The position numbers and the translations under genes are program-made. Shown in pieces: positions 1 through 64,000 of a stretch of 64,000 bases of DNA. The notes under the pieces were generated by a model. The model did not search any database and was not told the DNA's origin. It was given only the letters and a program-made list of their open reading frames with translations. The stretch is from Gammaproteobacteria bacterium (GTDB taxonomy: Bacteria > Pseudomonadota > Gammaproteobacteria > UBA6429 > Thiohalophilaceae): positions 1 through 64,000 of the forward strand of contig JAOULO010000005.1 in the NCBI GenBank assembly GCA_029881995.1, read 5' to 3'. Position 1 is the stretch's first letter, and each line of letters opens with the position of its first letter.

Positions 1-751
1 ATTTTCGCAGCTTGACGTCAAGTTCTTCAACCACATCCGCAAGTACCATAGTTCGATGTGATTGCCTTAACTCCCTCGTTCTTTCTGCCAAATTCCAAAA
101 TTGGTTAATTGTGACTTTTTGTTTTGAAAACTTAAGCAGAGATCCTGAACTTAACTTGTTTATACCCTGCAGTATGGTTGCAGGCGCGGGTATACAGGCA
201 TATCGAAAATAGCTAAATAATGCATCTTGATCGATATCTTTTTTTAGCCAAGGCAAACACAACAGTGAATTCAATTCTGATGAAAAGGCTAATTTTTCTC
301 CTGACTGAGTATAATATAATGGCTTGATACCCATTGGATCACGTGCAAGCCATAATGTTTTATTTTCTTTATCGTAAAGTCCAAGTGCAAACATTCCTTC
401 AAATCGCTTAACTGCTGACTCGACTCCCCATGTCACACAAGCCAATAGAACTACTTCAGTATCTGATTGCCCACGAAATGAACATCCTAGTCTTTCCAAC
501 TCTTTCCTTAATTCTAAATAATTATAAACTTCACCGTTATAAGTCATCACATATCGTCTACATGGCGATTCCATAGGCTGATGGCCTTGCGATGAAAGAT
601 CAAGAATCGCCAAACGTCTATGGGCAAGCCAGGCTATATCATCACGCCATTCACCAAATGAATCTGGTCCACGATGAAGTAACTGAGAACTCATATGTGA
701 CATTACTTCAGAATCAAGTAATGAACCGACAACACCAACAATCCCACACAT
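1..751 (-). CDS. asnB: asparagine synthetase (glutamine-hydrolysing), AsnB type, 3' end outside window
   Basis: Class II glutamine amidotransferase fused to an asparagine synthetase, cut by the window edge. About 250 residues are present. The N-terminal MCGIVGVVG supplies the catalytic Cys2, and HRGPD, RLAILDLS and YNGEVYNY follow as in the family's glutaminase domain. The synthetase domain with its SGGxDS loop lies beyond the edge. In surface-polysaccharide operons such proteins are usually thought to amidate a sugar or uronic acid, or to supply asparagine; which applies cannot be told here. It starts 9 nt after the stop of the upstream methyltransferase, so it is the last visible gene of the operon. 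A second, complete AsnB is the first gene of the same operon. Confidence 0.88.
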   Translation of the reverse strand, partial: MCGIVGVVGSLLDSEVMSHMSSQLLHRGPDSFGEWRDDIAWLAHRRLAILDLSSQGHQPMESPCRRYVMTYNGEVYNYLELRKELERLGCSFRGQSDTEVVLLACVTWGVESAVKRFEGMFALGLYDKENKTLWLARDPMGIKPLYYTQSGEKLAFSSELNSLLCLPWLKKDIDQDALFSYFRYACIPAPATILQGINKLSSGSLLKFSKQKVTINQFWNLAERTRELRQSHRTMVLADVVEELDVKLRK

Positions 752-760
752 AATTAAGCG

Positions 761-1423
761 TTAATTCGGCTTTTTTGCATGTAAAACCCAGTTTGTTGGT
801 GGGAAAGGTAATACCTTGTCGACTAAAATGGACAAAAAATATAATGGTGATAATGATGTATCAATAATGTTCCACCATTTATTTTTAAACAGCCTGGTTC
901 CAAATGGAGATATCCAGGACTTTATCAAATTTGACATATAAAACAAAAGGCCTCCACAAGACTTTATATCCTTCACTTCAATTCCACTATCTTGAACTAA
1001 CTGGGCTAATTTTGATTTACTATAATAGTGAGGTCCATGTCGCCCCATTTCAAATAGCCAAGTCCATATAGTTGGTGTTGTCACAAGCAATAAACCACCT
1101 GGCTTTAAAGTTCTTGCTACCTCTTTCATAGCCATTTTGTTTTCCTCTATATGTTCAAATGATTCGATAGCGACAACAATATCAAATCTTGAACTTTCGA
1201 ATGGTAATAATTTTGCATCACATTGATGGTATTCCCATGGTTGTTTTTCTTCTGCCTTCTCAACATCAACACCAATGACATTATACTTATTCAATAATTC
1301 AGAATATCTTCCATGAACGCCGCAGCCAAGATTAAGACAAAGCGCATCTTGCATTGTGTTTTCACTAAGAATTTTTTCAATATTCGATTCTAGAAACAGT
1401 CGTGATAAACTTGATTTAAACAT
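761..1423 (-). CDS. class I SAM-dependent methyltransferase (Methyltransf_11 type)
   Basis: 220-residue Rossmann-fold methyltransferase. SAM-binding motif I is LNLGCGVHGRY near residues 30-40, followed by GVDVEK (acidic loop), the segment FDIVVAIESFEHIEEN and the post-motif LKPGGLLLVTTP. The C-terminal third is hydrophobic and may dock on the membrane. The substrate cannot be read from sequence; in this operon it is probably a nucleotide sugar or lipid-linked glycan. It lies between a GT4 glycosyltransferase (16 nt upstream) and the partial asnB (9 nt downstream), so it is almost certainly co-transcribed with both. It is one of five methyltransferases in this operon. Confidence 0.85.
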   Translation of the reverse strand: MFKSSLSRLFLESNIEKILSENTMQDALCLNLGCGVHGRYSELLNKYNVIGVDVEKAEEKQPWEYHQCDAKLLPFESSRFDIVVAIESFEHIEENKMAMKEVARTLKPGGLLLVTTPTIWTWLFEMGRHGPHYYSKSKLAQLVQDSGIEVKDIKSCGGLLFYMSNLIKSWISPFGTRLFKNKWWNIIDTSLSPLYFLSILVDKVLPFPPTNWVLHAKKPN

Positions 1424-1439
1424 GAAATCATACCTAAAT

Positions 1440-2531
1440 TTATGAAGATTTATTTAAAAGCCTGGTATACACCTGCTCATGATTGTTGGCACTGGCTATT
1501 AGTGTAAATAATTCACTAACTTTCTTTTGGCCTGCCAGGCCATATTTGATTGATAATTTGGTATTCTTCAATAACTCAATAATAGCATCACTCATTTTCT
1601 GATAATTTTTCACTTCAATTACACGACCATCTTTTCTTTCAGATATTAACTCCATCACACCATCAACTGAATATGCCACTACTGGCACACCGTAAGACAT
1701 GGCTTCAAGGATAGAAGTTGGGCACCCCTCCCCCCATAACGACGGTAAAACGAATAATCTAGCTTCCTTATAATACTGTGAAATATCTGACTGAAATCCC
1801 ACGCAACTTATATTATTTTCCAGCCCTTCTTTTATTATCTCATGTTGCACTCGTGAATTCATATCGTCACGGCCTACAAATATAAAATGTACTTCTGGCT
1901 GTATATTTAGAACATTTTTTACTACTTCCAAGTATTCTACATGTCCTTTTCGGGGATTAAAATTTGCTACTGTCAGAATATTAATCGGCCGTGAAAAAAG
2001 CGAACTTCCTTTACCCAAAGGTAAATCTATACCATTATATATAACTGTTATTTTTGAATCGGTTATACCACATCGTTCAATCAATGTATTCTTTGCTGCC
2101 TGCGAATTCGTTATATAAGCATCGATAAATGCATTTAAAAACCTCTCCGACACTCGTGAGAATACATCTAAGCGACTATTTGAACTTGGATTCCATCGAA
2201 TGCCATTTATTATTTTTGTTTCGGGAATAAAAAATCGTAATATTCTTATTATAAATGATGCTCTGGCGCCACAAACATATAAAATGTTGATATCAGATGT
2301 GCGAATAAATTTAAACAACCTGTAAATCGACCATAATAGAGACAGGTTTCCATTTCCGCTGCCAAACACCAATGGTTTTTTATTCAAAGACCTTAGCCAG
2401 GTGCACCAGGGCCCTTCTGCATCTAAAGTTGCCAGAAAATAATCTACGTTATTATCTTCGAGTGCCATTCTCGTTAAGCTACGCTCAGCCCCGCCTAACT
2501 GGCTACTGGTAAAAAGCAGAAGCACTCTCAC
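1440..2531 (-). CDS. GT4-family glycosyltransferase
   Basis: 363-residue GT-B retaining glycosyltransferase. The N-terminal acceptor domain has the GGAE motif at residues 13-16. The C-terminal donor domain contains ILTVANFNPRKGH, the sugar-nucleotide binding region FVLPSLWGEG and the EX7E pair in GEGCPTSILEAMSYG, typical of family GT4. It probably adds a sugar to the undecaprenyl-linked repeat unit at the inner face of the cytoplasmic membrane. Sugar and linkage are unknown. It is 24 nt downstream of a methyltransferase gene in the same operon. Base composition is AT-rich like the whole cluster. Confidence 0.87.
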   Translation of the reverse strand: MRVLLLFTSSQLGGAERSLTRMALEDNNVDYFLATLDAEGPWCTWLRSLNKKPLVFGSGNGNLSLLWSIYRLFKFIRTSDINILYVCGARASFIIRILRFFIPETKIINGIRWNPSSNSRLDVFSRVSERFLNAFIDAYITNSQAAKNTLIERCGITDSKITVIYNGIDLPLGKGSSLFSRPINILTVANFNPRKGHVEYLEVVKNVLNIQPEVHFIFVGRDDMNSRVQHEIIKEGLENNISCVGFQSDISQYYKEARLFVLPSLWGEGCPTSILEAMSYGVPVVAYSVDGVMELISERKDGRVIEVKNYQKMSDAIIELLKNTKLSIKYGLAGQKKVSELFTLIASANNHEQVYTRLLNKSS

Positions 2532-2555
2532 TTAATTTTTATCGTAAATAATAAT

Positions 2556-3326
2556 TTACTCAGCACCAAATGAATGAATAACGTCATCCACATTGGCTCC
2601 TTCTCCTTTTCTTACTTTATACAGTCCCTTTTGTAGACGAATAATGTTAGTTTCATTTATGCCCGCTTCTTCAAACAAAGTAAGTATTTCACTTTCTGTA
2701 AAATACCGTTGATATTCATGACTCCAAAACCAGTCATAAGCAGTATGTCTTGCATTCTTAAACCCCATTTCCAAACCATTTCTATTTATCACAAAGATTG
2801 GCGCTAACAAAGGACTTATTAACCACAATATTCGTTTCGGTAACCTTTTCAGAATAAACCGTATAGGCTCTAACAACGTAGTCGCAATAGTCACCATGTA
2901 AAATGATATAACGAGTTCGCCTCGATCATTCATATTTTTCACAATATTCTGCAATGCTGCTTCTGCATCACTAACATGCTGTATTGCGCCAAGCATATAA
3001 ATAAAGTCCGCTTTAAACTCTACTTCCTTAGCGTCACCCTGGATAACCTCAATTTTTTGATTGCTACTAAACTTTTCGCTTTGATAATCTGCTGCATCTT
3101 TAGCCAGTTCCACTGAAATTATTTTTTTCGCATTAGCTAGTTCGTTAAGCGCCCATACATGACGTCCATTTCCTGAACAAATATCAGCGATAACTTTACC
3201 ATTCAGATAGTCACACCAAATTCCACAGTCCTTAAACAGCCTTCTGTGAAAGGTTTTTTTGCTATCAACTACAGTTTGTTTCGTCCACTGCCAGCCAAAT
3301 GACTCAACTGTTCTTTGAGTTTGCAT
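2556..3326 (-). CDS. class I SAM-dependent methyltransferase
   Basis: 256 residues with motif I in ADICSGNGRHVWAL (about residues 48-61), an acidic SVELAKDA loop and the catalytic-core segment DFIYMLGAIQHVSDAEAAL. Central stretches around residues 145-190 are hydrophobic and basic (RFILKRLPKRILWLISPL), as in methyltransferases that act on membrane-bound substrates. The substrate is unknown. Unlike other genes in the operon it is preceded by a long untranslated gap (3327-3753), so it may have its own promoter or sit after lost DNA. It could also be called a UbiE/UbiG-like methylase, but no quinone function is implied. Confidence 0.8.
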   Translation of the reverse strand: MQTQRTVESFGWQWTKQTVVDSKKTFHRRLFKDCGIWCDYLNGKVIADICSGNGRHVWALNELANAKKIISVELAKDAADYQSEKFSSNQKIEVIQGDAKEVEFKADFIYMLGAIQHVSDAEAALQNIVKNMNDRGELVISFYMVTIATTLLEPIRFILKRLPKRILWLISPLLAPIFVINRNGLEMGFKNARHTAYDWFWSHEYQRYFTESEILTLFEEAGINETNIIRLQKGLYKVRKGEGANVDDVIHSFGAE

Positions 3327-3753
3327 ATTTATTACCTTTATCTAGAAATAATCCATACTTGTTTTTGTGTATTAGCCACTCAAACCAAATCAATGTAACA
3401 AATTGTGCTTTACGGTTATTTAAACAAGATTAAAAATTACAGATTTCATTGTGCTTCTATTATTTTCTAATGATAATCAACATCACCTTCGCACATAATA
3501 TTTAATAGCATCCAAGAAAATTATCTGCTGTCTATTATTATTGAACTTTTTACCAAAAACACCGGGGTAATAATTCAAATATATACAATAACTACGACAT
3601 ATGTTCAGAATATATCCATTGCAGTAACTTTCTAAGAAATAAATAACCTATGACAGGTCTATATTTCTATATATAACAGTAATTAATTATAATAAAACTT
3701 AATTTTCCTCGAGAAGTCGTCGGTAAATATTAAATTATACTGGGCAAAATAGC
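3327..3753. other. 427-bp AT-rich gap inside the polysaccharide operon
   Basis: I see no convincing coding region, RNA gene or repeat here. The stretch is very AT-rich, with many short poly-A/T and TATA runs, so promoter-like hexamers occur by chance and I do not call one. All flanking genes run on the minus strand with small gaps or overlaps, which makes a gap of this size unusual. It may be the scar of a lost gene or an internal promoter region. Confidence 0.5.
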
Positions 3754-4563
3754 TCATTTTCTAATGAAAACAAATTCATTACACCCCATTCTGCCCCCGC
3801 ACGTTTTAATATTAGTCAGCTTATAGCCTTTTTTATGAAAATATAAAAATATTTCTTCTGGCTTAGCAACTTCAAATGGGTACCCTCCAAGCCAATCTAT
3901 CATATCTCGCCAAATTGACATCCCTCTATCCACATCCAGCTCATTCTTAATAATTCTTACACCGATCCTAAGTAAGTAGAGATATGGAGTATGCATTATT
4001 ATGATTATCCATCTAAATAATATATTTTTATTGTATATTTTTTTAATAAGTAGCCAATATTTGGAGAGCAAATTCTGATCATTATAAATTGCTATAAATA
4101 AATACCCGCCATTGTGTTTTGGTATATCTGATATATTTTCTAGCGCCTTCCACATATTACCAGTGTGATGTAAAACCCCCCAAGAATATACAATATCCTG
4201 ATTGTTATATTTCTTTAAATACTCACGATCTAGAATAGAGCCTCTTTCCACCGACCAATTTTGATCATCTTCTTTAATAGTCATTTTAAGATTCTGTGTG
4301 CAAACAACTGAATCTGGGTCGTAGTCAAAAGAACTCACATTTGCCCCCAGCTTTCTTGCCGCAAGACTAAACAATCCACTGCCAGAACCAACGTCTAAAA
4401 ATGTTTTACCCTCTAGAGAAACAAGATTCAACATATCTTTAAGCGATTTTTCAGCTGATAATATTCTAGAATTATTCAGTACCCGAAGATATTTAGACCA
4501 ATTTTTACCAAACCCAAATCTTCTACCTTCTTCCATTTCTAATTTAAAGTTGTCTTTTCCCAA
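3754..4563 (-). CDS. class I SAM-dependent methyltransferase
   Basis: 269 residues. Motif I is FLDVGSGSGLFSLAAR (about residues 55-70), then SSFDYDPDSV, and QDIVYSWGVLHHTGN as the motif around the active site. The C-terminal half has a hydrophobic stretch (ILFRWIIIIMHTPYLYLL) and ends in an MGCNEFVFIRK strand. The start is a TTG: an AGGAG Shine-Dalgarno lies 8 nt upstream, whereas the first in-frame ATG, nine codons in, has none. The gene precedes the 427-bp gap and follows the GT2 gene by 27 nt. The substrate is unknown, probably a glycan intermediate. Confidence 0.83.
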   Translation of the reverse strand: MGKDNFKLEMEEGRRFGFGKNWSKYLRVLNNSRILSAEKSLKDMLNLVSLEGKTFLDVGSGSGLFSLAARKLGANVSSFDYDPDSVVCTQNLKMTIKEDDQNWSVERGSILDREYLKKYNNQDIVYSWGVLHHTGNMWKALENISDIPKHNGGYLFIAIYNDQNLLSKYWLLIKKIYNKNILFRWIIIIMHTPYLYLLRIGVRIIKNELDVDRGMSIWRDMIDWLGGYPFEVAKPEEIFLYFHKKGYKLTNIKTCGGRMGCNEFVFIRK

Positions 4564-4590
4564 ATTTTTGTCTCCTACCCTACAATTAAC

Positions 4591-5523
4591 TTAGCCATAC
4601 TTTCTAATTAACCCAAAATATTTACTATAGCTCAATAATTTCTGAACAAAACTTCTTGGCATCATCAATAATGGTAGTATGATAATATATTGTTTAAGCG
4701 TTGACATTGATAAACCGCTATTACACATATTTAAATAATTACCGATTCCAGCTAATTTCATATATATTGCTAATTTTAATCTTTTACGCTTGTATGCATT
4801 AGGCGCACGTTTTTTATATAATTCCCCATATTTATTAAACAACTCCATGTAACACCTTGATGTTTCTAACGCTTTATCTTGACTTGTCCAATTATGAGAA
4901 ACTGATCCAACTACTGAATCATTGTAAATTCTTAAAATCTTATTAAATACCCAAATTGGTTCATCTAGCGAGAAATTTATATAGCTAATAACACCACAAG
5001 ATTTTCTTGTGCCAATGTCAATATAAGGGTTTTTTCTCACATACTCACCATCAAATATTGGAATATATTCTCCCGAGTTACGTTCATTTAGTATGTCATC
5101 GAGTGTTAGCAGACCTGAAAATTCTGGGTTATCTGCTGTAATGGTTCCACTTTGATTTACACATGCCGCATAGCATAATTTAATATTATTAGGTTTATTG
5201 CTAACTATTTCTTTTATTACTGATGGCCAGTCTTTCACAAATTCATCATCTGCATCTAAAATTGTCACCAAATCACCTTTTGATGCATCAATACCTGTAT
5301 TTCGACTCGCACACATACCACGGTTTGTAATATGTGAAACCAATCTTGTATTCTTATATTCATCAACTATTATTTTTAACTCTTCCTTATCATGACTGCC
5401 ATCATCTACTACTATTACTTCAACCAACAAATTACCAGGCAATTCTTCGGCATGTATAGAATCTAAAGTACGCTTAATGGATAATGTCGCATTAAATGCT
5501 GGTATAATTACTGATACTAACAT
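4591..5523 (-). CDS. GT2-family glycosyltransferase
   Basis: 310-residue inverting GT-A glycosyltransferase. The N-terminus MLVSVIIPAFNATLSIKRTL and VIVVDDGSHD are the nucleotide-binding strand and loop; NRGMCASRNTGIDASKG and the metal-binding DADDE follow at about residues 82-110. The C-terminal region is basic with hydrophobic patches (LKQYIIILPLLMMPRSF), consistent with peripheral membrane association. Its first codons overlap the end of the upstream GT4 gene by 7 nt, implying translational coupling. Donor and acceptor are unknown. Confidence 0.87.
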   Translation of the reverse strand: MLVSVIIPAFNATLSIKRTLDSIHAEELPGNLLVEVIVVDDGSHDKEELKIIVDEYKNTRLVSHITNRGMCASRNTGIDASKGDLVTILDADDEFVKDWPSVIKEIVSNKPNNIKLCYAACVNQSGTITADNPEFSGLLTLDDILNERNSGEYIPIFDGEYVRKNPYIDIGTRKSCGVISYINFSLDEPIWVFNKILRIYNDSVVGSVSHNWTSQDKALETSRCYMELFNKYGELYKKRAPNAYKRKRLKLAIYMKLAGIGNYLNMCNSGLSMSTLKQYIIILPLLMMPRSFVQKLLSYSKYFGLIRKYG

Positions 5524-6599
5524 GCAAATCTTTTTTCTAATATATTAAGGCTTTCATTTTTTGCGCGAAGCAACCATTCTTGATCTTCAATAAAATCTTT
5601 CATGGCAATTTCCAACGATTGTTCAAAATCTTTGGTGTCAACTAAGTTTATGTATTTTTTATAGTTAACCCAGTCATATTGATATTTAGATGGTATCACT
5701 CCATCCCATGTTGATATTGGTGGCTGAATAAGTGCGCCATTAACACCATCCTCTACAATTTCTCTTAATGCATATACATCTGTAGCGATGATTGCCAGCC
5801 CAAATGAAAGGGCCTCTAATGCAACCATGCCAAATGATTCACCATATGTTGGAAATAACAACACATCTGAATTTTTCATGAATTTTTCATGAATTTCTTC
5901 GCGAGTGAATTCTGCGTTATATAAATTAATACCATTACACTCATCCACAGCTTGTTGGTATGTCGGTGGTAAGTGTGTAATCAAATCCAGTGTGCAATTA
6001 TTATATTTTGAATATATTTTACTGAATGCATTTAATAGTGCGCCTCCCCCCTTTATTTCAAATTGAGTACCAACAAACAGGAATCGACATTTATCAATAT
6101 TTGGGTTTTGTACTTTATCTAATTTCTGCTTAATATATGGATACTGGACTTTAGATTTTCTGTAAACCTCATCTCCAAATAGATATTTTATACTTTGCCT
6201 ACAAGCTTCACTTAAACATCTAATTTCAACGCATCTATCAGATAATAATGCATATTTTATTAAATAGCGGTAGATAAACATCGCCCGCATATTATACGCG
6301 ACAAATGACCAAGGGTTATCAACATCAACAATATATTTACCCGTAAGCATTATACCACCCCAGAGATAAACAATATCTTCATTCTTAAGGCTCGTTGGTC
6401 GAAACTTGATATTTAATAACGGTAGAATTTGCTTCCAAGATACCTTAGTCTTCTTAGAAATCGAATTATTCTTACTTACTTGATTGCCTACTCTGCCATC
6501 TAATATATCTAAATTTATTACTTTATTCATTGGCCATCTTTTAATTGTATCAAGCTGTCGATCTCTCATATATTCATGTGGATAAAAATACACTTTCAT
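5517..6599 (-). CDS. GT4-family glycosyltransferase
   Basis: 360-residue GT-B glycosyltransferase. The donor-domain signatures are CRFLFVGTQFEIKGG, the segment SDVLLFPTYGESFGM and the EX7E pair in ESFGMVALEALSFG. The N-terminal domain is divergent and lacks the common GGxE motif. It probably transfers a sugar during assembly of the lipid-linked unit. The stop overlaps the next gene (GT2) by 7 nt. The operon thus carries three glycosyltransferases in the visible part. Specificity cannot be inferred. Confidence 0.84.
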   Translation of the reverse strand: MKVYFYPHEYMRDRQLDTIKRWPMNKVINLDILDGRVGNQVSKNNSISKKTKVSWKQILPLLNIKFRPTSLKNEDIVYLWGGIMLTGKYIVDVDNPWSFVAYNMRAMFIYRYLIKYALLSDRCVEIRCLSEACRQSIKYLFGDEVYRKSKVQYPYIKQKLDKVQNPNIDKCRFLFVGTQFEIKGGGALLNAFSKIYSKYNNCTLDLITHLPPTYQQAVDECNGINLYNAEFTREEIHEKFMKNSDVLLFPTYGESFGMVALEALSFGLAIIATDVYALREIVEDGVNGALIQPPISTWDGVIPSKYQYDWVNYKKYINLVDTKDFEQSLEIAMKDFIEDQEWLLRAKNESLNILEKRFAC

Positions 6600-6660
6600 T
6601 TTCTAAGTCAACCTCATAAATACTGACCAATCAATTCTATATATATCTTAATAGCTATGT

Positions 6661-7230
6661 TTACTTGCGACTAACTTTTGCTGGTACACCATAAGCCACC
6701 GTCCATGCTGGTATTGATTTTGTTACTACAGCTCCCGCCCCAATTATTGTGTTATTACCTATTTCCACACCTGGAAGTATTGTAACTCCACGGCCCAGCC
6801 ATACATTCGAACCAATTATTACGTGTTTAACAATCGTATTTTCACTTATTAAGCTCCCAGATTCTGGCATAACATGATTTGAGTCTACAATGTAACAATC
6901 TGGTGCAATAAATGTATTTACTCCAATAATAATAGAATGGCTGCAATCAAAATGTGAATTTCTATTAATTCTTACACCGCTATTGATCTCTATTTTGCCT
7001 AAGCCCGCAAACGAACAACCTATACCAATTGAAACATCACTGCCGATCTTGAGAGTTTTTACTGTTGTTTTTGTACCTTTGCCAATTTTTAATTTTTTTG
7101 GAAATGCGGGTTTCGCCCCTAACAATGAAAATGGATAAGCCCTTAATTTATCCGTAAAATATTCAATGTTAGATTTAAATAGTCTAACAAAACCATTTTT
7201 CCGTATTTTTTTTATATAACCAAATAACAC
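6661..7230 (-). CDS. left-handed beta-helix acyltransferase (CatB/WbbJ type)
   Basis: 189 residues with hexapeptide repeats from about residue 47 to 180, for example IGSDVSIGIG, INSGVRINRN, VIIGSNVWLGRG and IGNNTIIGAGAVVTKS, ending in the family signature AYGVPAKV. The catalytic His is probably in SNHVMPES (about residue 118). This family uses acetyl-CoA or similar donors to O-acetylate sugars as trimers. It lies in the glycan operon 61 nt after the flippase and is likely to acetylate a residue of the repeat unit. N-acetylation of an amino sugar is the main alternative. Confidence 0.86.
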   Translation of the reverse strand: MLFGYIKKIRKNGFVRLFKSNIEYFTDKLRAYPFSLLGAKPAFPKKLKIGKGTKTTVKTLKIGSDVSIGIGCSFAGLGKIEINSGVRINRNSHFDCSHSIIIGVNTFIAPDCYIVDSNHVMPESGSLISENTIVKHVIIGSNVWLGRGVTILPGVEIGNNTIIGAGAVVTKSIPAWTVAYGVPAKVSRK

Positions 7231-7300
7231 AATTAGTATACTTTGCCAAATATTTCTTTATACAGTCCCAAACAGGTTTCTACGACTATTTAGTAACATG

Positions 7301-8617
7301 CTAACTAATGTAATTTTCTTTTCTAATCAACCGTTGGTAAAAATATGCCGCAAATAAAATATGAGTTATTACAGAAGCTAACAAAGGCGCGGCTATATTG
7401 TATGCTCCAAATAAGACGACCGTTAATAATAATTTACTAACAACTTCTGCCGAGATTATCATGGTTAATGGTCTTAGTTTAATTAGCGCATATGCAAAAG
7501 ATATTGGCCAACGAGCAAATGCATTAAAAAAAAGCGAAAAACCCGCGACAATATACATCCAATCGTGATCTGGCGCATAATCACCCACCCATATCTCTGT
7601 CAACCATTTTCCAAACAAGATATAACTTAAAGAGACTATTAACACCAGAATGAAATACCAATTTCGACCAGTTTTAAATATTGAGTAAAGTTTGTTATTT
7701 TCACCTGATGCATCTAACTGTATCGCCCTAGGCTCCATTGTCGAAGGTATTTTCCAAAGAAGTAATCCAATTGATTCAGGTATTTTCCATAATAAAACAA
7801 ACTTTCCAGCCATGTCGGCTCCACCTAAAAATCCTACTATCATAGTATCTGCCTGCAAGATCAACAAGAATACTCCATAACTAATGTACCCTGCTCCCTG
7901 CCTACCAACAAGCCGTTGAAAAATTGGCTTCATATCATGTGTAATATTACCCCACCCTATGTTATTGATTTTTCGATACCAAAAAATACCCGTTAAAATT
8001 CTCTGTAAAATTATTCCTGCTATCATAGCCAACCATACAGCAGAAACATCTTTAACAATTGGGACAAGTATCCATGACAACAGAGCAAAACCAATTATTC
8101 GTAATACCTCTATAGAATTTCCAATTGTTTGAATATTTGCTCCAACAAATGCCTGGCGTTCTGTATTATTCTCATATAGAAGGATAAAATAGAGCCCTGC
8201 CAGTGCTACTGAAAATGAAACTTGCTCATTAGTTATATCTAGTTTATTCGCGGCAAACCATAAAAGAACACCTATTACAACCACAATTATTGCGTAAAAA
8301 GTAAAAACATATTTTCCTACTATGAACGCATCCCTAAAACCTTGAGCATCGTGATTCGCCCATCGCTCTCCCATAATTCTAATTAGACCACCTGACATCC
8401 AGGTTATACCGATCGCTGCAAAATTCAACATACTCATAAGCATCATTAGCAAACCAAACTGATGCTGACCTAGATATTTGATATAAAAAGGCACCAATAC
8501 AAATTGGATTAGTATGTTTGATAACATCAACACATATCCACTAGTTAATGCAGACACATATCCAGGCGAGTGTTTTTGTAAGCTTTTTATATATCTTTCA
8601 ATCAGCGAATAAAGCAA
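7301..8617 (-). CDS. polysaccharide flippase, Wzx/MATE-like
   Basis: 438-residue polytopic membrane protein with about 12 hydrophobic segments, starting with SGYVLMLSNILIQFVLVPF and YIKYLGQHQFGLLMMLMSML, the usual opening of Wzx-type flippases. It moves undecaprenyl-linked repeat units across the cytoplasmic membrane. The start is a TTG with AAGGA 6 nt upstream; there is no better ATG before the first membrane segment. It lies between methyltransferase and acetyltransferase genes. No Wzy-type polymerase or ABC-2 exporter is seen in the window, so a polymerase may lie beyond position 1 or elsewhere. Confidence 0.87.
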   Translation of the reverse strand: MLYSLIERYIKSLQKHSPGYVSALTSGYVLMLSNILIQFVLVPFYIKYLGQHQFGLLMMLMSMLNFAAIGITWMSGGLIRIMGERWANHDAQGFRDAFIVGKYVFTFYAIIVVVIGVLLWFAANKLDITNEQVSFSVALAGLYFILLYENNTERQAFVGANIQTIGNSIEVLRIIGFALLSWILVPIVKDVSAVWLAMIAGIILQRILTGIFWYRKINNIGWGNITHDMKPIFQRLVGRQGAGYISYGVFLLILQADTMIVGFLGGADMAGKFVLLWKIPESIGLLLWKIPSTMEPRAIQLDASGENNKLYSIFKTGRNWYFILVLIVSLSYILFGKWLTEIWVGDYAPDHDWMYIVAGFSLFFNAFARWPISFAYALIKLRPLTMIISAEVVSKLLLTVVLFGAYNIAAPLLASVITHILFAAYFYQRLIRKENYIS

Positions 8618-8637
8618 TATTTTTCCTTATTTAAATA

Positions 8638-9504
8638 TTATTTTTTCACTGTATACATCACACTAGGGTACAAACCTAAACGAATAATCAAAAGCAGAAT
8701 GTTTTGTATAAATGCTATTTTTCCTAATGATTTGACAACCTTGGCGGTTTTCCTATACCTAACAATCTGAGCATCACCTTCAATTGAATTAAGCAATTTA
8801 CTTACAACTCTATTTTCCCATTTCAACCCGTTATCTTTGTATTGCCTCTCTAAATAATATGGCGTAACAAACTTTAAATGTTCTATATACCACAATTCTT
8901 TTCTCTTTCCTTGAATAACTGCAAATACCCTTACAAGCTGTTTCCCTAACATTGGCAAACACCATATTGCAAGGTGTGGTTCATATGGCCACATGTAGTT
9001 TGGCGCGTCAAGATGTATATAACCGCCTGGTGAGAGAACTCTCGCCATTTCTCTTATCACCTCTGACACATCATTAACATGCTCAATAACTGTATGGCAT
9101 ACAATCAGATCAAAATAGCCGTTTGGAAAGTTTAATTTTTCACCTACTCCAACTATCGGTTTATAATTGATTGACAAATGATTTGCCATAGCTTCTGCAA
9201 CACCTACTGCCTCTTTATCTGGCTCAACACTAAATACTTCAGCATAGCTATAGTATTCTGCTAATGCTATTGAGTTAAATCCAACAGACGCACCTATTTC
9301 GAGAATTCGCCTGGGCTTAAACTGATTTGGAAGGTCATTTACTATTCTGTTTACAGTATTGTTTGCACTTTTCATAGACATGTCCACATGATTCAAAATA
9401 GAGCCGCCTTCTAAATCAAAGTGCAAATGACAACGTTTTTTATTAACCTCCAGCCATTTTTCCCATGTCTGAAACACCTTGTCTGGTAAATTATTATTAC
9501 TCAT
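8638..9504 (-). CDS. class I SAM-dependent methyltransferase
   Basis: 288 residues. Motif I is RRILEIGASVGFNSIALAEY (about residues 65-84), then the acidic SVEPDKEAVG loop, LIVCHTVIEHVNDVSEV and LSPGGYIHLDAPN. The C-terminal part is rich in aromatic and basic residues and ends with a hydrophobic helix (AFIQNILLLIIRLGLYPSVM) that probably anchors it at the membrane. It overlaps the upstream methyltransferase gene by 8 nt, so the two are translationally coupled and may act on the same glycan. Substrate unknown. Confidence 0.85.
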   Translation of the reverse strand: MSNNNLPDKVFQTWEKWLEVNKKRCHLHFDLEGGSILNHVDMSMKSANNTVNRIVNDLPNQFKPRRILEIGASVGFNSIALAEYYSYAEVFSVEPDKEAVGVAEAMANHLSINYKPIVGVGEKLNFPNGYFDLIVCHTVIEHVNDVSEVIREMARVLSPGGYIHLDAPNYMWPYEPHLAIWCLPMLGKQLVRVFAVIQGKRKELWYIEHLKFVTPYYLERQYKDNGLKWENRVVSKLLNSIEGDAQIVRYRKTAKVVKSLGKIAFIQNILLLIIRLGLYPSVMYTVKK

Positions 9505-10168
9505 GTTTGTTTTTAATTATAACAAGCATTGTACTTGCCAATCTTGGTGATAACTTAGTTAGCAACTTAAACACTTCCGACTTCAGTCTTGTAGCAAAGT
9601 TGGACTTATCTGTAAAATCCAACATTTTTACTGCAACCATATCACATCCCAACCTTTCACATATCGCATAAAAATGTTCAGGGTAGTATATTGTCATATG
9701 ATCACACAACACATTAAATGATTTTCGAAAAACCGCTCGCAGCATCATATTACCAGCCGTTGCATTTGGTGTAGTTATAACCAAGATTCCATCCGGTGAT
9801 AAATGTTTCAATAAATTTTTAACCGCCAACACTGGCGAGTTAACATGCTCAATAACATCCGACATAATTATTACATCAAATTTTTTTTCTAAATTCATTG
9901 ATACGCAATCATGCTTGTGTATCACATAACCATACTTAGCCGCATACTGAATTGACTTTTCATCAATATCAATACCATAAACATCTTTTGCGTTCGCAAT
10001 TAACTTGTTATGCAACCATATATCTTCATTGCCTGGCAAATAACTTTTGACACCTCCTGCTGCACCAACATTCATTACATTCTTATTTACTACTTGCTTC
10101 CCAATATATTCAAATGGTTTTTTCAATCTACTGATGGGCACTTTCATTTTTACCAATGTTTCAATCAA
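9497..10168 (-). CDS. class I SAM-dependent methyltransferase
   Basis: 223 residues. The SAM motif is NVMNVGAAGGVKSYLPG (about residues 30-46), with VYGIDIDEKSIQYAAKYGY and the segment DVIIMSDVIEHVNSPVLAVK followed by LSPDGILVITTPNATAGN. The C-terminus has a hydrophobic patch and ends KNKHE. It shares a 4-nt ATGA overlap with the upstream asnB and an 8-nt overlap with the downstream methyltransferase, so it sits in a tightly coupled operon. Substrate unknown. Confidence 0.85.
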   Translation of the reverse strand: MIETLVKMKVPISRLKKPFEYIGKQVVNKNVMNVGAAGGVKSYLPGNEDIWLHNKLIANAKDVYGIDIDEKSIQYAAKYGYVIHKHDCVSMNLEKKFDVIIMSDVIEHVNSPVLAVKNLLKHLSPDGILVITTPNATAGNMMLRAVFRKSFNVLCDHMTIYYPEHFYAICERLGCDMVAVKMLDFTDKSNFATRLKSEVFKLLTKLSPRLASTMLVIIKNKHE

Positions 10169-12012
10169 TTCAACACCTCTCTATACCATAATCCAATTGA
10201 AAACAATTTTGCCACAAGACTCCATGAAACATTATTATGTTTTGCGGCATTTGACCACATTTCTTTAATCTTGCAAGAATCAAACAACCCCATGCTTGGA
10301 TAATCGTGAAATATATCATCAGTGTATTTTCTCCAATCATTTAAAAATATATCTTTTTCCTGCACTCCCATTCCAAACCCTCGCTTCGGCGCATTTAAAA
10401 CTTCTGATGGCACAAGGTCATGAACAGCTTTTCGCAGCACCCACTTCAACTGACTACCATCACTAGGTCCTTTTACTTTTCTACTATAGTGAATATTCAT
10501 TGCTGCATTAATAATCTCTTGATCAAGAAAAGGGGAGCGCATTTCAACAGAAGCCATCATTGCAGGAAGGTCACCCGCTATTGTAACTGAGTGTGTATTT
10601 TCAACGAATAAAGATATATAGTTTGATTCATCAATAAAGTCCTTATTTGGCAATATATCTCCCCAATATTCCATTTCATCACTAGCTAAATTAACTATTG
10701 ATTCTATGATGTCTGTTTTGATAATCCCAGGCCAACATTGCTCTGCTAGTCTTCGGTACATTGTTGCTTTTCTTTTTCCGGGCTTTTCTAATAGTACAGA
10801 AAGTATATTATTTTTTGTTTCTGGTAGAACGTACCTGGCCCAACCAAATAACTTCATTATTTTTGTAATTCGCGCAGTTCGTAGATGACCTGTGTATCCA
10901 TAAAAAAGTTCATCTGCCCCATTCCCATTCATTACCACCTTGATACCATCATCTCGTATCGCTTCAGATAACTCATAAGCATGAATGAGTGGCAGTAACA
11001 TAATTGGCTCACCATATGTTTTTATGATTTTATTGAATACTTCAAATTGTCTTACTGGTTCAAAAAAATACTCTTTATGGTTTGTTGCCAGTTTTTTTGC
11101 TACTATTCTTGCTCTTGCAATATCCTCATCATCACAATCCCTACCAAATGCATACGTATTGATTGGCTTTTCTGAATATTGCTGCATTAAATTAACAATA
11201 GATGTACTATCTATACCGCCAGACAGAAGAGCACCAACAGGAACATCTGCCCGCATTCTTAATTCTACTGATTCATCAATTATTTCTCTTAATCTACTTA
11301 TTGAAATATTCTCTTTAAACTCGTTTGGATGCCAATATCGCCACTCCCTGCATATTTTTCCATCCTTCACAACAATAGCATGGCCTGCCCTTAGACGTTT
11401 TATTCCTTGATAAACGGTATAAGGATCTGGTATATGCCTAATATTGTGTAGCAGCATTGACGCAACTGCATTTTGATTTATGTCATTACCTACCCCATTT
11501 ACATTGAGGATAGCTGGTGTCTCAGATGCAAAAACAAAACCAGTGTCAATTTCTGCATATACAAACGGTTTTTTTCCAACTCGATCACGCGCACAAAACA
11601 AACTACATTGTTTAATATCATAAAGGGCAAACGAAAACATTCCTCGCAATTGTTGCAACATATCTTCACCCCATTTACGATATGCCTCAATTATTACTTC
11701 AGTATCAGAATTAGAATTAAAACAACTACCCTCTCTTTCTAATTTACCCCTTAATTGTTGATAGTTATATATTTCTCCATTAAATACCACTACAAACCGT
11801 TTATCATTTGAAAACATCGGCTGGTTAGCATTTTCACTTAAGTCAATAATTGATAATCGATTATGGCAAAGACCAACTAATGAATCATCTGAAACCCAGA
11901 TTCCTTCTGCATCAGGGCCACGGTGCATCTGTGCACCTAACATTTTCTTTAAAGACAAAGTCAAGTCTATATTGCCTTTGCCAGTTATAAGGATTCCACC
12001 TATACCGCACAT
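10165..12012 (-). CDS. asnB: asparagine synthetase (glutamine-hydrolysing), AsnB type
   Basis: 615-residue full-length class II amidotransferase with synthetase domain. Glutaminase: MCGIGGILITG (Cys2), MHRGPDAEG, NRLSIIDLSEN and FNGEIYNYQQL. Synthetase: GALLSGGIDSTSIV ATP-pyrophosphatase loop near residue 260 and NGNGADELFYGY. It uses ATP and glutamine to amidate aspartate or, in some glycan operons, a sugar acid. It is the first gene after the ops-bearing leader and precedes a methyltransferase with an ATGA overlap. It is a different sequence from the partial asnB at 1-751, so the two are paralogues rather than a recent duplication. Confidence 0.92.
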   Translation of the reverse strand: MCGIGGILITGKGNIDLTLSLKKMLGAQMHRGPDAEGIWVSDDSLVGLCHNRLSIIDLSENANQPMFSNDKRFVVVFNGEIYNYQQLRGKLEREGSCFNSNSDTEVIIEAYRKWGEDMLQQLRGMFSFALYDIKQCSLFCARDRVGKKPFVYAEIDTGFVFASETPAILNVNGVGNDINQNAVASMLLHNIRHIPDPYTVYQGIKRLRAGHAIVVKDGKICREWRYWHPNEFKENISISRLREIIDESVELRMRADVPVGALLSGGIDSTSIVNLMQQYSEKPINTYAFGRDCDDEDIARARIVAKKLATNHKEYFFEPVRQFEVFNKIIKTYGEPIMLLPLIHAYELSEAIRDDGIKVVMNGNGADELFYGYTGHLRTARITKIMKLFGWARYVLPETKNNILSVLLEKPGKRKATMYRRLAEQCWPGIIKTDIIESIVNLASDEMEYWGDILPNKDFIDESNYISLFVENTHSVTIAGDLPAMMASVEMRSPFLDQEIINAAMNIHYSRKVKGPSDGSQLKWVLRKAVHDLVPSEVLNAPKRGFGMGVQEKDIFLNDWRKYTDDIFHDYPSMGLFDSCKIKEMWSNAAKHNNVSWSLVAKLFSIGLWYREVLN

Positions 12013-12377
12013 ATAACCAAACCTACTTTAGCTCTTTGACTCATTCTGATACCTGAAATAATATTTTATATCTACTGTAACTTATATAATTACTTATGGA
12101 ATATATAACGTCGACTTATAAAACAGACACTTTGGCTACCACCCTCGCCATAAAGTCAGTTCCTATAAAATAATTTCAAATATACGGTATGGAAAATTTT
12201 TAGACTTGAATAAATTTAACTACATATAATAGATAAAATTAGTGTCACCGGAATTAACTATTCTTAGTTTAGCAAAATGCTATTACCTAATCTTGTATAA
12301 TACAAACATTTGGGCACGCTACCGCCTTACTGATAACAATAATAATTGATTATGGAATTTATCACACTTACAGCACA
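12013..12377 (-). promoter_or_regulatory. long untranslated leader of the polysaccharide operon
   Basis: 365 nt lie between the RfaH-type gene and asnB with no plausible gene. The ops element (12315-12326) sits near its upstream end, about 50 nt after the rfaH stop. About 300 nt of AT-rich sequence then separates ops from asnB. I find no clear intrinsic terminator. This matches the known layout of RfaH-controlled operons, where ops lies in a transcribed leader. The promoter must be upstream of ops, either between ops and rfaH or in front of rfaH or the MarR gene; I cannot place it with confidence. Confidence 0.65.
12315..12326 (-). promoter_or_regulatory. ops element (RfaH recruitment site)
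   Basis: On the minus strand the bases read GGCGGTAGCGTG, identical to the E. coli ops core. In E. coli, RNA polymerase pauses here and RfaH binds the exposed non-template strand, then suppresses termination and recruits ribosomes. Its place in the leader of a long, AT-rich polysaccharide operon and directly downstream of an rfaH-like gene makes a chance match very unlikely. Confidence 0.9.
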
Positions 12378-12896
12378 CTAAGCATATTGTATGTTGTGCC
12401 GCGTCATGCTAACACGTGTATACTGTCCAGCTATATTTAATAAAACAGTTACTCGATCCGTGCTAGTTCTACTTTCATATATACCTTCTAAACCTGATAG
12501 GACTCCTTCAATAATACATACACTATCGCCATGTTGTAATTCCCTATCCGAAACAAGTTGAATCCCATTATCATCATCGTTTGTTTGCAGTGAATCGATT
12601 AAAGCAATTGGAACCTGCAGTGGAAATTCACCAAAACGAACAATTGATGAAACCCCAAATGTGGATCTGATAGATGACCAGTTATCAGTAGTACAGTTCA
12701 ATTGGATAAATAGATACCGAGGAAACATAGCCTCTATTTTTGATACATATTTACCCTGATGGCGTCGTGATGTTCTTATGAGTGGAAGATACGTAGAAAA
12801 TCCCTGTCGTTGGAGGTTCTCTTGAGCAAATTGCTCTGATCTCGGTTTAGTGTAAACCAAATACCAGCTACTTGTATCAGATGTTTGTTTATTCAT
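12378..12896 (-). CDS. rfaH: RfaH-type transcription antiterminator (NusG paralogue)
   Basis: 172 residues. The N-terminal NGN domain (about residues 9-110) opens with SSWYLVYTKPRSEQFAQENL and contains FPRYLFIQL, which matches RfaH and specialised NusG paralogues. The C-terminal KOW region (about 118-170) includes DSVCIIEGVLSGLEGIYES. RfaH proteins load on RNA polymerase at ops sites and allow transcription of long horizontally acquired operons. The length is close to E. coli RfaH (162 residues). A perfect ops site lies 52 nt downstream of its stop and just ahead of the polysaccharide operon, so it likely controls that operon in cis. Because it is linked to its target, it could instead be called a cluster-specific paralogue such as UpxY/LoaP types, but the ops match favours RfaH. 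Confidence 0.87.
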   Translation of the reverse strand: MNKQTSDTSSWYLVYTKPRSEQFAQENLQRQGFSTYLPLIRTSRRHQGKYVSKIEAMFPRYLFIQLNCTTDNWSSIRSTFGVSSIVRFGEFPLQVPIALIDSLQTNDDDNGIQLVSDRELQHGDSVCIIEGVLSGLEGIYESRTSTDRVTVLLNIAGQYTRVSMTRHNIQYA

Positions 12897-12964
12897 AGCC
12901 GCATATAAAGTTAAGTATTATCATCAGTGGAATTACATAGTTTCTTAACGATTTCACATACTAA

Positions 12965-13321
12965 TTATCGTGCTTCATCAGAAAGTTCTCTTTCTTCCTG
13001 CTTTAATCTATCCGCTTCTTTTCTAATCTGAGCAATCTCTGCCTCAAGAGCTTCATATTCATCAATCTTATATTTTAAAAATCGAAAGGTAACTTTAGCT
13101 TTTTCGTTTATACCCTTGTTAGTCAATAGATATAAATATCCACGCTTATTCTCACTATTGATGAAATTCTTGGCTTTCACCCAGCCACGCTCCATGACAG
13201 CCTTGAGACAATAATTTGCTTTTCCTAAGCTAATTCCAAGCTCCTGGGCAATTTCTCGTTGGCTGATATTTGGCTCTTCCTGAACCAGCTTTAATAGTTT
13301 GTAGGCGGTTTCGTCATCCAT
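12965..13321 (-). CDS. MarR-family EPS-associated transcriptional regulator
   Basis: 118 residues. A winged helix-turn-helix occupies about residues 1-65 (ISQREIAQELGISLGKANYC is the recognition region) and YLYLLTNKGINEKAKVT the wing and linker. The C-terminal 35 residues (about 82-116) are charged and predicted coiled coil. The length and layout match the small MarR-like regulators often found at exopolysaccharide loci. It lies just upstream of the rfaH-type gene on the same strand (68-nt gap), so the two probably form the regulatory front of the polysaccharide operon. The effector and operator are unknown. Confidence 0.8.
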   Translation of the reverse strand: MDDETAYKLLKLVQEEPNISQREIAQELGISLGKANYCLKAVMERGWVKAKNFINSENKRGYLYLLTNKGINEKAKVTFRFLKYKIDEYEALEAEIAQIRKEADRLKQEERELSDEAR

Positions 13322-13396
13322 TAGGCTTTTTGTATATAGCGTTCAACGCTTGAACACTAGGAAAGTCTAAACCATGACCAAGAAATTGCAAGCAAT

Positions 13397-13420
13397 AAAA
13401 AAGCGCCTTAAAAGGCGCTT
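13397..13420 (-). terminator. intrinsic terminator after the comEA-like gene
   Basis: A 9-bp stem AAGCGCCTT/AAGGCGCTT with a short loop is followed on the minus strand by TTTTATT. It lies 24 nt beyond the stop of the comEA-like gene and separates the core block from the polysaccharide control block. Confidence 0.8.
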
Positions 13421-13443
13421 TATATATATGGTTTATACGTTAA

Positions 13444-13713
13444 CTAATTACTTGATATCAATAAATTTTCCCTATTTTTTTGAAGGATTTTAGGGCCGAT
13501 ACCTTTCACCTTTCCAATCTCATCCACCGACTTAAACGGACCATGTGTATCACGGTATGAAATAATTGCCTCAGCTTTCTTTTTCCCCACACCCTTGATA
13601 TTCATAGCCAGGTTTTCTGCATTGGCGGTATTAATATTGACTGGCCCAGCGTAGGCAACCCCAGTGATTAATGTAAAGATAATGGCCAGTAAAGTTGTTT
13701 TAATAAATTTCAT
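13444..13713 (-). CDS. ComEA-like helix-hairpin-helix periplasmic DNA-binding protein
   Basis: About 89 residues. The N-terminal signal peptide MKFIKTTLLAIIFTLITGVA has a cleavage site near VAYA-GP. It is followed by VNINTANAENLA and two helix-hairpin-helix motifs (IKGVGKKKAEAIISY and VKGIGPKILQKNRENL). ComEA-like proteins bind double-stranded DNA in the periplasm and pull it in during natural transformation. I chose the ATG at 13711-13713 because AGGAG lies 6 nt upstream; the open frame extends 20 codons further but would bury the signal peptide. A small ComEA-like gene at this position beside the polysaccharide locus is common in gammaproteobacteria. A role in uptake cannot be proved without other competence genes. 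Confidence 0.87.
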   Translation of the reverse strand: MKFIKTTLLAIIFTLITGVAYAGPVNINTANAENLAMNIKGVGKKKAEAIISYRDTHGPFKSVDEIGKVKGIGPKILQKNRENLLISSN

Positions 13714-13842
13714 TTGAGACTCCTTTCCCTTGTTTTTGGTTAATGTTGTTTTCACGTGTGTAATCCTACACATTCATCAGCATTACCACCTATCATCCTT
13801 TTCTGATCTATTTGTAGGAATTATCCTACAGTTGAACATGAA

Positions 13843-14538
13843 TTAACCAGCTAGTTCATCTTCGATATTTCCAAGAACTGTCATGGGATCCTTGGCCTGG
13901 GTGATAGGTCTACCAATAACCAGATAACTTGAGCCAGTATCAATAGCCTCTTTTGGAGTCATGATCCGTTTCTGGTCACCCACATCACTTCCTGCTGGGC
14001 GGATACCAGGGGTCACAAGACAAAAATCTCTATTTACAATTGAACGAAGTTTGTTAACTTCGTGAGAGGAGCAAACCACACCATCCAACTGGCATGCTTC
14101 AACTAACCTGGCTAAGCGTTCTACTTGCTCTGGGATAGGGGTTTCAATACCAATTTCCTGTAAATCAGATTCTTTCATGCTGGTCAGAATCGTTACAGCA
14201 ATCAGAAGAGGAGAACCTGACGAACTATCCACCCCCTGCTTAGCGGCTTCTAACATCGCACGACCTCCCAGGGCATGGACATTAAGCATCCAGACTCCCA
14301 ATTCAGCTGCTGCACGACAGGCCTGGGCAACCGTATTTGGAATATCGTGGAATTTGAGATCCAGGAATACGTCAAAACCTGTGTCAACAATCTCTTTGAC
14401 GAAATCAGGACCGGCTCGAGTAAATAGCTCCTTTCCAACTTTTAATTTGCACCTGTCAGGCGTTACTTGCTTATAAAACTGTCGTGCCTGCTCTGTTGCA
14501 GGAAAATCCAGGGCAACGATAATCTTGGAATCTAACAA
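13843..14538 (-). CDS. pyrF: orotidine 5'-phosphate decarboxylase
   Basis: 231 residues, the family's usual length. It makes UMP from OMP in pyrimidine synthesis. The catalytic signature [15 protein letters not shown] (about residues 54-68) contains the Asp-Lys-Asp triad, IIVALDFP begins the barrel and VTPGIRPAG plus VIGRPIT are phosphate-binding segments near the C-terminus. The start is a TTG with AGGAG 6 nt upstream, 1 nt after the lapB stop, so it is translationally coupled to lapB. The lapAB-pyrF order is conserved in gammaproteobacteria. Confidence 0.95.
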
Positions 14539-14539
14539 A

Positions 14540-15709
14540 CTATTCTCCTTCTAAACCATGAATGGGTTTCAGGCTCTCCCAACTACGGCAACCTGGGCAC
14601 TGCCAATAGAGTTGCCGGCTACTAAAACCACAAATATTACATTGGTAAATGTGGCTATTGGATAATAACTTCCACGTCACATCTTTTATCACCTGTAACT
14701 TGTCACTTTCTGTGTCTGAAACCTGTTTGATATTCAATTCAACAAGCCTGTCGAGTAATTGTACAGACGGTTTTGCTTTGAGTGTCTCTGTTAAATAGGT
14801 TGCTGCGGCATTTTCCCCATTTTCTTTTTGAATCTGCTTAGAAAGTATGACAATTGTTGAGTCTGCCTGTTTATCAGACATTAATTGCTCGAGATACTCA
14901 GAAAGCTCTTCATTTCGACCCAGGCGCTGATAACATTCAACCAATAATGGAATGGCTTCAGCCAGATAGGCTTTATCCTGCTGCTCTATACGAAGCCAAG
15001 CCTTAATTGCCGCTTTGTCGTTGCCTGATTGCATCGCCAATTTACCTTCCAACAGACTGGCCCTAACGGAGGCCCGATTTGTTGTTAAGGCCTTTTTAAT
15101 AAGCTTTTGAGCCCTTACCTTGTCACCACTACGTTCAGCCTGTTCAGCGAGTTCACAGTAATAATGAGCAATCCTGGCAAACTGTTTATTCCCTGTTTTA
15201 ACTTCCAGACGACGAGCCGTTTCAATGGCCTTTTCCCAGTCTCGTTCCTGCTGATAAATATCAATAAGATGATTAAGTGCAATTTCAGTATGAGGATTGT
15301 GGCTAATCAAGTCGGAGAAAAGGGACTCAGCTCGATCCAATAGTCCTGCCCGCAAATAGTCCTGACCAAGTTCAAATAAGGCATCAGATCGTTGTTCTTT
15401 GGTCAAATTTGGCCTGGCAATCAGGTTTTGATGAATACGAATCGCTCTATCCACTTCACCTCGTCGCCGAAACAGGCTGCCAAGAGCCAGGTGAGTCTCA
15501 ATGGTTTCTGTATCAACTTCCAGTAATTGGATAAAAACATCGATAGCCTTGTCGGGTTGCTCATTAAGCAGATAATTAAGGCCTTTTAGATAGATAGGAG
15601 AAATCGTGGTTTTTGGAGCCAGCTCGATTTCCTGTTTGCCACGACGACCGGCCACCCATCCGGAAACGGCGGCTACAGGCAATAATAAAAACAATGACTC
15701 CAATAACAT
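14540..15709 (-). CDS. lapB: LapB/YciM, TPR and rubredoxin-like LPS assembly protein
   Basis: 389 residues, matching E. coli LapB. An N-terminal membrane anchor ([18 protein letters not shown]) precedes about nine TPR repeats (residues 40-340) and a C-terminal metal site with CNICGF and CPGCRSW. LapB presents LpxC to FtsH and so limits lipid A synthesis, and helps link LPS steps at the inner membrane. Its ATG overlaps the lapA stop by one base (TGATG). The position next to the polysaccharide locus fits an LPS role. Confidence 0.95.
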
Positions 15710-16002
15710 CAGTGAGAATCTTTTATGGGAATCGTTCGCAGATTACTCACTTCTTTCTCCGCCAACTGAATATTTTTTTTCAATCGAGAAATATCATGAC
15801 GGGCTTTTAATAAATGTCCAGCACTAACCAGGATGCCCAGAATTGTGCCGATTATTATGTTCAATATCATAAGTAGTGATAGTGCGAGTTCTTTTACACC
15901 AAAATAATAATTTAATTGAACTGTTTGGGAATTTAATACCGCAAAAAAGATACCAGTTAGCATTAGCAAAAATATCAAAATGCTACTCATAATGCGTTTC
16001 AT
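15709..16002 (-). CDS. lapA: LapA-domain inner-membrane protein
   Basis: 97 residues with two transmembrane helices (about residues 4-24, IMSSILIFLLMLTGIFFAVL, and 41-63, SLLMILNIIIGTILGILVSA) and a C-terminal coiled coil (ISRLKKNIQLAEKEVSNL). LapA is the small membrane partner of LapB in LPS assembly. It follows ihfB, but a strong terminator lies in the intergenic region, so lapA-lapB-pyrF probably has its own promoter. No promoter can be fixed by eye. Confidence 0.9.
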   Translation of the reverse strand: MKRIMSSILIFLLMLTGIFFAVLNSQTVQLNYYFGVKELALSLLMILNIIIGTILGILVSAGHLLKARHDISRLKKNIQLAEKEVSNLRTIPIKDSH

Positions 16003-16058
16003 GTTGTCACCCTAATATTTTTTGGTGGTGGGATTTAACAATACTAGCTAATAACAGA

Positions 16059-16093
16059 CAAAAAAAACGGTGTGGAATTCGATCCACACCGTT
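16059..16093 (-). terminator. strong intrinsic terminator after ihfB
   Basis: An 11-bp perfect stem (AACGGTGTGGA/TCCACACCGTT, 16066-16093) with a 6-nt loop is followed on the minus strand by seven T. It lies between ihfB and lapA and probably ends the long gyrA-side and rpsA transcripts. Confidence 0.88.
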
Positions 16094-16129
16094 AATAATA
16101 AGCTTCAAATTGGGTCCGGGCAATTCCTG

Positions 16130-16435
16130 TTAGTTAACAATATCTACCCTTGCCATACTTTCATTAACCCTCTCTCGCATTTCTTTACCGGGTTTGAAAT
16201 GAGGTACATGCTTGGCTGCCAGGGTAACCGATTCACCGGTTTTTGGATTACGGCCTACACGTGGTGGACGATAGTGCAATGAAAAACTACCAAATCCCCG
16301 TATTTCAATTCTGTCACCATTGGCTAATGTCTGGGCCATGTGTTCCAACATGGTTTTGACTGCCAGTTCAACGTCTTTGAATGCTAACTGCTTTTGCTTT
16401 TGTGCCAGTATTTCAATCAGCTCAGATTTTGTCAT
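16130..16435 (-). CDS. ihfB: integration host factor beta subunit
   Basis: 101 residues. The N-terminus [14 protein letters not shown], the DNA-binding arm [21 protein letters not shown] and the C-terminal [12 protein letters not shown] are diagnostic of IHF-beta. With IHF-alpha it bends DNA at specific sites. I use the ATG at 16433-16435, which matches the family start and has GGGGA just upstream; a TTG four codons earlier is in frame but less likely. It follows rpsA, as in most gammaproteobacteria, with a hairpin between the two. Confidence 0.96.
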
Positions 16436-16462
16436 TATTGTCCCCAAGCATGGTAAAAATGG

Positions 16463-16489
16463 TGGGGGGTACCAATGGTACCCCCTGGT
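16463..16489 (-). terminator. hairpin between rpsA and ihfB, possible attenuator
   Basis: GGGGGTACCA and TGGTACCCCC form a 9-10 bp near-perfect palindrome. On the minus strand it is followed by CACCATTTTTACC, a weak T tract. It may cut part of the rpsA transcript or stabilise its 3' end while letting some read-through into ihfB. Confidence 0.55.
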
Positions 16490-16495
16490 TACATC

Positions 16496-18172
16496 TTAGT
16501 CATTTCCGTCCATTTGCTCTTTCAGCAGGTCACCTAAAGTGGTGGTCGCTGTAGCAGAACCTGAACGGGCATAATCTTCGATAACACCCTTTTCTTCATC
16601 ATTGTCTTTTGCTTTTATCGACAGTGAAATGGTGCGATTCTTACGATCCAGACCTGTGAACTTGGCTTCGACTTCATCACCAACATTCAACATGGTACGG
16701 GCATCTTCGATCTTATCACGAGAGATCTCAGAGGCACGGAGATAACCTTCCACGCCGTCACCAAGATCAATAATAGCACCTTTAGCGTCAACTTCACTGA
16801 TTGTGCCCTTGATGATTGTACCTTTTGGATTTTCAGCCATAAAGTTGGAAACAGGGTCTTTTTCCATCTGCTTGATGCCGAGTGAGATACGCTCACGCTC
16901 AGGATCCACAGACAGGACAATCGCTTCCACCTCATCACCCTTCTTGTAGTTACGCACGGCTTCTTCACCGGGTACATTCCAGGAAATATCAGACAGGTGA
17001 ACCAGACCATCGATTCCACCGTCCAGACCAATGAAAATACCAAAATCAGTAATGGACTTGATAGCACCACTAACCTTGTCGTTCTTGTTGTGGGTAGTAG
17101 CAAAGCTTTCCCATGGGTTAGCCTGACACTGTTTCATACCCAGTGAAATACGACGACGTTCTTCGTCGATATCCAGAACGATAACTTCTACTTCCTGACC
17201 CAGAGTCACAACTTTGCTGGGATGGATGTTCTTGTTAGTCCAGTCCATTTCAGAGACGTGTACCAGACCTTCAACACCGTCTTCGATCTCAACAAAACAA
17301 CCATAGTCAGCGATATTGGTAACCTTGCCGAACAGGCGGGTATGTTCTGGATAACGACGGGCAATATCGACCCATGGATCGTCACCCATCTGTTTCAGAC
17401 CAAGAGAAACGCGCATCTTGTCCTTATCAAAACGCAGAACCTTCACATCGATTTCTTCGCCAACATTGACGATTTCACTTGGGTGTTTAACACGACGCCA
17501 GGCCATATCAGTGATATGCAGCAGGCCATCAACACCACCCAGGTCGACGAATGCACCGTAATCAGTCAGGTTCTTGACCACGCCTTTTACAGTTGAACCC
17601 TCTTCCATATTAGCCATCATGGCTTCACGCTCTTCACCACCTTCAGCTTCTACTACCGCGCGACGGGAAACAACCACGTTGTTACGACGCTGATCCAGCT
17701 TGATAACCTTGAATTCCAGCTCTTTACCTTCCAGGTAGCTGGTATCGCGCACAGGGCGGACATCTACCAGTGAACCTGGCAGGAAGGCACGGATATCGCC
17801 GAGGTCGACAGTGAAACCACCTTTAACCTTATCGACAATCGTACCTATAACAGTTTCAGAGGCTTCATGCGCGGCTTCAAGGCGTGTCCACGCCTCGGCG
17901 CGCTTGGCCTTCTCACGGGACAGCCGGGTTTCACCGAAACCGTCTTCCAGGGAATCCAGTGCCACTTCGACGGCATCGCCGACGTTGACATTGATTTCGC
18001 CATTGTCATTCGCAAATTGTTCAATAGGAATTACGCCTTCTGATTTCAGACCAGCGTTTACAACAACGAAATCGTCACTGACTTGCACAACTGTGCCAGT
18101 GATAATTGAACCGGGGACCATTTGAGCCCTGGACAGGCTCTCTTCAAATAACTCTGCAAAGCTTTCGCTCAT
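16496..18172 (-). CDS. rpsA: 30S ribosomal protein S1
   Basis: 558 residues with six S1 RNA-binding domains, the same size as E. coli S1 (557). It unwinds mRNA leaders and brings them to the 30S subunit. S1 cores are visible as [40 protein letters not shown] and [20 protein letters not shown]. The start [13 protein letters not shown] is the family's. A 120-nt leader separates it from cmk; in E. coli this region carries an S1 autoregulation site, but I could not identify the fold here. Confidence 0.97.
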
Positions 18173-18292
18173 TCTCTTCTGCCTAGACCGAATTTATCGG
18201 CCAATGGTTAAGCCACATTTGAATGTGGGCTGTTAATTTTGGCCTGGCCGCATTGCGCGTCAGACCACCTTGTTTCACCGAATCAGTAATAC

Positions 18293-18973
18293 TTATTTAA
18301 AGCGTTCCTGATGTAGTGTTGTCACTCGTTCTACAACTTCATCGATAGTCATGTCTGAGGTATCCAGCTCGATGGCATCCGCCGCCGGTTTGAGGGGGGA
18401 GGCCGCTCTCTGACTGTCCCGGGCATCACGCTCGGCTATCTCGCTCACGAGGGCGGGCAGACTAACATCAATACCCTTGTCTTTCAACTGTTTATGGCGC
18501 CTTTTGGCCCTTTCTTCCGCACTCGCAGTGAGGAATATTTTCAGGCCCGCGCTGGGGAATACTGTGGTTCCCATGTCCCGACCATCAGCCACCAATCCTG
18601 TTGCCTGACTGAAGGCCCGCTGCCGATCCAGCAGGGCATCGCGTACTGGTTGGATAGCAGCCACTTTGGAAGCGGCATTACCAGCCTTCTCGGTTCTGAT
18701 GCCGCGTGTAACATCTTCCCCTTCTAGGTAGATGGCCAGTTCATCACTACCCTTAGCTTGCTCGAAGCGTACGTCGAGGGTTCTGGCATAATCGGCCAAT
18801 TTGGTCTCATCCTGAAGGGAAATTCCATGTTTTTCGACCCCAAAGGCGACCAACCGGTATAAAGCCCCACTGTCCAGCATATCCCAGCCCAATTTATTGG
18901 CGATTATCAGGCTAATTGTGCCCTTGCCTGAGCCACTCGGCCCATCGATGGTGATGACTGGGAAATCACTCAC
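18293..18973 (-). CDS. cmk: cytidylate kinase
   Basis: 226 residues. The P-loop is [13 protein letters not shown] (about residues 8-20), followed by [13 protein letters not shown] and the nucleotide-binding [11 protein letters not shown], all hallmarks of bacterial CMP/dCMP kinase. It phosphorylates CMP and dCMP for nucleotide recycling. Its start overlaps the aroA end by 8 nt, so it is translationally coupled. The aroA-cmk-rpsA order is standard. Confidence 0.96.
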
Positions 18974-20279
18974 TGATATTCAACCCCGTTTTGCTGGCCA
19001 GCGCGACAAACCCTGGGAAGGAGGTATCCACGTTGGCACAGTTATTAATCGTAATAGGACCACTAGCCCGCAGGGCTGCCATGGCAAAAGACATGGCAAT
19101 TCGGTGATCACCATGGCTTTCGACAGTACCCGAACCTAGCTGACCCGGCTGAATCACCATACCGTCCTCTGTTGGCTGAGCATTGATACCCAGGATCTGC
19201 AGGCCATCGGCCATCACCTGGATACGATCACTCTCCTTAACCCTGAGTTCTTTGGCGCCTGTTAGAACGGTCTCCCCTTCTGCGCAGGCTGCGGCTACGA
19301 ATAGAGCCGGAAATTCATCAATGGCCAGGGGTACCTGGTCTTCAGGAATTCGAATGCCTTTTAGTTGGGAATATTTCACTCTGACATCAGCCACCGGCTC
19401 ACCGCCCACGGTCTGTTCATTACATAGTGTGATGTCTGCCTCCATCATTTTTAAAATGTTGATTACCCCAATACGGGTTGGATTAATACCCACGTGCTCC
19501 AGGGTAATATCTGAACCGGGTGCAATCGCTGCCCCGACCATAAAAAAGGTCGCAGAAGAAATATCAGATGGAACATCAATCTTACTGGCCGTGAGTTTGC
19601 CACCACCAGTGACACAGATACGGTTGCCCTTGACCTCGACTGGATAGCCAAAGCCGGTCAACATCCTTTCAGTATGGTCTCGGGTTGGAGCAGGTTCGGT
19701 CACACAGGTCTTGCCTTCGGCATAAAGCCCGGCCAGCAACAGGCAGGATTTGACCTGGGCACTGGCCACTGGCATGTCATAGTCGATACCCTTTAATGGC
19801 TGGCCACCGCTGATTTTAATTGGTGGTGTCCCTTGGTCAGTTGTCTCGGTCTTTGCCCCCATCTTTGCCAATGGATCCGTGACCCGACGCATAGGGCGCG
19901 TGCTAAGAGAACTATCCCCGGTCAGTTCACAATCAAACTGTTGGGCAGCAAACAGGCCGGTCAGAAGGCGCATGGAAGTACCTGAGTTACCAAGATACAG
20001 AGCCTTGGCTGGCTTTTTCAGGCCATGCATTCCGACGCCCTTAATCACAACACGACCATTTTCCGGCCCCTGAATGTCGACTCCCATGTCACGAAAGGCA
20101 TTTAGAGTGGCGAGGTTATCTTCTCCTTCGAGAAAACCACTGACTTCTGTGATGCCCTCTGCGAGAGCCCCCAGCATAATGCTACGATGGGAAATTGACT
20201 TATCACCTGGAACACGAATATTCCCGGTTAACTGTCCACCAGGCTGTACTGTAAAAATACATTCTCTTTCTGAACTCAT
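18966..20279 (-). CDS. aroA: 3-phosphoshikimate 1-carboxyvinyltransferase (EPSP synthase)
   Basis: 437 residues. It joins shikimate 3-phosphate and PEP in the shikimate pathway. Signatures: [19 protein letters not shown] near the N-terminus, [16 protein letters not shown] (about 96-111), the active-site stretch [14 protein letters not shown] and [14 protein letters not shown]. It starts 6 nt after tyrA and overlaps cmk. The closely spaced tyrA-aroA-cmk genes support one transcript. In Pseudomonas tyrA and aroA are fused; here they are separate. Confidence 0.97.
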
Positions 20280-20285
20280 TACAAC

Positions 20286-21149
20286 TTACTCATGTACAAA
20301 TTTGTCACGTGCCAGCTTGGCACGGGTAAACGTTTCTTTAATGTAATCGCTGTCACCCTTTTCAATCGCCTCGATCAGCAACTGAAGGTCATCACGAAAA
20401 CGGTATAAGACCTCTTTCAGGGCTGACTCGTTAGCAAGGCAGATGTCATGCCACATCTGCGGGTTACTCGAGGCAATCCGGGTAAAATCCCGGAAACCAC
20501 CCGCGGCATAGGAAAAGATTTCCTGCTTGTCATCCATTCTGGCCAGGGTATCCACCAGAGCATAGGCCAGCATATGAGGAAGATGGCTGGTGGCGGCGAG
20601 TACTTCATCGTGGTGCTCTACCCCCATTTCGATGACTTCTGCACCACAGGCCTGCCACATGGCACGTACCTTTTCGAGAGCAGAAGGATTACTATTTTCT
20701 ACCGGTGTCAGGATAATACGCCGATTTTCATACAGCTCTGCAAAAGAAGCTTCGACCCCACTCTTCTCCGTCCCGGCAATGGGATGACCTGGAATATAGT
20801 TCTGCGGCATTGCGCCAAATATACGAGTAGCTGCATCAACGGCACTTCCCTTCACACTACCCGCATCGGTGATAACAGTGGATTCAGTGATATTTCCCTG
20901 TAATTGCATAAATACCGATTCCATGGCCTGCATAGGTACGGTGATCACGACCATATCAGCCTGTTGTACCGCTTCGGAAATATCAGTGGAATACGTATCA
21001 ATGACACCCAGCTCTTTTGCCCTGGCCAAGTGTACTTCATCCCGGCCACAGCCTATGATCTCACCCACTGCACCTGCCTTTCGCAGGGCACGAGCTAGAG
21101 AACCGCCGATCAGGCCGACGCCGATGATACATAGTCTGTCGATCAACAA
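20286..21149 (-). CDS. tyrA: prephenate dehydrogenase
   Basis: 287 residues, the monofunctional form without a chorismate mutase or ACT domain. It oxidises and decarboxylates prephenate to 4-hydroxyphenylpyruvate for tyrosine. The NAD-binding motif IIGVGLIGGSLARAL lies at residues 8-22, with PGHPIAGTEKSGVEAS (about 126-141) and TSHLPHMLAYAL carrying the catalytic His. It is 12 nt after hisC and 6 nt before aroA. Confidence 0.95.
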   Translation of the reverse strand: MLIDRLCIIGVGLIGGSLARALRKAGAVGEIIGCGRDEVHLARAKELGVIDTYSTDISEAVQQADMVVITVPMQAMESVFMQLQGNITESTVITDAGSVKGSAVDAATRIFGAMPQNYIPGHPIAGTEKSGVEASFAELYENRRIILTPVENSNPSALEKVRAMWQACGAEVIEMGVEHHDEVLAATSHLPHMLAYALVDTLARMDDKQEIFSYAAGGFRDFTRIASSNPQMWHDICLANESALKEVLYRFRDDLQLLIEAIEKGDSDYIKETFTRAKLARDKFVHE

Positions 21150-21161
21150 ACCAAAACCTTT

Positions 21162-22265
21162 TTATTTGATGATTTTTTCCAATGCGGAAATTGCCCGGGC
21201 ATTTTCAGCCTCGGTGCCAATACTGAAGCGTAGATAACCCGGCATGGCATAATTTTCGACAGGCCGGACAATCACGCCCTCGCGTAACAGCGCATCATAC
21301 ACGCCCATGGCATTCTCGCCCACATTGACGCTGATAAAATTTCCCAGTGAGGCGATATATTCCAGACCATGCTGGCGGAAGGCCTGTTGATATTGCTGCA
21401 TACCAGACTGGTTCAATCTGAGTGAGGAGTCCAGGTGTGTGTGATCATCAAGGGCGGCGGCGGCAGCAGTGAGTGCGATACTGTTGACATTAAAGGGCTG
21501 ACGAACCCGATTTAGCAGGTTGGCGATGTCAGGATGGGAGACAACATAACCAACACGCAGCCCAGCCAACCCATAGGCCTTGGAGAAGGTCCGTGTCACG
21601 ATCAGGTTGGCATAGGATTTGAGATAGTCGAGTCCATCGGGGTAATGTTCTGGTTCAAAATTTGAGGCATATTCAAAATAGGCCTCATCCAGCACCACGA
21701 TCACCCTTGCTGGAACCCGCCCAAGAAAACTCTCCAATTCAGCCTTATCAAACCAGGTTCCAGTTGGGTTATTGGGATTGGCCAGAAAAATAAGCTTGGT
21801 TCGCTCAGTCACGGCACTGGCTATAGCATCCAGATCATGTCCCCAGTCCCTAGCAGGTGTCACTACTGACTTTGCACCAATCGCCTGGGCCACTAATGGG
21901 TAAACTGCAAAGGCGTGTTGAGAAAACATAATCTCATCGGCAGGTTCAGCGAAAGTACGTGCAATCACGTCCAGCAGATCATTCGAGCCATTACCCAGTG
22001 TGATCTGATTCAGCTCTACGTGGTATTTTTTTGCCAGGGCCTGTTTGAGATAAAAACCGTTACCATCCGGATATCTGGCCAGTTCAGCCAGTTCATTCTG
22101 AATGGCCTGCAAGGCCGAAGGTGAAGGACCAAGTGGGTTTTCGTTAGAAGCCAGCTTGATAATATCGCTGATGCCATATTCACGCTGTAATTCCTCGATG
22201 GGTTTACCCGGTTGATAGGGTGTCAGGGCGCGAACACCGGGTACTGCCAGCTCTTCATAAATCAT
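21162..22265 (-). CDS. hisC: histidinol-phosphate aminotransferase
   Basis: 367-residue class II PLP aminotransferase. The Schiff-base lysine is in TRTFSKAYGLAGLRVGY (about residue 225), with NPNNPTGTWF and the glycine-rich LGNGSNDLLD as supporting motifs. HisC copies in aromatic operons (hisC2) often also transaminate tyrosine and phenylalanine precursors, and its place between pheA/manC and tyrA suggests this. A separate his-operon copy cannot be checked here. Confidence 0.93.
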   Translation of the reverse strand: MIYEELAVPGVRALTPYQPGKPIEELQREYGISDIIKLASNENPLGPSPSALQAIQNELAELARYPDGNGFYLKQALAKKYHVELNQITLGNGSNDLLDVIARTFAEPADEIMFSQHAFAVYPLVAQAIGAKSVVTPARDWGHDLDAIASAVTERTKLIFLANPNNPTGTWFDKAELESFLGRVPARVIVVLDEAYFEYASNFEPEHYPDGLDYLKSYANLIVTRTFSKAYGLAGLRVGYVVSHPDIANLLNRVRQPFNVNSIALTAAAAALDDHTHLDSSLRLNQSGMQQYQQAFRQHGLEYIASLGNFISVNVGENAMGVYDALLREGVIVRPVENYAMPGYLRFSIGTEAENARAISALEKIIK

Positions 22266-22291
22266 TCGCTTACAACACCTTCTAAATAGAG

Positions 22292-23719
22292 TTAACGCCC
22301 GTATTTGTCTTCAAAGCGCACAATATCGTCTTCACCCAGGTAAGAACCCGACTGCACTTCAATCATTTCCAGTGGGATGGCACCTTCATTTTCCAGGCGG
22401 TGTGTCGCTCCGATAGGAATATAAGTAGACTCATTTTCTGAAACCAGAAAGGTTTCATCATTTCGTGTGACTTTCGCAGTCCCTTTAACAACAATCCAGT
22501 GCTCAGCACGGTGGTGGTGCATCTGTAAAGATAGTGATGCTCCCTGGTTAACGGTAATCCGCTTGACCTGATAACGCTCCCCCACATCGATACTTTCATA
22601 AGAACCCCAGGGCCGATAAACACGTCGATGTGTAAGATGCTCGGATCGTTTTTCTTTCTTCAGCCATTCAACTGCCTTTTTAACATCCTGAACATGGTCC
22701 TTATCAGCCACCAGGACGGCATCAGTGGTTTCAACCACAATCGTATTTTCCAGGCCTATCCCGACCAGTAAACGTTCCTGGCCAAATAGCAGTGAATTTT
22801 TTGTATTCAGTAAAAAGACTTCACCTTTGATGACATTACCCTGTTCATTCTTATCACCAACAGCCCATAGTGCTGACCAGATACCCACATCAGACCATCC
22901 AGCATCCAACGGCACCATCGCCGCTTTAAAAGGTGCATCCCCCGTATCAGTAAGCTTCTCCATAACGGCATAATCGATGGAATTGCTGGGGCAGTTGGCG
23001 AAGGTTTCTTTATCAACACGAAAGAAATCCTGATCCTTGTGACCCTTTTCTACCGCCATTTTACAGCTAGAGGCCATCTCGGGTTCAAAGTGATTAATTG
23101 CATCTATCCAGACACTGGCCTTCATCATAAATACACCACTGTTCCAGAAATAATCGCCACTGGCAAGATAGCTCTCGGCAGTCGCCAGATCAGGTTTTTC
23201 TACAAAAGCATTAATACTGACGGCTGTTTCACTACTATCGAGTTTTTTGCCACTTTTGATATAGCCATAACCAGTCTCAGGACCCGTTGGAGTAATCCCA
23301 AAAGTAACCAGATAATCAATGTCAGCCAAACTGGCCGCCTCAGTAATCGCTGTCTGAAATGCAGCAATGTCTAAAATGACATGATCCGCTGGCATTATTA
23401 GCATAATGGTTTCCGGTGTAGATACCAGCGCAGCCAGGTTCAAAGCTGGTGCAGTATTTCGACCTTTTGGTTCGAGAATAATATTTGATGCAGGGTTATC
23501 AATTTGACGTAACTGCTCAGCGACCATAAACCGATGTTCTTCGTTACAGACAACAATTGGAGCTTCAACATTATCAATTCCCTCAAGACGGGCAACTGTT
23601 TCCTGTAGCATCGTATCGTTAGATACAAGAGGTAACAACTGCTTGGGATAAAGTTCTCTTGATAAAGGCCAAAGGCGAGTTCCTGAACCACCTGATAGAA
23701 TGACGGGCTGAATTTTCAT
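22292..23719 (-). CDS. manC: mannose-1-phosphate guanylyltransferase / mannose-6-phosphate isomerase
   Basis: 475 residues. The N-terminal nucleotidyltransferase (about 1-290) has VILSGGSGTRLWPLSRELYP and FVEKPD. The C-terminal cupin (about 350-475) includes the PMI signatures RPWGSYESID and LSLQMHHHRAEHWIVVKG. It makes GDP-mannose, the precursor of mannose, rhamnose or fucose-type sugars in polysaccharides. It lies inside the aromatic operon between pheA and hisC, where this gene is not normally found. It probably supplies the glycan made by the 1-12012 operon, but it is 10 kb away and outside its control region. Confidence 0.93.
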   Translation of the reverse strand: MKIQPVILSGGSGTRLWPLSRELYPKQLLPLVSNDTMLQETVARLEGIDNVEAPIVVCNEEHRFMVAEQLRQIDNPASNIILEPKGRNTAPALNLAALVSTPETIMLIMPADHVILDIAAFQTAITEAASLADIDYLVTFGITPTGPETGYGYIKSGKKLDSSETAVSINAFVEKPDLATAESYLASGDYFWNSGVFMMKASVWIDAINHFEPEMASSCKMAVEKGHKDQDFFRVDKETFANCPSNSIDYAVMEKLTDTGDAPFKAAMVPLDAGWSDVGIWSALWAVGDKNEQGNVIKGEVFLLNTKNSLLFGQERLLVGIGLENTIVVETTDAVLVADKDHVQDVKKAVEWLKKEKRSEHLTHRRVYRPWGSYESIDVGERYQVKRITVNQGASLSLQMHHHRAEHWIVVKGTAKVTRNDETFLVSENESTYIPIGATHRLENEGAIPLEMIEVQSGSYLGEDDIVRFEDKYGR

Positions 23720-23760
23720 TTATATATTTTCACCACAGTTTATCTAAATTATCTAGATGA

Positions 23761-24843
23761 TTATAGAACAGCTCTGGGATAAGACCCTAGAACCTTAACC
23801 ATCCCTGCTGTCTCACTCAATTCTTTCAGTGCTTTATTGATGTCTGGTTCAGATTTGTGCCCTTCAACATCAACAAAAAACACATAGTTCCACATGCCCT
23901 GGCGTGAGGGGCGTGATTCAATACGTGTCATGGAAATTCCATTACGGGCAAGTGGCTCCAACATTCGGTAAAGTGCGCCAGGTTTATTGTCTGCAGTTAC
24001 CAGCAAGGATGTTTTATCATCACCACTGGGTGGTGTGGCACGTTTACCAATAATAAGAAAACGTGTGGTATTGTTCGTTTCATCCTCAATGTTACGTGAC
24101 AGGATGTCCAGACCATAAAGTTCAGCCGCCATTTCACCCGCAATAGCCGCTGCTGATTTATCTTTCGCCGCCATTTTAGCGGCCTCAGCATTACTGCTGA
24201 CTTCTATTCTTTCTACATTTGCCAGGTGGGTATCCAACCAGTGGCGACATTGACCCAGCGATTGACGGTGTGAATATATCTTTTCAATTTTATCAATAGA
24301 CGTATCTTTACCCATTAAGCACTGGTGAATACGCAACTCCACTTCGCCACAAACATGTAATTCAGATTTTATAAATTCATCCAGGGTATGGTTCACCACC
24401 CCTTCTGTTGAATTTTCGATGGGTACAACACCATAGGATGCCGTTTCTGCCTCAACTTCTGTAAACACATCTGCAATAGTAGTCAATGGTAGCGTATTTA
24501 CAGAATGGCCAAAGTGCTTAAGTGAGGCAGCCTGGGTAAAAGTCCCTTCTGGTCCGAGATAGGCAATTTTGAGAGGCTGCTCCAGTGCCAGGCAGGCAGA
24601 CATAATCTCACGGAAAAGCCGGGCAATTTCATCATCACTGAGTGGCCCGGTATTACGTTCTTTGACCCGACGCAGTACGTCAGCCTCCCGCTCCGGGCGA
24701 TAAAACAGGGCATTAGCCCCTTCAGATTGTTGCTTGCTCTTGGCAACCTGTTCGGCAACTGCAGCTCGCTCAGATATCAATTCCTGAATCTGCCGATCCA
24801 GCTCATCAATTTTATCGCGAAGATTAGATAGTGGTTCACTCAT
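23761..24843 (-). CDS. pheA: bifunctional chorismate mutase / prephenate dehydratase
   Basis: 360 residues in three parts. The N-terminal AroQ chorismate mutase covers about 1-90 (LRDKIDELDRQIQELISERA). The prephenate dehydratase covers about 92-270 (IAYLGPEGTFTQAAS, then the catalytic NNTTRFLIIGK). The C-terminal ACT domain (about 282-355) holds the ESRPSRQGMWNYVFFVD sensor for phenylalanine feedback. It converts chorismate to phenylpyruvate. It lies between serA and manC, matching the usual serC-pheA-hisC order with serA and manC added. Confidence 0.97.
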   Translation of the reverse strand: MSEPLSNLRDKIDELDRQIQELISERAAVAEQVAKSKQQSEGANALFYRPEREADVLRRVKERNTGPLSDDEIARLFREIMSACLALEQPLKIAYLGPEGTFTQAASLKHFGHSVNTLPLTTIADVFTEVEAETASYGVVPIENSTEGVVNHTLDEFIKSELHVCGEVELRIHQCLMGKDTSIDKIEKIYSHRQSLGQCRHWLDTHLANVERIEVSSNAEAAKMAAKDKSAAAIAGEMAAELYGLDILSRNIEDETNNTTRFLIIGKRATPPSGDDKTSLLVTADNKPGALYRMLEPLARNGISMTRIESRPSRQGMWNYVFFVDVEGHKSEPDINKALKELSETAGMVKVLGSYPRAVL

Positions 24844-24870
24844 GGCCGTATCTTATCCTGAGCTTGAGGA

Positions 24871-26037
24871 CTAAACCAGAGCCCTCACTGCCAGTACCCC
24901 GTCAATTCCACCAATTTCTCCAAGCAAAGCATCATCGGCTGGCTTATCAATATCAATAATGGTGTAGGCCAGATCCCCCCTGGACTTATTAAGCATATCA
25001 ATAATGTTCAGCCCCTTACCGGCTAGCGCTGACGAAATCTGACCCACCATGTTGGGCACATTGCTGTTCACCACAGTAATGCGATGACCTTCTGAACGCT
25101 CCATTTTTACGGCCGGGAAATTGACCGAATTTTTAATATTACCGTTTTCAAGAAAATCCCGAACCTGGTCTGCCACCATAATGGCACAGTTGTCTTCCGC
25201 CTCTTTAGTGGAAGCCCCCAGATGCGGCAAAGTAATCACACGTTCATGCTGCTTTAGCAGGTTACTGGGGAAATCACAGATATAGGCATAGACCTTACCG
25301 GACTTAATGGCTGCTGACACAGCTTCATCATCGATGATGCCATTACGGGAAAAATTGAGTATGACCACATTGTCCTTCATCAGTTTGAGACGTTCAGCAT
25401 TAAGCATGTTTTTCGTGGCATCCACCAGAGGTACATGGAAGGTGATGTAATCCACTTTGCTGACCAGATCATCTACCGAGGCTGCTTTCTCCACATCGGA
25501 AGAGAGCTGCCAGGCACCTTCAACCGTAATACCGGGGTCATAACCGATTACCTTCATTCCCAAATCCAGTGCGGCATTGGCAACATAGCGGCCAATGGCA
25601 CCAAGACCGATCACGCCCAGCGTACGGCCCGGCAATTCAAATCCACCAAAGTTCTTTTTACCTGCTTCGACCTGTTTACTGATCTCTTCATCAGTCCCTT
25701 CCAGGTTACGGGAAAAATCCCAGGCCTGACAGAGATTACGTGAACCCAGTAACATGCCGGCCAGCACCAGTTCTTTTACCGCGTTGGCATTGGCACCGGG
25801 TGCATTAAAGACGGGGATGCCTTTGGCAGACATTTTATCAACGGGAATATTATTCACACCGGCACCGGCACGGCCCACGGCCTTTAAAGTCTCGGGGATA
25901 TCCATGTCGTGCATTTTGAATGAACGCAGCAATATCGCATCGGGATGTTGAATCTCCGAAGCAACTTCATAACCCTCACGTGGCAGGCGTTCCAGCCCCG
26001 CTACCGAAATATTGTTCAGTGTTAAAATCTTATGCAT
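24871..26037 (-). CDS. serA: D-3-phosphoglycerate dehydrogenase
   Basis: 388 residues. It oxidises 3-phosphoglycerate in the first step of serine synthesis. The Rossmann motif is LGVIGLGAIGRYVANAA (about 139-155), the catalytic Arg in NFSRNGIIDDEAV and the His in LPHLGASTKEAEDN. The C-terminal 75 residues form an ACT-like domain (ITVVNSNVPNMVGQISSAL). This is the shorter SerA form without the long intervening domain. It lies downstream of serC, giving the first two steps of the pathway together, but a strong hairpin separates them. Confidence 0.93.
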   Translation of the reverse strand: MHKILTLNNISVAGLERLPREGYEVASEIQHPDAILLRSFKMHDMDIPETLKAVGRAGAGVNNIPVDKMSAKGIPVFNAPGANANAVKELVLAGMLLGSRNLCQAWDFSRNLEGTDEEISKQVEAGKKNFGGFELPGRTLGVIGLGAIGRYVANAALDLGMKVIGYDPGITVEGAWQLSSDVEKAASVDDLVSKVDYITFHVPLVDATKNMLNAERLKLMKDNVVILNFSRNGIIDDEAVSAAIKSGKVYAYICDFPSNLLKQHERVITLPHLGASTKEAEDNCAIMVADQVRDFLENGNIKNSVNFPAVKMERSEGHRITVVNSNVPNMVGQISSALAGKGLNIIDMLNKSRGDLAYTIIDIDKPADDALLGEIGGIDGVLAVRALV

Positions 26038-26062
26038 TCCAACTCCACCCTTAATTTATTTC

Positions 26063-26112
26063 CAAAACGCAAAACGCGAAGGCATATCATGAGAACTGAT
26101 ATACCTTCGCGT
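26063..26112 (-). terminator. long hairpin between serC and serA, terminator or attenuator
   Basis: Two 16-base arms (26074-26089 and 26097-26112) pair along their whole length around a 7-nt loop. On the minus-strand RNA the only non-Watson-Crick pair is a G-U, while on the plus strand the same position is a C-A mismatch, so the element is built for the minus transcript. A T-rich run (TTTTGCGTTTTGG, counting the arm's last T) follows. It starts 15 nt after the serC stop. Confidence 0.75.
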
Positions 26113-26126
26113 CCAATCTTTAATTA

Positions 26127-27209
26127 TTATGCATGTTTCTTTTCAAAATCGGCCATAAAGCCAACCAGAGTATCAATACCCTCTTCTGGCATAGCATTAT
26201 AAATACTGGCCCGCATACCACCGACAGAACGATGCCCCTTTAATGCTGTCAGTCCAACTTTCTCGGCCTCTTCTAGGAAAGTCTTATCCAGATCGGGATT
26301 GGCCAGGGTAAAGGGCACATTCATCCAGGAACGACATTCCGGTACCACCGGGTTGGCATAAAAGTCAGATGCATCGATAGCATCGTAAAGCTTTTTCGCC
26401 TTGCGTTCATTGATCTCGGCCATGGCCTTAACGCCACCCTTCAACTTGATCCATTCAAACACTAGCCCGGCCAGATACCAACCATAGGTGGGTGGTGTGT
26501 TATACATGGAATCGTTTTTATCGTGGATGGCGTAATCAAACATAGAGGGCTGATCTTCCAGAACCTCACCAATGAGATCCTTACGCACAATCACCACGGC
26601 AAGCCCTGCAGGGCCGATATTTTTCTGAGCACCGGCGTAGATCAGACCATATTTGGATACATCAATCGGACGAGACAAGATGGTTGAGGACATATCTGCC
26701 ACCAGGGGCACACCATCGGTCTCGGGAACAAAAGGAAACTCCACACCACCAATAGTTTCATTAGGCGTGTAATGCACATAGGCCGCGTGCTTGTTAAGAT
26801 TCCATTCACTTTGCGGTGGTACACCGGTAAAGTTATTCGCTTCATCGGTGGCAGCAACGTTTACATCGCAATAACGTTTGGCTTCAGCGATGGCCTTCTT
26901 GGACCAGGCACCGGTATTGATATAGTCGGCCGTGCTTTTGCCGCGTAACAGGTTAACCGGGATCATGGCAAACTGGCTACTGGCGCCCCCCTGCAGAAAC
27001 AAAACACTGTAATCGGAACTGATCCCCATCAGTTGACGCAGGTCCGCTTCGGCCTTTTCTGCAATAGACATAAAGGCCTTGCCACGGTGGCTCATTTCCA
27101 TGACAGACATACCCGCAGCCTGCCATTCCACCATTTCATCCCGGGCACGCTCCAGCACAGCCTGCGGCAGGCAGGCAGGGCCAGCACTAAAATTAAAAAC
27201 TCGTGACAT
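26127..27209 (-). CDS. serC: phosphoserine aminotransferase
   Basis: 360-residue class V PLP aminotransferase. It makes phosphoserine from 3-phosphohydroxypyruvate, and can also serve pyridoxal phosphate synthesis. The start MSRVFNFSAGPACLPQAVL is diagnostic; the PLP lysine is in YAGAQKNIGPAGLAVVIVR (about residue 197) and the C-terminal GHRSVGGMRASIYNA is conserved. It lies 73 nt after gyrA, the standard gammaproteobacterial neighbour. Confidence 0.97.
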   Translation of the reverse strand: MSRVFNFSAGPACLPQAVLERARDEMVEWQAAGMSVMEMSHRGKAFMSIAEKAEADLRQLMGISSDYSVLFLQGGASSQFAMIPVNLLRGKSTADYINTGAWSKKAIAEAKRYCDVNVAATDEANNFTGVPPQSEWNLNKHAAYVHYTPNETIGGVEFPFVPETDGVPLVADMSSTILSRPIDVSKYGLIYAGAQKNIGPAGLAVVIVRKDLIGEVLEDQPSMFDYAIHDKNDSMYNTPPTYGWYLAGLVFEWIKLKGGVKAMAEINERKAKKLYDAIDASDFYANPVVPECRSWMNVPFTLANPDLDKTFLEEAEKVGLTALKGHRSVGGMRASIYNAMPEEGIDTLVGFMADFEKKHA

Positions 27210-27282
27210 TTCGACTACACTCCTGAAAAAATACGACTCACCTGTATGACACAGGCAAGCTTAAAATGACATAAAGCAGCGC

Positions 27283-29829
27283 TTACTCTTCGGATTCATC
27301 TTCGTGGATATTGGCAATCCTTTCCACACCGGATAACTTTTCATCTTCCCCAAGACTAATCAGTTTCACACCCTGTGTATTACGTCCCATAATGGAAATC
27401 TCATCGACACGGGTACGTACCAGTGTACCACTGGTAGTAATCAACATGATCTCATCATCAGGACTCACCAGCTCAGCCCCTGTGACATCGCCATTTCTGT
27501 CCGTGGTCTGAATAGAGATTACCCCAACACCACCACGCCCGTGAACTGGGTAATCCTCAACTGGTGTCAGCTTACCAAAACCATTTTCGGTAACAGTTAG
27601 GACATTTCCTTCATCGACGATGATCATGGAAATGACTTCATTGTCTGTCTTGAGTTTGATACCGCGCACACCGACGGAAGCACGACCCATCGGGCGTACG
27701 TCCTCTTCACTGAAACGAATGGCCTTGCCACCACTACTGAACAGCAGGACATCTTTTTTACCGTCCGTCAGCTCGACACCGATCAGCTTATCTTCAGCTC
27801 GAAGCTCGATCGCAATAATGCCGGAAGAACGGGGCCGTGAGAAATCCTTTAATGGTGTCTTTTTAACGGTACCACTGGCCGTGGCAAAGAAAATAAACTG
27901 GTCTTCTTCGTATTCACGAATCGGTAAAATGGCATTGATCCGCTCACCTTCTTCCAGAGGCAGGAGATTCACAATGGGTTTACCGCGTGCAGTACGCCCT
28001 GCCTGAGGTAACTCATAGACTTTCAGCCAGTACACCTTGCCACGACTTGAGAAACAGAGAATGGTGTCATGGGTATTAGCAATAAACAGCTTATCGATAA
28101 AATCTTCATCTTTTACAGATGTCGCCGCCTTGCCTCGCCCACCACGACGCTGGGCGCTATAGGTCGTAATCGGCTGGGCCTTGGCATAACCTTCGTGGGA
28201 AAGCGTCACCACCACATCTTCTTCGGTGATCAGGTCTTCGATAGTCAGGTCTTCCTGGCTGGAACGAATTTCTGTGCGACGTTCATCACCGTACTGCTCC
28301 ATGATCTCTTTCAGTTCATCCTTGATGACCTGCATGAGGCGTTCATGGTTACCAAGAATGTCGAGCAGATCGGCAATGGTCACCAGTAGCTCTTCATATT
28401 CTTTTATTATCTTGTCCTGCTCCAGACCAGTCAGGCGATGCAGGCGCATATCAAGAATGGCCTGGGCCTGCACAGCAGATAGCCTGTATTTGCCATCCAC
28501 CATTCCAAAAGATTTAGGCAAACCATCGGGACGTGAGGCTTCAGCACCTGCTCGTTCCAGCATTTTTATCACAATACCGGGCTCCCAGCCTGTGGCCATT
28601 AACTGAGTCTTTGCCTCAGCAGGATTCGGCGCCGCCTTGATCAGGGCAATAATGGGGTCGATATTGGCCAGGGCAACGGCCAGGCCTTCACGAATATGGG
28701 CACGTTCGCGGGCCTTGCGAAGTTCATAAACGGTACGACGGGTCACCACTTCGCGGCGATGACGAATAAAGGCTTCCAATATCTGCTTCAGGTTCAACAG
28801 GCGTGGCTGACCATCTACCAGGGCCACCATGTTGATACCGAAGACACTTTGCATCTGGGTGTGCTGATAAAGGTTATTGAGCATCACCTCAGCTACTTCA
28901 CCTCGGCGCAGCTCAATTACCATGCGCATACCATCTTTATCAGACTCATCACGCAACTCGGTAATGCCTTCAATCTTTTTCTCTTTCACCAGCTCAGCAA
29001 TACGTTCCAACAAGCGTGCCTTGTTTACCTGGTAAGGCAGTTCGTTGACGATAATGGTCTGTTTGCCAGTTTTTGGATTTTCTTCAATTTCTGTCCGGGC
29101 TCGTACATAAATTCGACCTCGACCAGTGGCATAGGCCTCGGCAATACCACGGGCACCATTAATAATACCGGCGGTTGGAAAATCCGGACCCGGCAGGTGT
29201 TGCATCAGATCAATAATACTGATCTCAGGATTATCGATCAGGGCCAGACAGGCATTGGTCACTTCGTTCAGATTGTGAGGCGGTATGTTGGTGGCCATGC
29301 CCACCGCAATACCTGCAGAGCCATTGACCAGCAGATTTGGGATACGGGCCGGCAGGACCTCAGGCTCATGTTCAGATTCATCATAATTAGGGACAAAATC
29401 GACCGTTTCTTTATCAATATCTGCCAGTATCTCGTGGGCAATCTTCGCCATACGCACTTCGGTATAACGCATGGCCGCAGGAGAGTCACCATCGACAGAT
29501 CCAAAGTTACCCTGACCATCCACCAGCATATAACGCAGGGAGAATGGCTGGGCCATACGCACGATAGTGTCATACACAGCGGTATCACCATGAGGATGAT
29601 ATTTACCAATCACATCCCCGACAACACGGGCCGATTTCTTATAGGGTTTGTTGTAGTCATTGCCCAGCTCACGCATGGCAAAGAGCACACGGCGATGAAC
29701 CGGTTTGAGACCATCACGGACATCTGGTAGAGCACGCCCCACAATTACGCTCATGGCGTAATCCAGGTAGGATTGCTTCATCTCCTCTTCGATATTTACC
29801 GGGAGGATTTCCTTGGCGAATTCAGTCAC
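27283..29829 (-). CDS. gyrA: DNA gyrase subunit A
   Basis: 848 residues. The N-terminal breakage-reunion domain has the catalytic Tyr in [12 protein letters not shown] (about 122). The C-terminal beta-pinwheel has the GyrA box QRRGGRG (about 560). In the quinolone-determining region, [10 protein letters not shown] gives Thr83 and Asp87; Thr83 is the normal residue in many bacteria and is no evidence of resistance. The subunit is shorter than E. coli GyrA (875), lacking much of the acidic tail. It is the first gene of the gyrA-serC stretch. Confidence 0.98.
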
Positions 29830-30035
29830 AGATGGGTGATTTCCTTTGACAGTTAATTAAGGCACTTCTGGAGGGCTATTGTATCATGCAGTCAAGTATA
29901 CTGCATCCACTGAAAAGGGCTTCATCTATATCAAAACTGGCTTAAGCATGATCACAAAATTTCCCAAAGGCATAGTTATATAAAATCCCCCCATGCTCAT
30001 GAATTTTGTCATAATACCAATAGCCCTTTTTATAT

Positions 30036-31160
30036 CTAGAGCTCCTGATGCTTAAGTAATAATTCCTTGTTTTTCTGATAAAAATTCCACATGAAAATGA
30101 TAAAAATACTTAGTATCCCACCAAATATAAAGCCAACCATTACGATCAGTCGTTTCCTTGGTTTTATTGGGGAACGTGGAAGTATAGGGGCCTGATCAAT
30201 TTGAAATAGCCTAACTCTTTCCGATTCGACCTGTAGTCTATCAAGTACTGCTAACCTTGACTGTAGTTGACGCAGTCCCGGGATATACAAACTACCGATG
30301 CTTTGTTTACTTATTGAGTTTAGTTTGACCTGTAAAGCCTTTGAACCTTCAAGATAGTGTGATGGTGGCTCCTTGTCACCTTCTAGTTTTAGCGCTCCAT
30401 CTGGAAGTTTGCTATCTTGTATATTCAGCTTACGTGCTATAGCAAGCTGTTCTCTTATTTTTTGAATCTTTTCCTTTTTTGACAACAAAGCATTTTCTTT
30501 TAAGTGTGAGATTTTCTGTTCAATTGTCTGTTTTTCATATGCAATTTTTCCCTTAATATCGCTAACAAGTTCATTGACTGTTTCCTGATGAACATATTCT
30601 ATAAACTGGTTTAATAGATTTACTGTTTCTTCCTTATTTGTATAGCGAAAAAGTAATGTAGCTTCCCCATCTTTACTTTTAAAACTCATATCTTGTCTAA
30701 ATGTATCATTAAATACATCTCTAGAATTCTCCTTACCAACAGAGTTTTGCTCGTACACAGAATATAAATTATTTTTCTCAAAAAAACCCCACTGATACTT
30801 TCTCAACATCATGTTCTTCGTAACTAGTGCAAAAACACTTTCTGGAGAATAAGATGTTTGCTGGCCGCTTTCACTCTCTACATTTACAGTAAACAAATTT
30901 AACAAGTCTATATCATCTGAATGTGGTGGTAAGAAATAGGCCTTAGATTCATATACTGGTGTCAATGACAAGGCATAAAAAATTGATAGAACCGTAACTA
31001 TTCCTGTTATCCCAGCTATCCAAATTTTTTTGTCCCATAACATTAGAAATATTTCAACCAGACTAATTTCATCCTCCTGGCGGCCTCCATATAGTTCCTG
31101 TGGAATTAGAACCTGGTAATTTGCTGGTTGTTTAGAGTTATCTATATTATTTTTAGGCAT
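30036..31160 (-). CDS. wzz: Wzz-type polysaccharide co-polymerase (chain-length determinant)
   Basis: 374 residues with the PCP-1 plan: a first membrane helix (IWIAGITGIVTVLSIFYALS, about 51-70), a large periplasmic domain rich in coiled coil (about 200-250), and a second helix (LIVMVGFIFGGILSIFIIF) preceded by the proline-rich PILPRSPIKPRKR. Wzz sets the number of repeat units added by the Wzy polymerase. It is a lone polysaccharide gene just upstream of gyrA and 18 kb from the main cluster. Its AT-rich composition differs from gyrA and mtnA and resembles the glycan operon. Confidence 0.9.
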   Translation of the reverse strand: MPKNNIDNSKQPANYQVLIPQELYGGRQEDEISLVEIFLMLWDKKIWIAGITGIVTVLSIFYALSLTPVYESKAYFLPPHSDDIDLLNLFTVNVESESGQQTSYSPESVFALVTKNMMLRKYQWGFFEKNNLYSVYEQNSVGKENSRDVFNDTFRQDMSFKSKDGEATLLFRYTNKEETVNLLNQFIEYVHQETVNELVSDIKGKIAYEKQTIEQKISHLKENALLSKKEKIQKIREQLAIARKLNIQDSKLPDGALKLEGDKEPPSHYLEGSKALQVKLNSISKQSIGSLYIPGLRQLQSRLAVLDRLQVESERVRLFQIDQAPILPRSPIKPRKRLIVMVGFIFGGILSIFIIFMWNFYQKNKELLLKHQEL

Positions 31161-31261
31161 AAAAAATCTAATTTTCTCGGTAATTACTATTTATTATTTA
31201 AATGCTCAAAGACGTTACCTATTCGACATTAAGGCAATCATAGTCGGCAATACTATATTAA

Positions 31262-32305
31262 TCAATTTAACATTAATTTACGTAACTCATTGTTATCTTG
31301 TAGTTCTACAACACCTTTCTCTGTCACTATAGCAGTCACTAAGCTAGCCGGTGTCACATCAAATACAGGATTCCAGGCTGAACCACCTTCTGCGGCCAAT
31401 CTTCTACCGCCTAAATTTAATATTTCATTCGAGTCTCGAGTTTCGATGGGTATATGGTCACCACTCGCAACACTCATATCAATAGTTGAGGTCGGTGCTG
31501 CCACCATAAATTTTACCCCATGGTATTTTGCTAATACGGCTAAATTATAGGTGCCAATCTTGTTGGCAACATCCCCATTAGCAGCAATTCGATCTGAACC
31601 GACTATTACCCACTGTACCTTACCCTGTTTCATCAGCCAGGCCGCAGCCCCATCAGTATTCAGTGTCACAGGAATACCATCTTTGATAAGTTCCCATGCA
31701 GTTAACCTCGAGCCTTGCATCCAGGGACGGGTTTCATCGGCATGGACTTCAGTAATTTTTCCCTGTGCATAGGCGCTGCGAATCACGCCAAGCGCTGTAC
31801 CATAACCACCTGTAGCCAGGGCACCGGCGTTGCAATGGGTCAAAACACCTGAACCCTGTTCAATGAGAGACGCCCCCAGTTCACCCATTTTATGATTGGC
31901 GGCAATGTCTTCTTCTAAAATAGCATGGGCTTCCTGTAATAACCTGGGTTCTGGATTACCATCAATCTCCTGGCAGACTTTTTTCATGCGTTCGATGGCC
32001 CAGAACAGATTCACGGCGGTGGGGCGGGATGCAGCCAGGGTATCAAAATCTTCCTGTATAGCTGCTAACCAGTTATCACCCTGCTTGGCAAACCGGTTTC
32101 GTGCAGCAAGGACAATGCCATAGGCAGCGGTAATCCCAATCGCCGGTGCACCACGCACGACCATATCGCGAATTGCATCGGCAACATCACGCACATCATG
32201 ATAGGAAATAAATTTATATTCTGCAGGCAGGATACGTTGATCCAGCAACTCCAGGTGGTCATCCTGCCAAACAATAGGACGGATAGTATCGTGTTGTTTA
32301 TTCAT
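31262..32305 (-). CDS. mtnA: S-methyl-5-thioribose-1-phosphate isomerase
   Basis: 347 residues, eIF2B-like fold. It isomerises methylthioribose 1-phosphate to methylthioribulose 1-phosphate in methionine salvage. Signatures: [18 protein letters not shown] (about 47-64), the Cys-containing [19 protein letters not shown], and [19 protein letters not shown] with the catalytic Asp. It is divergent from mtaD across a 107-bp intergenic region, so the two may share regulation. The next pathway enzymes (mtnB, mtnC) are not in the window. Confidence 0.95.
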
Positions 32306-32412
32306 AGCCAGCCAAGATACTCGAAAATCTCATACCTGGACAAGAGATTATTTTCACAGGCTTTCATGGTGAATATTTGCCCTGAAATCTTTTCCCTTGT
32401 ATCTTAGCGACC

Positions 32413-33720
32413 ATGCAAATCGATACCCTTATTACTGCTAAATGGATTATCCCGGTTGAACCCAAAGGCCTTATTTATCAGGACTATGCCATTGCCGTTC
32501 ATGAAGGCCGCATCATAGAGCTGCTACCTATTTCCAAAGCTGATCGCTACCAGCCAACCAACCGTATCGATTTAAACAATCAAATTCTAATGCCCGGCCT
32601 GATTAATGCCCACGGCCATGCCGCCATGAGCCTGATGCGAGGCATTGCCGATGATTTACCATTGATGGAATGGCTCAACGAACATATCTGGCCAGCAGAA
32701 CAGAAATATGTCGATGCCGAGTTTGTTTATGATGGTAGCCTGCTGGCCTGTGCCGAGATGCTGCGGGGTGGTACTACCTGTTTCAATGACATGTATTTCT
32801 ACCCGGAAGAGACCGCTCGGGCGGCAGAACATGCCGGTATGCGGGCCGTGGTTGGGCTCATAGTCATTAACTTTCCCTCCGCCTGGGCTCAGGATGCCGA
32901 TGAATATCTCAGTAAGGGCATCCAACTGCATGATGAACTCAGGAACAACTCCCTCATCAAGACAGCCTTTGCCCCCCATGCCCCTTACACCGTGGCCGAT
33001 GCCCCACTGGAAAAGATTCGTACCCTGGCAGAAGAGCTGGATATCCCTGTTCACATCCATGTCCATGAAACAGCCCATGAGGTGGAAGAAGCAGAAAAGG
33101 AATACCAGATACGTCCTCTGCAACGGCTGGAAAACCTTGGTTTGCTGACCCCTCACCTGGTCAGCGTACACATGACCCAGCTAACCGATGAGGAAATTAC
33201 CCGTTATGCCGATAGTGGCGCCCATGTGGTTCACTGTCCTGAGTCCAACCTGAAACTGGCCAGTGGCTTTTGCCCATTGGATAAACTGATTAAATCTGGC
33301 ATCAACGTAGCTCTGGGTACCGACGGTGCGGCCAGTAATAATGATCTGGATATGTTTGGTGAAATGCGCACCGCCGCCCTGCTCGCCAAGGCCGTGGCAG
33401 GCGATGCCAGTGCGGTCCCTGCCGAAGAGGTATTGCGCATGGCCACCATTAATGGAGCCAAGGCCCTGGGTTTGGATGAGGAGACCGGTTCATTAGAAGT
33501 CGGTAAGGCGGCGGACATCATTGCCGTGGACATGTCGGGTATTGAGACCACACCTTTATATGAGCCCATATCACAACTGGTCTATTCCACCGGACGAGAC
33601 AGAGTGACGAATGTATGGGTCGCCGGCAAACATGTCCTCAAAGACCGGGAACTCACCACCCTGGATACCGAGGCCATCCTGGACAAGGCCAATCAGTGGT
33701 ATCACAAACTGGCCGAATAA
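32413..33720 (+). CDS. mtaD: 5-methylthioadenosine / S-adenosylhomocysteine deaminase (TRZ/ATZ amidohydrolase)
   Basis: 435 residues, metal-dependent amidohydrolase. The first metal motif is NAHGHAAMSLMRG (about 65-77), with HIHVHETAHEVEEAEK, HCPESNLKLASG and GTDGAASNNDLDMFGEM following in family order. It deaminates methylthioadenosine to methylthioinosine and may also act on S-adenosylhomocysteine. In Pseudomonas the same gene sits beside mtnA and ubiG, and MTA is degraded through methylthioinosine. That supports the call over a generic amidohydrolase. Confidence 0.88.
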   Translation: MQIDTLITAKWIIPVEPKGLIYQDYAIAVHEGRIIELLPISKADRYQPTNRIDLNNQILMPGLINAHGHAAMSLMRGIADDLPLMEWLNEHIWPAEQKYVDAEFVYDGSLLACAEMLRGGTTCFNDMYFYPEETARAAEHAGMRAVVGLIVINFPSAWAQDADEYLSKGIQLHDELRNNSLIKTAFAPHAPYTVADAPLEKIRTLAEELDIPVHIHVHETAHEVEEAEKEYQIRPLQRLENLGLLTPHLVSVHMTQLTDEEITRYADSGAHVVHCPESNLKLASGFCPLDKLIKSGINVALGTDGAASNNDLDMFGEMRTAALLAKAVAGDASAVPAEEVLRMATINGAKALGLDEETGSLEVGKAADIIAVDMSGIETTPLYEPISQLVYSTGRDRVTNVWVAGKHVLKDRELTTLDTEAILDKANQWYHKLAE

Positions 33721-33770
33721 TTTTACCCTCCCATCTTTCTGTCTATCGTCTGCTAAGGTAAGCTTCATCC

Positions 33771-34481
33771 ATGACTACCGATACACTCAATTTCGACCCG
33801 GCCGAAGTGGCCAAATTCGAGGCCCTGGCCTCACGCTGGTGGGATCCCAACAGTGAATTCAAACCCCTGCACGAAATTAATCCACTCAGGCTGGATTACA
33901 TTGATCGCCGTGTCGGGCTGAAAGATAAAATTGTGGCCGATGTGGGCTGTGGCGGTGGCATCCTGTCAGAAAGCATGGCCCAGCGTGGTGCTGTCGTGAC
34001 TGGTATCGACATGGGCAAGGCACCACTATCGGTTGCACAGTTGCACAAACTGGAATCCGGTGTCGAAGTGGATTACCGTCAGGGTACTGCCGAAGAACTG
34101 GCGGCTGAAAAACCCGAACAGTTTGATGTGGTCACCTGCCTGGAGATGCTGGAACATGTCCCTGACCCTGCCTCGGTCATCAAGGCCTGTGCCGACCTGG
34201 TCAAACCCGGTGGCCATGTGTTTTTTTCCACCATCAACCGCAATCCCAAGTCCTACCTGTTTGCCATAATCGGGGCGGAATACCTGATGAAGATGCTGCC
34301 CAAGGGGACCCATGAATACAGCAAGTTCATTAAGCCCTCAGAGCTGGAAGGCTGGATCCGTGAGGCCGAGCTTAGCCTGCGTGAACTGACCGGTATGAGC
34401 TACAACCCACTGACCCGCAAATACAGCCTGGGTTATGACGTGGATGTGAATTACCTGATGCATTGCCAGAAACCGGCCTGA
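33771..34481 (+). CDS. ubiG: ubiquinone biosynthesis O-methyltransferase
   Basis: 236 residues. It performs both O-methylations of ubiquinone synthesis. The N-terminus [20 protein letters not shown] and [16 protein letters not shown] are typical of UbiG. SAM motif: [16 protein letters not shown] (about 55-70), then [16 protein letters not shown]. The gene follows mtaD by 50 nt and is followed at once by the HAD phosphatase, as in Pseudomonas. Confidence 0.96.
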
Positions 34482-34489
34482 TTCAAACC

Positions 34490-35146
34490 TTGACTAAAAT
34501 AAACACGGTCCTGTTTGATCTCGACGGCACCCTGGCGGATACTGCGCCAGATCTGGCCTATGCCCTGAACCTGCAACGCACCCAGCGTGGTCTGCCAGAA
34601 ATGCCTCTGGAAGAAATTCGTCCTGCAGCCTCCCACGGCTCCATCGCCCTTTTGAAAGTGGGCTTCCAGATAGAACCCGAAGATGAAGGCTTTGATGAAC
34701 TGCGTAAGGAATACCTTGAGCTCTATGAAGCCAACCTGAATACCCATACCACCCTGTTCCCCGGCATGGATGCGATTCTCGATGAGATCGAATCCCGCCA
34801 CCTGAACTGGGGGGTGGTCACTAACAAACCGGGCTGGCTTACCGAGCCCCTGCTGGAGGCACTGAATGTCAAACACCGTGCCGTCTGTGTTATCAGCGGT
34901 GACAGCCTGCCGGAGCGCAAACCCCACCCTGCCCCCCTGCTACATGCCTGTAAGCTGGCTGGGAGTGAGGCCGAACAATGCATATATATAGGAGACGCCG
35001 AACGGGACATCGTGGCCGGACACCGGGCGGGAATGACCACCCTGATCGCCATGTTTGGTTATCTGTCCGAGGCAGATGACCCTGACAGCTGGCCCGCCGA
35101 TGGGCGTATCCATAGCCCTGCCGAGATCCTCGAATGGATAAAATAG
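34490..35146 (+). CDS. HAD phosphatase, MupP/Gph family
   Basis: About 218 residues. The nucleophile motif is VLFDLDGTLADTAPDLAYAL, then VVTNKPGW, GDSLPERKPHPAP (Lys) and YIGDAERDIVAG. This is the phosphoglycolate phosphatase fold. In Pseudomonas the gene next to ubiG is MupP, which dephosphorylates N-acetylmuramic acid 6-phosphate in cell-wall recycling, so MupP is at least as likely as Gph here. No ATG is available; TTG at 34490 (8 nt after the ubiG stop) or TTG at 34463 (inside ubiG) are both open, and neither has a clear Shine-Dalgarno. I prefer 34490 because the protein then begins a few residues before the nucleophile strand, as in relatives. Confidence 0.85.
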   Translation: MTKINTVLFDLDGTLADTAPDLAYALNLQRTQRGLPEMPLEEIRPAASHGSIALLKVGFQIEPEDEGFDELRKEYLELYEANLNTHTTLFPGMDAILDEIESRHLNWGVVTNKPGWLTEPLLEALNVKHRAVCVISGDSLPERKPHPAPLLHACKLAGSEAEQCIYIGDAERDIVAGHRAGMTTLIAMFGYLSEADDPDSWPADGRIHSPAEILEWIK

Positions 35147-35234
35147 CCCCTCCCCTTACAGGGGAGGGTTAGGGTGGGGTGATAAAATCATATTATTGAT
35201 CACCACCCCCTGGCCCCCTCCTGCAAGGAGGGGG
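35147..35234. repeat. REP/BIME-like inverted pair of palindromes
   Basis: Two units face each other. Unit 1 has the 8-bp stem CCCTCCCC/GGGGAGGG (35148-35168) and the tail TTAGGGTGGGGTGAT. Unit 2 (35214-35234) has CCCCCTCC/GGAGGGGG and, read on the minus strand, a similar tail ending GGTGATC. They fill the space between the phosphatase and rmuC and probably act as an mRNA-stabilising or terminating structure. A related single unit is at 40714-40747. Confidence 0.8.
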
Positions 35235-35301
35235 TATTCATTTTCTAACACCTTGGCATCTCGATGGTAAAAATTAATTTCCACTCCTGTATACTCAGGC
35301 C

Positions 35302-36576
35302 ATGTCTCAAGAACTCATCTATCTGGTCATATCGCTTGCCGCCGTTTTCTTAGGTGCACTACTTAGCTTCCTGTTTTTGCAGCAAAAACTGGCCAGGCTC
35401 CGTCTGGAAAATACCCAGCTGACCACCACCCTGGAGCTTGAGCGCCGGAGCAACGAGGAAAAACTGACGGCCCTCAATGAGGCCAAAGAACAGTTCGCCC
35501 AGACCTTCAGCCATCTCTCCAGCCAGGCCCTCAAGCACAATAGCGAGGAATTCCTCAAGCTGGCCGAACAGAATCTGAAACAGTTTAAGGAAAAGGCCGA
35601 CAGCGACCTGCAACAAAAAGAAAAGGCCATCGAGAACCTGGTCAAGCCCATCAAAGAAGCACTGGATAAAACCGAACAACAAATCCATAGCATCGAAAAA
35701 GAACGTAAAGAGGCCTTCGGTACCCTCCATGCCCATCTAGAAAACATGACCCGCATGCAGGAATCCCTGCAGGGAGAAACCCGTAATCTGGTACAGGCCC
35801 TGCGCCGTCCAGAGGTACGAGGCCAATGGGGTGAACTGACACTCAAGCGCCTCGCCGAACTGGCTGGAATGGTGGAATACTGTGATTTTTACGAACAGGA
35901 AAATATTAAAACCGAAGATGGTCGCCTGCGTCCCGATATGATCATTCGTATGCCGGATAAACGAGAGATCGTGGTCGATGTCAAAACCCCATTGGACGCC
36001 TATTTAAATGCCATCGAAGCCAATGACGATGCGAGCAAGCAGGCCGAACTGGTACGCCATGCCCGCAATGTTAAAAAACGCATCAATGAACTGGCCGATA
36101 AAAGTTACTGGAAACAGTTCAGTAATGCACCAGAGTTCGTGGTGCTGTTTATCCCCGGTGAACAGTTCCTTGGCGCAGCACTCGATGTGGATCGCTCCCT
36201 GCTGGAAGAGGCCCTGAGTAAACAGGTCATCCTTGCCACACCCACCAGTTTTGTTGCCCTGTTACGGGCCGTAGCCTATGGCTGGCGTCAGGAACAACTG
36301 GCAGAAAACGCCGAACACATTAAGCAGACCGGTGAACAACTCTATCAACGCCTGATGACCTACACCGATCATCTCAACAAACTGGGTAAAAGCCTGGAAA
36401 GCAGCGTGAAGCACTATAACAACAGCGTGGGATCCTTCGACACCCGCATCCTGCCCAGCGCACGCAAATTTAAGGAAATGGGTATCAGTACCGGTAAAGA
36501 GGTGGAACAACCACAAAAGATAGAAACAGCACCCAGGCAGCTTGATGCCCTGCAGTTTGAACTAGAAGATAGCTAG
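35302..36576 (+). CDS. rmuC: DNA recombination protein RmuC
   Basis: 424 residues. An N-terminal membrane helix (LIYLVISLAAVFLGALLSFL) leads into a long coiled coil (about 25-165). The RmuC nuclease-like domain follows, marked by LRRPEVRGQWGELTLKRLAE, DGRLRPDMIIRMPDKREIVV and DVKTPLDAYLNAIE. RmuC limits inversions at short inverted repeats in E. coli, probably by cutting DNA secondary structures. The gene is flanked by a BIME-like element and lies 4 kb before the inverted structured repeats; that closeness is only suggestive. Confidence 0.95.
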   Translation: MSQELIYLVISLAAVFLGALLSFLFLQQKLARLRLENTQLTTTLELERRSNEEKLTALNEAKEQFAQTFSHLSSQALKHNSEEFLKLAEQNLKQFKEKADSDLQQKEKAIENLVKPIKEALDKTEQQIHSIEKERKEAFGTLHAHLENMTRMQESLQGETRNLVQALRRPEVRGQWGELTLKRLAELAGMVEYCDFYEQENIKTEDGRLRPDMIIRMPDKREIVVDVKTPLDAYLNAIEANDDASKQAELVRHARNVKKRINELADKSYWKQFSNAPEFVVLFIPGEQFLGAALDVDRSLLEEALSKQVILATPTSFVALLRAVAYGWRQEQLAENAEHIKQTGEQLYQRLMTYTDHLNKLGKSLESSVKHYNNSVGSFDTRILPSARKFKEMGISTGKEVEQPQKIETAPRQLDALQFELEDS

Positions 36577-36579
36577 AAA

Positions 36580-36783
36580 TTACTGGCCCTTGATTTCCTT
36601 ACCAATGCGCTCAACACTCTGGCCTACCTTGCTCTTCACTTTATCGGTAAAATTTTGCTGTGCAAATGGATTGGCAATGACGCTACGGCCCTTGCCAATA
36701 TTGACACCAAACCACAGCCCCAGACAAAGCCCCACGATCAAACCAAATAGTAGATTTTTGAAGTTGATTCTCATCTCACGCAT
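36580..36783 (-). CDS. small membrane protein of unknown function
   Basis: About 67 residues. One transmembrane helix with glycine zipper character (LLFGLIVGLCLGLWFGVNIG) is followed by a basic, soluble tail containing FTDKVKSKVGQSVERIGKEI. I start at the ATG at 36781-36783, where AGGAG lies 10 nt upstream; an ATG three codons later (36774) is also possible. It runs convergently with rmuC (3-nt gap) and divergently from hpnC. I do not recognise a family. Confidence 0.6.
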   Translation of the reverse strand: MREMRINFKNLLFGLIVGLCLGLWFGVNIGKGRSVIANPFAQQNFTDKVKSKVGQSVERIGKEIKGQ

Positions 36784-36842
36784 CCTGAACAAACTCCTGA
36801 AGATGTTTTATTTGCATTTAACCATAACACAGGAAAGGCATC

Positions 36843-37691
36843 TTGCAAGATAACAAACAGGAAAATGCGATCCAGTATTGCGAACATATGGTGCGCAGTC
36901 ATTATGAGAATTTCCCCGTTGCCTCATGGTTCCTGCCTGCACACTTACGCAGACCTATCGCCGTTATCTATGCCTTTGCCAGAACCGCCGATGATATAGC
37001 CGATGAAGGCAATGCCCCTGCAGAGCAACGACTCGCGGAACTGGATGCCTATGGCCAACAACTGGAAAACATGCAAAAAAGTGAAGATCCGGTTTTTATC
37101 GCACTACAAGCTATAAGCCAACAGCATGATTTACCCGTACAACTGTTTCATGATCTGCTAACGGCTTTTAAAATGGATGTCACAAAAAAGCGGTATACCC
37201 ATTTTGATGAATTGCTATTTTATTGCCAGCATTCCGCCAATCCTATTGGCCGACTACTGGTGCATCTCAACAGGAAAGTTAGTGCAGAAAGTCTTAAGTA
37301 TTCAGACAATATCTGCACCGCCCTGCAGCTCATCAATTTCTATCAGGATCTTGAACAGGACTATCATGAGAATGACCGCATTTATATTCCGCAGGATGAA
37401 ATGCTGTCTTATGGTATCTCAGAACAACACTTTAAAAAACTGGAATCGGATAATGCCATGCAAAACCTGATGCAATTCCAGATCACTCGTGCCAGGGAAA
37501 TGCTATTATCCGGTAAACGATTGGGTACAATACTGCCTGGTCGCATGGGGTTTGAACTTCGCATGGTTGTTGCCGGTGGCCTGACAGTTTGTAAAAAGTT
37601 ACTCAATAGTAAAAGCAATGTCTTTGCACGCCCCAGACTCAATAAACTCGACTGGTTAAATATGCTCTTTCAAGCCACAATAGCAAAATAA
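36843..37691 (+). CDS. hpnC: hydroxysqualene synthase HpnC
   Basis: 282-residue trans-isoprenyl diphosphate synthase (squalene/phytoene synthase fold). The two Asp-rich motifs are RTADDIADEGN (about 45-55) and FYQDLEQDYHENDRIYIP (about 168-185). With HpnD and HpnE it turns farnesyl diphosphate into squalene: HpnC converts presqualene diphosphate to hydroxysqualene. The start is a TTG preceded by AGGAAAGG. The gene begins the tight hpnC-hpnD-hpnE group. Confidence 0.93.
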   Translation: MQDNKQENAIQYCEHMVRSHYENFPVASWFLPAHLRRPIAVIYAFARTADDIADEGNAPAEQRLAELDAYGQQLENMQKSEDPVFIALQAISQQHDLPVQLFHDLLTAFKMDVTKKRYTHFDELLFYCQHSANPIGRLLVHLNRKVSAESLKYSDNICTALQLINFYQDLEQDYHENDRIYIPQDEMLSYGISEQHFKKLESDNAMQNLMQFQITRAREMLLSGKRLGTILPGRMGFELRMVVAGGLTVCKKLLNSKSNVFARPRLNKLDWLNMLFQATIAK

Positions 37692-37714
37692 TCCGCCTAT
37701 ACTCGTCTGATACC

Positions 37715-38587
37715 ATGACCCCCGACAATTATTGCCAGGAAAAGGCCGCCAGTAGTGGCTCCAGTTTTTATTACAGCTTCCTGTTTTTGCCCGAGCAAAA
37801 GCGCAAGGCCATCATTGCCCTGTATGCCTTCTGCCGTGAAGTCGATGATGTGGTTGATGCCCAGACCGAAGTACATATCAAACAAACCAAACTGCACTGG
37901 TGGCGTAATGAAATACAGGCACTATTTGATGGTCATCCACAACACCCGGTGACACGCGCCCTGCAAGCCGTCATTCAGGATTTCAATCTACCTCAGGAAC
38001 AGTTTGAAGAAATCATCGATGGCATGGAAATGGATTTATTGCAAAACCGTTATGACAGCTTTAAAGATCTCAGCCTCTATTGTCATCGTGTCGCCAGTGT
38101 GGTTGGCCTGTTATCCATAGAGATCTTTGGTTATCAGGATCGACAAACTCGAAAATTTGCCCATGACCTGGGCATGGCCTTCCAGCTCACCAATATCGTG
38201 CGTGATGTCTACGAAGACTCAACTCGAAACCGTATTTACCTGCCACAGGATGAGCTGGCCGAATTCAATGTGGATGATAAAACTATTCTCCAACATCAAA
38301 ATAATGAAGCCTTTGTTGCCTTAATAAAGTTTCAGATCAAACGTGCCCGTGACTACTATGACAAAGCCCTGTCTGAGATCCCCGATGTTGACCGTTATGC
38401 CCAACGGGCCGCACTGGCCATGGCAAGGATTTATCTCGAGACACTCAATGAGATCGAGACAGATGGTTGTCGTGTACTGGAACATCGTATTAAATTAACA
38501 CCTATTAGAAAGGTATGGCTGACCTGGAAGACCTTACGTCAGGAAAAACGCCGGTATAAAAAATGGCTGCGACAGAATCCAAAATAG
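37715..38587 (+). CDS. hpnD: presqualene diphosphate synthase HpnD
   Basis: 290 residues, same fold as HpnC but a different step: it condenses two farnesyl diphosphates to presqualene diphosphate. The Asp-rich motifs are FCREVDDVVDAQ (about 41-52) and LTNIVRDVYEDSTRNRIYLP (about 160-180). It starts 23 nt after hpnC and its 3' end overlaps hpnE by 25 nt. A phytoene synthase role is less likely because hpnC and hpnE are adjacent. Confidence 0.93.
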   Translation: MTPDNYCQEKAASSGSSFYYSFLFLPEQKRKAIIALYAFCREVDDVVDAQTEVHIKQTKLHWWRNEIQALFDGHPQHPVTRALQAVIQDFNLPQEQFEEIIDGMEMDLLQNRYDSFKDLSLYCHRVASVVGLLSIEIFGYQDRQTRKFAHDLGMAFQLTNIVRDVYEDSTRNRIYLPQDELAEFNVDDKTILQHQNNEAFVALIKFQIKRARDYYDKALSEIPDVDRYAQRAALAMARIYLETLNEIETDGCRVLEHRIKLTPIRKVWLTWKTLRQEKRRYKKWLRQNPK

Positions 38588-39930
38588 AAATAAAAAAACA
38601 ACGTGTCATTATCATCGGTGGTGGCTGGGCCGGGCTGGCCGCTGCCGTGGAATTGTCGCGTCATAGTGAATTCAAAGTCACCCTCTATGAAGCGGCACGA
38701 CAGCTGGGTGGGCGTGCCCGTCGGGTACCTTTCAATGAACAGGGTGTCGACAATGGCCAGCACCTGTTGATTGGTGCATACAAGGATACCCTGACATTAA
38801 TAGAATCACTCGGCGTCAATCTTGAAGAAAAATTCCTGCGCCAGCCACTGGATCTGACCATTCGAAGTCCATTAAAACGGCAAACAATCAAACTCAAAGC
38901 CTCCAGACTCCCTGCTCCCATGCATTTACTGATGGCCCTGCTGAGCTGTCGAGGTTTCAGTTTAATAGAACGTATCCGGGCCCTGCAATTTGGCACCCGT
39001 CTGTTTATGCATGGGTTTAAGTTCAAGGGTGATATCTCAGTAGCTGAACTGATGTATCGATACCGGCAGCCAAAAAGCCTGGTAGAAAAATTCTGGGGGC
39101 CATTATGTATCGCTATTATGAATACCCCAGTAGCCCAGGCCTCTGCCTCGGTCTTTCTTAGAGTGTTGCACGATTGTTTTCGAAATCACCAACAGGATTC
39201 AGATCTACTGTTTGCCAAAGACAACTTAGGTAAACTGTTACCAGACCCCGCTACTGATTTTATCGAGAAAAACAATAACACCATCAAGCTTGGCCAACGG
39301 ATTACCCATCTGGAGATCGACAAAGGTAAACTCTATGGCATGATGATCGATGATCAAATGGTCGATGCCGATCATATTATCCTGGCCACATCACCTTCGG
39401 CCTGCCACAGACTGATCAGTGATCAACCCGATCTCAAGCAACTGGAACAACAACTGGCAAGCTATCACTACCAACCGATCTGCACGATTTATTTACAATA
39501 TCCCCCCGAAGTCAGTACAGGGAGTCCGATGATAGGTATCCTCGGCGGCTATGCCCAATGGCTGTTTGACCGTAGTATCTATGGTCAGGATGGTCTGATG
39601 GCCGTGGTCATCAGTAGCGAAGGGCCACACATGGAACTCGATAATGAGCAGCTTATCGAACAGATCAGCAAAGAACTGTCCCTGCTTTATCCTGACTGGC
39701 CTGCACCAGAGACCTCCATGGTCATTAGAGAAAAGCGCGCCACCTTCCACTGCTCGCCCGACATCAATGAAAACCGCCCCGACAACACCACCCCCGTTGA
39801 AGGTTTATGGCTGGCTGGTGACTATACCAACACTGGATACCCCGCCACCCTCGAAGGTGCAGTACGAAGTGGGTTAGAATGTGCCCACCAGCTCATCGAT
39901 AAACTTAAACCGGAGCAAACCACCGGCTAA
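38563..39930 (+). CDS. hpnE: hydroxysqualene dehydroxylase HpnE
   Basis: 455-residue FAD-dependent amine oxidase-like protein. The dinucleotide motif VIIIGGGWAGLAAAVELSRH (about 15-34) and GGRARRVPF open the FAD domain; GLWLAGDYTNTGYPATLEGA closes it near the C-terminus. It reduces hydroxysqualene to squalene. It completes the HpnCDE route, which bacteria use for hopanoid or squalene production. No squalene-hopene cyclase is in the window. Confidence 0.92.
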   Translation: MAATESKIEIKKQRVIIIGGGWAGLAAAVELSRHSEFKVTLYEAARQLGGRARRVPFNEQGVDNGQHLLIGAYKDTLTLIESLGVNLEEKFLRQPLDLTIRSPLKRQTIKLKASRLPAPMHLLMALLSCRGFSLIERIRALQFGTRLFMHGFKFKGDISVAELMYRYRQPKSLVEKFWGPLCIAIMNTPVAQASASVFLRVLHDCFRNHQQDSDLLFAKDNLGKLLPDPATDFIEKNNNTIKLGQRITHLEIDKGKLYGMMIDDQMVDADHIILATSPSACHRLISDQPDLKQLEQQLASYHYQPICTIYLQYPPEVSTGSPMIGILGGYAQWLFDRSIYGQDGLMAVVISSEGPHMELDNEQLIEQISKELSLLYPDWPAPETSMVIREKRATFHCSPDINENRPDNTTPVEGLWLAGDYTNTGYPATLEGAVRSGLECAHQLIDKLKPEQTTG

Positions 39931-39944
39931 AGCAGGACCCAAAC

Positions 39945-40691
39945 GTGACCAACATAAAGCAATACCAGCCCGCACAAGATATTCTCAAAGATCGTATCAT
40001 CCTCATCACCGGTGCCACCGGAGGTATTGGCAGTGAAGTCAGCAAAACCTGCGCAGCCAGTGGTGCCACCGTCATCCTGCTCGACAAATCCATTCCCAAA
40101 CTGGAAAAACTCTATGACGAAATAGAACAGGCCGGTCACCCCCAGGCCGCCATCATCCCGGCAGATCTGGCCGGAGCCACACCCGCCGATTACAACATCA
40201 TCATCGACACCATCGAAAAAGAATTCGGCAGACTGGATGGCCTACTACACTGCGCCGCATTTCTAGGTAACCGCTCCCCCATCGAGCAATACAACCTCGA
40301 AGAGTGGAACAAGTCCATGCAAATCAACCTCACAGCGCCTTTTTTATTAACACGCGCCTGTATGCCGCTGTTAAAAAAATCCGAAGATGCATCGGTTGTG
40401 TTTACCACTGCCAGTATGGGTCGTCATGGCAAAGCCTACTGGGGAGCCTACGGCATCGCCAATGCGGCAATTGAGAATATGATGCAGATACTTGCCGATG
40501 AAGTTGAGAACAATACCAATATTCGAGTGAATAGTATTGATCCGGGGGAAGTGCATACGCCGTTTTGGGTTAAGGTGTTTCCGGGGGTGGATCCTGCTAA
40601 CTGGGCGAAGGCTGTGGATGTTGTTGGTGGGTTTGTTTATTTGCTTGGGGCGGATTCGAAGGGTGAAACTGGGAAGCAGTTTAGTCTCTAA
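39945..40691 (+). CDS. YciK-like short-chain dehydrogenase/reductase, catalytic Lys replaced
   Basis: 248-residue SDR. The NAD(P) motif is LITGATGGIGSEVSK (about 20-34), with NLTAPFLLTRACMPLL and VFTTASMGRHGKAYWGAYGI. The start is a GTG with AGGA upstream. In canonical SDRs the catalytic Tyr is followed four residues later by Lys (YxxxK). Here the matching site reads YGIAN, with Asn. E. coli YciK and most relatives keep the Lys at this site. The Ser of the triad seems present (TTASMG). In Pseudomonas a YciK-like gene follows ubiG and mupP; here rmuC and hpnCDE lie between. Its substrate is not known. Confidence 0.85.
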   Translation: MTNIKQYQPAQDILKDRIILITGATGGIGSEVSKTCAASGATVILLDKSIPKLEKLYDEIEQAGHPQAAIIPADLAGATPADYNIIIDTIEKEFGRLDGLLHCAAFLGNRSPIEQYNLEEWNKSMQINLTAPFLLTRACMPLLKKSEDASVVFTTASMGRHGKAYWGAYGIANAAIENMMQILADEVENNTNIRVNSIDPGEVHTPFWVKVFPGVDPANWAKAVDVVGGFVYLLGADSKGETGKQFSL

Positions 40692-40718
40692 ATTGGTTCC
40701 CTCTAAATTGGTTCCCTC
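40689..40718 (+). repeat. 15-bp tandem duplication at the SDR stop codon
   Basis: TAAATTGGTTCCCTC is present twice in a row, at 40689-40703 and 40704-40718. The first copy includes the stop codon of the SDR gene, and the second runs into the REP-like unit. It looks like a slippage or insertion scar. Confidence 0.9.
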
Positions 40719-40747
40719 TCCCTTGGGGAGAGGGCTAGGGTGAGGGG
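40714..40747 (+). repeat. REP-like palindrome
   Basis: A stem CCCTCTCC/GGAGAGGG is followed by CTAGGGTGAGGGG, the same design as unit 1 at 35147-35180. It follows the SDR gene and may terminate or stabilise its transcript. Confidence 0.8.
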
Positions 40748-40749
40748 CT

Positions 40750-41052
40750 GGTTGTTATTACCTTTTAATTTGAATCGACTATCGTCGAGCTGGATCTAAG
40801 TCAGGTCTCGTCCTGACAGACGAGGAACTTTTTTCAGCACAAAAAAGTTCCCAAAAAGTGCTCCCCCTAAGATGGCGCAAACATGTGTTCGGGTTTTGGT
40901 TTTTTGTTGAGCATTGGCAGAAGGGGCATCCCAGCCCCTCTGCCAATGCGGCGACATCCCTGTCGCCCCCTATCTATATTTTAAAAAACAAAAACCCAAA
41001 CACGCGCCATCAAAGGGGGCAACCCCACAGCGAATTAGCAACCTTGTTTAAA
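40750..41052 (+). repeat. structured repeat, copy A (putative structured RNA)
   Basis: No protein is encoded. In order: hairpin H1 (TCGAC/GTCGA with loop TATC, 40775-40788); hairpin H2 (GTCAGG/CCTGAC, 40800-40817), whose loop CTCGT pairs with ACGAG at 40820-40824 (pseudoknot); hairpin H3 (11 bp, 40824-40851), whose loop AGCAC pairs with GTGCT at 40858-40862 (second pseudoknot). A 141-bp palindromic body (40871-41011) follows, bounded by GATGGCGC/GCGCCATC and holding the stem GCATTGGCAGA/TCTGCCAATGC and the hairpin GGCGACA/TGTCGCC. The tail has GGGG-GCAA-CCCC and AGCGAATTAGC. Ends are set by where similarity to copy B fades. Copy B keeps all pairings with different bases, which supports a selected structure. 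Function unknown. Confidence 0.8.
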
Positions 41053-41056
41053 AACC

Positions 41057-41239
41057 TGTAAGTTTTAGTAATGTGTCGTTGTTCATAAAAACACCAACCA
41101 CAACCCCCACCCCAATCAACCCGTTGCACCACAACACAGGCAAGAGTAGTCTTATCCCTATTATGTCTTTATATGGGAAATAGGTGGAATCTGCCTATTA
41201 CGGTAAATTACGGAATCTGTTTAAGACACTGTTAGGCGT
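41057..41239. other. non-coding stretch before the lipoprotein gene, with an attC-like fragment
   Basis: No gene is seen. The last bases before the lipoprotein ATG are GTTAGGC (41231-41237), which fits the GTTRRRY core site that precedes a gene cassette in integrons. I could not find the matching partner core or a full attC fold, so this is weak. A short direct repeat (GGAATCTG) occurs twice near 41187-41219. Confidence 0.3.
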
Positions 41240-41671
41240 ATGGAAAGGTTTGTGAAAATATTAATTTTAGTTTTACTTCTATTTTCTCTAATGGGGTGTG
41301 GAAGAAGTATTGAATACGATTCTAAGTATGAACTACTTGGAAAGACAGTAGTCTTTAAAACGCCAATGCTGTATACAAGTAATCTAAAAAGAAACATTAT
41401 TGGTAGCGAAGGGTATAAATACAATCGGTATTTAATTAGAGAGAGAGAAGTCCAGTCATATTACGATCATTTCTATAAATCTGGGAAAGCAGAATTCGAG
41501 AAGATAAAAAAAGGTATGGCGTTTAAAATTAATAAAAGTTATGAGGTGATCCCTTGGGGTTTACAAACAGCATTTTCTTCTAAGTATCGTATTTTAGTTT
41601 TATTAGACGATAAAAAACATGCGTCTATAATTTTAGAAGTGAAAATTAGAGAAGATGAAATACTTAGGTAA
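41240..41671 (+). CDS. small lipoprotein of unknown function
   Basis: 143 residues. A lipoprotein signal peptide (FVKILILVLLLFSLMGC) ends in the lipobox LMGC, so the mature protein should be lipidated at Cys20. The remainder is basic and has no domain I recognise; it includes KYELLGKTVVF and KYRILVLLDDKKHASIILEV, suggesting a beta-rich fold. The gene is markedly AT-rich compared with its neighbours, uses A/T-ending codons and lies between two inverted repeat copies, all signs of acquisition. The ATG has no good Shine-Dalgarno; a GTG four codons in follows GGAAAGG and could be the true start. Confidence 0.7.
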   Translation: MERFVKILILVLLLFSLMGCGRSIEYDSKYELLGKTVVFKTPMLYTSNLKRNIIGSEGYKYNRYLIREREVQSYYDHFYKSGKAEFEKIKKGMAFKINKSYEVIPWGLQTAFSSKYRILVLLDDKKHASIILEVKIREDEILR

Positions 41672-41689
41672 GCGATCATGGGGTCAGAT

Positions 41690-41878
41690 TGAACCTCCCC
41701 CGGTTTAACGGACACTTTTAATCGGTAGCAAGCGCTACCCAAAAGGAGTGTCTCAATGAGCAGAACAGGTAAACGTAAGCCATACAAAACGTACACGAAA
41801 GAGTTTAAACTGGAAGCCCTGAAACTGATGACAACATCAGATAAACCGGCCAGTGAAATAAATAATCAAGTGAAATAA
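41690..41878 (+). mobile_element. IS3-family insertion sequence remnant with truncated transposase OrfA
   Basis: The left end reads TGAACCTCCCCCGGTTTAAC then GGACACTTTT, resembling IS3-family terminal repeats. An AGGAGTG ribosome site precedes an ATG at 41756. The open frame gives MSRTGKRKPYKTYTKEFKLE and ALKLMTTSDKPASEI, typical of the start of IS3 OrfA, then leaves homology and stops after 40 codons. The rest of OrfA, OrfB and the right end are missing. A 17-bp tandem duplication (AGTGAAATAAATAATCA, 41852-41868 and 41869-41885) covers the break. Confidence 0.75.
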
Positions 41879-41921
41879 ATAATCAGGGACAGACCACGAA
41901 TAATCTCCCCTCTCCTATTAA

Positions 41922-42230
41922 TTTAATCAAGACAGCCAATTCGCTTCGGGTTTAGTGCCGACTTTGATGGCGCGTGTTTGGGTTTTGGTTTTTTAAAATA
42001 TAGATAGGTGGCCGCAGGGATGCGGCCGCATTGGCAGAGGGGCTGGGATGCCCCTTCTGCCAATGCTCAACAAAAAACCAAAACCCAAGCACACGTCTGC
42101 GCCATCTCAGGAGGAGGACTTTTTGGATACTTTTTTGTCCTTAAAAAAGTATCTCGACCATCCGTTCGAGAACGGATTTAGATCATCATCGCGATAGCGA
42201 TTCAAACTAAAAAGATAATGCCAAGAACCC
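41922..42230 (-). repeat. structured repeat, copy B, inverted relative to copy A
   Basis: Read on the minus strand this repeats copy A's order. H1: ATCGC/GCGAT with the same TATC loop (42188-42201). H2: ATCCGT/ACGGAT (42160-42177), loop pairing with TCGAG at 42153-42157. H3: GATACTTTTTT/AAAAAAGTATC (42126-42153), loop AGGAC pairing with GTCCT at 42115-42119. The palindromic body is at 41966-42106, with the identical stem GCATTGGCAGA/TCTGCCAATGC and a changed hairpin GGCCGCA/TGCGGCC. The tail is AGCGAATTGGC. The rest of 41879-42342 holds only this element and the relic at 42247-42276; I see no gene. Confidence 0.8.
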
Positions 42231-42246
42231 ATCTGATCACCCCACC

Positions 42247-42276
42247 CTGGCAGAGGGCCAGGACGACCCTTCTGCG
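42247..42276 (+). repeat. partial relic of the structured-repeat palindrome
   Basis: GGCAGAGGGCCAGGACGACC and TTCTGC closely follow the central palindrome of copy B (GGCAGAGGGGCTGGGATGCC then CCTTCTGC). Only this part of the element is recognisable, 17 bases outside copy B. Confidence 0.5.
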
Positions 42277-42342
42277 GAAAGGTAAAAGATTAATTTAACA
42301 ACAGTCCGGGCTTTAACTTTCCTACCCTTTTTAAATCTTCTC

Positions 42343-44253
42343 TTAAATTTTAAATTGTCTGACAAGCCCCTGAAGCTGCAATGCAAGCTCTGCCAGTGCC
42401 TGACTGGAAGTTGCCGTCTGTTCGGCACCATGGGTCACATCTTCAGCCATCGTATTGATATTAACAACGTTCCGGTTTATCTCTTCTGCCACGGCACTCT
42501 GTTCCTCGGCTGCACTGGCGATCTGGGTATTCATGTCACTGATATTGGCAACAGCGGCAGTGATTTTTTCCAGTGAACTACCTGCCTCTGCTGCCTGCTC
42601 TACGCTTGCCTGAGCGGCTTCATTTCCTTTTGCCATGGCTTCTACCGCATTGCTTGCGCCGCTTTGCAGTTGATCGATCATGGTCTCAATTTCCTGGGTG
42701 GACTGCTGAGTACGAGATGCCAGGGTACGAACTTCGTCAGCTACAACCGCAAAACCTCGACCCTGTTCACCGGCTCTTGCTGCTTCAATGGCCGCATTCA
42801 GGGCCAGCAGGTTAGTCTGTTCGGCAATTTCCTTAATAACATCCAGTACACTACCGATATTTTCAGACTGAGATTTAAGCAGCTTGATCACTTCACCCGC
42901 TGAGCCAACTTCACTTGCCAAAGAATTAATTGTTTCAATGGTTACCATGACAACCCGTTTACCATTTTCTGATTCAGTATCGGCATTACTTGCTGACTGT
43001 GAGGCTTCCGTTGCGTGTTTGGCAACCTCCTGTACCGTGGCTGTCATTTCATTCATGGCGCTGGCAACCTGATCGATCTCATGTCGTTGTTTATTTACTC
43101 CAGTATTTGTAATACTGGTAATATTTGACATCTCTTCCGATGCAGCTGCCACCTCTTCAGTATGTCTAGCTACATCTGTAACCAGACCATGAACCTTTTC
43201 TGCAAACTTGTTAAAGGAGCGGGCCAGCATGGATATTTCATTTTTACCCTGTTCGGTTAACCGAAGCGTCAAATCACCTTCACCTTCCGCAATATCTTCC
43301 ATGGCTGAAGCTGCCTGGTTTAAAGGTTTGGTGATGCCCCGGGTAATAAAAGCCGCGATAAGCAGGCCGATGATGATGGCACCTAGTCCCACCATAAGCG
43401 CAATATTTCTGGCACTGGCCAACGCAGCAAGATACTCCGTTCGATCCATGACAATTTCCAGCACGCCTATTGGGTTTCCGGAAAAATCATTTATCGACCG
43501 ACCATAAACTGTAACAGGGGTATCATGTAAACTGGCATAACGAATCACAGTTTCACCTGCCACTCCATCCTGCAGGTCCTGTGCCGTTAACATATCTGTG
43601 TCCTTGATAGTCGAAGCGAACTTCTTAAACACACCCTCTCTAACAAGATGCAGGCCAATATCAACATTATAATTTTTCTTAAACGCATCAAAAAACTGCT
43701 GTCCAAATGACATACCAAATTCCACTGAGCCAACATGCTCTCCTTCATGAAAAACGGGTACCATGCCACGCACACCGAGGCCGGCTACACCAATCTCTAC
43801 ACCACGCACTGGAGTTTTTTCCGTATTGGTCTTTACTACCGTTTTGCGGAACGAAGACAGATCGTCTCCAAACTTTTGGGTTTTGTGGATTCTTGAATAT
43901 GATATTGCGGGTGGTGTATGAAACTGAAACTGCCTTACACCATACTGCTCTTTCATTACCTTGAATGACGATACCAGAATGGCATTAAGTCCCTCACGAT
44001 TATCTTTAGCAAAGGCAGTATGCACCTCGGGAATATTGGCTACCAGGGCACTCATGGCCTCAGCCATACGACCTTCCTGAGAAACTTGCGCCAGGGCGTT
44101 CTCATACAGACCATTCAACTCACGCTGCTCCGCGCTATTGATAATGGATTCAATTTTGTTGAGTGTAATCGGTGTGATGAGTGCAATGGTCAGTAACAGA
44201 ACCAGTGTGAACCCCAAAGTGATTTGATAACCAATCCTGATATTCTGAAACAT
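42343..44253 (-). CDS. methyl-accepting chemotaxis protein with periplasmic double-Cache domain
   Basis: 636 residues. TM1 is about residues 10-30 ([19 protein letters not shown]). The periplasmic sensor (about 35-280) contains [19 protein letters not shown], the signature of dCache_3-type domains. TM2 is about 284-305 ([19 protein letters not shown]), then a HAMP domain ([20 protein letters not shown]). The signalling hairpin tip [20 protein letters not shown] is at about 485-505. It relays ligand binding to CheA/CheW. The ligand is unknown. There is no C-terminal CheR/CheB-docking pentapeptide. It is transcribed alone, convergent toward the repeat island. Confidence 0.93.
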
Positions 44254-44527
44254 GCCTTGTATCTAGCCTCGTAATTTTGAGATAACTTCCATGACAACGA
44301 GGTATAAAGGAATGTCCTGACCCCGAGCCAACTGATATCTATATCAGCAGACCCTTATCGTTCAAACTTTAAAAGACTTTATTTTTTTGTGACATTATAT
44401 TGAAAATATTTTTATTGTTTTTCAATAAGTTACTGAACAGCACTTCAAACAATGCAAAAATATGTAAATTCTTCTGTTTTTTAGGGGAAAATCAGCTGAG
44501 AACTGACCAAATCACCCGCCATCCAGT

Positions 44528-45583
44528 CTATTTCATAAGATCAACATGGACTCCCTGCTTCTCCAGGCGATCTGCCCGATCTGAAATAAACCGCTGAAAA
44601 CTCGGCTGTCCTCGGTAGGCCCCAGTCGCCACATAATCCATCACCGACTGTAAATGGAAAGATTTTAAATAAGCCTCGGTTCGAATCACCTCTTTACCTC
44701 GCGGATCAAAAAACACCATACTTGGGGCATACTGAACCTTCAGGTCTTTGGCCCATTTTCTTGCCGTAGTCCGTCTACCATCAAAGACCACCAGTTTTTC
44801 ATCTGACCACATATCCAGCCGAATGACATTGAAGCCATCCAGTTGTAACAGGGTGTCTTCACGTTTGAAGATATCCTTATGCAACTCATCACACTCCTTA
44901 CACTGATGTTGTTCGAACAGAACCAGAATGGGTTTATCGTTTTTATCGGTCAGATTTACAAGGTTATAGGGTGGTTTTTCCAGAAAGGGTTGAGAATGCA
45001 GTTTGCCACTGGCCTTAATGGGATTACGTTGCTGGTAAAATTCCCGAAAGGCAATCTTCTTTTCCTGGTGCAGGCGAACATAGTCCAGGGCGGCATCAAA
45101 CTTATCCGGTGCGTAGTAGCCATTAACCCGCAGTGCGATATTGCCCTTTTCATCCAGGAACAACATGGTGGGTGTAAACATGACCTTCATGCGAGCAGCG
45201 AAGAGCTTTTCACGGGCACCGGTACCATCAACCCAGGTGATATCGCGATCGCCCCACATATTGATGGCGATAACATCAAAGTGCTGGCGGGTCTTTTTGG
45301 CAATGCGGCGCTGGCCAAAATTATCACGCAGCAACTTGGAACAATAAGGGCAACCATCCTGATAAAAGTAAAGAATAAGCCTTTTTTCCTTAGCGGCGGC
45401 TTCCTCGATATCGTCCTTGAAGTCCATGAAGGAGGATTTAAACCAGCTGGGCTGTTCGTGATAGCCTGGATTGACCATGCCCTCACCCAGCTGCCCTTCC
45501 GCAGAGGCGGCAATAACACCCTGACAAACCTGGAGCAATAACAGACTGATTGATATTTGCTGAATAATTGTATGGTGCCGCAT
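44528..45583 (-). CDS. periplasmic protein with two thioredoxin-like domains
   Basis: 351 residues. The signal peptide ISISLLLLQVCQGVIAASA is followed by domain 1 (about 50-180) with the redox motif DGCPYCSKLL, and domain 2 (about 205-330) with HQCKECDELH. Both have the cis-Pro-like segments FTPTMLFLDEKG and YAPSMVFFDPRG. It looks like a tandem SoxW/DsbD-gamma type thiol reductase. Possible roles are reduction of periplasmic disulfides, cytochrome maturation or sulfur metabolism, and I cannot choose between them. It is divergent from a diguanylate cyclase gene. An imperfect palindrome (45626-45638 with 45661-45670) lies in the shared upstream region. Confidence 0.82.
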   Translation of the reverse strand: MRHHTIIQQISISLLLLQVCQGVIAASAEGQLGEGMVNPGYHEQPSWFKSSFMDFKDDIEEAAAKEKRLILYFYQDGCPYCSKLLRDNFGQRRIAKKTRQHFDVIAINMWGDRDITWVDGTGAREKLFAARMKVMFTPTMLFLDEKGNIALRVNGYYAPDKFDAALDYVRLHQEKKIAFREFYQQRNPIKASGKLHSQPFLEKPPYNLVNLTDKNDKPILVLFEQHQCKECDELHKDIFKREDTLLQLDGFNVIRLDMWSDEKLVVFDGRRTTARKWAKDLKVQYAPSMVFFDPRGKEVIRTEAYLKSFHLQSVMDYVATGAYRGQPSFQRFISDRADRLEKQGVHVDLMK

Positions 45584-45801
45584 TTGCCTCTCTCCACCTT
45601 TTCCATCTGCTTACTATTTAGTCTAACGTTATTACAGGAATTTCGGCCTGTTCTTCCTGGCCTGTAACGTCATTTAACACGATACCCCGAATTCCAGAGT
45701 GACAATTAATTGACTATATGCCATGACTCCAGTCAGATGCAAATGCAAGCGTTTGATTTTGTGTGACAAATTTTTAACACTTTTAATCTACCCCGTGTGG
45801 C

Positions 45802-46818
45802 ATGGAATTCGCATATTTTGGACATCGATTAACGACGGAATTGATTAAGCAAAGTATGGCAACACCTATTAATAACACCAAGGAATCTCTTGCCACGACG
45901 GACGAGGCTGCTCAGGATATCAATGCCATTGAGATGCAGCGCACGCTAAAACTGGCGGGCCTGCTGCAAACCTCTCTGGAAATCCCGAATGTGCTGGAAT
46001 ACTTTTTGTCCGCAGCCAAGGAGATTATTAGCTTTGATGGGGTGCATTTTGAGTACCAGCCGCTCGAGATTGACCTGAAATTTGGTAATCAATCTCGGCA
46101 TCGCTGCTTTTATCGCCTGCGCCTGTGTGAAGAATTACTTGGGGTGATCAATTTTTCCCGTAAATCGCCGTTTTCTGAAGAAGAACTGGCCACCACGGAA
46201 ACCCTGTTATGCCAGCTGATCTATCCACTGCGTAATGCCATTCTGTACCAGAAGGCAGTGAAAGCGGCCCATATGGACCCATTAACAGGTGCAAACAACC
46301 GGGCCGCGCTGGACAAGACCCTACAACGTGAAATTGAACTGGCCCACCGTCATCGTCTGCCCCTGTCCGTTGTGATCCTGGATCTGGATCGGTTTAAGGA
46401 TATTAATGACAATTTTGGCCACTCAGCAGGTGATTACATCCTCAAGACAATGGTGACCTGTATTGATGAAACAGTCCGTGGCAGTGACATCCTGTTTCGC
46501 TATGGTGGTGAAGAGTTTGTCCTGATTCTGTCAGGCACCGATACCGAAGGGGCCAAACGCATTGCCGAGCGTCTGCGTTGTGCTATTGAGGCCTACCCTT
46601 TCCTCTATGATCGGCAAGAGATTGCCGTGACTGCAAGTTTTGGTGTGGCAAGTCTTAAAAGCCGGGACGATATCAAACGCCTGTTCGATAAGGCCGATTC
46701 TGCCCTTTACGAGGCCAAGGATGCTGGCCGAAATCAGGTCCGTTTCTATTCGGATCCGAAATTTTCGGCTGTCAGTAGCAGCGATCCCACCACTCCCTTT
46801 TTGCCCGAATCCGGCTAA
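45802..46818 (+). CDS. diguanylate cyclase with N-terminal GAF-like domain
   Basis: 338 residues. The N-terminal half (about 35-155) is a cytosolic GAF-like sensor without membrane helices. The GGDEF domain (about 160-320) begins DPLTGANNRAALDKTL and has RYGGEEFVLILSG as active site. The inhibitory I-site RGSD lies five residues upstream. It should make c-di-GMP and be product-inhibited. No EAL domain. The ATG at 45802 has a weak ribosome site; an ATG 18 codons later (45856) is an alternative. Confidence 0.9.
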   Translation: MEFAYFGHRLTTELIKQSMATPINNTKESLATTDEAAQDINAIEMQRTLKLAGLLQTSLEIPNVLEYFLSAAKEIISFDGVHFEYQPLEIDLKFGNQSRHRCFYRLRLCEELLGVINFSRKSPFSEEELATTETLLCQLIYPLRNAILYQKAVKAAHMDPLTGANNRAALDKTLQREIELAHRHRLPLSVVILDLDRFKDINDNFGHSAGDYILKTMVTCIDETVRGSDILFRYGGEEFVLILSGTDTEGAKRIAERLRCAIEAYPFLYDRQEIAVTASFGVASLKSRDDIKRLFDKADSALYEAKDAGRNQVRFYSDPKFSAVSSSDPTTPFLPESG

Positions 46819-46911
46819 GCCAGAAAAAGTCAGAATCCCAGTCTGAATCTTCTGGACGTTTTGTATCCAGAATCGTTACAATCCAGAGACGCGAAAAAGG
46901 AAAGCGGTGCC

Positions 46912-47340
46912 ATGGACTATCTGGATCAACTGGACAAAATGTTTGATGCCTCATACCGTCTCGTGACCATCGAGACTGATGATACCCATCGTGTCGAAGA
47001 TCTTATTGGCCAGCTCAGTCGCTTCAGTAACAAGGCCTATTACCACTCGCTGCCTGGCAAGGGCATGTACCGCTTCGGTGCCTCCCATATTGAAATCCCC
47101 CGTACCACCACACCAGCAGAAATCCTCGCCCATATTGCAATCAGTCGTCACTTTGGGGTTTATGTACTGCAGGATTTTCAAGCTGCATTTGAAGATCAAC
47201 ACATCGTGCAAGATCTTAAAGAGATCATCCAAACAGGGAATGACAAGGTTGTTGTACTCTTAAGCGAACACATTGAGTTGCCGGAAGCGCTTAAACCCTT
47301 CGCGCTTCGTTCCAAACATCAATTGCGAGACTCGGCCTGA
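46912..47340 (+). CDS. conserved-looking cytoplasmic protein of unknown function
   Basis: 142 residues from the ATG at 46912, which has AAGGAAAG upstream; the frame is open 17 codons further with no better start. No signal or membrane segment. It begins MDYLDQLDKMFDASYRLVTI and contains VEDLIGQLSRFSNKAYYHSL and HFGVYVLQDFQAAFEDQH, then DKVVVLLSEHIELPEALKPF. The alternating beta and alpha pattern ending in VVVLLSEH resembles the Walker-B-like strand of AAA-type ATPases, but no P-loop is present. It may be an ATPase-derived regulator. It lies between a diguanylate cyclase and a DNA glycosylase gene. Confidence 0.7.
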   Translation: MDYLDQLDKMFDASYRLVTIETDDTHRVEDLIGQLSRFSNKAYYHSLPGKGMYRFGASHIEIPRTTTPAEILAHIAISRHFGVYVLQDFQAAFEDQHIVQDLKEIIQTGNDKVVVLLSEHIELPEALKPFALRSKHQLRDSA

Positions 47341-47344
47341 GTTC

Positions 47345-47995
47345 TTATCCTTCCGCACCAGGACACATTCCTGACAAACAACACTCTCCACAAACCGGTT
47401 TTGTTTTACAGTAGTCCTTGGCATGAATCACGATCAGGGCATGGTACTCATTAAAGAGCTGTACCCGATTCTCGCTAGCTTTAAGTCCGGTTTCAAACAG
47501 GCTTCTGAGTTCTTCGTAGTGTTCTTCACCCTGAATGAGTTGCAAGCGTTTAAACAGACGTCGAGTATAGGCATCAATGACAAACACCGGACGATCAAAG
47601 GCATATAACAGGATATCATCCGCGGTCTCAGGCCCCACTCCGTTGACGGACAAAAGTCCGCTACGTAACTCATCCGTTGGCCACTCACATAAAGAGTCAT
47701 AGGCTCCATTAGACAGATACCAGTGACAGAAATTTTTCAGGCGTTTTGCCTTGATATTGAAATAGCCGGACGGCTTTAGCCAGCGAGCAAGAGTCTTGGG
47801 GTGGGCGGCCAGTATGGCTTCTGCTGAAAGGGCATTGGCTTCAATTAGATTTGCGATAGCCCGCTCCACATTGGTCCAGGCAGTATTCTGGGTCAGTACC
47901 GCACCAACCATGATCTCAAAGGGGGTTTCACCAGGCCACCAGTCCTGCGACCCATAGTGCTGATAGAGATGTTTATATATTCTTTTGAGTGACAC
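47345..47995 (-). CDS. endonuclease III-like DNA glycosylase (HhH-GPD, Fe-S)
   Basis: 216 residues. The helix-hairpin-helix LLSVNGVGPETADDILLYA (about 110-128) and the catalytic Asp in VFVIDAYTRRLF are clear. The C-terminal cysteines YCKTKPVCGECCLSGMC form an Fe-S site. The Lys that defines bifunctional Nth (GVGRKTA-type) is Glu here (GPETAD), so it is probably a monofunctional glycosylase like the MagIII branch, removing damaged bases such as 3-methyladenine. The start is GTG, and the gene overlaps the end of the hydrolase gene by 23 nt. Confidence 0.85.
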   Translation of the reverse strand: MSLKRIYKHLYQHYGSQDWWPGETPFEIMVGAVLTQNTAWTNVERAIANLIEANALSAEAILAAHPKTLARWLKPSGYFNIKAKRLKNFCHWYLSNGAYDSLCEWPTDELRSGLLSVNGVGPETADDILLYAFDRPVFVIDAYTRRLFKRLQLIQGEEHYEELRSLFETGLKASENRVQLFNEYHALIVIHAKDYCKTKPVCGECCLSGMCPGAEG

Positions 47996-48812
47996 CTTTG
48001 TCTGATACTTTGCGTCTTTGTTTCAAACGGGGTTTTATCCAGTCCGTAATGTCTTTGATGACCTTGTCTTCAAGCCCCAAAAAACCATGCGGAGTCAGGG
48101 CCTGACAGGGCCTGGAGGCTTCACTTTGACCACCCTGGACACTGATCAATTGAATGTCTTTGACTTTTGACAGTTTTGCCATGGTAGCGCTGACTCCAGC
48201 ATAAGGACAGACATGGCAGGCATCATCACGGTTATGCACAAACAGGGTGGGTACCTTTATTTTTGCCAGTTCCACTTGCTGTACTGAATCACGCCTGGAT
48301 TTCACCACCACTGTTGCGGTCATGACAATCCCGTCAGGTCCATTGGCACCATGTAATCGTGCCGCAGCATTGGCCACTGATAGCGTACCTCGGCTAGTAC
48401 CGACTAACCAGACAGGCTTTTTATATTCTTTGCGCAGGTATTTGATCAGAGACTCGATATCACTGGCATGTTCCGCTGTTAGCCTGAAACCATACAAGTT
48501 ATCTCTGTCATCGGGTTTATCCACAATGGCGATATTAAATCCCTGGCTGGCGAAGGCATCACGACTTCTCACCAGGAAGTTATTCTTGAGTTTACGAATA
48601 CCATTTTGATTGAGCTTGAGCTTACCGTGGCCACCGGCAAAAAAGACCAGAGTTGCCTTAGCTGCATCCTTTTCGATCATCCAGAAGGGCAGCTCGGAAC
48701 TACGTTGGCTTGTGATCTCGTGGTAGTACTCATCATCGGCATAAAGCGATGAAGAAAATACCATTCCTATTACAGGCAAAATGAATATCAGTACTTTTCT
48801 GATACACACCAT
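47973..48812 (-). CDS. secreted alpha/beta hydrolase
   Basis: 279 residues. The signal peptide MVCIRKVLIFILPVIGMVFS ends before SLYADDEYY. The nucleophile elbow is LVGTSRGTLS (GxSxG, about residue 142), the acid probably in VHNRDDACHVCP and the His in LTPHGFLG. It contains the cysteine pair CHVC. Substrate unknown. I start at the ATG at 48810-48812, which has GGAG 6 nt upstream inside the rluB end; an ATG four codons earlier is less likely. It is 2 nt from the rluB stop, so it is coupled to that operon. Confidence 0.82.
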   Translation of the reverse strand: MVCIRKVLIFILPVIGMVFSSSLYADDEYYHEITSQRSSELPFWMIEKDAAKATLVFFAGGHGKLKLNQNGIRKLKNNFLVRSRDAFASQGFNIAIVDKPDDRDNLYGFRLTAEHASDIESLIKYLRKEYKKPVWLVGTSRGTLSVANAAARLHGANGPDGIVMTATVVVKSRRDSVQQVELAKIKVPTLFVHNRDDACHVCPYAGVSATMAKLSKVKDIQLISVQGGQSEASRPCQALTPHGFLGLEDKVIKDITDWIKPRLKQRRKVSDKGVTQKNI

Positions 48813-48814
48813 TT

Positions 48815-49648
48815 TTATCTCCATTTATTTCCTTTGCTGGCTCTACCCTGTCCCTTGATTGTTTGCGATTTGTGTTGATAAATTTCATCGGGTTTTAATT
48901 GAAGGCCTACCAGTTTGGCCAGTCCCTGAATTTGTTTCATGGGGAGATCCCGCCAGTCACCCTGCTTCAAACTTCGGGCCAGGCTAATCGTTCCGTAGCG
49001 GACACGACTCAGGCGGCTAACAGTACAACCCACTGCTTCCCAGAGACGCCGGACTTCACGGTTACGTCCTTCACGTAATACAACATGATACCAGTGATTG
49101 GACCCCTCACCCCCAACATCGACAATATGATCAAAACTGGCAGTTCCATCTTCCAGTTCAACCCCTTTCCTGAGTTGCTTCAGAGTTTCGGGTTTTACTT
49201 CGCCCAAAACCCGCACGGCATATTCACGTTCAACTTCAGACGAGGGATGCATCAGGCGGTTGGCCAGCTCACCATTGGTGGTAAGAATCAGCAGACCAGA
49301 GGTATTGATGTCCAGCCGCCCAACTGTAATCCAGCGGCCGCGCTGAATACTGGGTAGCTTATCAAAAATTGTTTTGCGTCCCTCAGGGTCATTGCGACTG
49401 CATATTTCTCCCACGGGTTTGTGATAGACAATCACACGGGTTTTCTGACTATGTTTGGGGGGATTATAATCTTTGCCATCGATCAGGATACTGTCCTCTT
49501 CAGACACACGAATCCCAAGATTGGCTGTTTTTCCATTGACCGAGATACGGCCCTTTTCAATCCAGCCTTCAATTTCCCGTCGAGAACCAAAGCCGGCATT
49601 GGCCAGAACCTTCTGGAGTTTTTCGCCCTTAATCGGCTGATCAGTCAT
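48815..49648 (-). CDS. rluB: 23S rRNA pseudouridine synthase RluB
   Basis: 277 residues. An S4 RNA-binding domain (about 8-60, EKLQKVLANAGFGSRREIEG) precedes the RsuA-type synthase domain, which has the catalytic GRLDINTSGLLILTTNGE (Asp about 104) and LREGRNREVRRLWEAVGC. It modifies U2605 (E. coli numbering) of 23S rRNA. A basic tail, typical of RluB, is shorter than in E. coli. It follows scpB by 11 nt, the common scpA-scpB-rluB order. Confidence 0.93.
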   Translation of the reverse strand: MTDQPIKGEKLQKVLANAGFGSRREIEGWIEKGRISVNGKTANLGIRVSEEDSILIDGKDYNPPKHSQKTRVIVYHKPVGEICSRNDPEGRKTIFDKLPSIQRGRWITVGRLDINTSGLLILTTNGELANRLMHPSSEVEREYAVRVLGEVKPETLKQLRKGVELEDGTASFDHIVDVGGEGSNHWYHVVLREGRNREVRRLWEAVGCTVSRLSRVRYGTISLARSLKQGDWRDLPMKQIQGLAKLVGLQLKPDEIYQHKSQTIKGQGRASKGNKWR

Positions 49649-49659
49649 TCTGCAGGAAT

Positions 49660-50409
49660 TTAGTGTTCGGCAGAGGCCGAGGCCGAGGCCGCATCAATTT
49701 TATCACCCTGTTCACCATCGCTATCAACATCAGAGGACGATGCTGTAGATTCTGATTCATCTTCAGCCATTTCCAAATTGATAATGGTTTCGTTTTCATC
49801 TGAAGATTCTGTGGTGGAACCTTCTTCAGAGGGTGATTTGTTTTCATCAGGCATGCGTAAATCCAGCTCGGCATTGATCGCATCAATATCACGGATCTCC
49901 TGCAGACTGGGCAGATCGTCCAGGCTGGCGATATTGAAATAATCCAGAAACTCTTTGGTTGTGGCATACAGTGCGGGTTTACCCGGTACATCCCGATGCC
50001 CCACAACCTTCACCCAGCTCCGCTCATCCAGGGTCTTGATAATAGTGCTACTGACACTCACACCACGTACTGCTTCGATTTCACCACGGGTTATCGGCTG
50101 ACGATAGGCAATCAACGACAGGGTTTCGAGCAGGGCCCGAGAATAACGGGCCGGTTTTTCTTCCCAAAGACGAGAGACATAATCGGAATAGTCTTTTTTG
50201 ACCTGATAGCGATAACCACTACTGACCAGTTTCAATTCATAACTGCGTTCTTCACACTCCGCCACCATTTCATCCAAAGCCGCTTTTAGATCATCACTTT
50301 CCGGACGTTGGTTATCCTCAAATACATTTAAAAGTGCCTCCAGCTTCATTGGCGATGATGCGGCCATCAACACGGCTTCGAGGATTTTCTTGAGTTGTTC
50401 TTTTTCCAT
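49660..50409 (-). CDS. scpB: segregation and condensation protein B
   Basis: 249 residues. Two winged-helix domains (about 1-185) include LLETLSLIAYRQPITRGEIE and RGVSVSSTIIKTLDERSWVK, the ScpB signatures. With ScpA and SMC it forms the chromosome-condensing complex. A long acidic, Ser-rich tail (about 190-249) follows, ending in an Ala-Ser-Ala-rich stretch encoded by repeated GGCCGA units on the plus strand; such tails are common in proteobacterial ScpB. Confidence 0.93.
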   Translation of the reverse strand: MEKEQLKKILEAVLMAASSPMKLEALLNVFEDNQRPESDDLKAALDEMVAECEERSYELKLVSSGYRYQVKKDYSDYVSRLWEEKPARYSRALLETLSLIAYRQPITRGEIEAVRGVSVSSTIIKTLDERSWVKVVGHRDVPGKPALYATTKEFLDYFNIASLDDLPSLQEIRDIDAINAELDLRMPDENKSPSEEGSTTESSDENETIINLEMAEDESESTASSSDVDSDGEQGDKIDAASASASAEH

Positions 50410-50429
50410 GCTTACCTGTTCCGGAATTA

Positions 50430-51287
50430 TTAATTGTTCTCGTTTACTTCGTTATCACTGTCATTACTAGCGCACTGTCCAGCTGCCTTGACATGTATAG
50501 GCCCAAACACCTCAGTCTGAACCATTTCAATCAGGTGTTGTTTCAGTAGTTCAAGAATTGCCAGTAAGGTCACCACAACCCCACGTCGACCTTCTTCAAT
50601 GGTGAATAGACTACTGAACTCGGTAAAACTATCGGCCTTGACTGAACTCAATACCACCGACATCCGTTCACGAACCGACAGTGGCTCCATTTGAATATGA
50701 TGATGGGCATAATTCTCGGCCCGGGTCATGATATCACTCAAGGCCTTCATCAGATCCTTCATCTCAACCCGTGGGGGAAGTTTGACGACCTTGCGATCCG
50801 GTGCGGTGACTTCAATAGGGAAAATATCCCGGTTGACCCTAGGCATCTCGTCGATATCTTCGGCGGCCTGTTTGTAACGCTCATATTCCTGCAGGCGACG
50901 AACCAGTTCGGCACGGGGATCGTCTTCATCCTCAGTACCTTCTTCCGGCCTGGGTAGCAACATGCGTGATTTAATCTCTGCCAGCATAGCGGCCATGACC
51001 AGATACTCTGCCGCCAGCTCCAGGTGTAGTTCCTTCATCAATTCAACGTATTCAACATACTGCCGAGTGATCTCAGCAATGGGAATGTCCAGGATATCCA
51101 GATTCTGTCGCTTGATGAGATAGAGCAAAAGATCCAGCGGGCCTTCAAAGGATTCAGCCAGAAAGATTTCCAGGGCATCGGGTGGAATGTAAAGGTCCTT
51201 GGGCAGGCTCATGACCGCTGTCCCTTGCACAATGGCAAAGGGCATCTCTTCCTGCTGTGGAGGCTGATTTTGTTGTTCTTCGCTCAT
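50430..51287 (-). CDS. scpA: segregation and condensation protein A
   Basis: 285 residues. The N-terminal SMC-binding part has FEGPLDLLLYLIKRQNLDI (about 49-67), IPIAEITRQYVEYVELMKEL and AAEYLVMAAMLAEIKSRMLL, all typical. The C-terminal winged helix contains FTIEEGRRGVVVTLLAILEL. It is the kleisin linking the SMC heads. It lies between trpS (3-nt gap) and scpB (20 nt) on one transcript. Confidence 0.95.
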   Translation of the reverse strand: MSEEQQNQPPQQEEMPFAIVQGTAVMSLPKDLYIPPDALEIFLAESFEGPLDLLLYLIKRQNLDILDIPIAEITRQYVEYVELMKELHLELAAEYLVMAAMLAEIKSRMLLPRPEEGTEDEDDPRAELVRRLQEYERYKQAAEDIDEMPRVNRDIFPIEVTAPDRKVVKLPPRVEMKDLMKALSDIMTRAENYAHHHIQMEPLSVRERMSVVLSSVKADSFTEFSSLFTIEEGRRGVVVTLLAILELLKQHLIEMVQTEVFGPIHVKAAGQCASNDSDNEVNENN

Positions 51288-51290
51288 CGT

Positions 51291-52514
51291 CTAACTCTGC
51301 CGGTAATCCAGTCCCATGGCCTGACGGACCTCACTCAGGGTCTGCCTCGCCACATCCCGTGCCTTGTCACTCCCCTCGCTGATGATGTTTCTCACCAGAC
51401 CTCGGTCGGCTTCATATTCTGCTGCCCGCTCTCGTATCGGAGCAAGTTCATTTAATACCGCATCGATTACCGGGCCTTTACAATCCAGGCAGCCAATACC
51501 CGCACTACGGCAACCTTCCTGAACCCAGGCTTTGGTTTCGTCGTCGGAGTATACCTGATGCAGACTCCACACCGGGCACTTTTCCGGATCGCCCGGGTCA
51601 TTCCTGCGAACTCGATTGGTATCCGTGGGCATCTTTTTGAGTTTCTGTTCAACCAGGGCGGGATCTTCCCGTAAAGAGATTGTATTGTTATAGGATTTGG
51701 ACATTTTTTGACCATCAAGTCCAGGCATCTTGGACGCTGGGGTCAGCAGGGCACCGGGCTCTGGCAAAATAATACGCCCGCCCCCTTCCAGATAGCCAAA
51801 CAGGCGTTCCTTATCACCCAGGGTAATATTCTGTTGTTCCTCAAGCAGGGCGCGGGCCGTGGCAATGGCTTCGTCATCCCCTTCTTCCTGATACTTACGC
51901 CTGAGTTCCTTATAAAGTTTGGCGTTCTTCTTACCCATTTTTTTAATGGCCTCGTCGGCCCGGTCTTCAAACCCTGGCTCCTTGCCATACAGATGATTAA
52001 ATCGACGGGCAACTTCCCTGGTGAGTTCGACATGGGCCACCTGATCTTCCCCCACAGGAACTTGTGTGGCGCGATAAATCAGGATATCCGCACTCTGCAA
52101 CAAGGGATAACCAAGAAAACCATAGGTGGCCAGGTCTTTTTCTTTGAGCTTTTCCTGCTGGTCTTTATAACTGGGGACCCGCTCCAGCCAACCAAGTGGA
52201 GTAATCATGGAAAGCAATAAATGCAGTTCCGCATGCTCAGGAACCCGGGACTGGATAAACAGTCCGGCCGAACCAGGATTGATTCCCACTGCCAGCCAGT
52301 CGATGACCATATCCCAAACACTGTTTTCAATGATGCTTGGATCATCATAGTGGGTGGTAAGGGCATGCCAATCGGCAACAAAGAAAAAGCACTCATATTC
52401 GTGCTGTAACTTGAGCCAGTTCTTCAGAACACCGTGGTAATGCCCCAGATGCAGGGCACCGGTTGGACGCATGCCGGACAATACTCGGGCCGGCTGGTTA
52501 GGTAAGGATGTCAA
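51291..52514 (-). CDS. trpS: tryptophan-tRNA ligase, long form with Fe-S type cysteine motif
   Basis: 407 residues, about 70 longer than classic bacterial TrpRS. Class I motifs are visible: GALHLGHYHG (HIGH equivalent, about 19-28) and GQKMSKSYNN (KMSKS). The extra length is an insertion about residues 185-250, rich in charged residues (KLYKELRRKYQEEGDDEAIA). Near the C-terminus four cysteines follow the pattern C-x21-C-x6-C-x2-C, starting CPVWSLHQ and ending CRSAGIGCLDC. Thermotoga TrpRS binds a [4Fe-4S] cluster with nearly this pattern (C-x22-C-x6-C-x2-C). It is the first gene of the trpS-scpA-scpB-rluB operon. Confidence 0.95.
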   Translation of the reverse strand: MTSLPNQPARVLSGMRPTGALHLGHYHGVLKNWLKLQHEYECFFFVADWHALTTHYDDPSIIENSVWDMVIDWLAVGINPGSAGLFIQSRVPEHAELHLLLSMITPLGWLERVPSYKDQQEKLKEKDLATYGFLGYPLLQSADILIYRATQVPVGEDQVAHVELTREVARRFNHLYGKEPGFEDRADEAIKKMGKKNAKLYKELRRKYQEEGDDEAIATARALLEEQQNITLGDKERLFGYLEGGGRIILPEPGALLTPASKMPGLDGQKMSKSYNNTISLREDPALVEQKLKKMPTDTNRVRRNDPGDPEKCPVWSLHQVYSDDETKAWVQEGCRSAGIGCLDCKGPVIDAVLNELAPIRERAAEYEADRGLVRNIISEGSDKARDVARQTLSEVRQAMGLDYRQS

Positions 52515-52683
52515 ATAATGCTCCCAGATTTCGCCATTTATTGTGCACTATGTTCTTTTAAGATAGCGCACACTCACTTCATTTTTATCAATTCTTTTGT
52601 TTTCAAGGCCTTAGCGTATACGGCCAGGATCACAGGCTGCACATTATAACCAGAGCTTGGGCTGGGCTCGAGTCTTGATCGGA

Positions 52684-53310
52684 CTATTCAGTCGCAAAAG
52701 GACTGATATCCCCCCGCCCTTCTCGTACAACAACTGGCACTTCTCCAGTCATATCCACCACGGTGGTGGGGTCAATTCCACAATGCCCCCCATCGATGAC
52801 CAGGTCTAGCTGGTGCTCCAGGGCATCTCGAATCTCATCGGCATCGGTCATGGGCATGATTTCATTGGGTAAGATAAGACTGGAGCTCATTAAGGGTTCA
52901 CCTAACTCCTCGAGCAGGGCCAGGATAATTCGATTATCCGGGATGCGGATGCCAATAGTCCGTTTCTTCGGGTGCAACAAGCGCCGGGGCACCTCTCGTG
53001 TACCCGGTAGAATAAAGGTATAGGGTCCGGGCGTACAATTATTCAGGATTCGATAACTGGCATTGTCCACCTTGGCATAGATGGCAATCTCAGACAGATC
53101 ACGACACATCAGGGTGAAGTTATGCTTGTTATCGACCCGACGAATCTGTCGAATACGATCCAGGGCCTTTTTATCTTCCAGGTGGCAACCGAGGGCATAG
53201 GCGGAATCCGTCGGATACGCCAGCACCGCACCACGTTGGACCATTTGTACGGCATTGTGAATTAAGCGTGGCTGTGGATTATCTGGGTGGATCTGAAAAT
53301 ACTGACTCAT
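52684..53310 (-). CDS. yciO: YciO, Sua5/YrdC-family protein
   Basis: 208 residues. The YrdC-like nucleotide and RNA binding surface shows in GAVLAYPTDSAYALGCHL (about 28-45), NKHNFTLMCRDLSEI and TIGIRIPDN. The tRNA threonylcarbamoyladenosine enzyme Sua5/TsaC shares this fold, but the N-terminal features and the link to a PHP exonuclease gene match YciO, whose cellular task is poorly defined. It is followed upstream by rnm (6-nt gap), the same pairing as yciO-yciV in E. coli. Confidence 0.9.
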   Translation of the reverse strand: MSQYFQIHPDNPQPRLIHNAVQMVQRGAVLAYPTDSAYALGCHLEDKKALDRIRQIRRVDNKHNFTLMCRDLSEIAIYAKVDNASYRILNNCTPGPYTFILPGTREVPRRLLHPKKRTIGIRIPDNRIILALLEELGEPLMSSSLILPNEIMPMTDADEIRDALEHQLDLVIDGGHCGIDPTTVVDMTGEVPVVVREGRGDISPFATE

Positions 53311-53316
53311 AACTTT

Positions 53317-54171
53317 CTAATTGATCCCACTCCAACGTTCATCATCCCAAATGGGGACACAGACTTCCGGTAAAGGGGGCAGGCGCCCCAGTTCAAGATA
53401 GACATTACTGGGGCTGTGAAAATCCGAACCACATGAGGCCTGTAGCTCAAATTGCTGGGCCAGTCGTCCCATGTAACCGATCTCCTCTTTTGAATGCGTT
53501 CCAGACACGACCTCAAAACCCGTTCCACCAACTTCCTTAAATTCACCAATCAGATTCCTCAATCGGGTAGCCGTCATTTTATAGCGTGCTGGGTGGGCGA
53601 TCACGGCCTGACCACCCGAGCCTGTGATCCAGCCAACAGCCGCTTCCAGGCTGGCCCAGTCCCCTGGTACATGACCTGGTTTATTCTTAACCAGGTAATG
53701 CTTAAAACAGTCGCGCATATCTTTGGCATAACCCTGCTCAATCAGGAATCGGGCAAAATGGGTACGGCTGATAATTTCACCCCCAGCAAATTCACAGGCT
53801 CCGTCATAGGCACCCTCGATGCCCTTTTTTGCCAGCCTGCGGCCAATTTCCTCTGCCCGCCAGTTGCGAAATTCACGCAGTTTTTTCAGACCCTGCTGTA
53901 ATGTTTCAGACCTTCTGTCGACATGCAGCCCCACAATATGGACTGTCTGGCGGGATTTGCTCCAGGTCACTGATATCTCAATTCCTGGCACAAAGCCCAT
54001 ACCTAGATCAGTAGCCGTCTTTTCCGCCTCCTCCAGACCACTGGTCACATCATGGTCGGTCAGGGCCAGGACATTGACCCCCATCTCATGGGCACGGCTG
54101 ACCAGTTCAGTCGGGGACAGACTCCCGTCCGATGCGGTGGAATGACAGTGTAAATCATAGATTCGGTTCAT
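53317..54171 (-). CDS. rnm: RNase AM (YciV), PHP-domain 5'-3' exoribonuclease
   Basis: 284 residues. PHP metal-binding motifs: DLHCHSTASDGSLSP (about 6-20), LALTDHDVTSGLEEA, AHPARYKM and CGSDFHSPSN near the C-terminus. E. coli RNase AM trims 5' ends of 5S, 16S and 23S rRNA. It is divergent from yciB across a 132-bp gap, the same neighbourhood as in E. coli, where yciV and yciO are adjacent. Confidence 0.9.
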   Translation of the reverse strand: MNRIYDLHCHSTASDGSLSPTELVSRAHEMGVNVLALTDHDVTSGLEEAEKTATDLGMGFVPGIEISVTWSKSRQTVHIVGLHVDRRSETLQQGLKKLREFRNWRAEEIGRRLAKKGIEGAYDGACEFAGGEIISRTHFARFLIEQGYAKDMRDCFKHYLVKNKPGHVPGDWASLEAAVGWITGSGGQAVIAHPARYKMTATRLRNLIGEFKEVGGTGFEVVSGTHSKEEIGYMGRLAQQFELQASCGSDFHSPSNVYLELGRLPPLPEVCVPIWDDERWSGIN

Positions 54172-54303
54172 GGGGCGCGTAGTCTAGCGGAACCTTATGG
54201 CCTATGACTAATCAAATTGCCAGAATTACAAAACATCGGGGTTCGACGAAAGGGGGAAAGCTGATTATACTCCTCTGTCCCAAAGCTGATTAAGATAAAT
54301 ATA

Positions 54304-54882
54304 ATGAAGTTTCTATTCGATTTTTTTCCTATCATCCTGTTTTTTGTCATCTTTAATTCCTATGACGATCAAATGGATGGTGTGATTGCCGCCACCAAGG
54401 TGATGATTGCTGCCAGTGCAGTCCAGATCAGCCTGTACTGGCTAAAAAATCGCAAATTTGAAAATATGCACCTGATCACCCTGGCCATGGTGGTCGTACT
54501 GGGGGGTGCTACGATTTACTTTCGCAATGCCGATTTCATTAAGTGGAAGCCAACAGCGGTCAACTGGCTTTTTGCCCTGGGCTTTCTGGCCAGTGAGTTT
54601 ATTGGAAAAAAATCCCTGCTCAAAAGGATGATGGACAAAAATATCAGCCTTCCCGAGCATGTCTGGATCAAACTGAATATCGCCTGGGTGATTTTCTTCA
54701 TCCTCATGGGGATAATTAATTTGTACGTTGCCTTTAATTATTCGCTTGATGTATGGGTCGATTTCAAAACCTTTGGCATGCTGGGCTTGACCTTCGCCTT
54801 TGTGATTTTACAGGCAGTTTACATGGCCCGTTATGTCAGTGAACCCCAGGCTGAAAAAAGTGACAAACAACCTGAAGAGTAG
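54304..54882 (+). CDS. yciB: inner membrane-spanning protein YciB (septation protein A)
   Basis: 192 residues with about five transmembrane helices. The N-terminus [17 protein letters not shown] and [20 protein letters not shown] (about 80-99) are family signatures. YciB/IspZ affects envelope integrity and cell division. The yciB-yciI pair (5-nt gap to yciI) is conserved. Confidence 0.94.
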
Positions 54883-54887
54883 ACCCT

Positions 54888-55187
54888 ATGTACTATGTCA
54901 TTAATGGAATCGATTATCCTGATAGTCTGGAAAAGCGGCTGGCAGCCCGTCCAGACCATCTAGAACGGTTAAACAAATTACAGGATTCTGGCCGTCTGTT
55001 ACTTGCAGGGCCCTGCCCATCGATTGATAATGAGGATCCCGGCCCAGCTGGATTTAGTGGCTCCATCATTGTGGCTGAATTTGAATCACTGGAAGATGCC
55101 AAAACCTGGGCCGATGCAGACCCCTACGTCAAGGAGGGCGTCTATCAGGAGGTCAGTGTAAAACCGTTCAAAAAAGTTTTACCTTGA
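54888..55187 (+). CDS. yciI: YciI family protein
   Basis: 99 residues, ferredoxin-like fold of the muconolactone isomerase superfamily. The conserved pocket includes His in [18 protein letters not shown] and the [12 protein letters not shown] segment. The biological role of YciI is not established; homologues in other bacteria have dehalogenase-like or regulatory roles. It is downstream of yciB with a 5-nt gap and probably co-transcribed. Confidence 0.92.
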
Positions 55188-55226
55188 ATTTAGTCAATAT
55201 ATACCAACACTCATGAAGGAAGTAAC

Positions 55227-56024
55227 ATGCGTTTAATTACCCGAATCACCTGTCTTGGACTGTTTCTAGTTGTCGGTTTTCAATCTACAGCAATGGCGGC
55301 AGATAAAACCGTTGCCACAGTCAATGGTAAAAAGATTGGCCAGCAACAGTATGATCAGTTTATTTCTGTGCTTAAGGCAAAAAATCCAAAATTTGATGTC
55401 GGTTCAAACCGACAGGCCATCATCAATGAACTGGTCAATCGTGAAATCCTGTTTCAGGAAGCCAAGAAACAGAAAGTCGACAAGGACCCCAAGATTGCCT
55501 ATGTCCTTGAGCAACAACGTGTTGACCTGATGGTAAAGGCCCTCGTGCAAAAGGCCCTGAGCAAAGATCCAGTCAAAGAAAAACAGTTGAAAAAACTCTA
55601 TAAAGAAAAAGTGGCCGGAGCCAATTTGCAGGAATACAAAGCCCGCCATATTCTGCTAAAAACAGAAGATGAAGCCAAGACCATTATCGCCAAGCTGGAT
55701 GCCGGTGGGGACTTTGCTGAACTTGCCAAGGAAAAATCAACCGGTCCTTCGGCTAAAAGTGGCGGTGACCTGGGTTGGTTCCGACCCGCCCAGATGGTTC
55801 CACCCTTTTCTCGTGCTGTAGCTGAAATGAAAAAAGGGGAACACACCAGCAAACCCGTTAAAACCAACTTCGGTTGGCATGTCATTAAGCTGGAAGACTC
55901 TCGTAAGAGTGAGCCACCCAAATTTGATGATGTTAAGAAACAGCTTGAAGCCTCTGTGAATCAACAGCGTTTACAGGACTATGTAATGAAGTTACGTAAC
56001 AAGGCAAAAGTTAAAATCAAATAG
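55227..56024 (+). CDS. periplasmic peptidyl-prolyl cis-trans isomerase (parvulin)
   Basis: 265 residues. The signal peptide ITCLGLFLVVGFQSTAMAA is followed by an N-terminal helical SurA-like region (about 30-130) and one parvulin domain (about 140-235) with ARHILLKTEDEAKTI, GDLGWFRPAQMVPPFSRAV and FGWHVIKLEDSR. It should fold secreted or outer-membrane proteins. It is shorter than SurA and has only one parvulin domain, like PpiC/PrsA-like proteins. An AAGGAAG ribosome site precedes the ATG. An intrinsic terminator follows. Confidence 0.92.
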   Translation: MRLITRITCLGLFLVVGFQSTAMAADKTVATVNGKKIGQQQYDQFISVLKAKNPKFDVGSNRQAIINELVNREILFQEAKKQKVDKDPKIAYVLEQQRVDLMVKALVQKALSKDPVKEKQLKKLYKEKVAGANLQEYKARHILLKTEDEAKTIIAKLDAGGDFAELAKEKSTGPSAKSGGDLGWFRPAQMVPPFSRAVAEMKKGEHTSKPVKTNFGWHVIKLEDSRKSEPPKFDDVKKQLEASVNQQRLQDYVMKLRNKAKVKIK

Positions 56025-56042
56025 TAGTACCCGCTAAAACTT

Positions 56043-56069
56043 AAAAAGGCGCTTTAAGCGCCTTTTTTT
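56043..56069. terminator. bidirectional intrinsic terminator
   Basis: The stem AAGGCGCTT/AAGCGCCTT is flanked by AAAAA on the left and TTTTTTT on the right, so it can stop transcription from both sides. It sits between the parvulin gene (+) and the MQO-like gene (-). Confidence 0.92.
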
Positions 56070-57387
56070 ATCCCAGGTCTGAAACAAGCTCCTGTTCTTT
56101 AAACTCGCACTTGAGATATTCCACTATGGTTATCAGGTCCTGTCGTGCATTTCCTAGACAACTGGTTGCACCGGGAGAAGGTGTCATATTAAAAATAATA
56201 CCATTGCCAGGACTGATCTTGGCTTCTCCAAGATGTAGTCTGCGGTTATCCTTGTCGATCATAACCGGTCTTATCCCGCCAAATTTCCTGGCATAGGTTA
56301 GATCAGCCAGTTTCATCTGAGGTACAATTTTTCTGGCATCTTGCAGGAATAACCAACGTCTCAGGATCGGCACCTCGAACAATATATTTTTAAATATATA
56401 ATTTCGGATATCACCTACCTTAAACAAATCCCAGAAGACCTTTAACACTTTCAAATCTGGTCTCAGTACTCTGAAAAATTGTGGGATGGTCTTATAGTTA
56501 TAACGCTCAAGCATGGGCAAAATCAGCGCAGTTGGTCCAAAGCGTGTTTTGCCATCAACCAGAACATCGGGATCACCATGTATAGCCGCAAAAGGTAAAA
56601 CATCGTTCTGAATGGTATAGACCTTACCTTTTAATATTTCGGGGGTGAAATAAAAACTGCCCGCAACCGGAAGACAGGAATAATGTTTGCCAAAACCCAT
56701 TTTCTGGGCAAACAAAAGACTATGGCCACCGGCAGATATAACTACAAAACGGGCATCAATCAAGCCATTGTTGGTGTACAGATGATAACCCTGCCCATTT
56801 TTTTCTACACGTTTAACCTTGGTCGATAATTTTATATCAATACTTTTATCCGCTTGCCCTGTGGCCTGCTCGATAAATGACTTTGCAAGGGCCTGAAAAT
56901 TAACGGCGGTGTAATCATTATCCACCCCCATCCCCACCACAGGCTCCTTTCTTCCCTGCATCACGGCAGGTTCCAGTTTTGCGATATCCTCTTCTTCAAA
57001 CAATTTGAGTGTTTCAAAATGAGGTTTGAATTCGGTAAAGCGTTTTCGCAATAACTCACATTCCTGTTCACCGACCCCTAGAACCATTTTGGAATATTTA
57101 TGAAGTATCTGATCTTTTTCCGGAAGTTTTTCAAGATAACGTACAACCATGTCTGCCGCCGCTTTGACTTGAATGGCTTTGTCCAGGGTGTAATTGGTTT
57201 CAATATCGCCACAATGAAGTGTCTGGGAATTATTTCGGCCATGAGAATTGAGAATCGCGATGTCCTGACATTTTTCAATCAGGCATAAAGATTTCAGATC
57301 AGTATATTTTGCCAGCAGGTACATCAGTGCTGTACCTGATATACCTCCACCAATAATAGCGACATCACATTTTGTTATTGTTTTCAC
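56068..57387 (-). CDS. FAD-dependent oxidoreductase, malate:quinone oxidoreductase-like
   Basis: 439 residues. FAD motif: DVAIIGGGISGTALMYLLA (about 8-26). The C-terminal MTPSPGATSCLGNAR (about 402-416) resembles the Mqo signature. The family oxidises malate or 2-hydroxy acids and feeds quinones at the membrane. The sequence is shorter than classical Mqo (about 490-550 residues) and the middle is divergent, so malate specificity is not secure; L-2-hydroxyglutarate oxidase is an alternative. The start is a GTG. It precedes the MFS gene on the other side, without shared regulation visible. Confidence 0.8.
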   Translation of the reverse strand: MKTITKCDVAIIGGGISGTALMYLLAKYTDLKSLCLIEKCQDIAILNSHGRNNSQTLHCGDIETNYTLDKAIQVKAAADMVVRYLEKLPEKDQILHKYSKMVLGVGEQECELLRKRFTEFKPHFETLKLFEEEDIAKLEPAVMQGRKEPVVGMGVDNDYTAVNFQALAKSFIEQATGQADKSIDIKLSTKVKRVEKNGQGYHLYTNNGLIDARFVVISAGGHSLLFAQKMGFGKHYSCLPVAGSFYFTPEILKGKVYTIQNDVLPFAAIHGDPDVLVDGKTRFGPTALILPMLERYNYKTIPQFFRVLRPDLKVLKVFWDLFKVGDIRNYIFKNILFEVPILRRWLFLQDARKIVPQMKLADLTYARKFGGIRPVMIDKDNRRLHLGEAKISPGNGIIFNMTPSPGATSCLGNARQDLITIVEYLKCEFKEQELVSDLG

Positions 57388-57511
57388 AAACTCTATATCC
57401 CTGTCTGTTAACTCTTACTCAGGAAATCCTTTGGTTTATCGGTCAAAATGGGACATTCCTGAACCAAGTTTAGCCAATCTGGCTGCTCTAAATCATGCAA
57501 AACTCCAGTAT

Positions 57512-58669
57512 TTAGGGGGACAATTCCTGCTCCTGCACATAGCGCCAGACCACGATGACGGCTAACAGGCTGGCAATGGCAGAAAATACAAATGTCATAC
57601 TGCCACCTATGGTCTCCCAGGTATAACCACTCAGGAAACTACCAACCGCTCCCCCTGCACCGAAGCTCAGACTACTATATAGCGCCTGCCCCTTACCCTG
57701 GTGTGGACCTTTGAAATAAGTATGAATCAATTGAATAGCGGTTGCGTGATAAATACCGAAACTCGCCGCATGCAGGCATTGGGCAACAAACATGATTAAG
57801 CCACTTTGGGGGAACAAACCGATAAGTACCCACCTGAAACTGGCCAGAACCAGGCTGGCGATTAATAAGGGTTTCAGACCATAGCGAGGCACCAGTTTGT
57901 GCATTCGTAAAAAGACCAGGACTTCAGCTATAACACCAACAGCCCACATCGCTCCAATCACCCATAACTCATAACCTTGTTCAGTCATATAGATGGAATA
58001 AAAGGTGTAATAAGGACCATGGCTGGCCTGCATCAGGAAACAACTTATTAACAGCCCTATCACGGCAGGGTGTAATAACAACTTGCGTAAGGGTTCGTGT
58101 TCCAGTTTAAGGTGACCTGCCGCCTCCTCGGGGACAAATAGACTACTTAGCCAGATTCCAACAAACAGGGCCAGCAAGATATGGGGTAGCAATCTGACCC
58201 CAATTTCACCAAAAACCTCACCCAATCCCCATACTGCCAGGATGAACCCGATGGAGCCCCATAGACGGATACTGCTATAACGATGGGTTTCGGACTGAAG
58301 ATGGTGAAAGGTCGTGGCCTCAAACTGGGGTAGCGCTGCATTCCAGAAAAAACTGAAGCACAGCATGACCAGGGCCAACCACCAGAAGTGTTCGGTAAAA
58401 AAGATTCCCACAAATGACATGGCAGCAAGCAACGACCCCAGGCGCACAATGGCCATGCGCTTGCCCGTATGATCTGCAATCCAGCCCCAGATATTGGGTG
58501 AGATAACCTTGGTTGCCATGATGATGGCCATGAGACTGCCGATATCTGTCGCACTAAATCCCAGAGAGTCAAGATAGAGACCCCAGTAGGGAATCAGTGC
58601 CCCCAGACTGGCAAAATAGAAAAAATAAAATCCGGATAATCGCCAGTAAAGAGGCTTTTGCAGGCTCAT
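57512..58669 (-). CDS. MFS transporter, HcaT/MFS_1-like
   Basis: 385 residues with about 12 transmembrane helices. The N-terminus PLYWRLSGFYFFYFASLGAL and YWGLYLDSLGFSATDIGSLM, and the loop GWIADHTGKRMAIVRLGSLL, match the 3-phenylpropionate transporter (HcaT) branch. The substrate is probably a small acid or sugar derivative; I cannot define it. It is 18 nt after aroC on the same strand and may be co-transcribed. Confidence 0.87.
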   Translation of the reverse strand: MSLQKPLYWRLSGFYFFYFASLGALIPYWGLYLDSLGFSATDIGSLMAIIMATKVISPNIWGWIADHTGKRMAIVRLGSLLAAMSFVGIFFTEHFWWLALVMLCFSFFWNAALPQFEATTFHHLQSETHRYSSIRLWGSIGFILAVWGLGEVFGEIGVRLLPHILLALFVGIWLSSLFVPEEAAGHLKLEHEPLRKLLLHPAVIGLLISCFLMQASHGPYYTFYSIYMTEQGYELWVIGAMWAVGVIAEVLVFLRMHKLVPRYGLKPLLIASLVLASFRWVLIGLFPQSGLIMFVAQCLHAASFGIYHATAIQLIHTYFKGPHQGKGQALYSSLSFGAGGAVGSFLSGYTWETIGGSMTFVFSAIASLLAVIVVWRYVQEQELSP

Positions 58670-58687
58670 CTTATTGACGTGATAGGC

Positions 58688-59794
58688 TTAATATTCACTC
58701 TGTCCTGCAGGAATCACCGGTGTGATGGAAGCGACATCCATATTCTGAGCCCGGTGACGCAGGTAATGATCCATCAGGACGATGGCCAGACTGGCCTCAG
58801 CTATCGGGGTAGCACGTATACCGACGCAGGGATCGTGCCGCCCTTTGGTCACCACCGTCTCAGGTTTACCATCCAGGTTCACACTCTGTCCTTCAAGGCG
58901 CAGACTGGAAGTTGGTTTCAGTGCCATGCTCACAACGATGTCCTGTCCAGAGGATATCCCGCCCAGTACACCCCCTGCATGGTTGGAAAGAAAACCATCT
59001 GGAGTGATCTCATCACGATGTTCGGTACCTTTTTGTTCGACACAGGCAAAACCTGCACCGATCTCGACACCTTTGACGGCATTGATGGCCATCATGGCAT
59101 GGGCAATATCGGCATCAAGCCGATCAAAAATCGGCTCACCGAGTCCAGGTGGAACACCAGTTGCTACCACATTGATACGCGCCCCGATGGAATTACCTTC
59201 CTTACGCAGGGCATCCATATAGTCTTCCAGCTCCTTAACTTTTGAAGCATCAGGAAAGAAAAAGGGATTTTGTTCAATCTCGTCCCAGTCAAAGTGTTCG
59301 TATTTAATTGGGCCCAGTTGTGCCATAAAACCACGGATTTCGATCCCCAACCTTTGCTGTAGATATTTTTTGGCAATGGAGCCTGCCGCAACTCGCATGG
59401 CAGTTTCCCGTGCTGAGGAACGACCACCACCTCGGTAATCCCGCATGCCATATTTTTGCTGATAGGTATAATCGGCATGACCGGGGCGAAATCGGTCCAT
59501 GATTTCAGAATAATCTTTAGAGCGTTGATCGGTGTTATGGATAATTAGCCCAATAGGCGTGCCTGTAGTCTTGCCTTCAAACACACCGGACAGAATTTGC
59601 ACCTCGTCCGCCTCACGTCGCTGGGTGGTGTGGCGGGTTTTGCCAGGTTTGCGTCTGTCCAGATCGTGCTGAAGGTCCTGTTCACTGATTTCCAGCCCAG
59701 GAGGACAGCCGTCAACGACACAGCCAATAGCCGGTCCATGGCTTTCACCAAAACCGGTTACTGTAAAAAGTTTTCCAAATGAGTTTCCAGACAT
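58688..59794 (-). CDS. aroC: chorismate synthase
   Basis: 368 residues. FMN-dependent enzyme that makes chorismate from EPSP, the last shikimate step. Signatures: [18 protein letters not shown] (about 16-33), [40 protein letters not shown] and [16 protein letters not shown]. It is far from aroA (40 kb) but both feed the aromatic operon. A 257-bp AT-rich gap separates it from the divergent GGDEF-EAL gene. Confidence 0.97.
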
Positions 59795-60051
59795 GGGGTG
59801 CTATTGTACCGAAATTGCCAGCCATACGCCGCTTCGAATAGATTATTTTTCTAAAATTTTTCACTATCCAGCTAATTTTATTAAATTTTTTTAAATACAG
59901 CTTGAAAATGGTAAAACCTAGCAAAACAGTCAATTATACATATAATATCTAAGGTAATTTGAGAATAAACCGCTATATTTACTTTAATAATAGGTATTTT
60001 CGAAAATGCCACAAATTAATATTGCTGCTTACAATTTGGGATTTACTGTAG

Positions 60052-62448
60052 ATGGATTTTAGTCTCTTGCAACGCTTGTATAACAAAGCTGCCGAAACAA
60101 AATATCTGATTTCTTTTGGCTTCGCCCTGTCATTTGGTCTATTTGGCCTGGTGATCCTGCTTGGCCAGAACCAGATTGATAAAACCCACGAACATATCCA
60201 GTCCATCGTTGACAAGCATAATGTTAAAACCAGTCTGATTACAGAAATGATGTGGGCAGCGCGAGAACGTAGTCTTAACCTCTACCACATGATTAGTATT
60301 AAAGATGACTTTGAACGTGACAATATTTTCATGGAATATACCCAACATGCTGCAGAATTTGGCCATGCCCGTACCCAACTCATCACCATGAAACTCACTG
60401 ATGAAGAAAAGACACTCCTTGATAAGCAATCAAAGGCAACCTTTAAAACCGTTCCCTATCAGGATGATGTTATAGATCTTATTAATGAAGATCGGATCCA
60501 GGAGGCATATGACTTACTGATCACCAAAGCTGTACCTTACCAGAACAAAGTTATGGGATCCCTGCATAAGCTATCTCTCCTGCAGCAAAACTATGCCCGT
60601 GAACTTGCCGTCCAGAATGGAAAAATTGTTAATCAGAGTAAGCTGTTAATCCTGATGCTTGGCATCCTGGCTCTAACCCTGAGTATTGTTATTGCTGTCA
60701 ACGTCACTCGAAGGGCTATTCATTCAGAAAAAACTCTGCAACTGGAAAAGGATCATGCTGAGGTTACATTGCAGTCCATCGGTGATGCTGTTATCACAAC
60801 GGATAGAAATGGCGTTATCAAGGAAATGAATGTCATTGCGGAAAAATTGACCGGCTGGAATCGGCATGCCGCTATCAATAACAAATTATCAAAAATATTT
60901 GTCCTGCAATGTGATAAAACATTATGCCCTTTAATGAACCCCCTGGATGAGGCCATACAAACGGGCAATATCATCACGCCGGATACAAATACCAGTATGC
61001 TTGGTAAAAATGACAAGGAGTTTTCTATCGAGTATACAGCGGCTCCTATTAATGATTTAAAAGGTAATATACAAGGTGGGATTATTGTTTTTCGTGATGT
61101 CACCGAGATGAGAACCATGGCACACCAGTTAACCTATCAGGCCAGTCATGATGCCCTGACAGGACTGTTAAATCGCCGTGAATTTGAAACTCGCCTGGAA
61201 CAGGCAATTGGCAATGCTCATAGCGATAATGTTAATCATGTTATCTGTTATCTAGACCTTGATCAGTTCAAGATTATCAATGATACCTGTGGTCATGTTG
61301 CTGGAGATGAATTATTAAAGCAATTATCTCACCGCTTAAAAGAACAACTTCGCGACAGTGATGTTATTGCACGACTGGGCGGGGATGAATTTGGAGTTTT
61401 ACTAGAAGGTTGCTCAGTGGATATGGCTAAAACCATCTCCAACAACCTTCTCTCCACTGTAAAAGAAACTCGTTTTATCTGGGACAGTAAATCTTTTGAA
61501 GTGGGCGTTAGTATAGGTGTGGTACCCATCAACAATGTATCAGGCAATGTCTCTGATGTGCTCAGTGCAGCAGATTCTGCGTGTTACGAAGCCAAGGACA
61601 ACGGCCGGAACTGTATTTATATCTATACAGCTGATGATGATGACCTGGCCAGACGGCGAGGAGAGATGAGCTGGGTACATCGAATCACCCATGCTCTTGA
61701 TAATAACCAGTTTGAGCTTTATTACCAGGAGATCATTGCTCTGGAAAAAAATTCTACCAATAGCCGTTACTTTGAACTACTGATTCGTATGAAGAATGAT
61801 GATGGCACCATGGTCCCCCCTATGGCCTTTATACCCGCTGCCGAACGTTACAACATGATGCCTATTCTTGATAAAATGGTTGTTGAGATGGCTCTTAAAA
61901 GCCTGAAAAGTTTATCTGGAGAACACTCGGATATTTACTTCTCGATCAATATCTCAGGCCAATCGATTTCAAATCAATCTTTTCTAAATCTGGTTGTTGA
62001 CGCAATCAATAACACCCAGATAAACCCATCTCAATTAATGTTTGAAATAACTGAAACGGCGGCCATTGCTAACCTTACACGTGCAATCCGATTCATTCAG
62101 ACCCTGAAAGGCCTGGGTTGTAAGTTTGCGTTAGATGATTTTGGTAGTGGCTTGTCTTCCTTTGCTTATCTTAAAAATATACCGGTCGACTATCTTAAAA
62201 TTGATGGTTATTTTGTTCGTGATATTGTTGAAGATGCCACCGACTCAGCCTTTGTCGAATCAATTTGCCAGATAGGTAATGTGATGGGAATCAAGACAGT
62301 TGCTGAATATGTGGAAAATCAGGAAACTCTGGAAAAACTAAAAACGATAGGTGTCAATTTTGCACAGGGTTATTATTTTGGAGAACCTGCGCCTCTTAAC
62401 GAACTTAAATCGAACCTGCGACTGCCAAAGAAATATTCAGCAGCCTAA
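60052..62448 (+). CDS. membrane c-di-GMP protein: 4-helix sensor, PAS, GGDEF and EAL domains
   Basis: 798 residues. TM1 is about 18-41, a helical periplasmic sensor region lies about 42-195, TM2 about 197-217. A PAS domain (about 230-355, LQSIGDAVITTDRNGVIKEM), GGDEF (about 360-525, RLGGDEFGVLLEGC with I-site RDSD) and EAL domain (about 545-790) follow. The EAL motif reads ELLIRM, and LDDFGSGLSSFAYL and LKIDGYFV are present, so the phosphodiesterase looks intact. It may synthesise or degrade c-di-GMP in response to a signal sensed by the periplasmic or PAS domain. An 18-codon frame (60006-60062) overlaps the start. Confidence 0.93.
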   Translation: MDFSLLQRLYNKAAETKYLISFGFALSFGLFGLVILLGQNQIDKTHEHIQSIVDKHNVKTSLITEMMWAARERSLNLYHMISIKDDFERDNIFMEYTQHAAEFGHARTQLITMKLTDEEKTLLDKQSKATFKTVPYQDDVIDLINEDRIQEAYDLLITKAVPYQNKVMGSLHKLSLLQQNYARELAVQNGKIVNQSKLLILMLGILALTLSIVIAVNVTRRAIHSEKTLQLEKDHAEVTLQSIGDAVITTDRNGVIKEMNVIAEKLTGWNRHAAINNKLSKIFVLQCDKTLCPLMNPLDEAIQTGNIITPDTNTSMLGKNDKEFSIEYTAAPINDLKGNIQGGIIVFRDVTEMRTMAHQLTYQASHDALTGLLNRREFETRLEQAIGNAHSDNVNHVICYLDLDQFKIINDTCGHVAGDELLKQLSHRLKEQLRDSDVIARLGGDEFGVLLEGCSVDMAKTISNNLLSTVKETRFIWDSKSFEVGVSIGVVPINNVSGNVSDVLSAADSACYEAKDNGRNCIYIYTADDDDLARRRGEMSWVHRITHALDNNQFELYYQEIIALEKNSTNSRYFELLIRMKNDDGTMVPPMAFIPAAERYNMMPILDKMVVEMALKSLKSLSGEHSDIYFSINISGQSISNQSFLNLVVDAINNTQINPSQLMFEITETAAIANLTRAIRFIQTLKGLGCKFALDDFGSGLSSFAYLKNIPVDYLKIDGYFVRDIVEDATDSAFVESICQIGNVMGIKTVAEYVENQETLEKLKTIGVNFAQGYYFGEPAPLNELKSNLRLPKKYSAA

Positions 62449-63824
62449 ATAACTTTGGAAAAACGTTTTTCACCCGCTTCACGTAAATAACGATCAAATA
62501 CCATACAGACATTTCTGATCAGAAACTTCCCAGCGGGTGTAACATTGATTGAATTATCATCATAGCTTACCAGGCCATCTTCCTGTAACTGGGTGATATC
62601 TTTCAATTCTGTAGAAAAATAGTCATTAAATATCAAACCGAAATCTGCCTCGAGTTTTTTAATGTCCAGTGTAAAGTGGCAAATCAGTTGAGTAATAACA
62701 TGGCGCCTGAGCACATCATCATCACTCAGGCCTATGCCGCGAAACATGGGTAAGTGACCACTGTCGATACAGTTTTCATACTCTTCCATGGTCTTAACGT
62801 TCTGACTATAGCTATTGCCAATTTTGGAAATAGACGTCACTCCCATAGCAATCAGATCGCACTCTGCCTGAGTTGAATACCCCTGAAAGTTTCGATACAG
62901 CGTCCCATTCTCCTGTGCCAGGGCCAGTTCATCCTGCGGCTTGGCAAAATGATCCATGCCAATATAAACATAACCTGCATCTGTAAGTTTCTGTACTGCC
63001 AGTTGCAAGATTGCTAATTTAACCTCTGGTGCAGGTAACTCAGCTTCGTTTATCTGTCGTTGGGTTTTAAACATCTGGGGCAAATGCGCATAGTTAAACA
63101 CAGACAGGCGATCTGGTGACAGGGCAATCACTTTATCCAGAGTTTCAGTAAATGTTTCAACATTCTGTAATGGCAGACCATACATAAGATCCACACTAAC
63201 AGAATGAAATCCTGCTGCTCGGGCCGCATGGATCACCTCTTCTGTCTCGGCTTCAGACTGTATACGGTTGACCGCTTTTTGTACCTTAGGATCAAAATCC
63301 TGCACACCAAGGCTAATACGATTAAAGCCCAGCTCTCTTAACAAATTGATCGTTTCAGTATTTGCTTCACGGGGGTCTATTTCAATGGAATATTCACCAC
63401 TGTCATCATCCAGTAATTTGAAATAGCGACGAGTTTCGGCCATAAGTTCACGCATTTCATCGTGACTCAGGAAAGTCGGTGTACCTCCACCCCAGTGAAG
63501 TTGGGTAACCGGTCTTTGTTGATCAAACAAGGCCGCCTGCATAGCAATCTCTTGATAGAGACGTTGCAGATAGGGAGCGGCACGTTTGCGGTTTTTGGTA
63601 ATGATCTTGTTGCAGGCGCAATAAAAACAGATGGTGTCACAAAAGGGTAGATGAAAATACAGTGACAGAGGCTGACCACTGGCATTACTCTTGATGGCAT
63701 AATCCTTATATTCACGCTCAGCAAATCCCTCATGGAACTGTACTGCGGTAGGATATGAGGTATAGCGTGGCCCAGCCTTGTCATAGCGCTGAATCAGCTC
63801 AGGATCAAAAACAACTTTAGACAT
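62445..63824 (-). CDS. hemN: oxygen-independent coproporphyrinogen III oxidase
   Basis: 459-residue radical SAM enzyme. The cluster cysteines are in PFCDTICFYCACNK (CxxxCxxC, about 61-68), with HWGGGTPTFLSHDEM after it. It converts coproporphyrinogen III to protoporphyrinogen IX without oxygen, for heme synthesis under low-oxygen growth. The C-terminal HemN domain is present, which separates it from HemW-like paralogues. Its end overlaps the convergent GGDEF-EAL gene by 4 nt. A perfect FNR-type site upstream indicates anaerobic induction. Confidence 0.97.
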   Translation of the reverse strand: MSKVVFDPELIQRYDKAGPRYTSYPTAVQFHEGFAEREYKDYAIKSNASGQPLSLYFHLPFCDTICFYCACNKIITKNRKRAAPYLQRLYQEIAMQAALFDQQRPVTQLHWGGGTPTFLSHDEMRELMAETRRYFKLLDDDSGEYSIEIDPREANTETINLLRELGFNRISLGVQDFDPKVQKAVNRIQSEAETEEVIHAARAAGFHSVSVDLMYGLPLQNVETFTETLDKVIALSPDRLSVFNYAHLPQMFKTQRQINEAELPAPEVKLAILQLAVQKLTDAGYVYIGMDHFAKPQDELALAQENGTLYRNFQGYSTQAECDLIAMGVTSISKIGNSYSQNVKTMEEYENCIDSGHLPMFRGIGLSDDDVLRRHVITQLICHFTLDIKKLEADFGLIFNDYFSTELKDITQLQEDGLVSYDDNSINVTPAGKFLIRNVCMVFDRYLREAGEKRFSKVI

Positions 63825-63854
63825 TTAAACAACTCGCAATTTGTGAGATGACAG

Positions 63855-63895
63855 ATTATCCAGTTAATTGACTACACTGGTTTGATATTGATCAA
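63855..63895 (-). promoter_or_regulatory. FNR/Anr-type box and -10 element of hemN
   Basis: TTGATATTGATCAA at 63882-63895 matches the FNR consensus TTGAT-N4-ATCAA exactly. On the minus strand a GATAAT hexamer at 63860-63855 could be the -10 element. That would place the box near -41.5 from a start around 63847, the geometry of class II FNR-activated promoters. The hemN start codon is about 58 nt from the box. Confidence 0.85.
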
Positions 63896-63918
63896 TTTAC
63901 CCGGCTTCCTGGCCTAAA

Positions 63919-64000
63919 TTAAATTTCAAATTCATGACGATGTTTCGCCAATGTGGCCGCATCCAGCATAAAGACACCCTGGCCACCATATTCAAATTCC
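63919..64000 (-). CDS. C-terminus of an unidentified protein, 5' part outside window
   Basis: The last 26 codons of a minus-strand gene end in TAA at 63919-63921. The visible residues include EYGGQGVFMLDAATLAKHRH and a final EFEI. I do not recognise the family. It reads toward hemN on the same strand, with the FNR box and hemN promoter between the two. Confidence 0.6.
   Translation of the reverse strand, partial: EFEYGGQGVFMLDAATLAKHRHEFEI

Follow-up and report, generated by a model that had tools for sequence, protein, structure and literature searches.

The window, the whole stretch of 64,000 nucleotides that was analysed, carries at 40750-42230 one unit of about 1.5 kb, and the two inverted structured copies within it (copies A and B, hereafter arms) are the two ends of this unit, facing each other. 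The original prediction had reported the copies but missed that they are the ends of a single cargo unit, that about 31 such arms are present in the genome, and that the cargo starts at what its sequence marks as an attI-like site. The element corresponds to a motif already known as an RNA, TwoAYGGAY (Rfam RF01731), which here has a new setting as the end of a composite unit. In our reading, to which we assign a probability of roughly 65%, these units are composite integron platforms that lack an integrase, have structured inverted ends and are filled in trans by the chromosomal integron integrase IntI. A unit would then consist, in order, of an arm, an attI-like landing site, a captured single-gene cassette and a second arm. 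IntI acting in trans would insert cassettes at those attI sites that the arms enclose, and the folded arms, as single-stranded DNA or as RNA, would be the ends that enable the mobility of the unit, or alternatively might insulate the cassettes and terminate their transcripts. Should TwoAYGGAY act on its own strand, transcripts running out of the unit would contain it in sense whichever way they leave. A broader and more tentative proposal is an integron distributed over the genome, in which one chromosomal integrase would serve many scattered attI platforms bracketed by arms, TwoAYGGAY would be the element end, and the arm pairs would give the platforms mobility and perhaps insulation at the RNA level. 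Both proposals are made somewhat less likely by the 11 integrase loci above the TIGR02249 cut-off that the leader search covered, as 7/11 of these lack a leader match at E 5 or better.

Structure of the window unit and its arms

The structured core of arm A (40769..41011, plus strand) comprises helix H1, H2 with pseudoknot 1, H3 with pseudoknot 2 and a long stem with two hairpins; it scores 259 bits with an HMM of the arms, a model of which this copy is itself a part. Outside it stands a GC-rich hairpin (40712..40747, plus strand) that is weakly similar to Whalefall-1 (19.9 bits for a gathering score of 37, E 0.036), and the flanks of the aligned copies show similar hairpins outside many, though not all, other arms. 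The inner end of arm A is of the distal type (CAACCCCACAGCGAATTAGC.., 41012..41065, plus strand) and is followed by a stretch common to attI-side arms (CAGGCAAGAGTAGTCTTA.., 41132..41176, plus strand), in the region of which locus L046 matches the window at 91.7% over 96 bp, running through the leader, and L040 at 73.5% over 147 bp. The attI-like leader (41177..41237, plus strand) matches our leader model at E 3.4e-12, being itself one of the five sequences of that model, and ends in the core GTTAGGC (41231-41237), which is preceded by ..GGTAAATTACGGAATCTGTTTAAGACACT and followed after 2 bp by the ATG of the cargo gene. This gene (41240..41671, plus strand) encodes 143 aa with a lipoprotein-like signal (LMGCG, recognised by eye) and has no match in Pfam or PADLOC. 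Behind it, a truncated stretch (41690..41895, plus strand) occupies the position expected for an attC site; no attC candidate was detected in 40750-42230. A 40-aa ORF at 41756-41875 resembles, by eye alone, the start of an IS3-type transposase, and the Pfam scan gave no match for it. The unit is closed by arm B on the minus strand, with an inner end of the distal type (AAAGTCGGCACTAAACCCGAAGCGAATTGG.., 41922..41965) and a structured core (41966..42206) that scores 260 bits with the arm HMM, of which it is likewise a part. No integrase ORF lies between the arms. To the left of arm A, at 36843-40691, a hopanoid/squalene-like cluster is present together with an SDR gene; the SDR was assigned by Pfam, and two squalene-synthase-like proteins and an amine-oxidase-like protein were named by eye only. 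A plasmid or phage origin was rejected, as no phage sequence matches the window unit and its single plasmid match covers 43 bp within the outer hairpin; one unit from another genus, g175 (see below), had no plasmid match either.

Copy A has 38 BLAST matches in the source genome, itself included, and copy B matches it at 41922-42212 on the minus strand with 84%; both inverted copies lie where they had been reported. Seventeen arm loci, the window and 16 fetched loci (L031-L046), contain 37 HMM segments, which by our own count represent about 31 arms. Neighbouring arms within 6 kb of each other are convergent in 11 cases, tandem in two (L033, L038) and divergent in none, and a twelfth convergent pair is formed through a partial arm detected by BLAST (L031 1920-2067). 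The genes between the arms are unrelated accessory genes that differ from site to site. In leader-side arms the inner end is often GATTGATCC..AGGAGTAGGCTTA, and many other arms end in GTCGGCACCAACCCCGAAGCGAATTGG; arm A of the window and the arm of L040 look like hybrids in their inner ends. This division is reminiscent of class 1 integrons with their 5' and 3' conserved segments. Some individual arms are altered: an insertion with ORFs resembling parts of transposases (L039 1818-3292) splits a right arm near the H3 region, an insertion of about 50 bp in L033 (2671-2961) adds small hairpins to the body hairpin (..CATCCATG.. / ..CATCCCTG..), and in genome G010 the arm body hairpin occurs in tandem with a spacing of about 370 bp at a contig end (C36:146075-146869). 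REP-like palindromes (GTAGGTTGGGTT..AACCCAAC and similar) are located just inside some arms (L037 ~3316-3350, L036 ~3420-3490).

The arms share a conserved fold, as had been proposed from the window alone. For 22 of the approximately 31 arms, aligned with MAFFT over 259 columns, a hand-written structure of 68 pairs was scored that includes both pseudoknots and leaves out H1, because MAFFT sets the 3' side of this helix out of register. Standard pairs occupy 95.2% of 1495 cells (85.0% after shuffling), two-sided changes occur in 35/68 pairs (shuffled mean 16.0, the observed value being reached in 0/500 shuffles), and covariation is 0.261 as against 0.083 in the shuffled alignments, a significance that is overstated because the arm copies are related. 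Control structures slid along the alignment, which remove the relatedness of the copies yet favour a structure read off one sequence, yielded two-sided changes in at most 12 pairs. The compensatory changes described between the two window copies were recovered in the sequence for H2 (GTCAGG/CCTGAC against ATCCGT/ACGGAT), H3 (GGAAC/GTTCC against GATAC/GTATC), both pseudoknots, in which a loop pairs with a downstream segment, and the body hairpin; the copies were also confirmed to be non-coding. The variable position of pseudoknot 1 shows three pair types (UA 14, AU 4, GC 4). Pseudoknot 2 is the weakest helix, with 69.3% paired cells in an alignment where MAFFT places its loop families poorly; by family, the loop and partner sets are AGCAC/GTGCT, AGGAC/GTCCT, GGCAA/TTGCC and CGGCC/GGCCG, and a four-pair variant TGTC/GACA is found as well. 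A simple terminator was rejected as an explanation: hairpins are present, but the pairing spans most of 240 bp and includes pseudoknots.

Relation to TwoAYGGAY and strand preference

The statement that the element was unrecognised was not supported. None of the Rfam families attains its gathering score in the window, but with permissive filters both bodies match the full RF01731 model slightly below its gathering score of 43, arm A at 40875..41013 on the minus strand (39.4 bits, E 2.3e-4) and arm B at 41964..42102 on the plus strand (40.5 bits, E 1.3e-4). For both copies this is the strand opposite to the one originally read. Genome-wide, RF01731 was detected at 14 places at E 0.01, 7/14 of them above the gathering score, with a top score of 50 bits; these places include copy A, and copy B is absent from that list though it was scored separately. 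The body stem and the two terminal hairpins match the full model, and sister copies exceed the threshold. In contrast to the Rfam entry, which consists of the body only, the body here belongs to a longer arm that also contains two further hairpins and two pseudoknots, and the arms stand as inverted pairs around genes. The window loops, read on the RNA strand, are AGGGAT and TGGGAT in both copies, and are therefore not strictly AYGGAY; both keep GGA, and ATGGAC or ATGGAT loops occur in some sister arms.

TwoAYGGAY has been listed as a probable RNA (PMC2864571), and binding of CsrA was proposed for RF01731 from motif matches (PMC4333381). The arms could be TwoAYGGAY-type 3'-UTRs or small RNAs to which CsrA/RsmA binds, with termination or silencing of the flanked gene's transcript as the effect, the inverted pair simply placing a sense copy downstream of the cargo in any orientation. 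Besides the body match and the published link to a CsrA-binding motif, this explanation draws on the distribution of wobble pairs. In structures predicted for both strands in three arm sets, wobble columns number 36 on the Rfam strand and 14 on the other (two-sided binomial P 0.003, for columns that are not independent), and wobble cells 64 and 18, respectively. The long stem S1 agrees, with 19 wobble cells on the Rfam strand as against 2 on the strand of the original reading. However, the arms of the source genome alone give 6 versus 4 columns, and in the hand-drawn structure taken as a whole the Rfam strand has 32 wobble cells as against 40 on the original strand, with pseudoknot 2, a poorly aligned helix, contributing 4 and 17, and one hairpin 0 and 12, ten of these at one position within the AYGGAY-type loop. 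The wobble data are thus mixed, and lean towards a function as a single strand, RNA or single-stranded DNA, on the Rfam strand. CsrA genes were detected in 37/37 genomes searched, with or without RF01731 matches, and do not discriminate because every searched genome has CsrA. We regard a purely RNA-based explanation as unlikely, since the hand-drawn structure has no overall strand bias; in addition, neither window hairpin loop is strictly AYGGAY, and RNA function alone would leave unexplained both the empty site and the attI-like leaders described below.

Integron parts and cargo genes

The integron core consensus is GTTRRRY, which the GTTAGGC of the window fits, and judged by its sequence the leader before the window cargo resembles an integron landing site that has no integrase of its own. 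A leader model was built from five sequences (the window, L036, L034, L040 and L199) and searched against 1.08 Mb of fetched loci. Outside the model, it matches the arm loci L046 (E 4.9e-12), L025 of the congeneric genome G002 (2.9e-5) and L044 (1.2e-3). Another match lies immediately upstream of the integron integrase gene intI in a relative, genome G017 (L232 2989-3045, E 2.8e-8), where the order is that expected of an integron: intI at 1486-2919 on the minus strand, the leader-like stretch, and an ORF from 3076 with a restriction-endonuclease match. Upstream of intI elsewhere, the model matches in G001 at E 9.4e-4 and weakly in the source genome at E 0.024, and the integrase locus of G010 reaches only E 0.49. 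In the source genome, clear attI-like leaders are present in 6/17 arm loci, four of the six being model sequences, and lie 55-165 bp inside one arm, reading inward. The leaders of L041 and L043 look degenerate, and none was recognised in 9/17 arm loci. Some unit copies thus appear to carry an attI-like site without an integrase, a site that IntI may use.

Behind the intI of the source genome (L239 4689-6095, TIGR02249 443 bits) lie its native attI (6182-6241) and two attC sites, and no arm was scored near intI in the seven integron loci scanned. The units of genus g175 have no leader match, and no IntI above the cut-off was found in these genomes, which indicates that arms exist apart from integron parts. 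A relaxed finder, which produced 4 false positives in a 65 kb control and 4 in the 64 kb window, detected attC-like sites in 2/8 arm loci scanned (L034 3982-4070 and 5002-5065; L043 3376-3432). It also detected such sites in the Acidiferrobacterales locus L199 (2815-2881, 3732-3822, 4239-4317), where they follow the leader and an arm-like H3 part, the only part through which this arm was detected. The strict finder, applied to the 17 arm loci, gave L043 and a candidate in L045 (2154-2212) that lies inside an ORF. An identical sequence (GAACTAAACCGCTTCGC.., followed by an ORF with a similar start) is present in L025 1-240 (G002:C95) and L236 ~550-665 (G001); it starts directly after GTT in both places, the attI-like site beside an arm in G002 and the attI beside intI in G001, a distribution as if both sites had been targeted by one element.

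Clusters of attC sites that lack an integrase are known as CALINs. The units resemble integrons and CALINs in having an attI-like site with a GTTRRRY core before the cargo start, varied accessory genes and, in some arm loci, attC-like sites. They differ in that neither the unit nor its attI-like site is accompanied by intI, in that structured inverted arms form the bounds, and in the existence of many small units rather than one array. Ten genes between arms were scanned with Pfam and PADLOC. Pfam assigned a DUF2971-like protein (just below the cut-off), an S41 peptidase, a porin-like protein, an AAA_13 protein and a cNMP-binding protein, whose gene stands between the two tandem arms in L033; two further genes have weaker domain matches, and 3/10, including the window gene, have none. 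PADLOC returned a match for 4/10 cargo proteins; among these, it places the AAA_13 protein in PDC-S06 (E 1.7e-245), a candidate defence family, and the DUF2971-like protein in PDC-S31 (E 3.3e-40).

Distribution, insertion sites and implications

Copy A has matches in 5/58 genomes of the relatives search, the source genome counted, and RF01731 in 24/369 genomes of the class sample (16 above the cut-off) and 0/14 controls. In three genomes of genus g175 (G193, G303 and G396), 12/13 neighbouring RF01731 matches less than 500 bp apart are oriented as in the window, the single exception being on contig C3 of G193. Among 26 loci of this genus that were fetched at RF01731 matches, 16 hold 17 convergent units of a left-type and a right-type arm, mostly about 100 bp apart, three hold four units with two left-type arms, six are one-armed, and L144 is inside out. 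In the latter (2568-3184, G193:C3) a left-type arm on the minus strand is followed by a right-type arm on the plus strand with 150 bp between them, the order expected where two units, or a circle, join. Two g175 sites are common to three species and two to two species, and at the two sites common to three species the ORFs beside the arms differ. The H3/pseudoknot-2 motif has a wider distribution, being identified in 18 stretches of named genomes, including Frateuria defendens (8, near stretch ends), Rhodanobacteraceae SCNH_5, Pseudofulvimonas, Acidiferrobacterales, a betaproteobacterium and one Eremiobacteraeota MAG. In eight named loci with this motif, neither RF01731 nor any other Rfam family was detected at E 0.01, so the motif either reaches beyond RF01731 or these loci hold partial arms.

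Insertion of one unit is shown by a clean empty site: in L035 the unit is flanked by a Rhomboid gene and prmC, both named by Pfam, and G002 has these genes 49 bp apart. The L041 unit, between secG/tRNA-Leu and nuoA, is absent from this position in G002, where no arm was scored in the gap and a phage-type integrase and other genes fill it. In G002 the SDR gene of the window locus also precedes an arm-like body, with different genes behind it, and therefore the window site itself may be old; in G010 (L101) other ORFs come after the SDR gene, with no BLAST match to an arm. The flanks of L040 are on two separate contigs in G002 and 6.6 kb apart in G010. The four loci compared thus comprise one clean empty site, one armless but occupied site, one partly shared site, and L040 with its separated flanks. 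No target-site duplication was seen by eye, with outer ends that are not base-precise even at the empty site, and no mobilising enzyme for the arms was found.

In an integron mobilization unit (IMU) the cargo is an integron fragment. The units might be ordinary MITE-bounded composites of the IMU or TIME-COMP kind, moved by a known transposase family and carrying integron parts as incidental cargo. This is the nearest known arrangement: two non-coding copies of about 250 bp flank a cargo and are inverted in the IMU cases (PMC13367494). Nevertheless we consider it improbable, because a search of the window for a Tn3-type terminal repeat, with a piece of the Tn21 repeat and up to 3 mismatches allowed, found none, and because the arms have a strongly structured, complex fold in which pairing is conserved. 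The units differ further in the number of arms, about 31 in 17 loci of one genome, and outer ends that are not base-precise define no 5-bp direct repeat. REPINs are intergenic, persistent inverted pairs of palindromes, and large REPIN-like repeats spread in trans by a Y1 transposase, with cargo trapped by chance, would account for the multi-copy intergenic inverted pairs and for the sites shared by two or three g175 species; yet this is very unlikely, given that the arms (about 240-300 bp) are far above the usual REP size, that G396, with 10 RF01731 places, has no Y1_Tnp match, and that 0/19 fetched Y1 loci (L157-L175) scored for arms. The source genome has two Y1 matches, one of them above the cut-off, and a Y1/RAYT driver was rejected on the lack of any such match in G396.

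A search of titles and abstract openings, including few subscription papers, found no description of this arrangement, and a PMC search with a short arm motif gave no result. The units would provide a context for an RNA family that was described in 2010 and that the sources cited above tie only to a predicted CsrA link. If the reading of the units as integron platforms filled in trans is true, an integron can own many landing sites outside its array, each of them separately movable, and this would explain some of the single accessory genes that lack a visible mobility gene.
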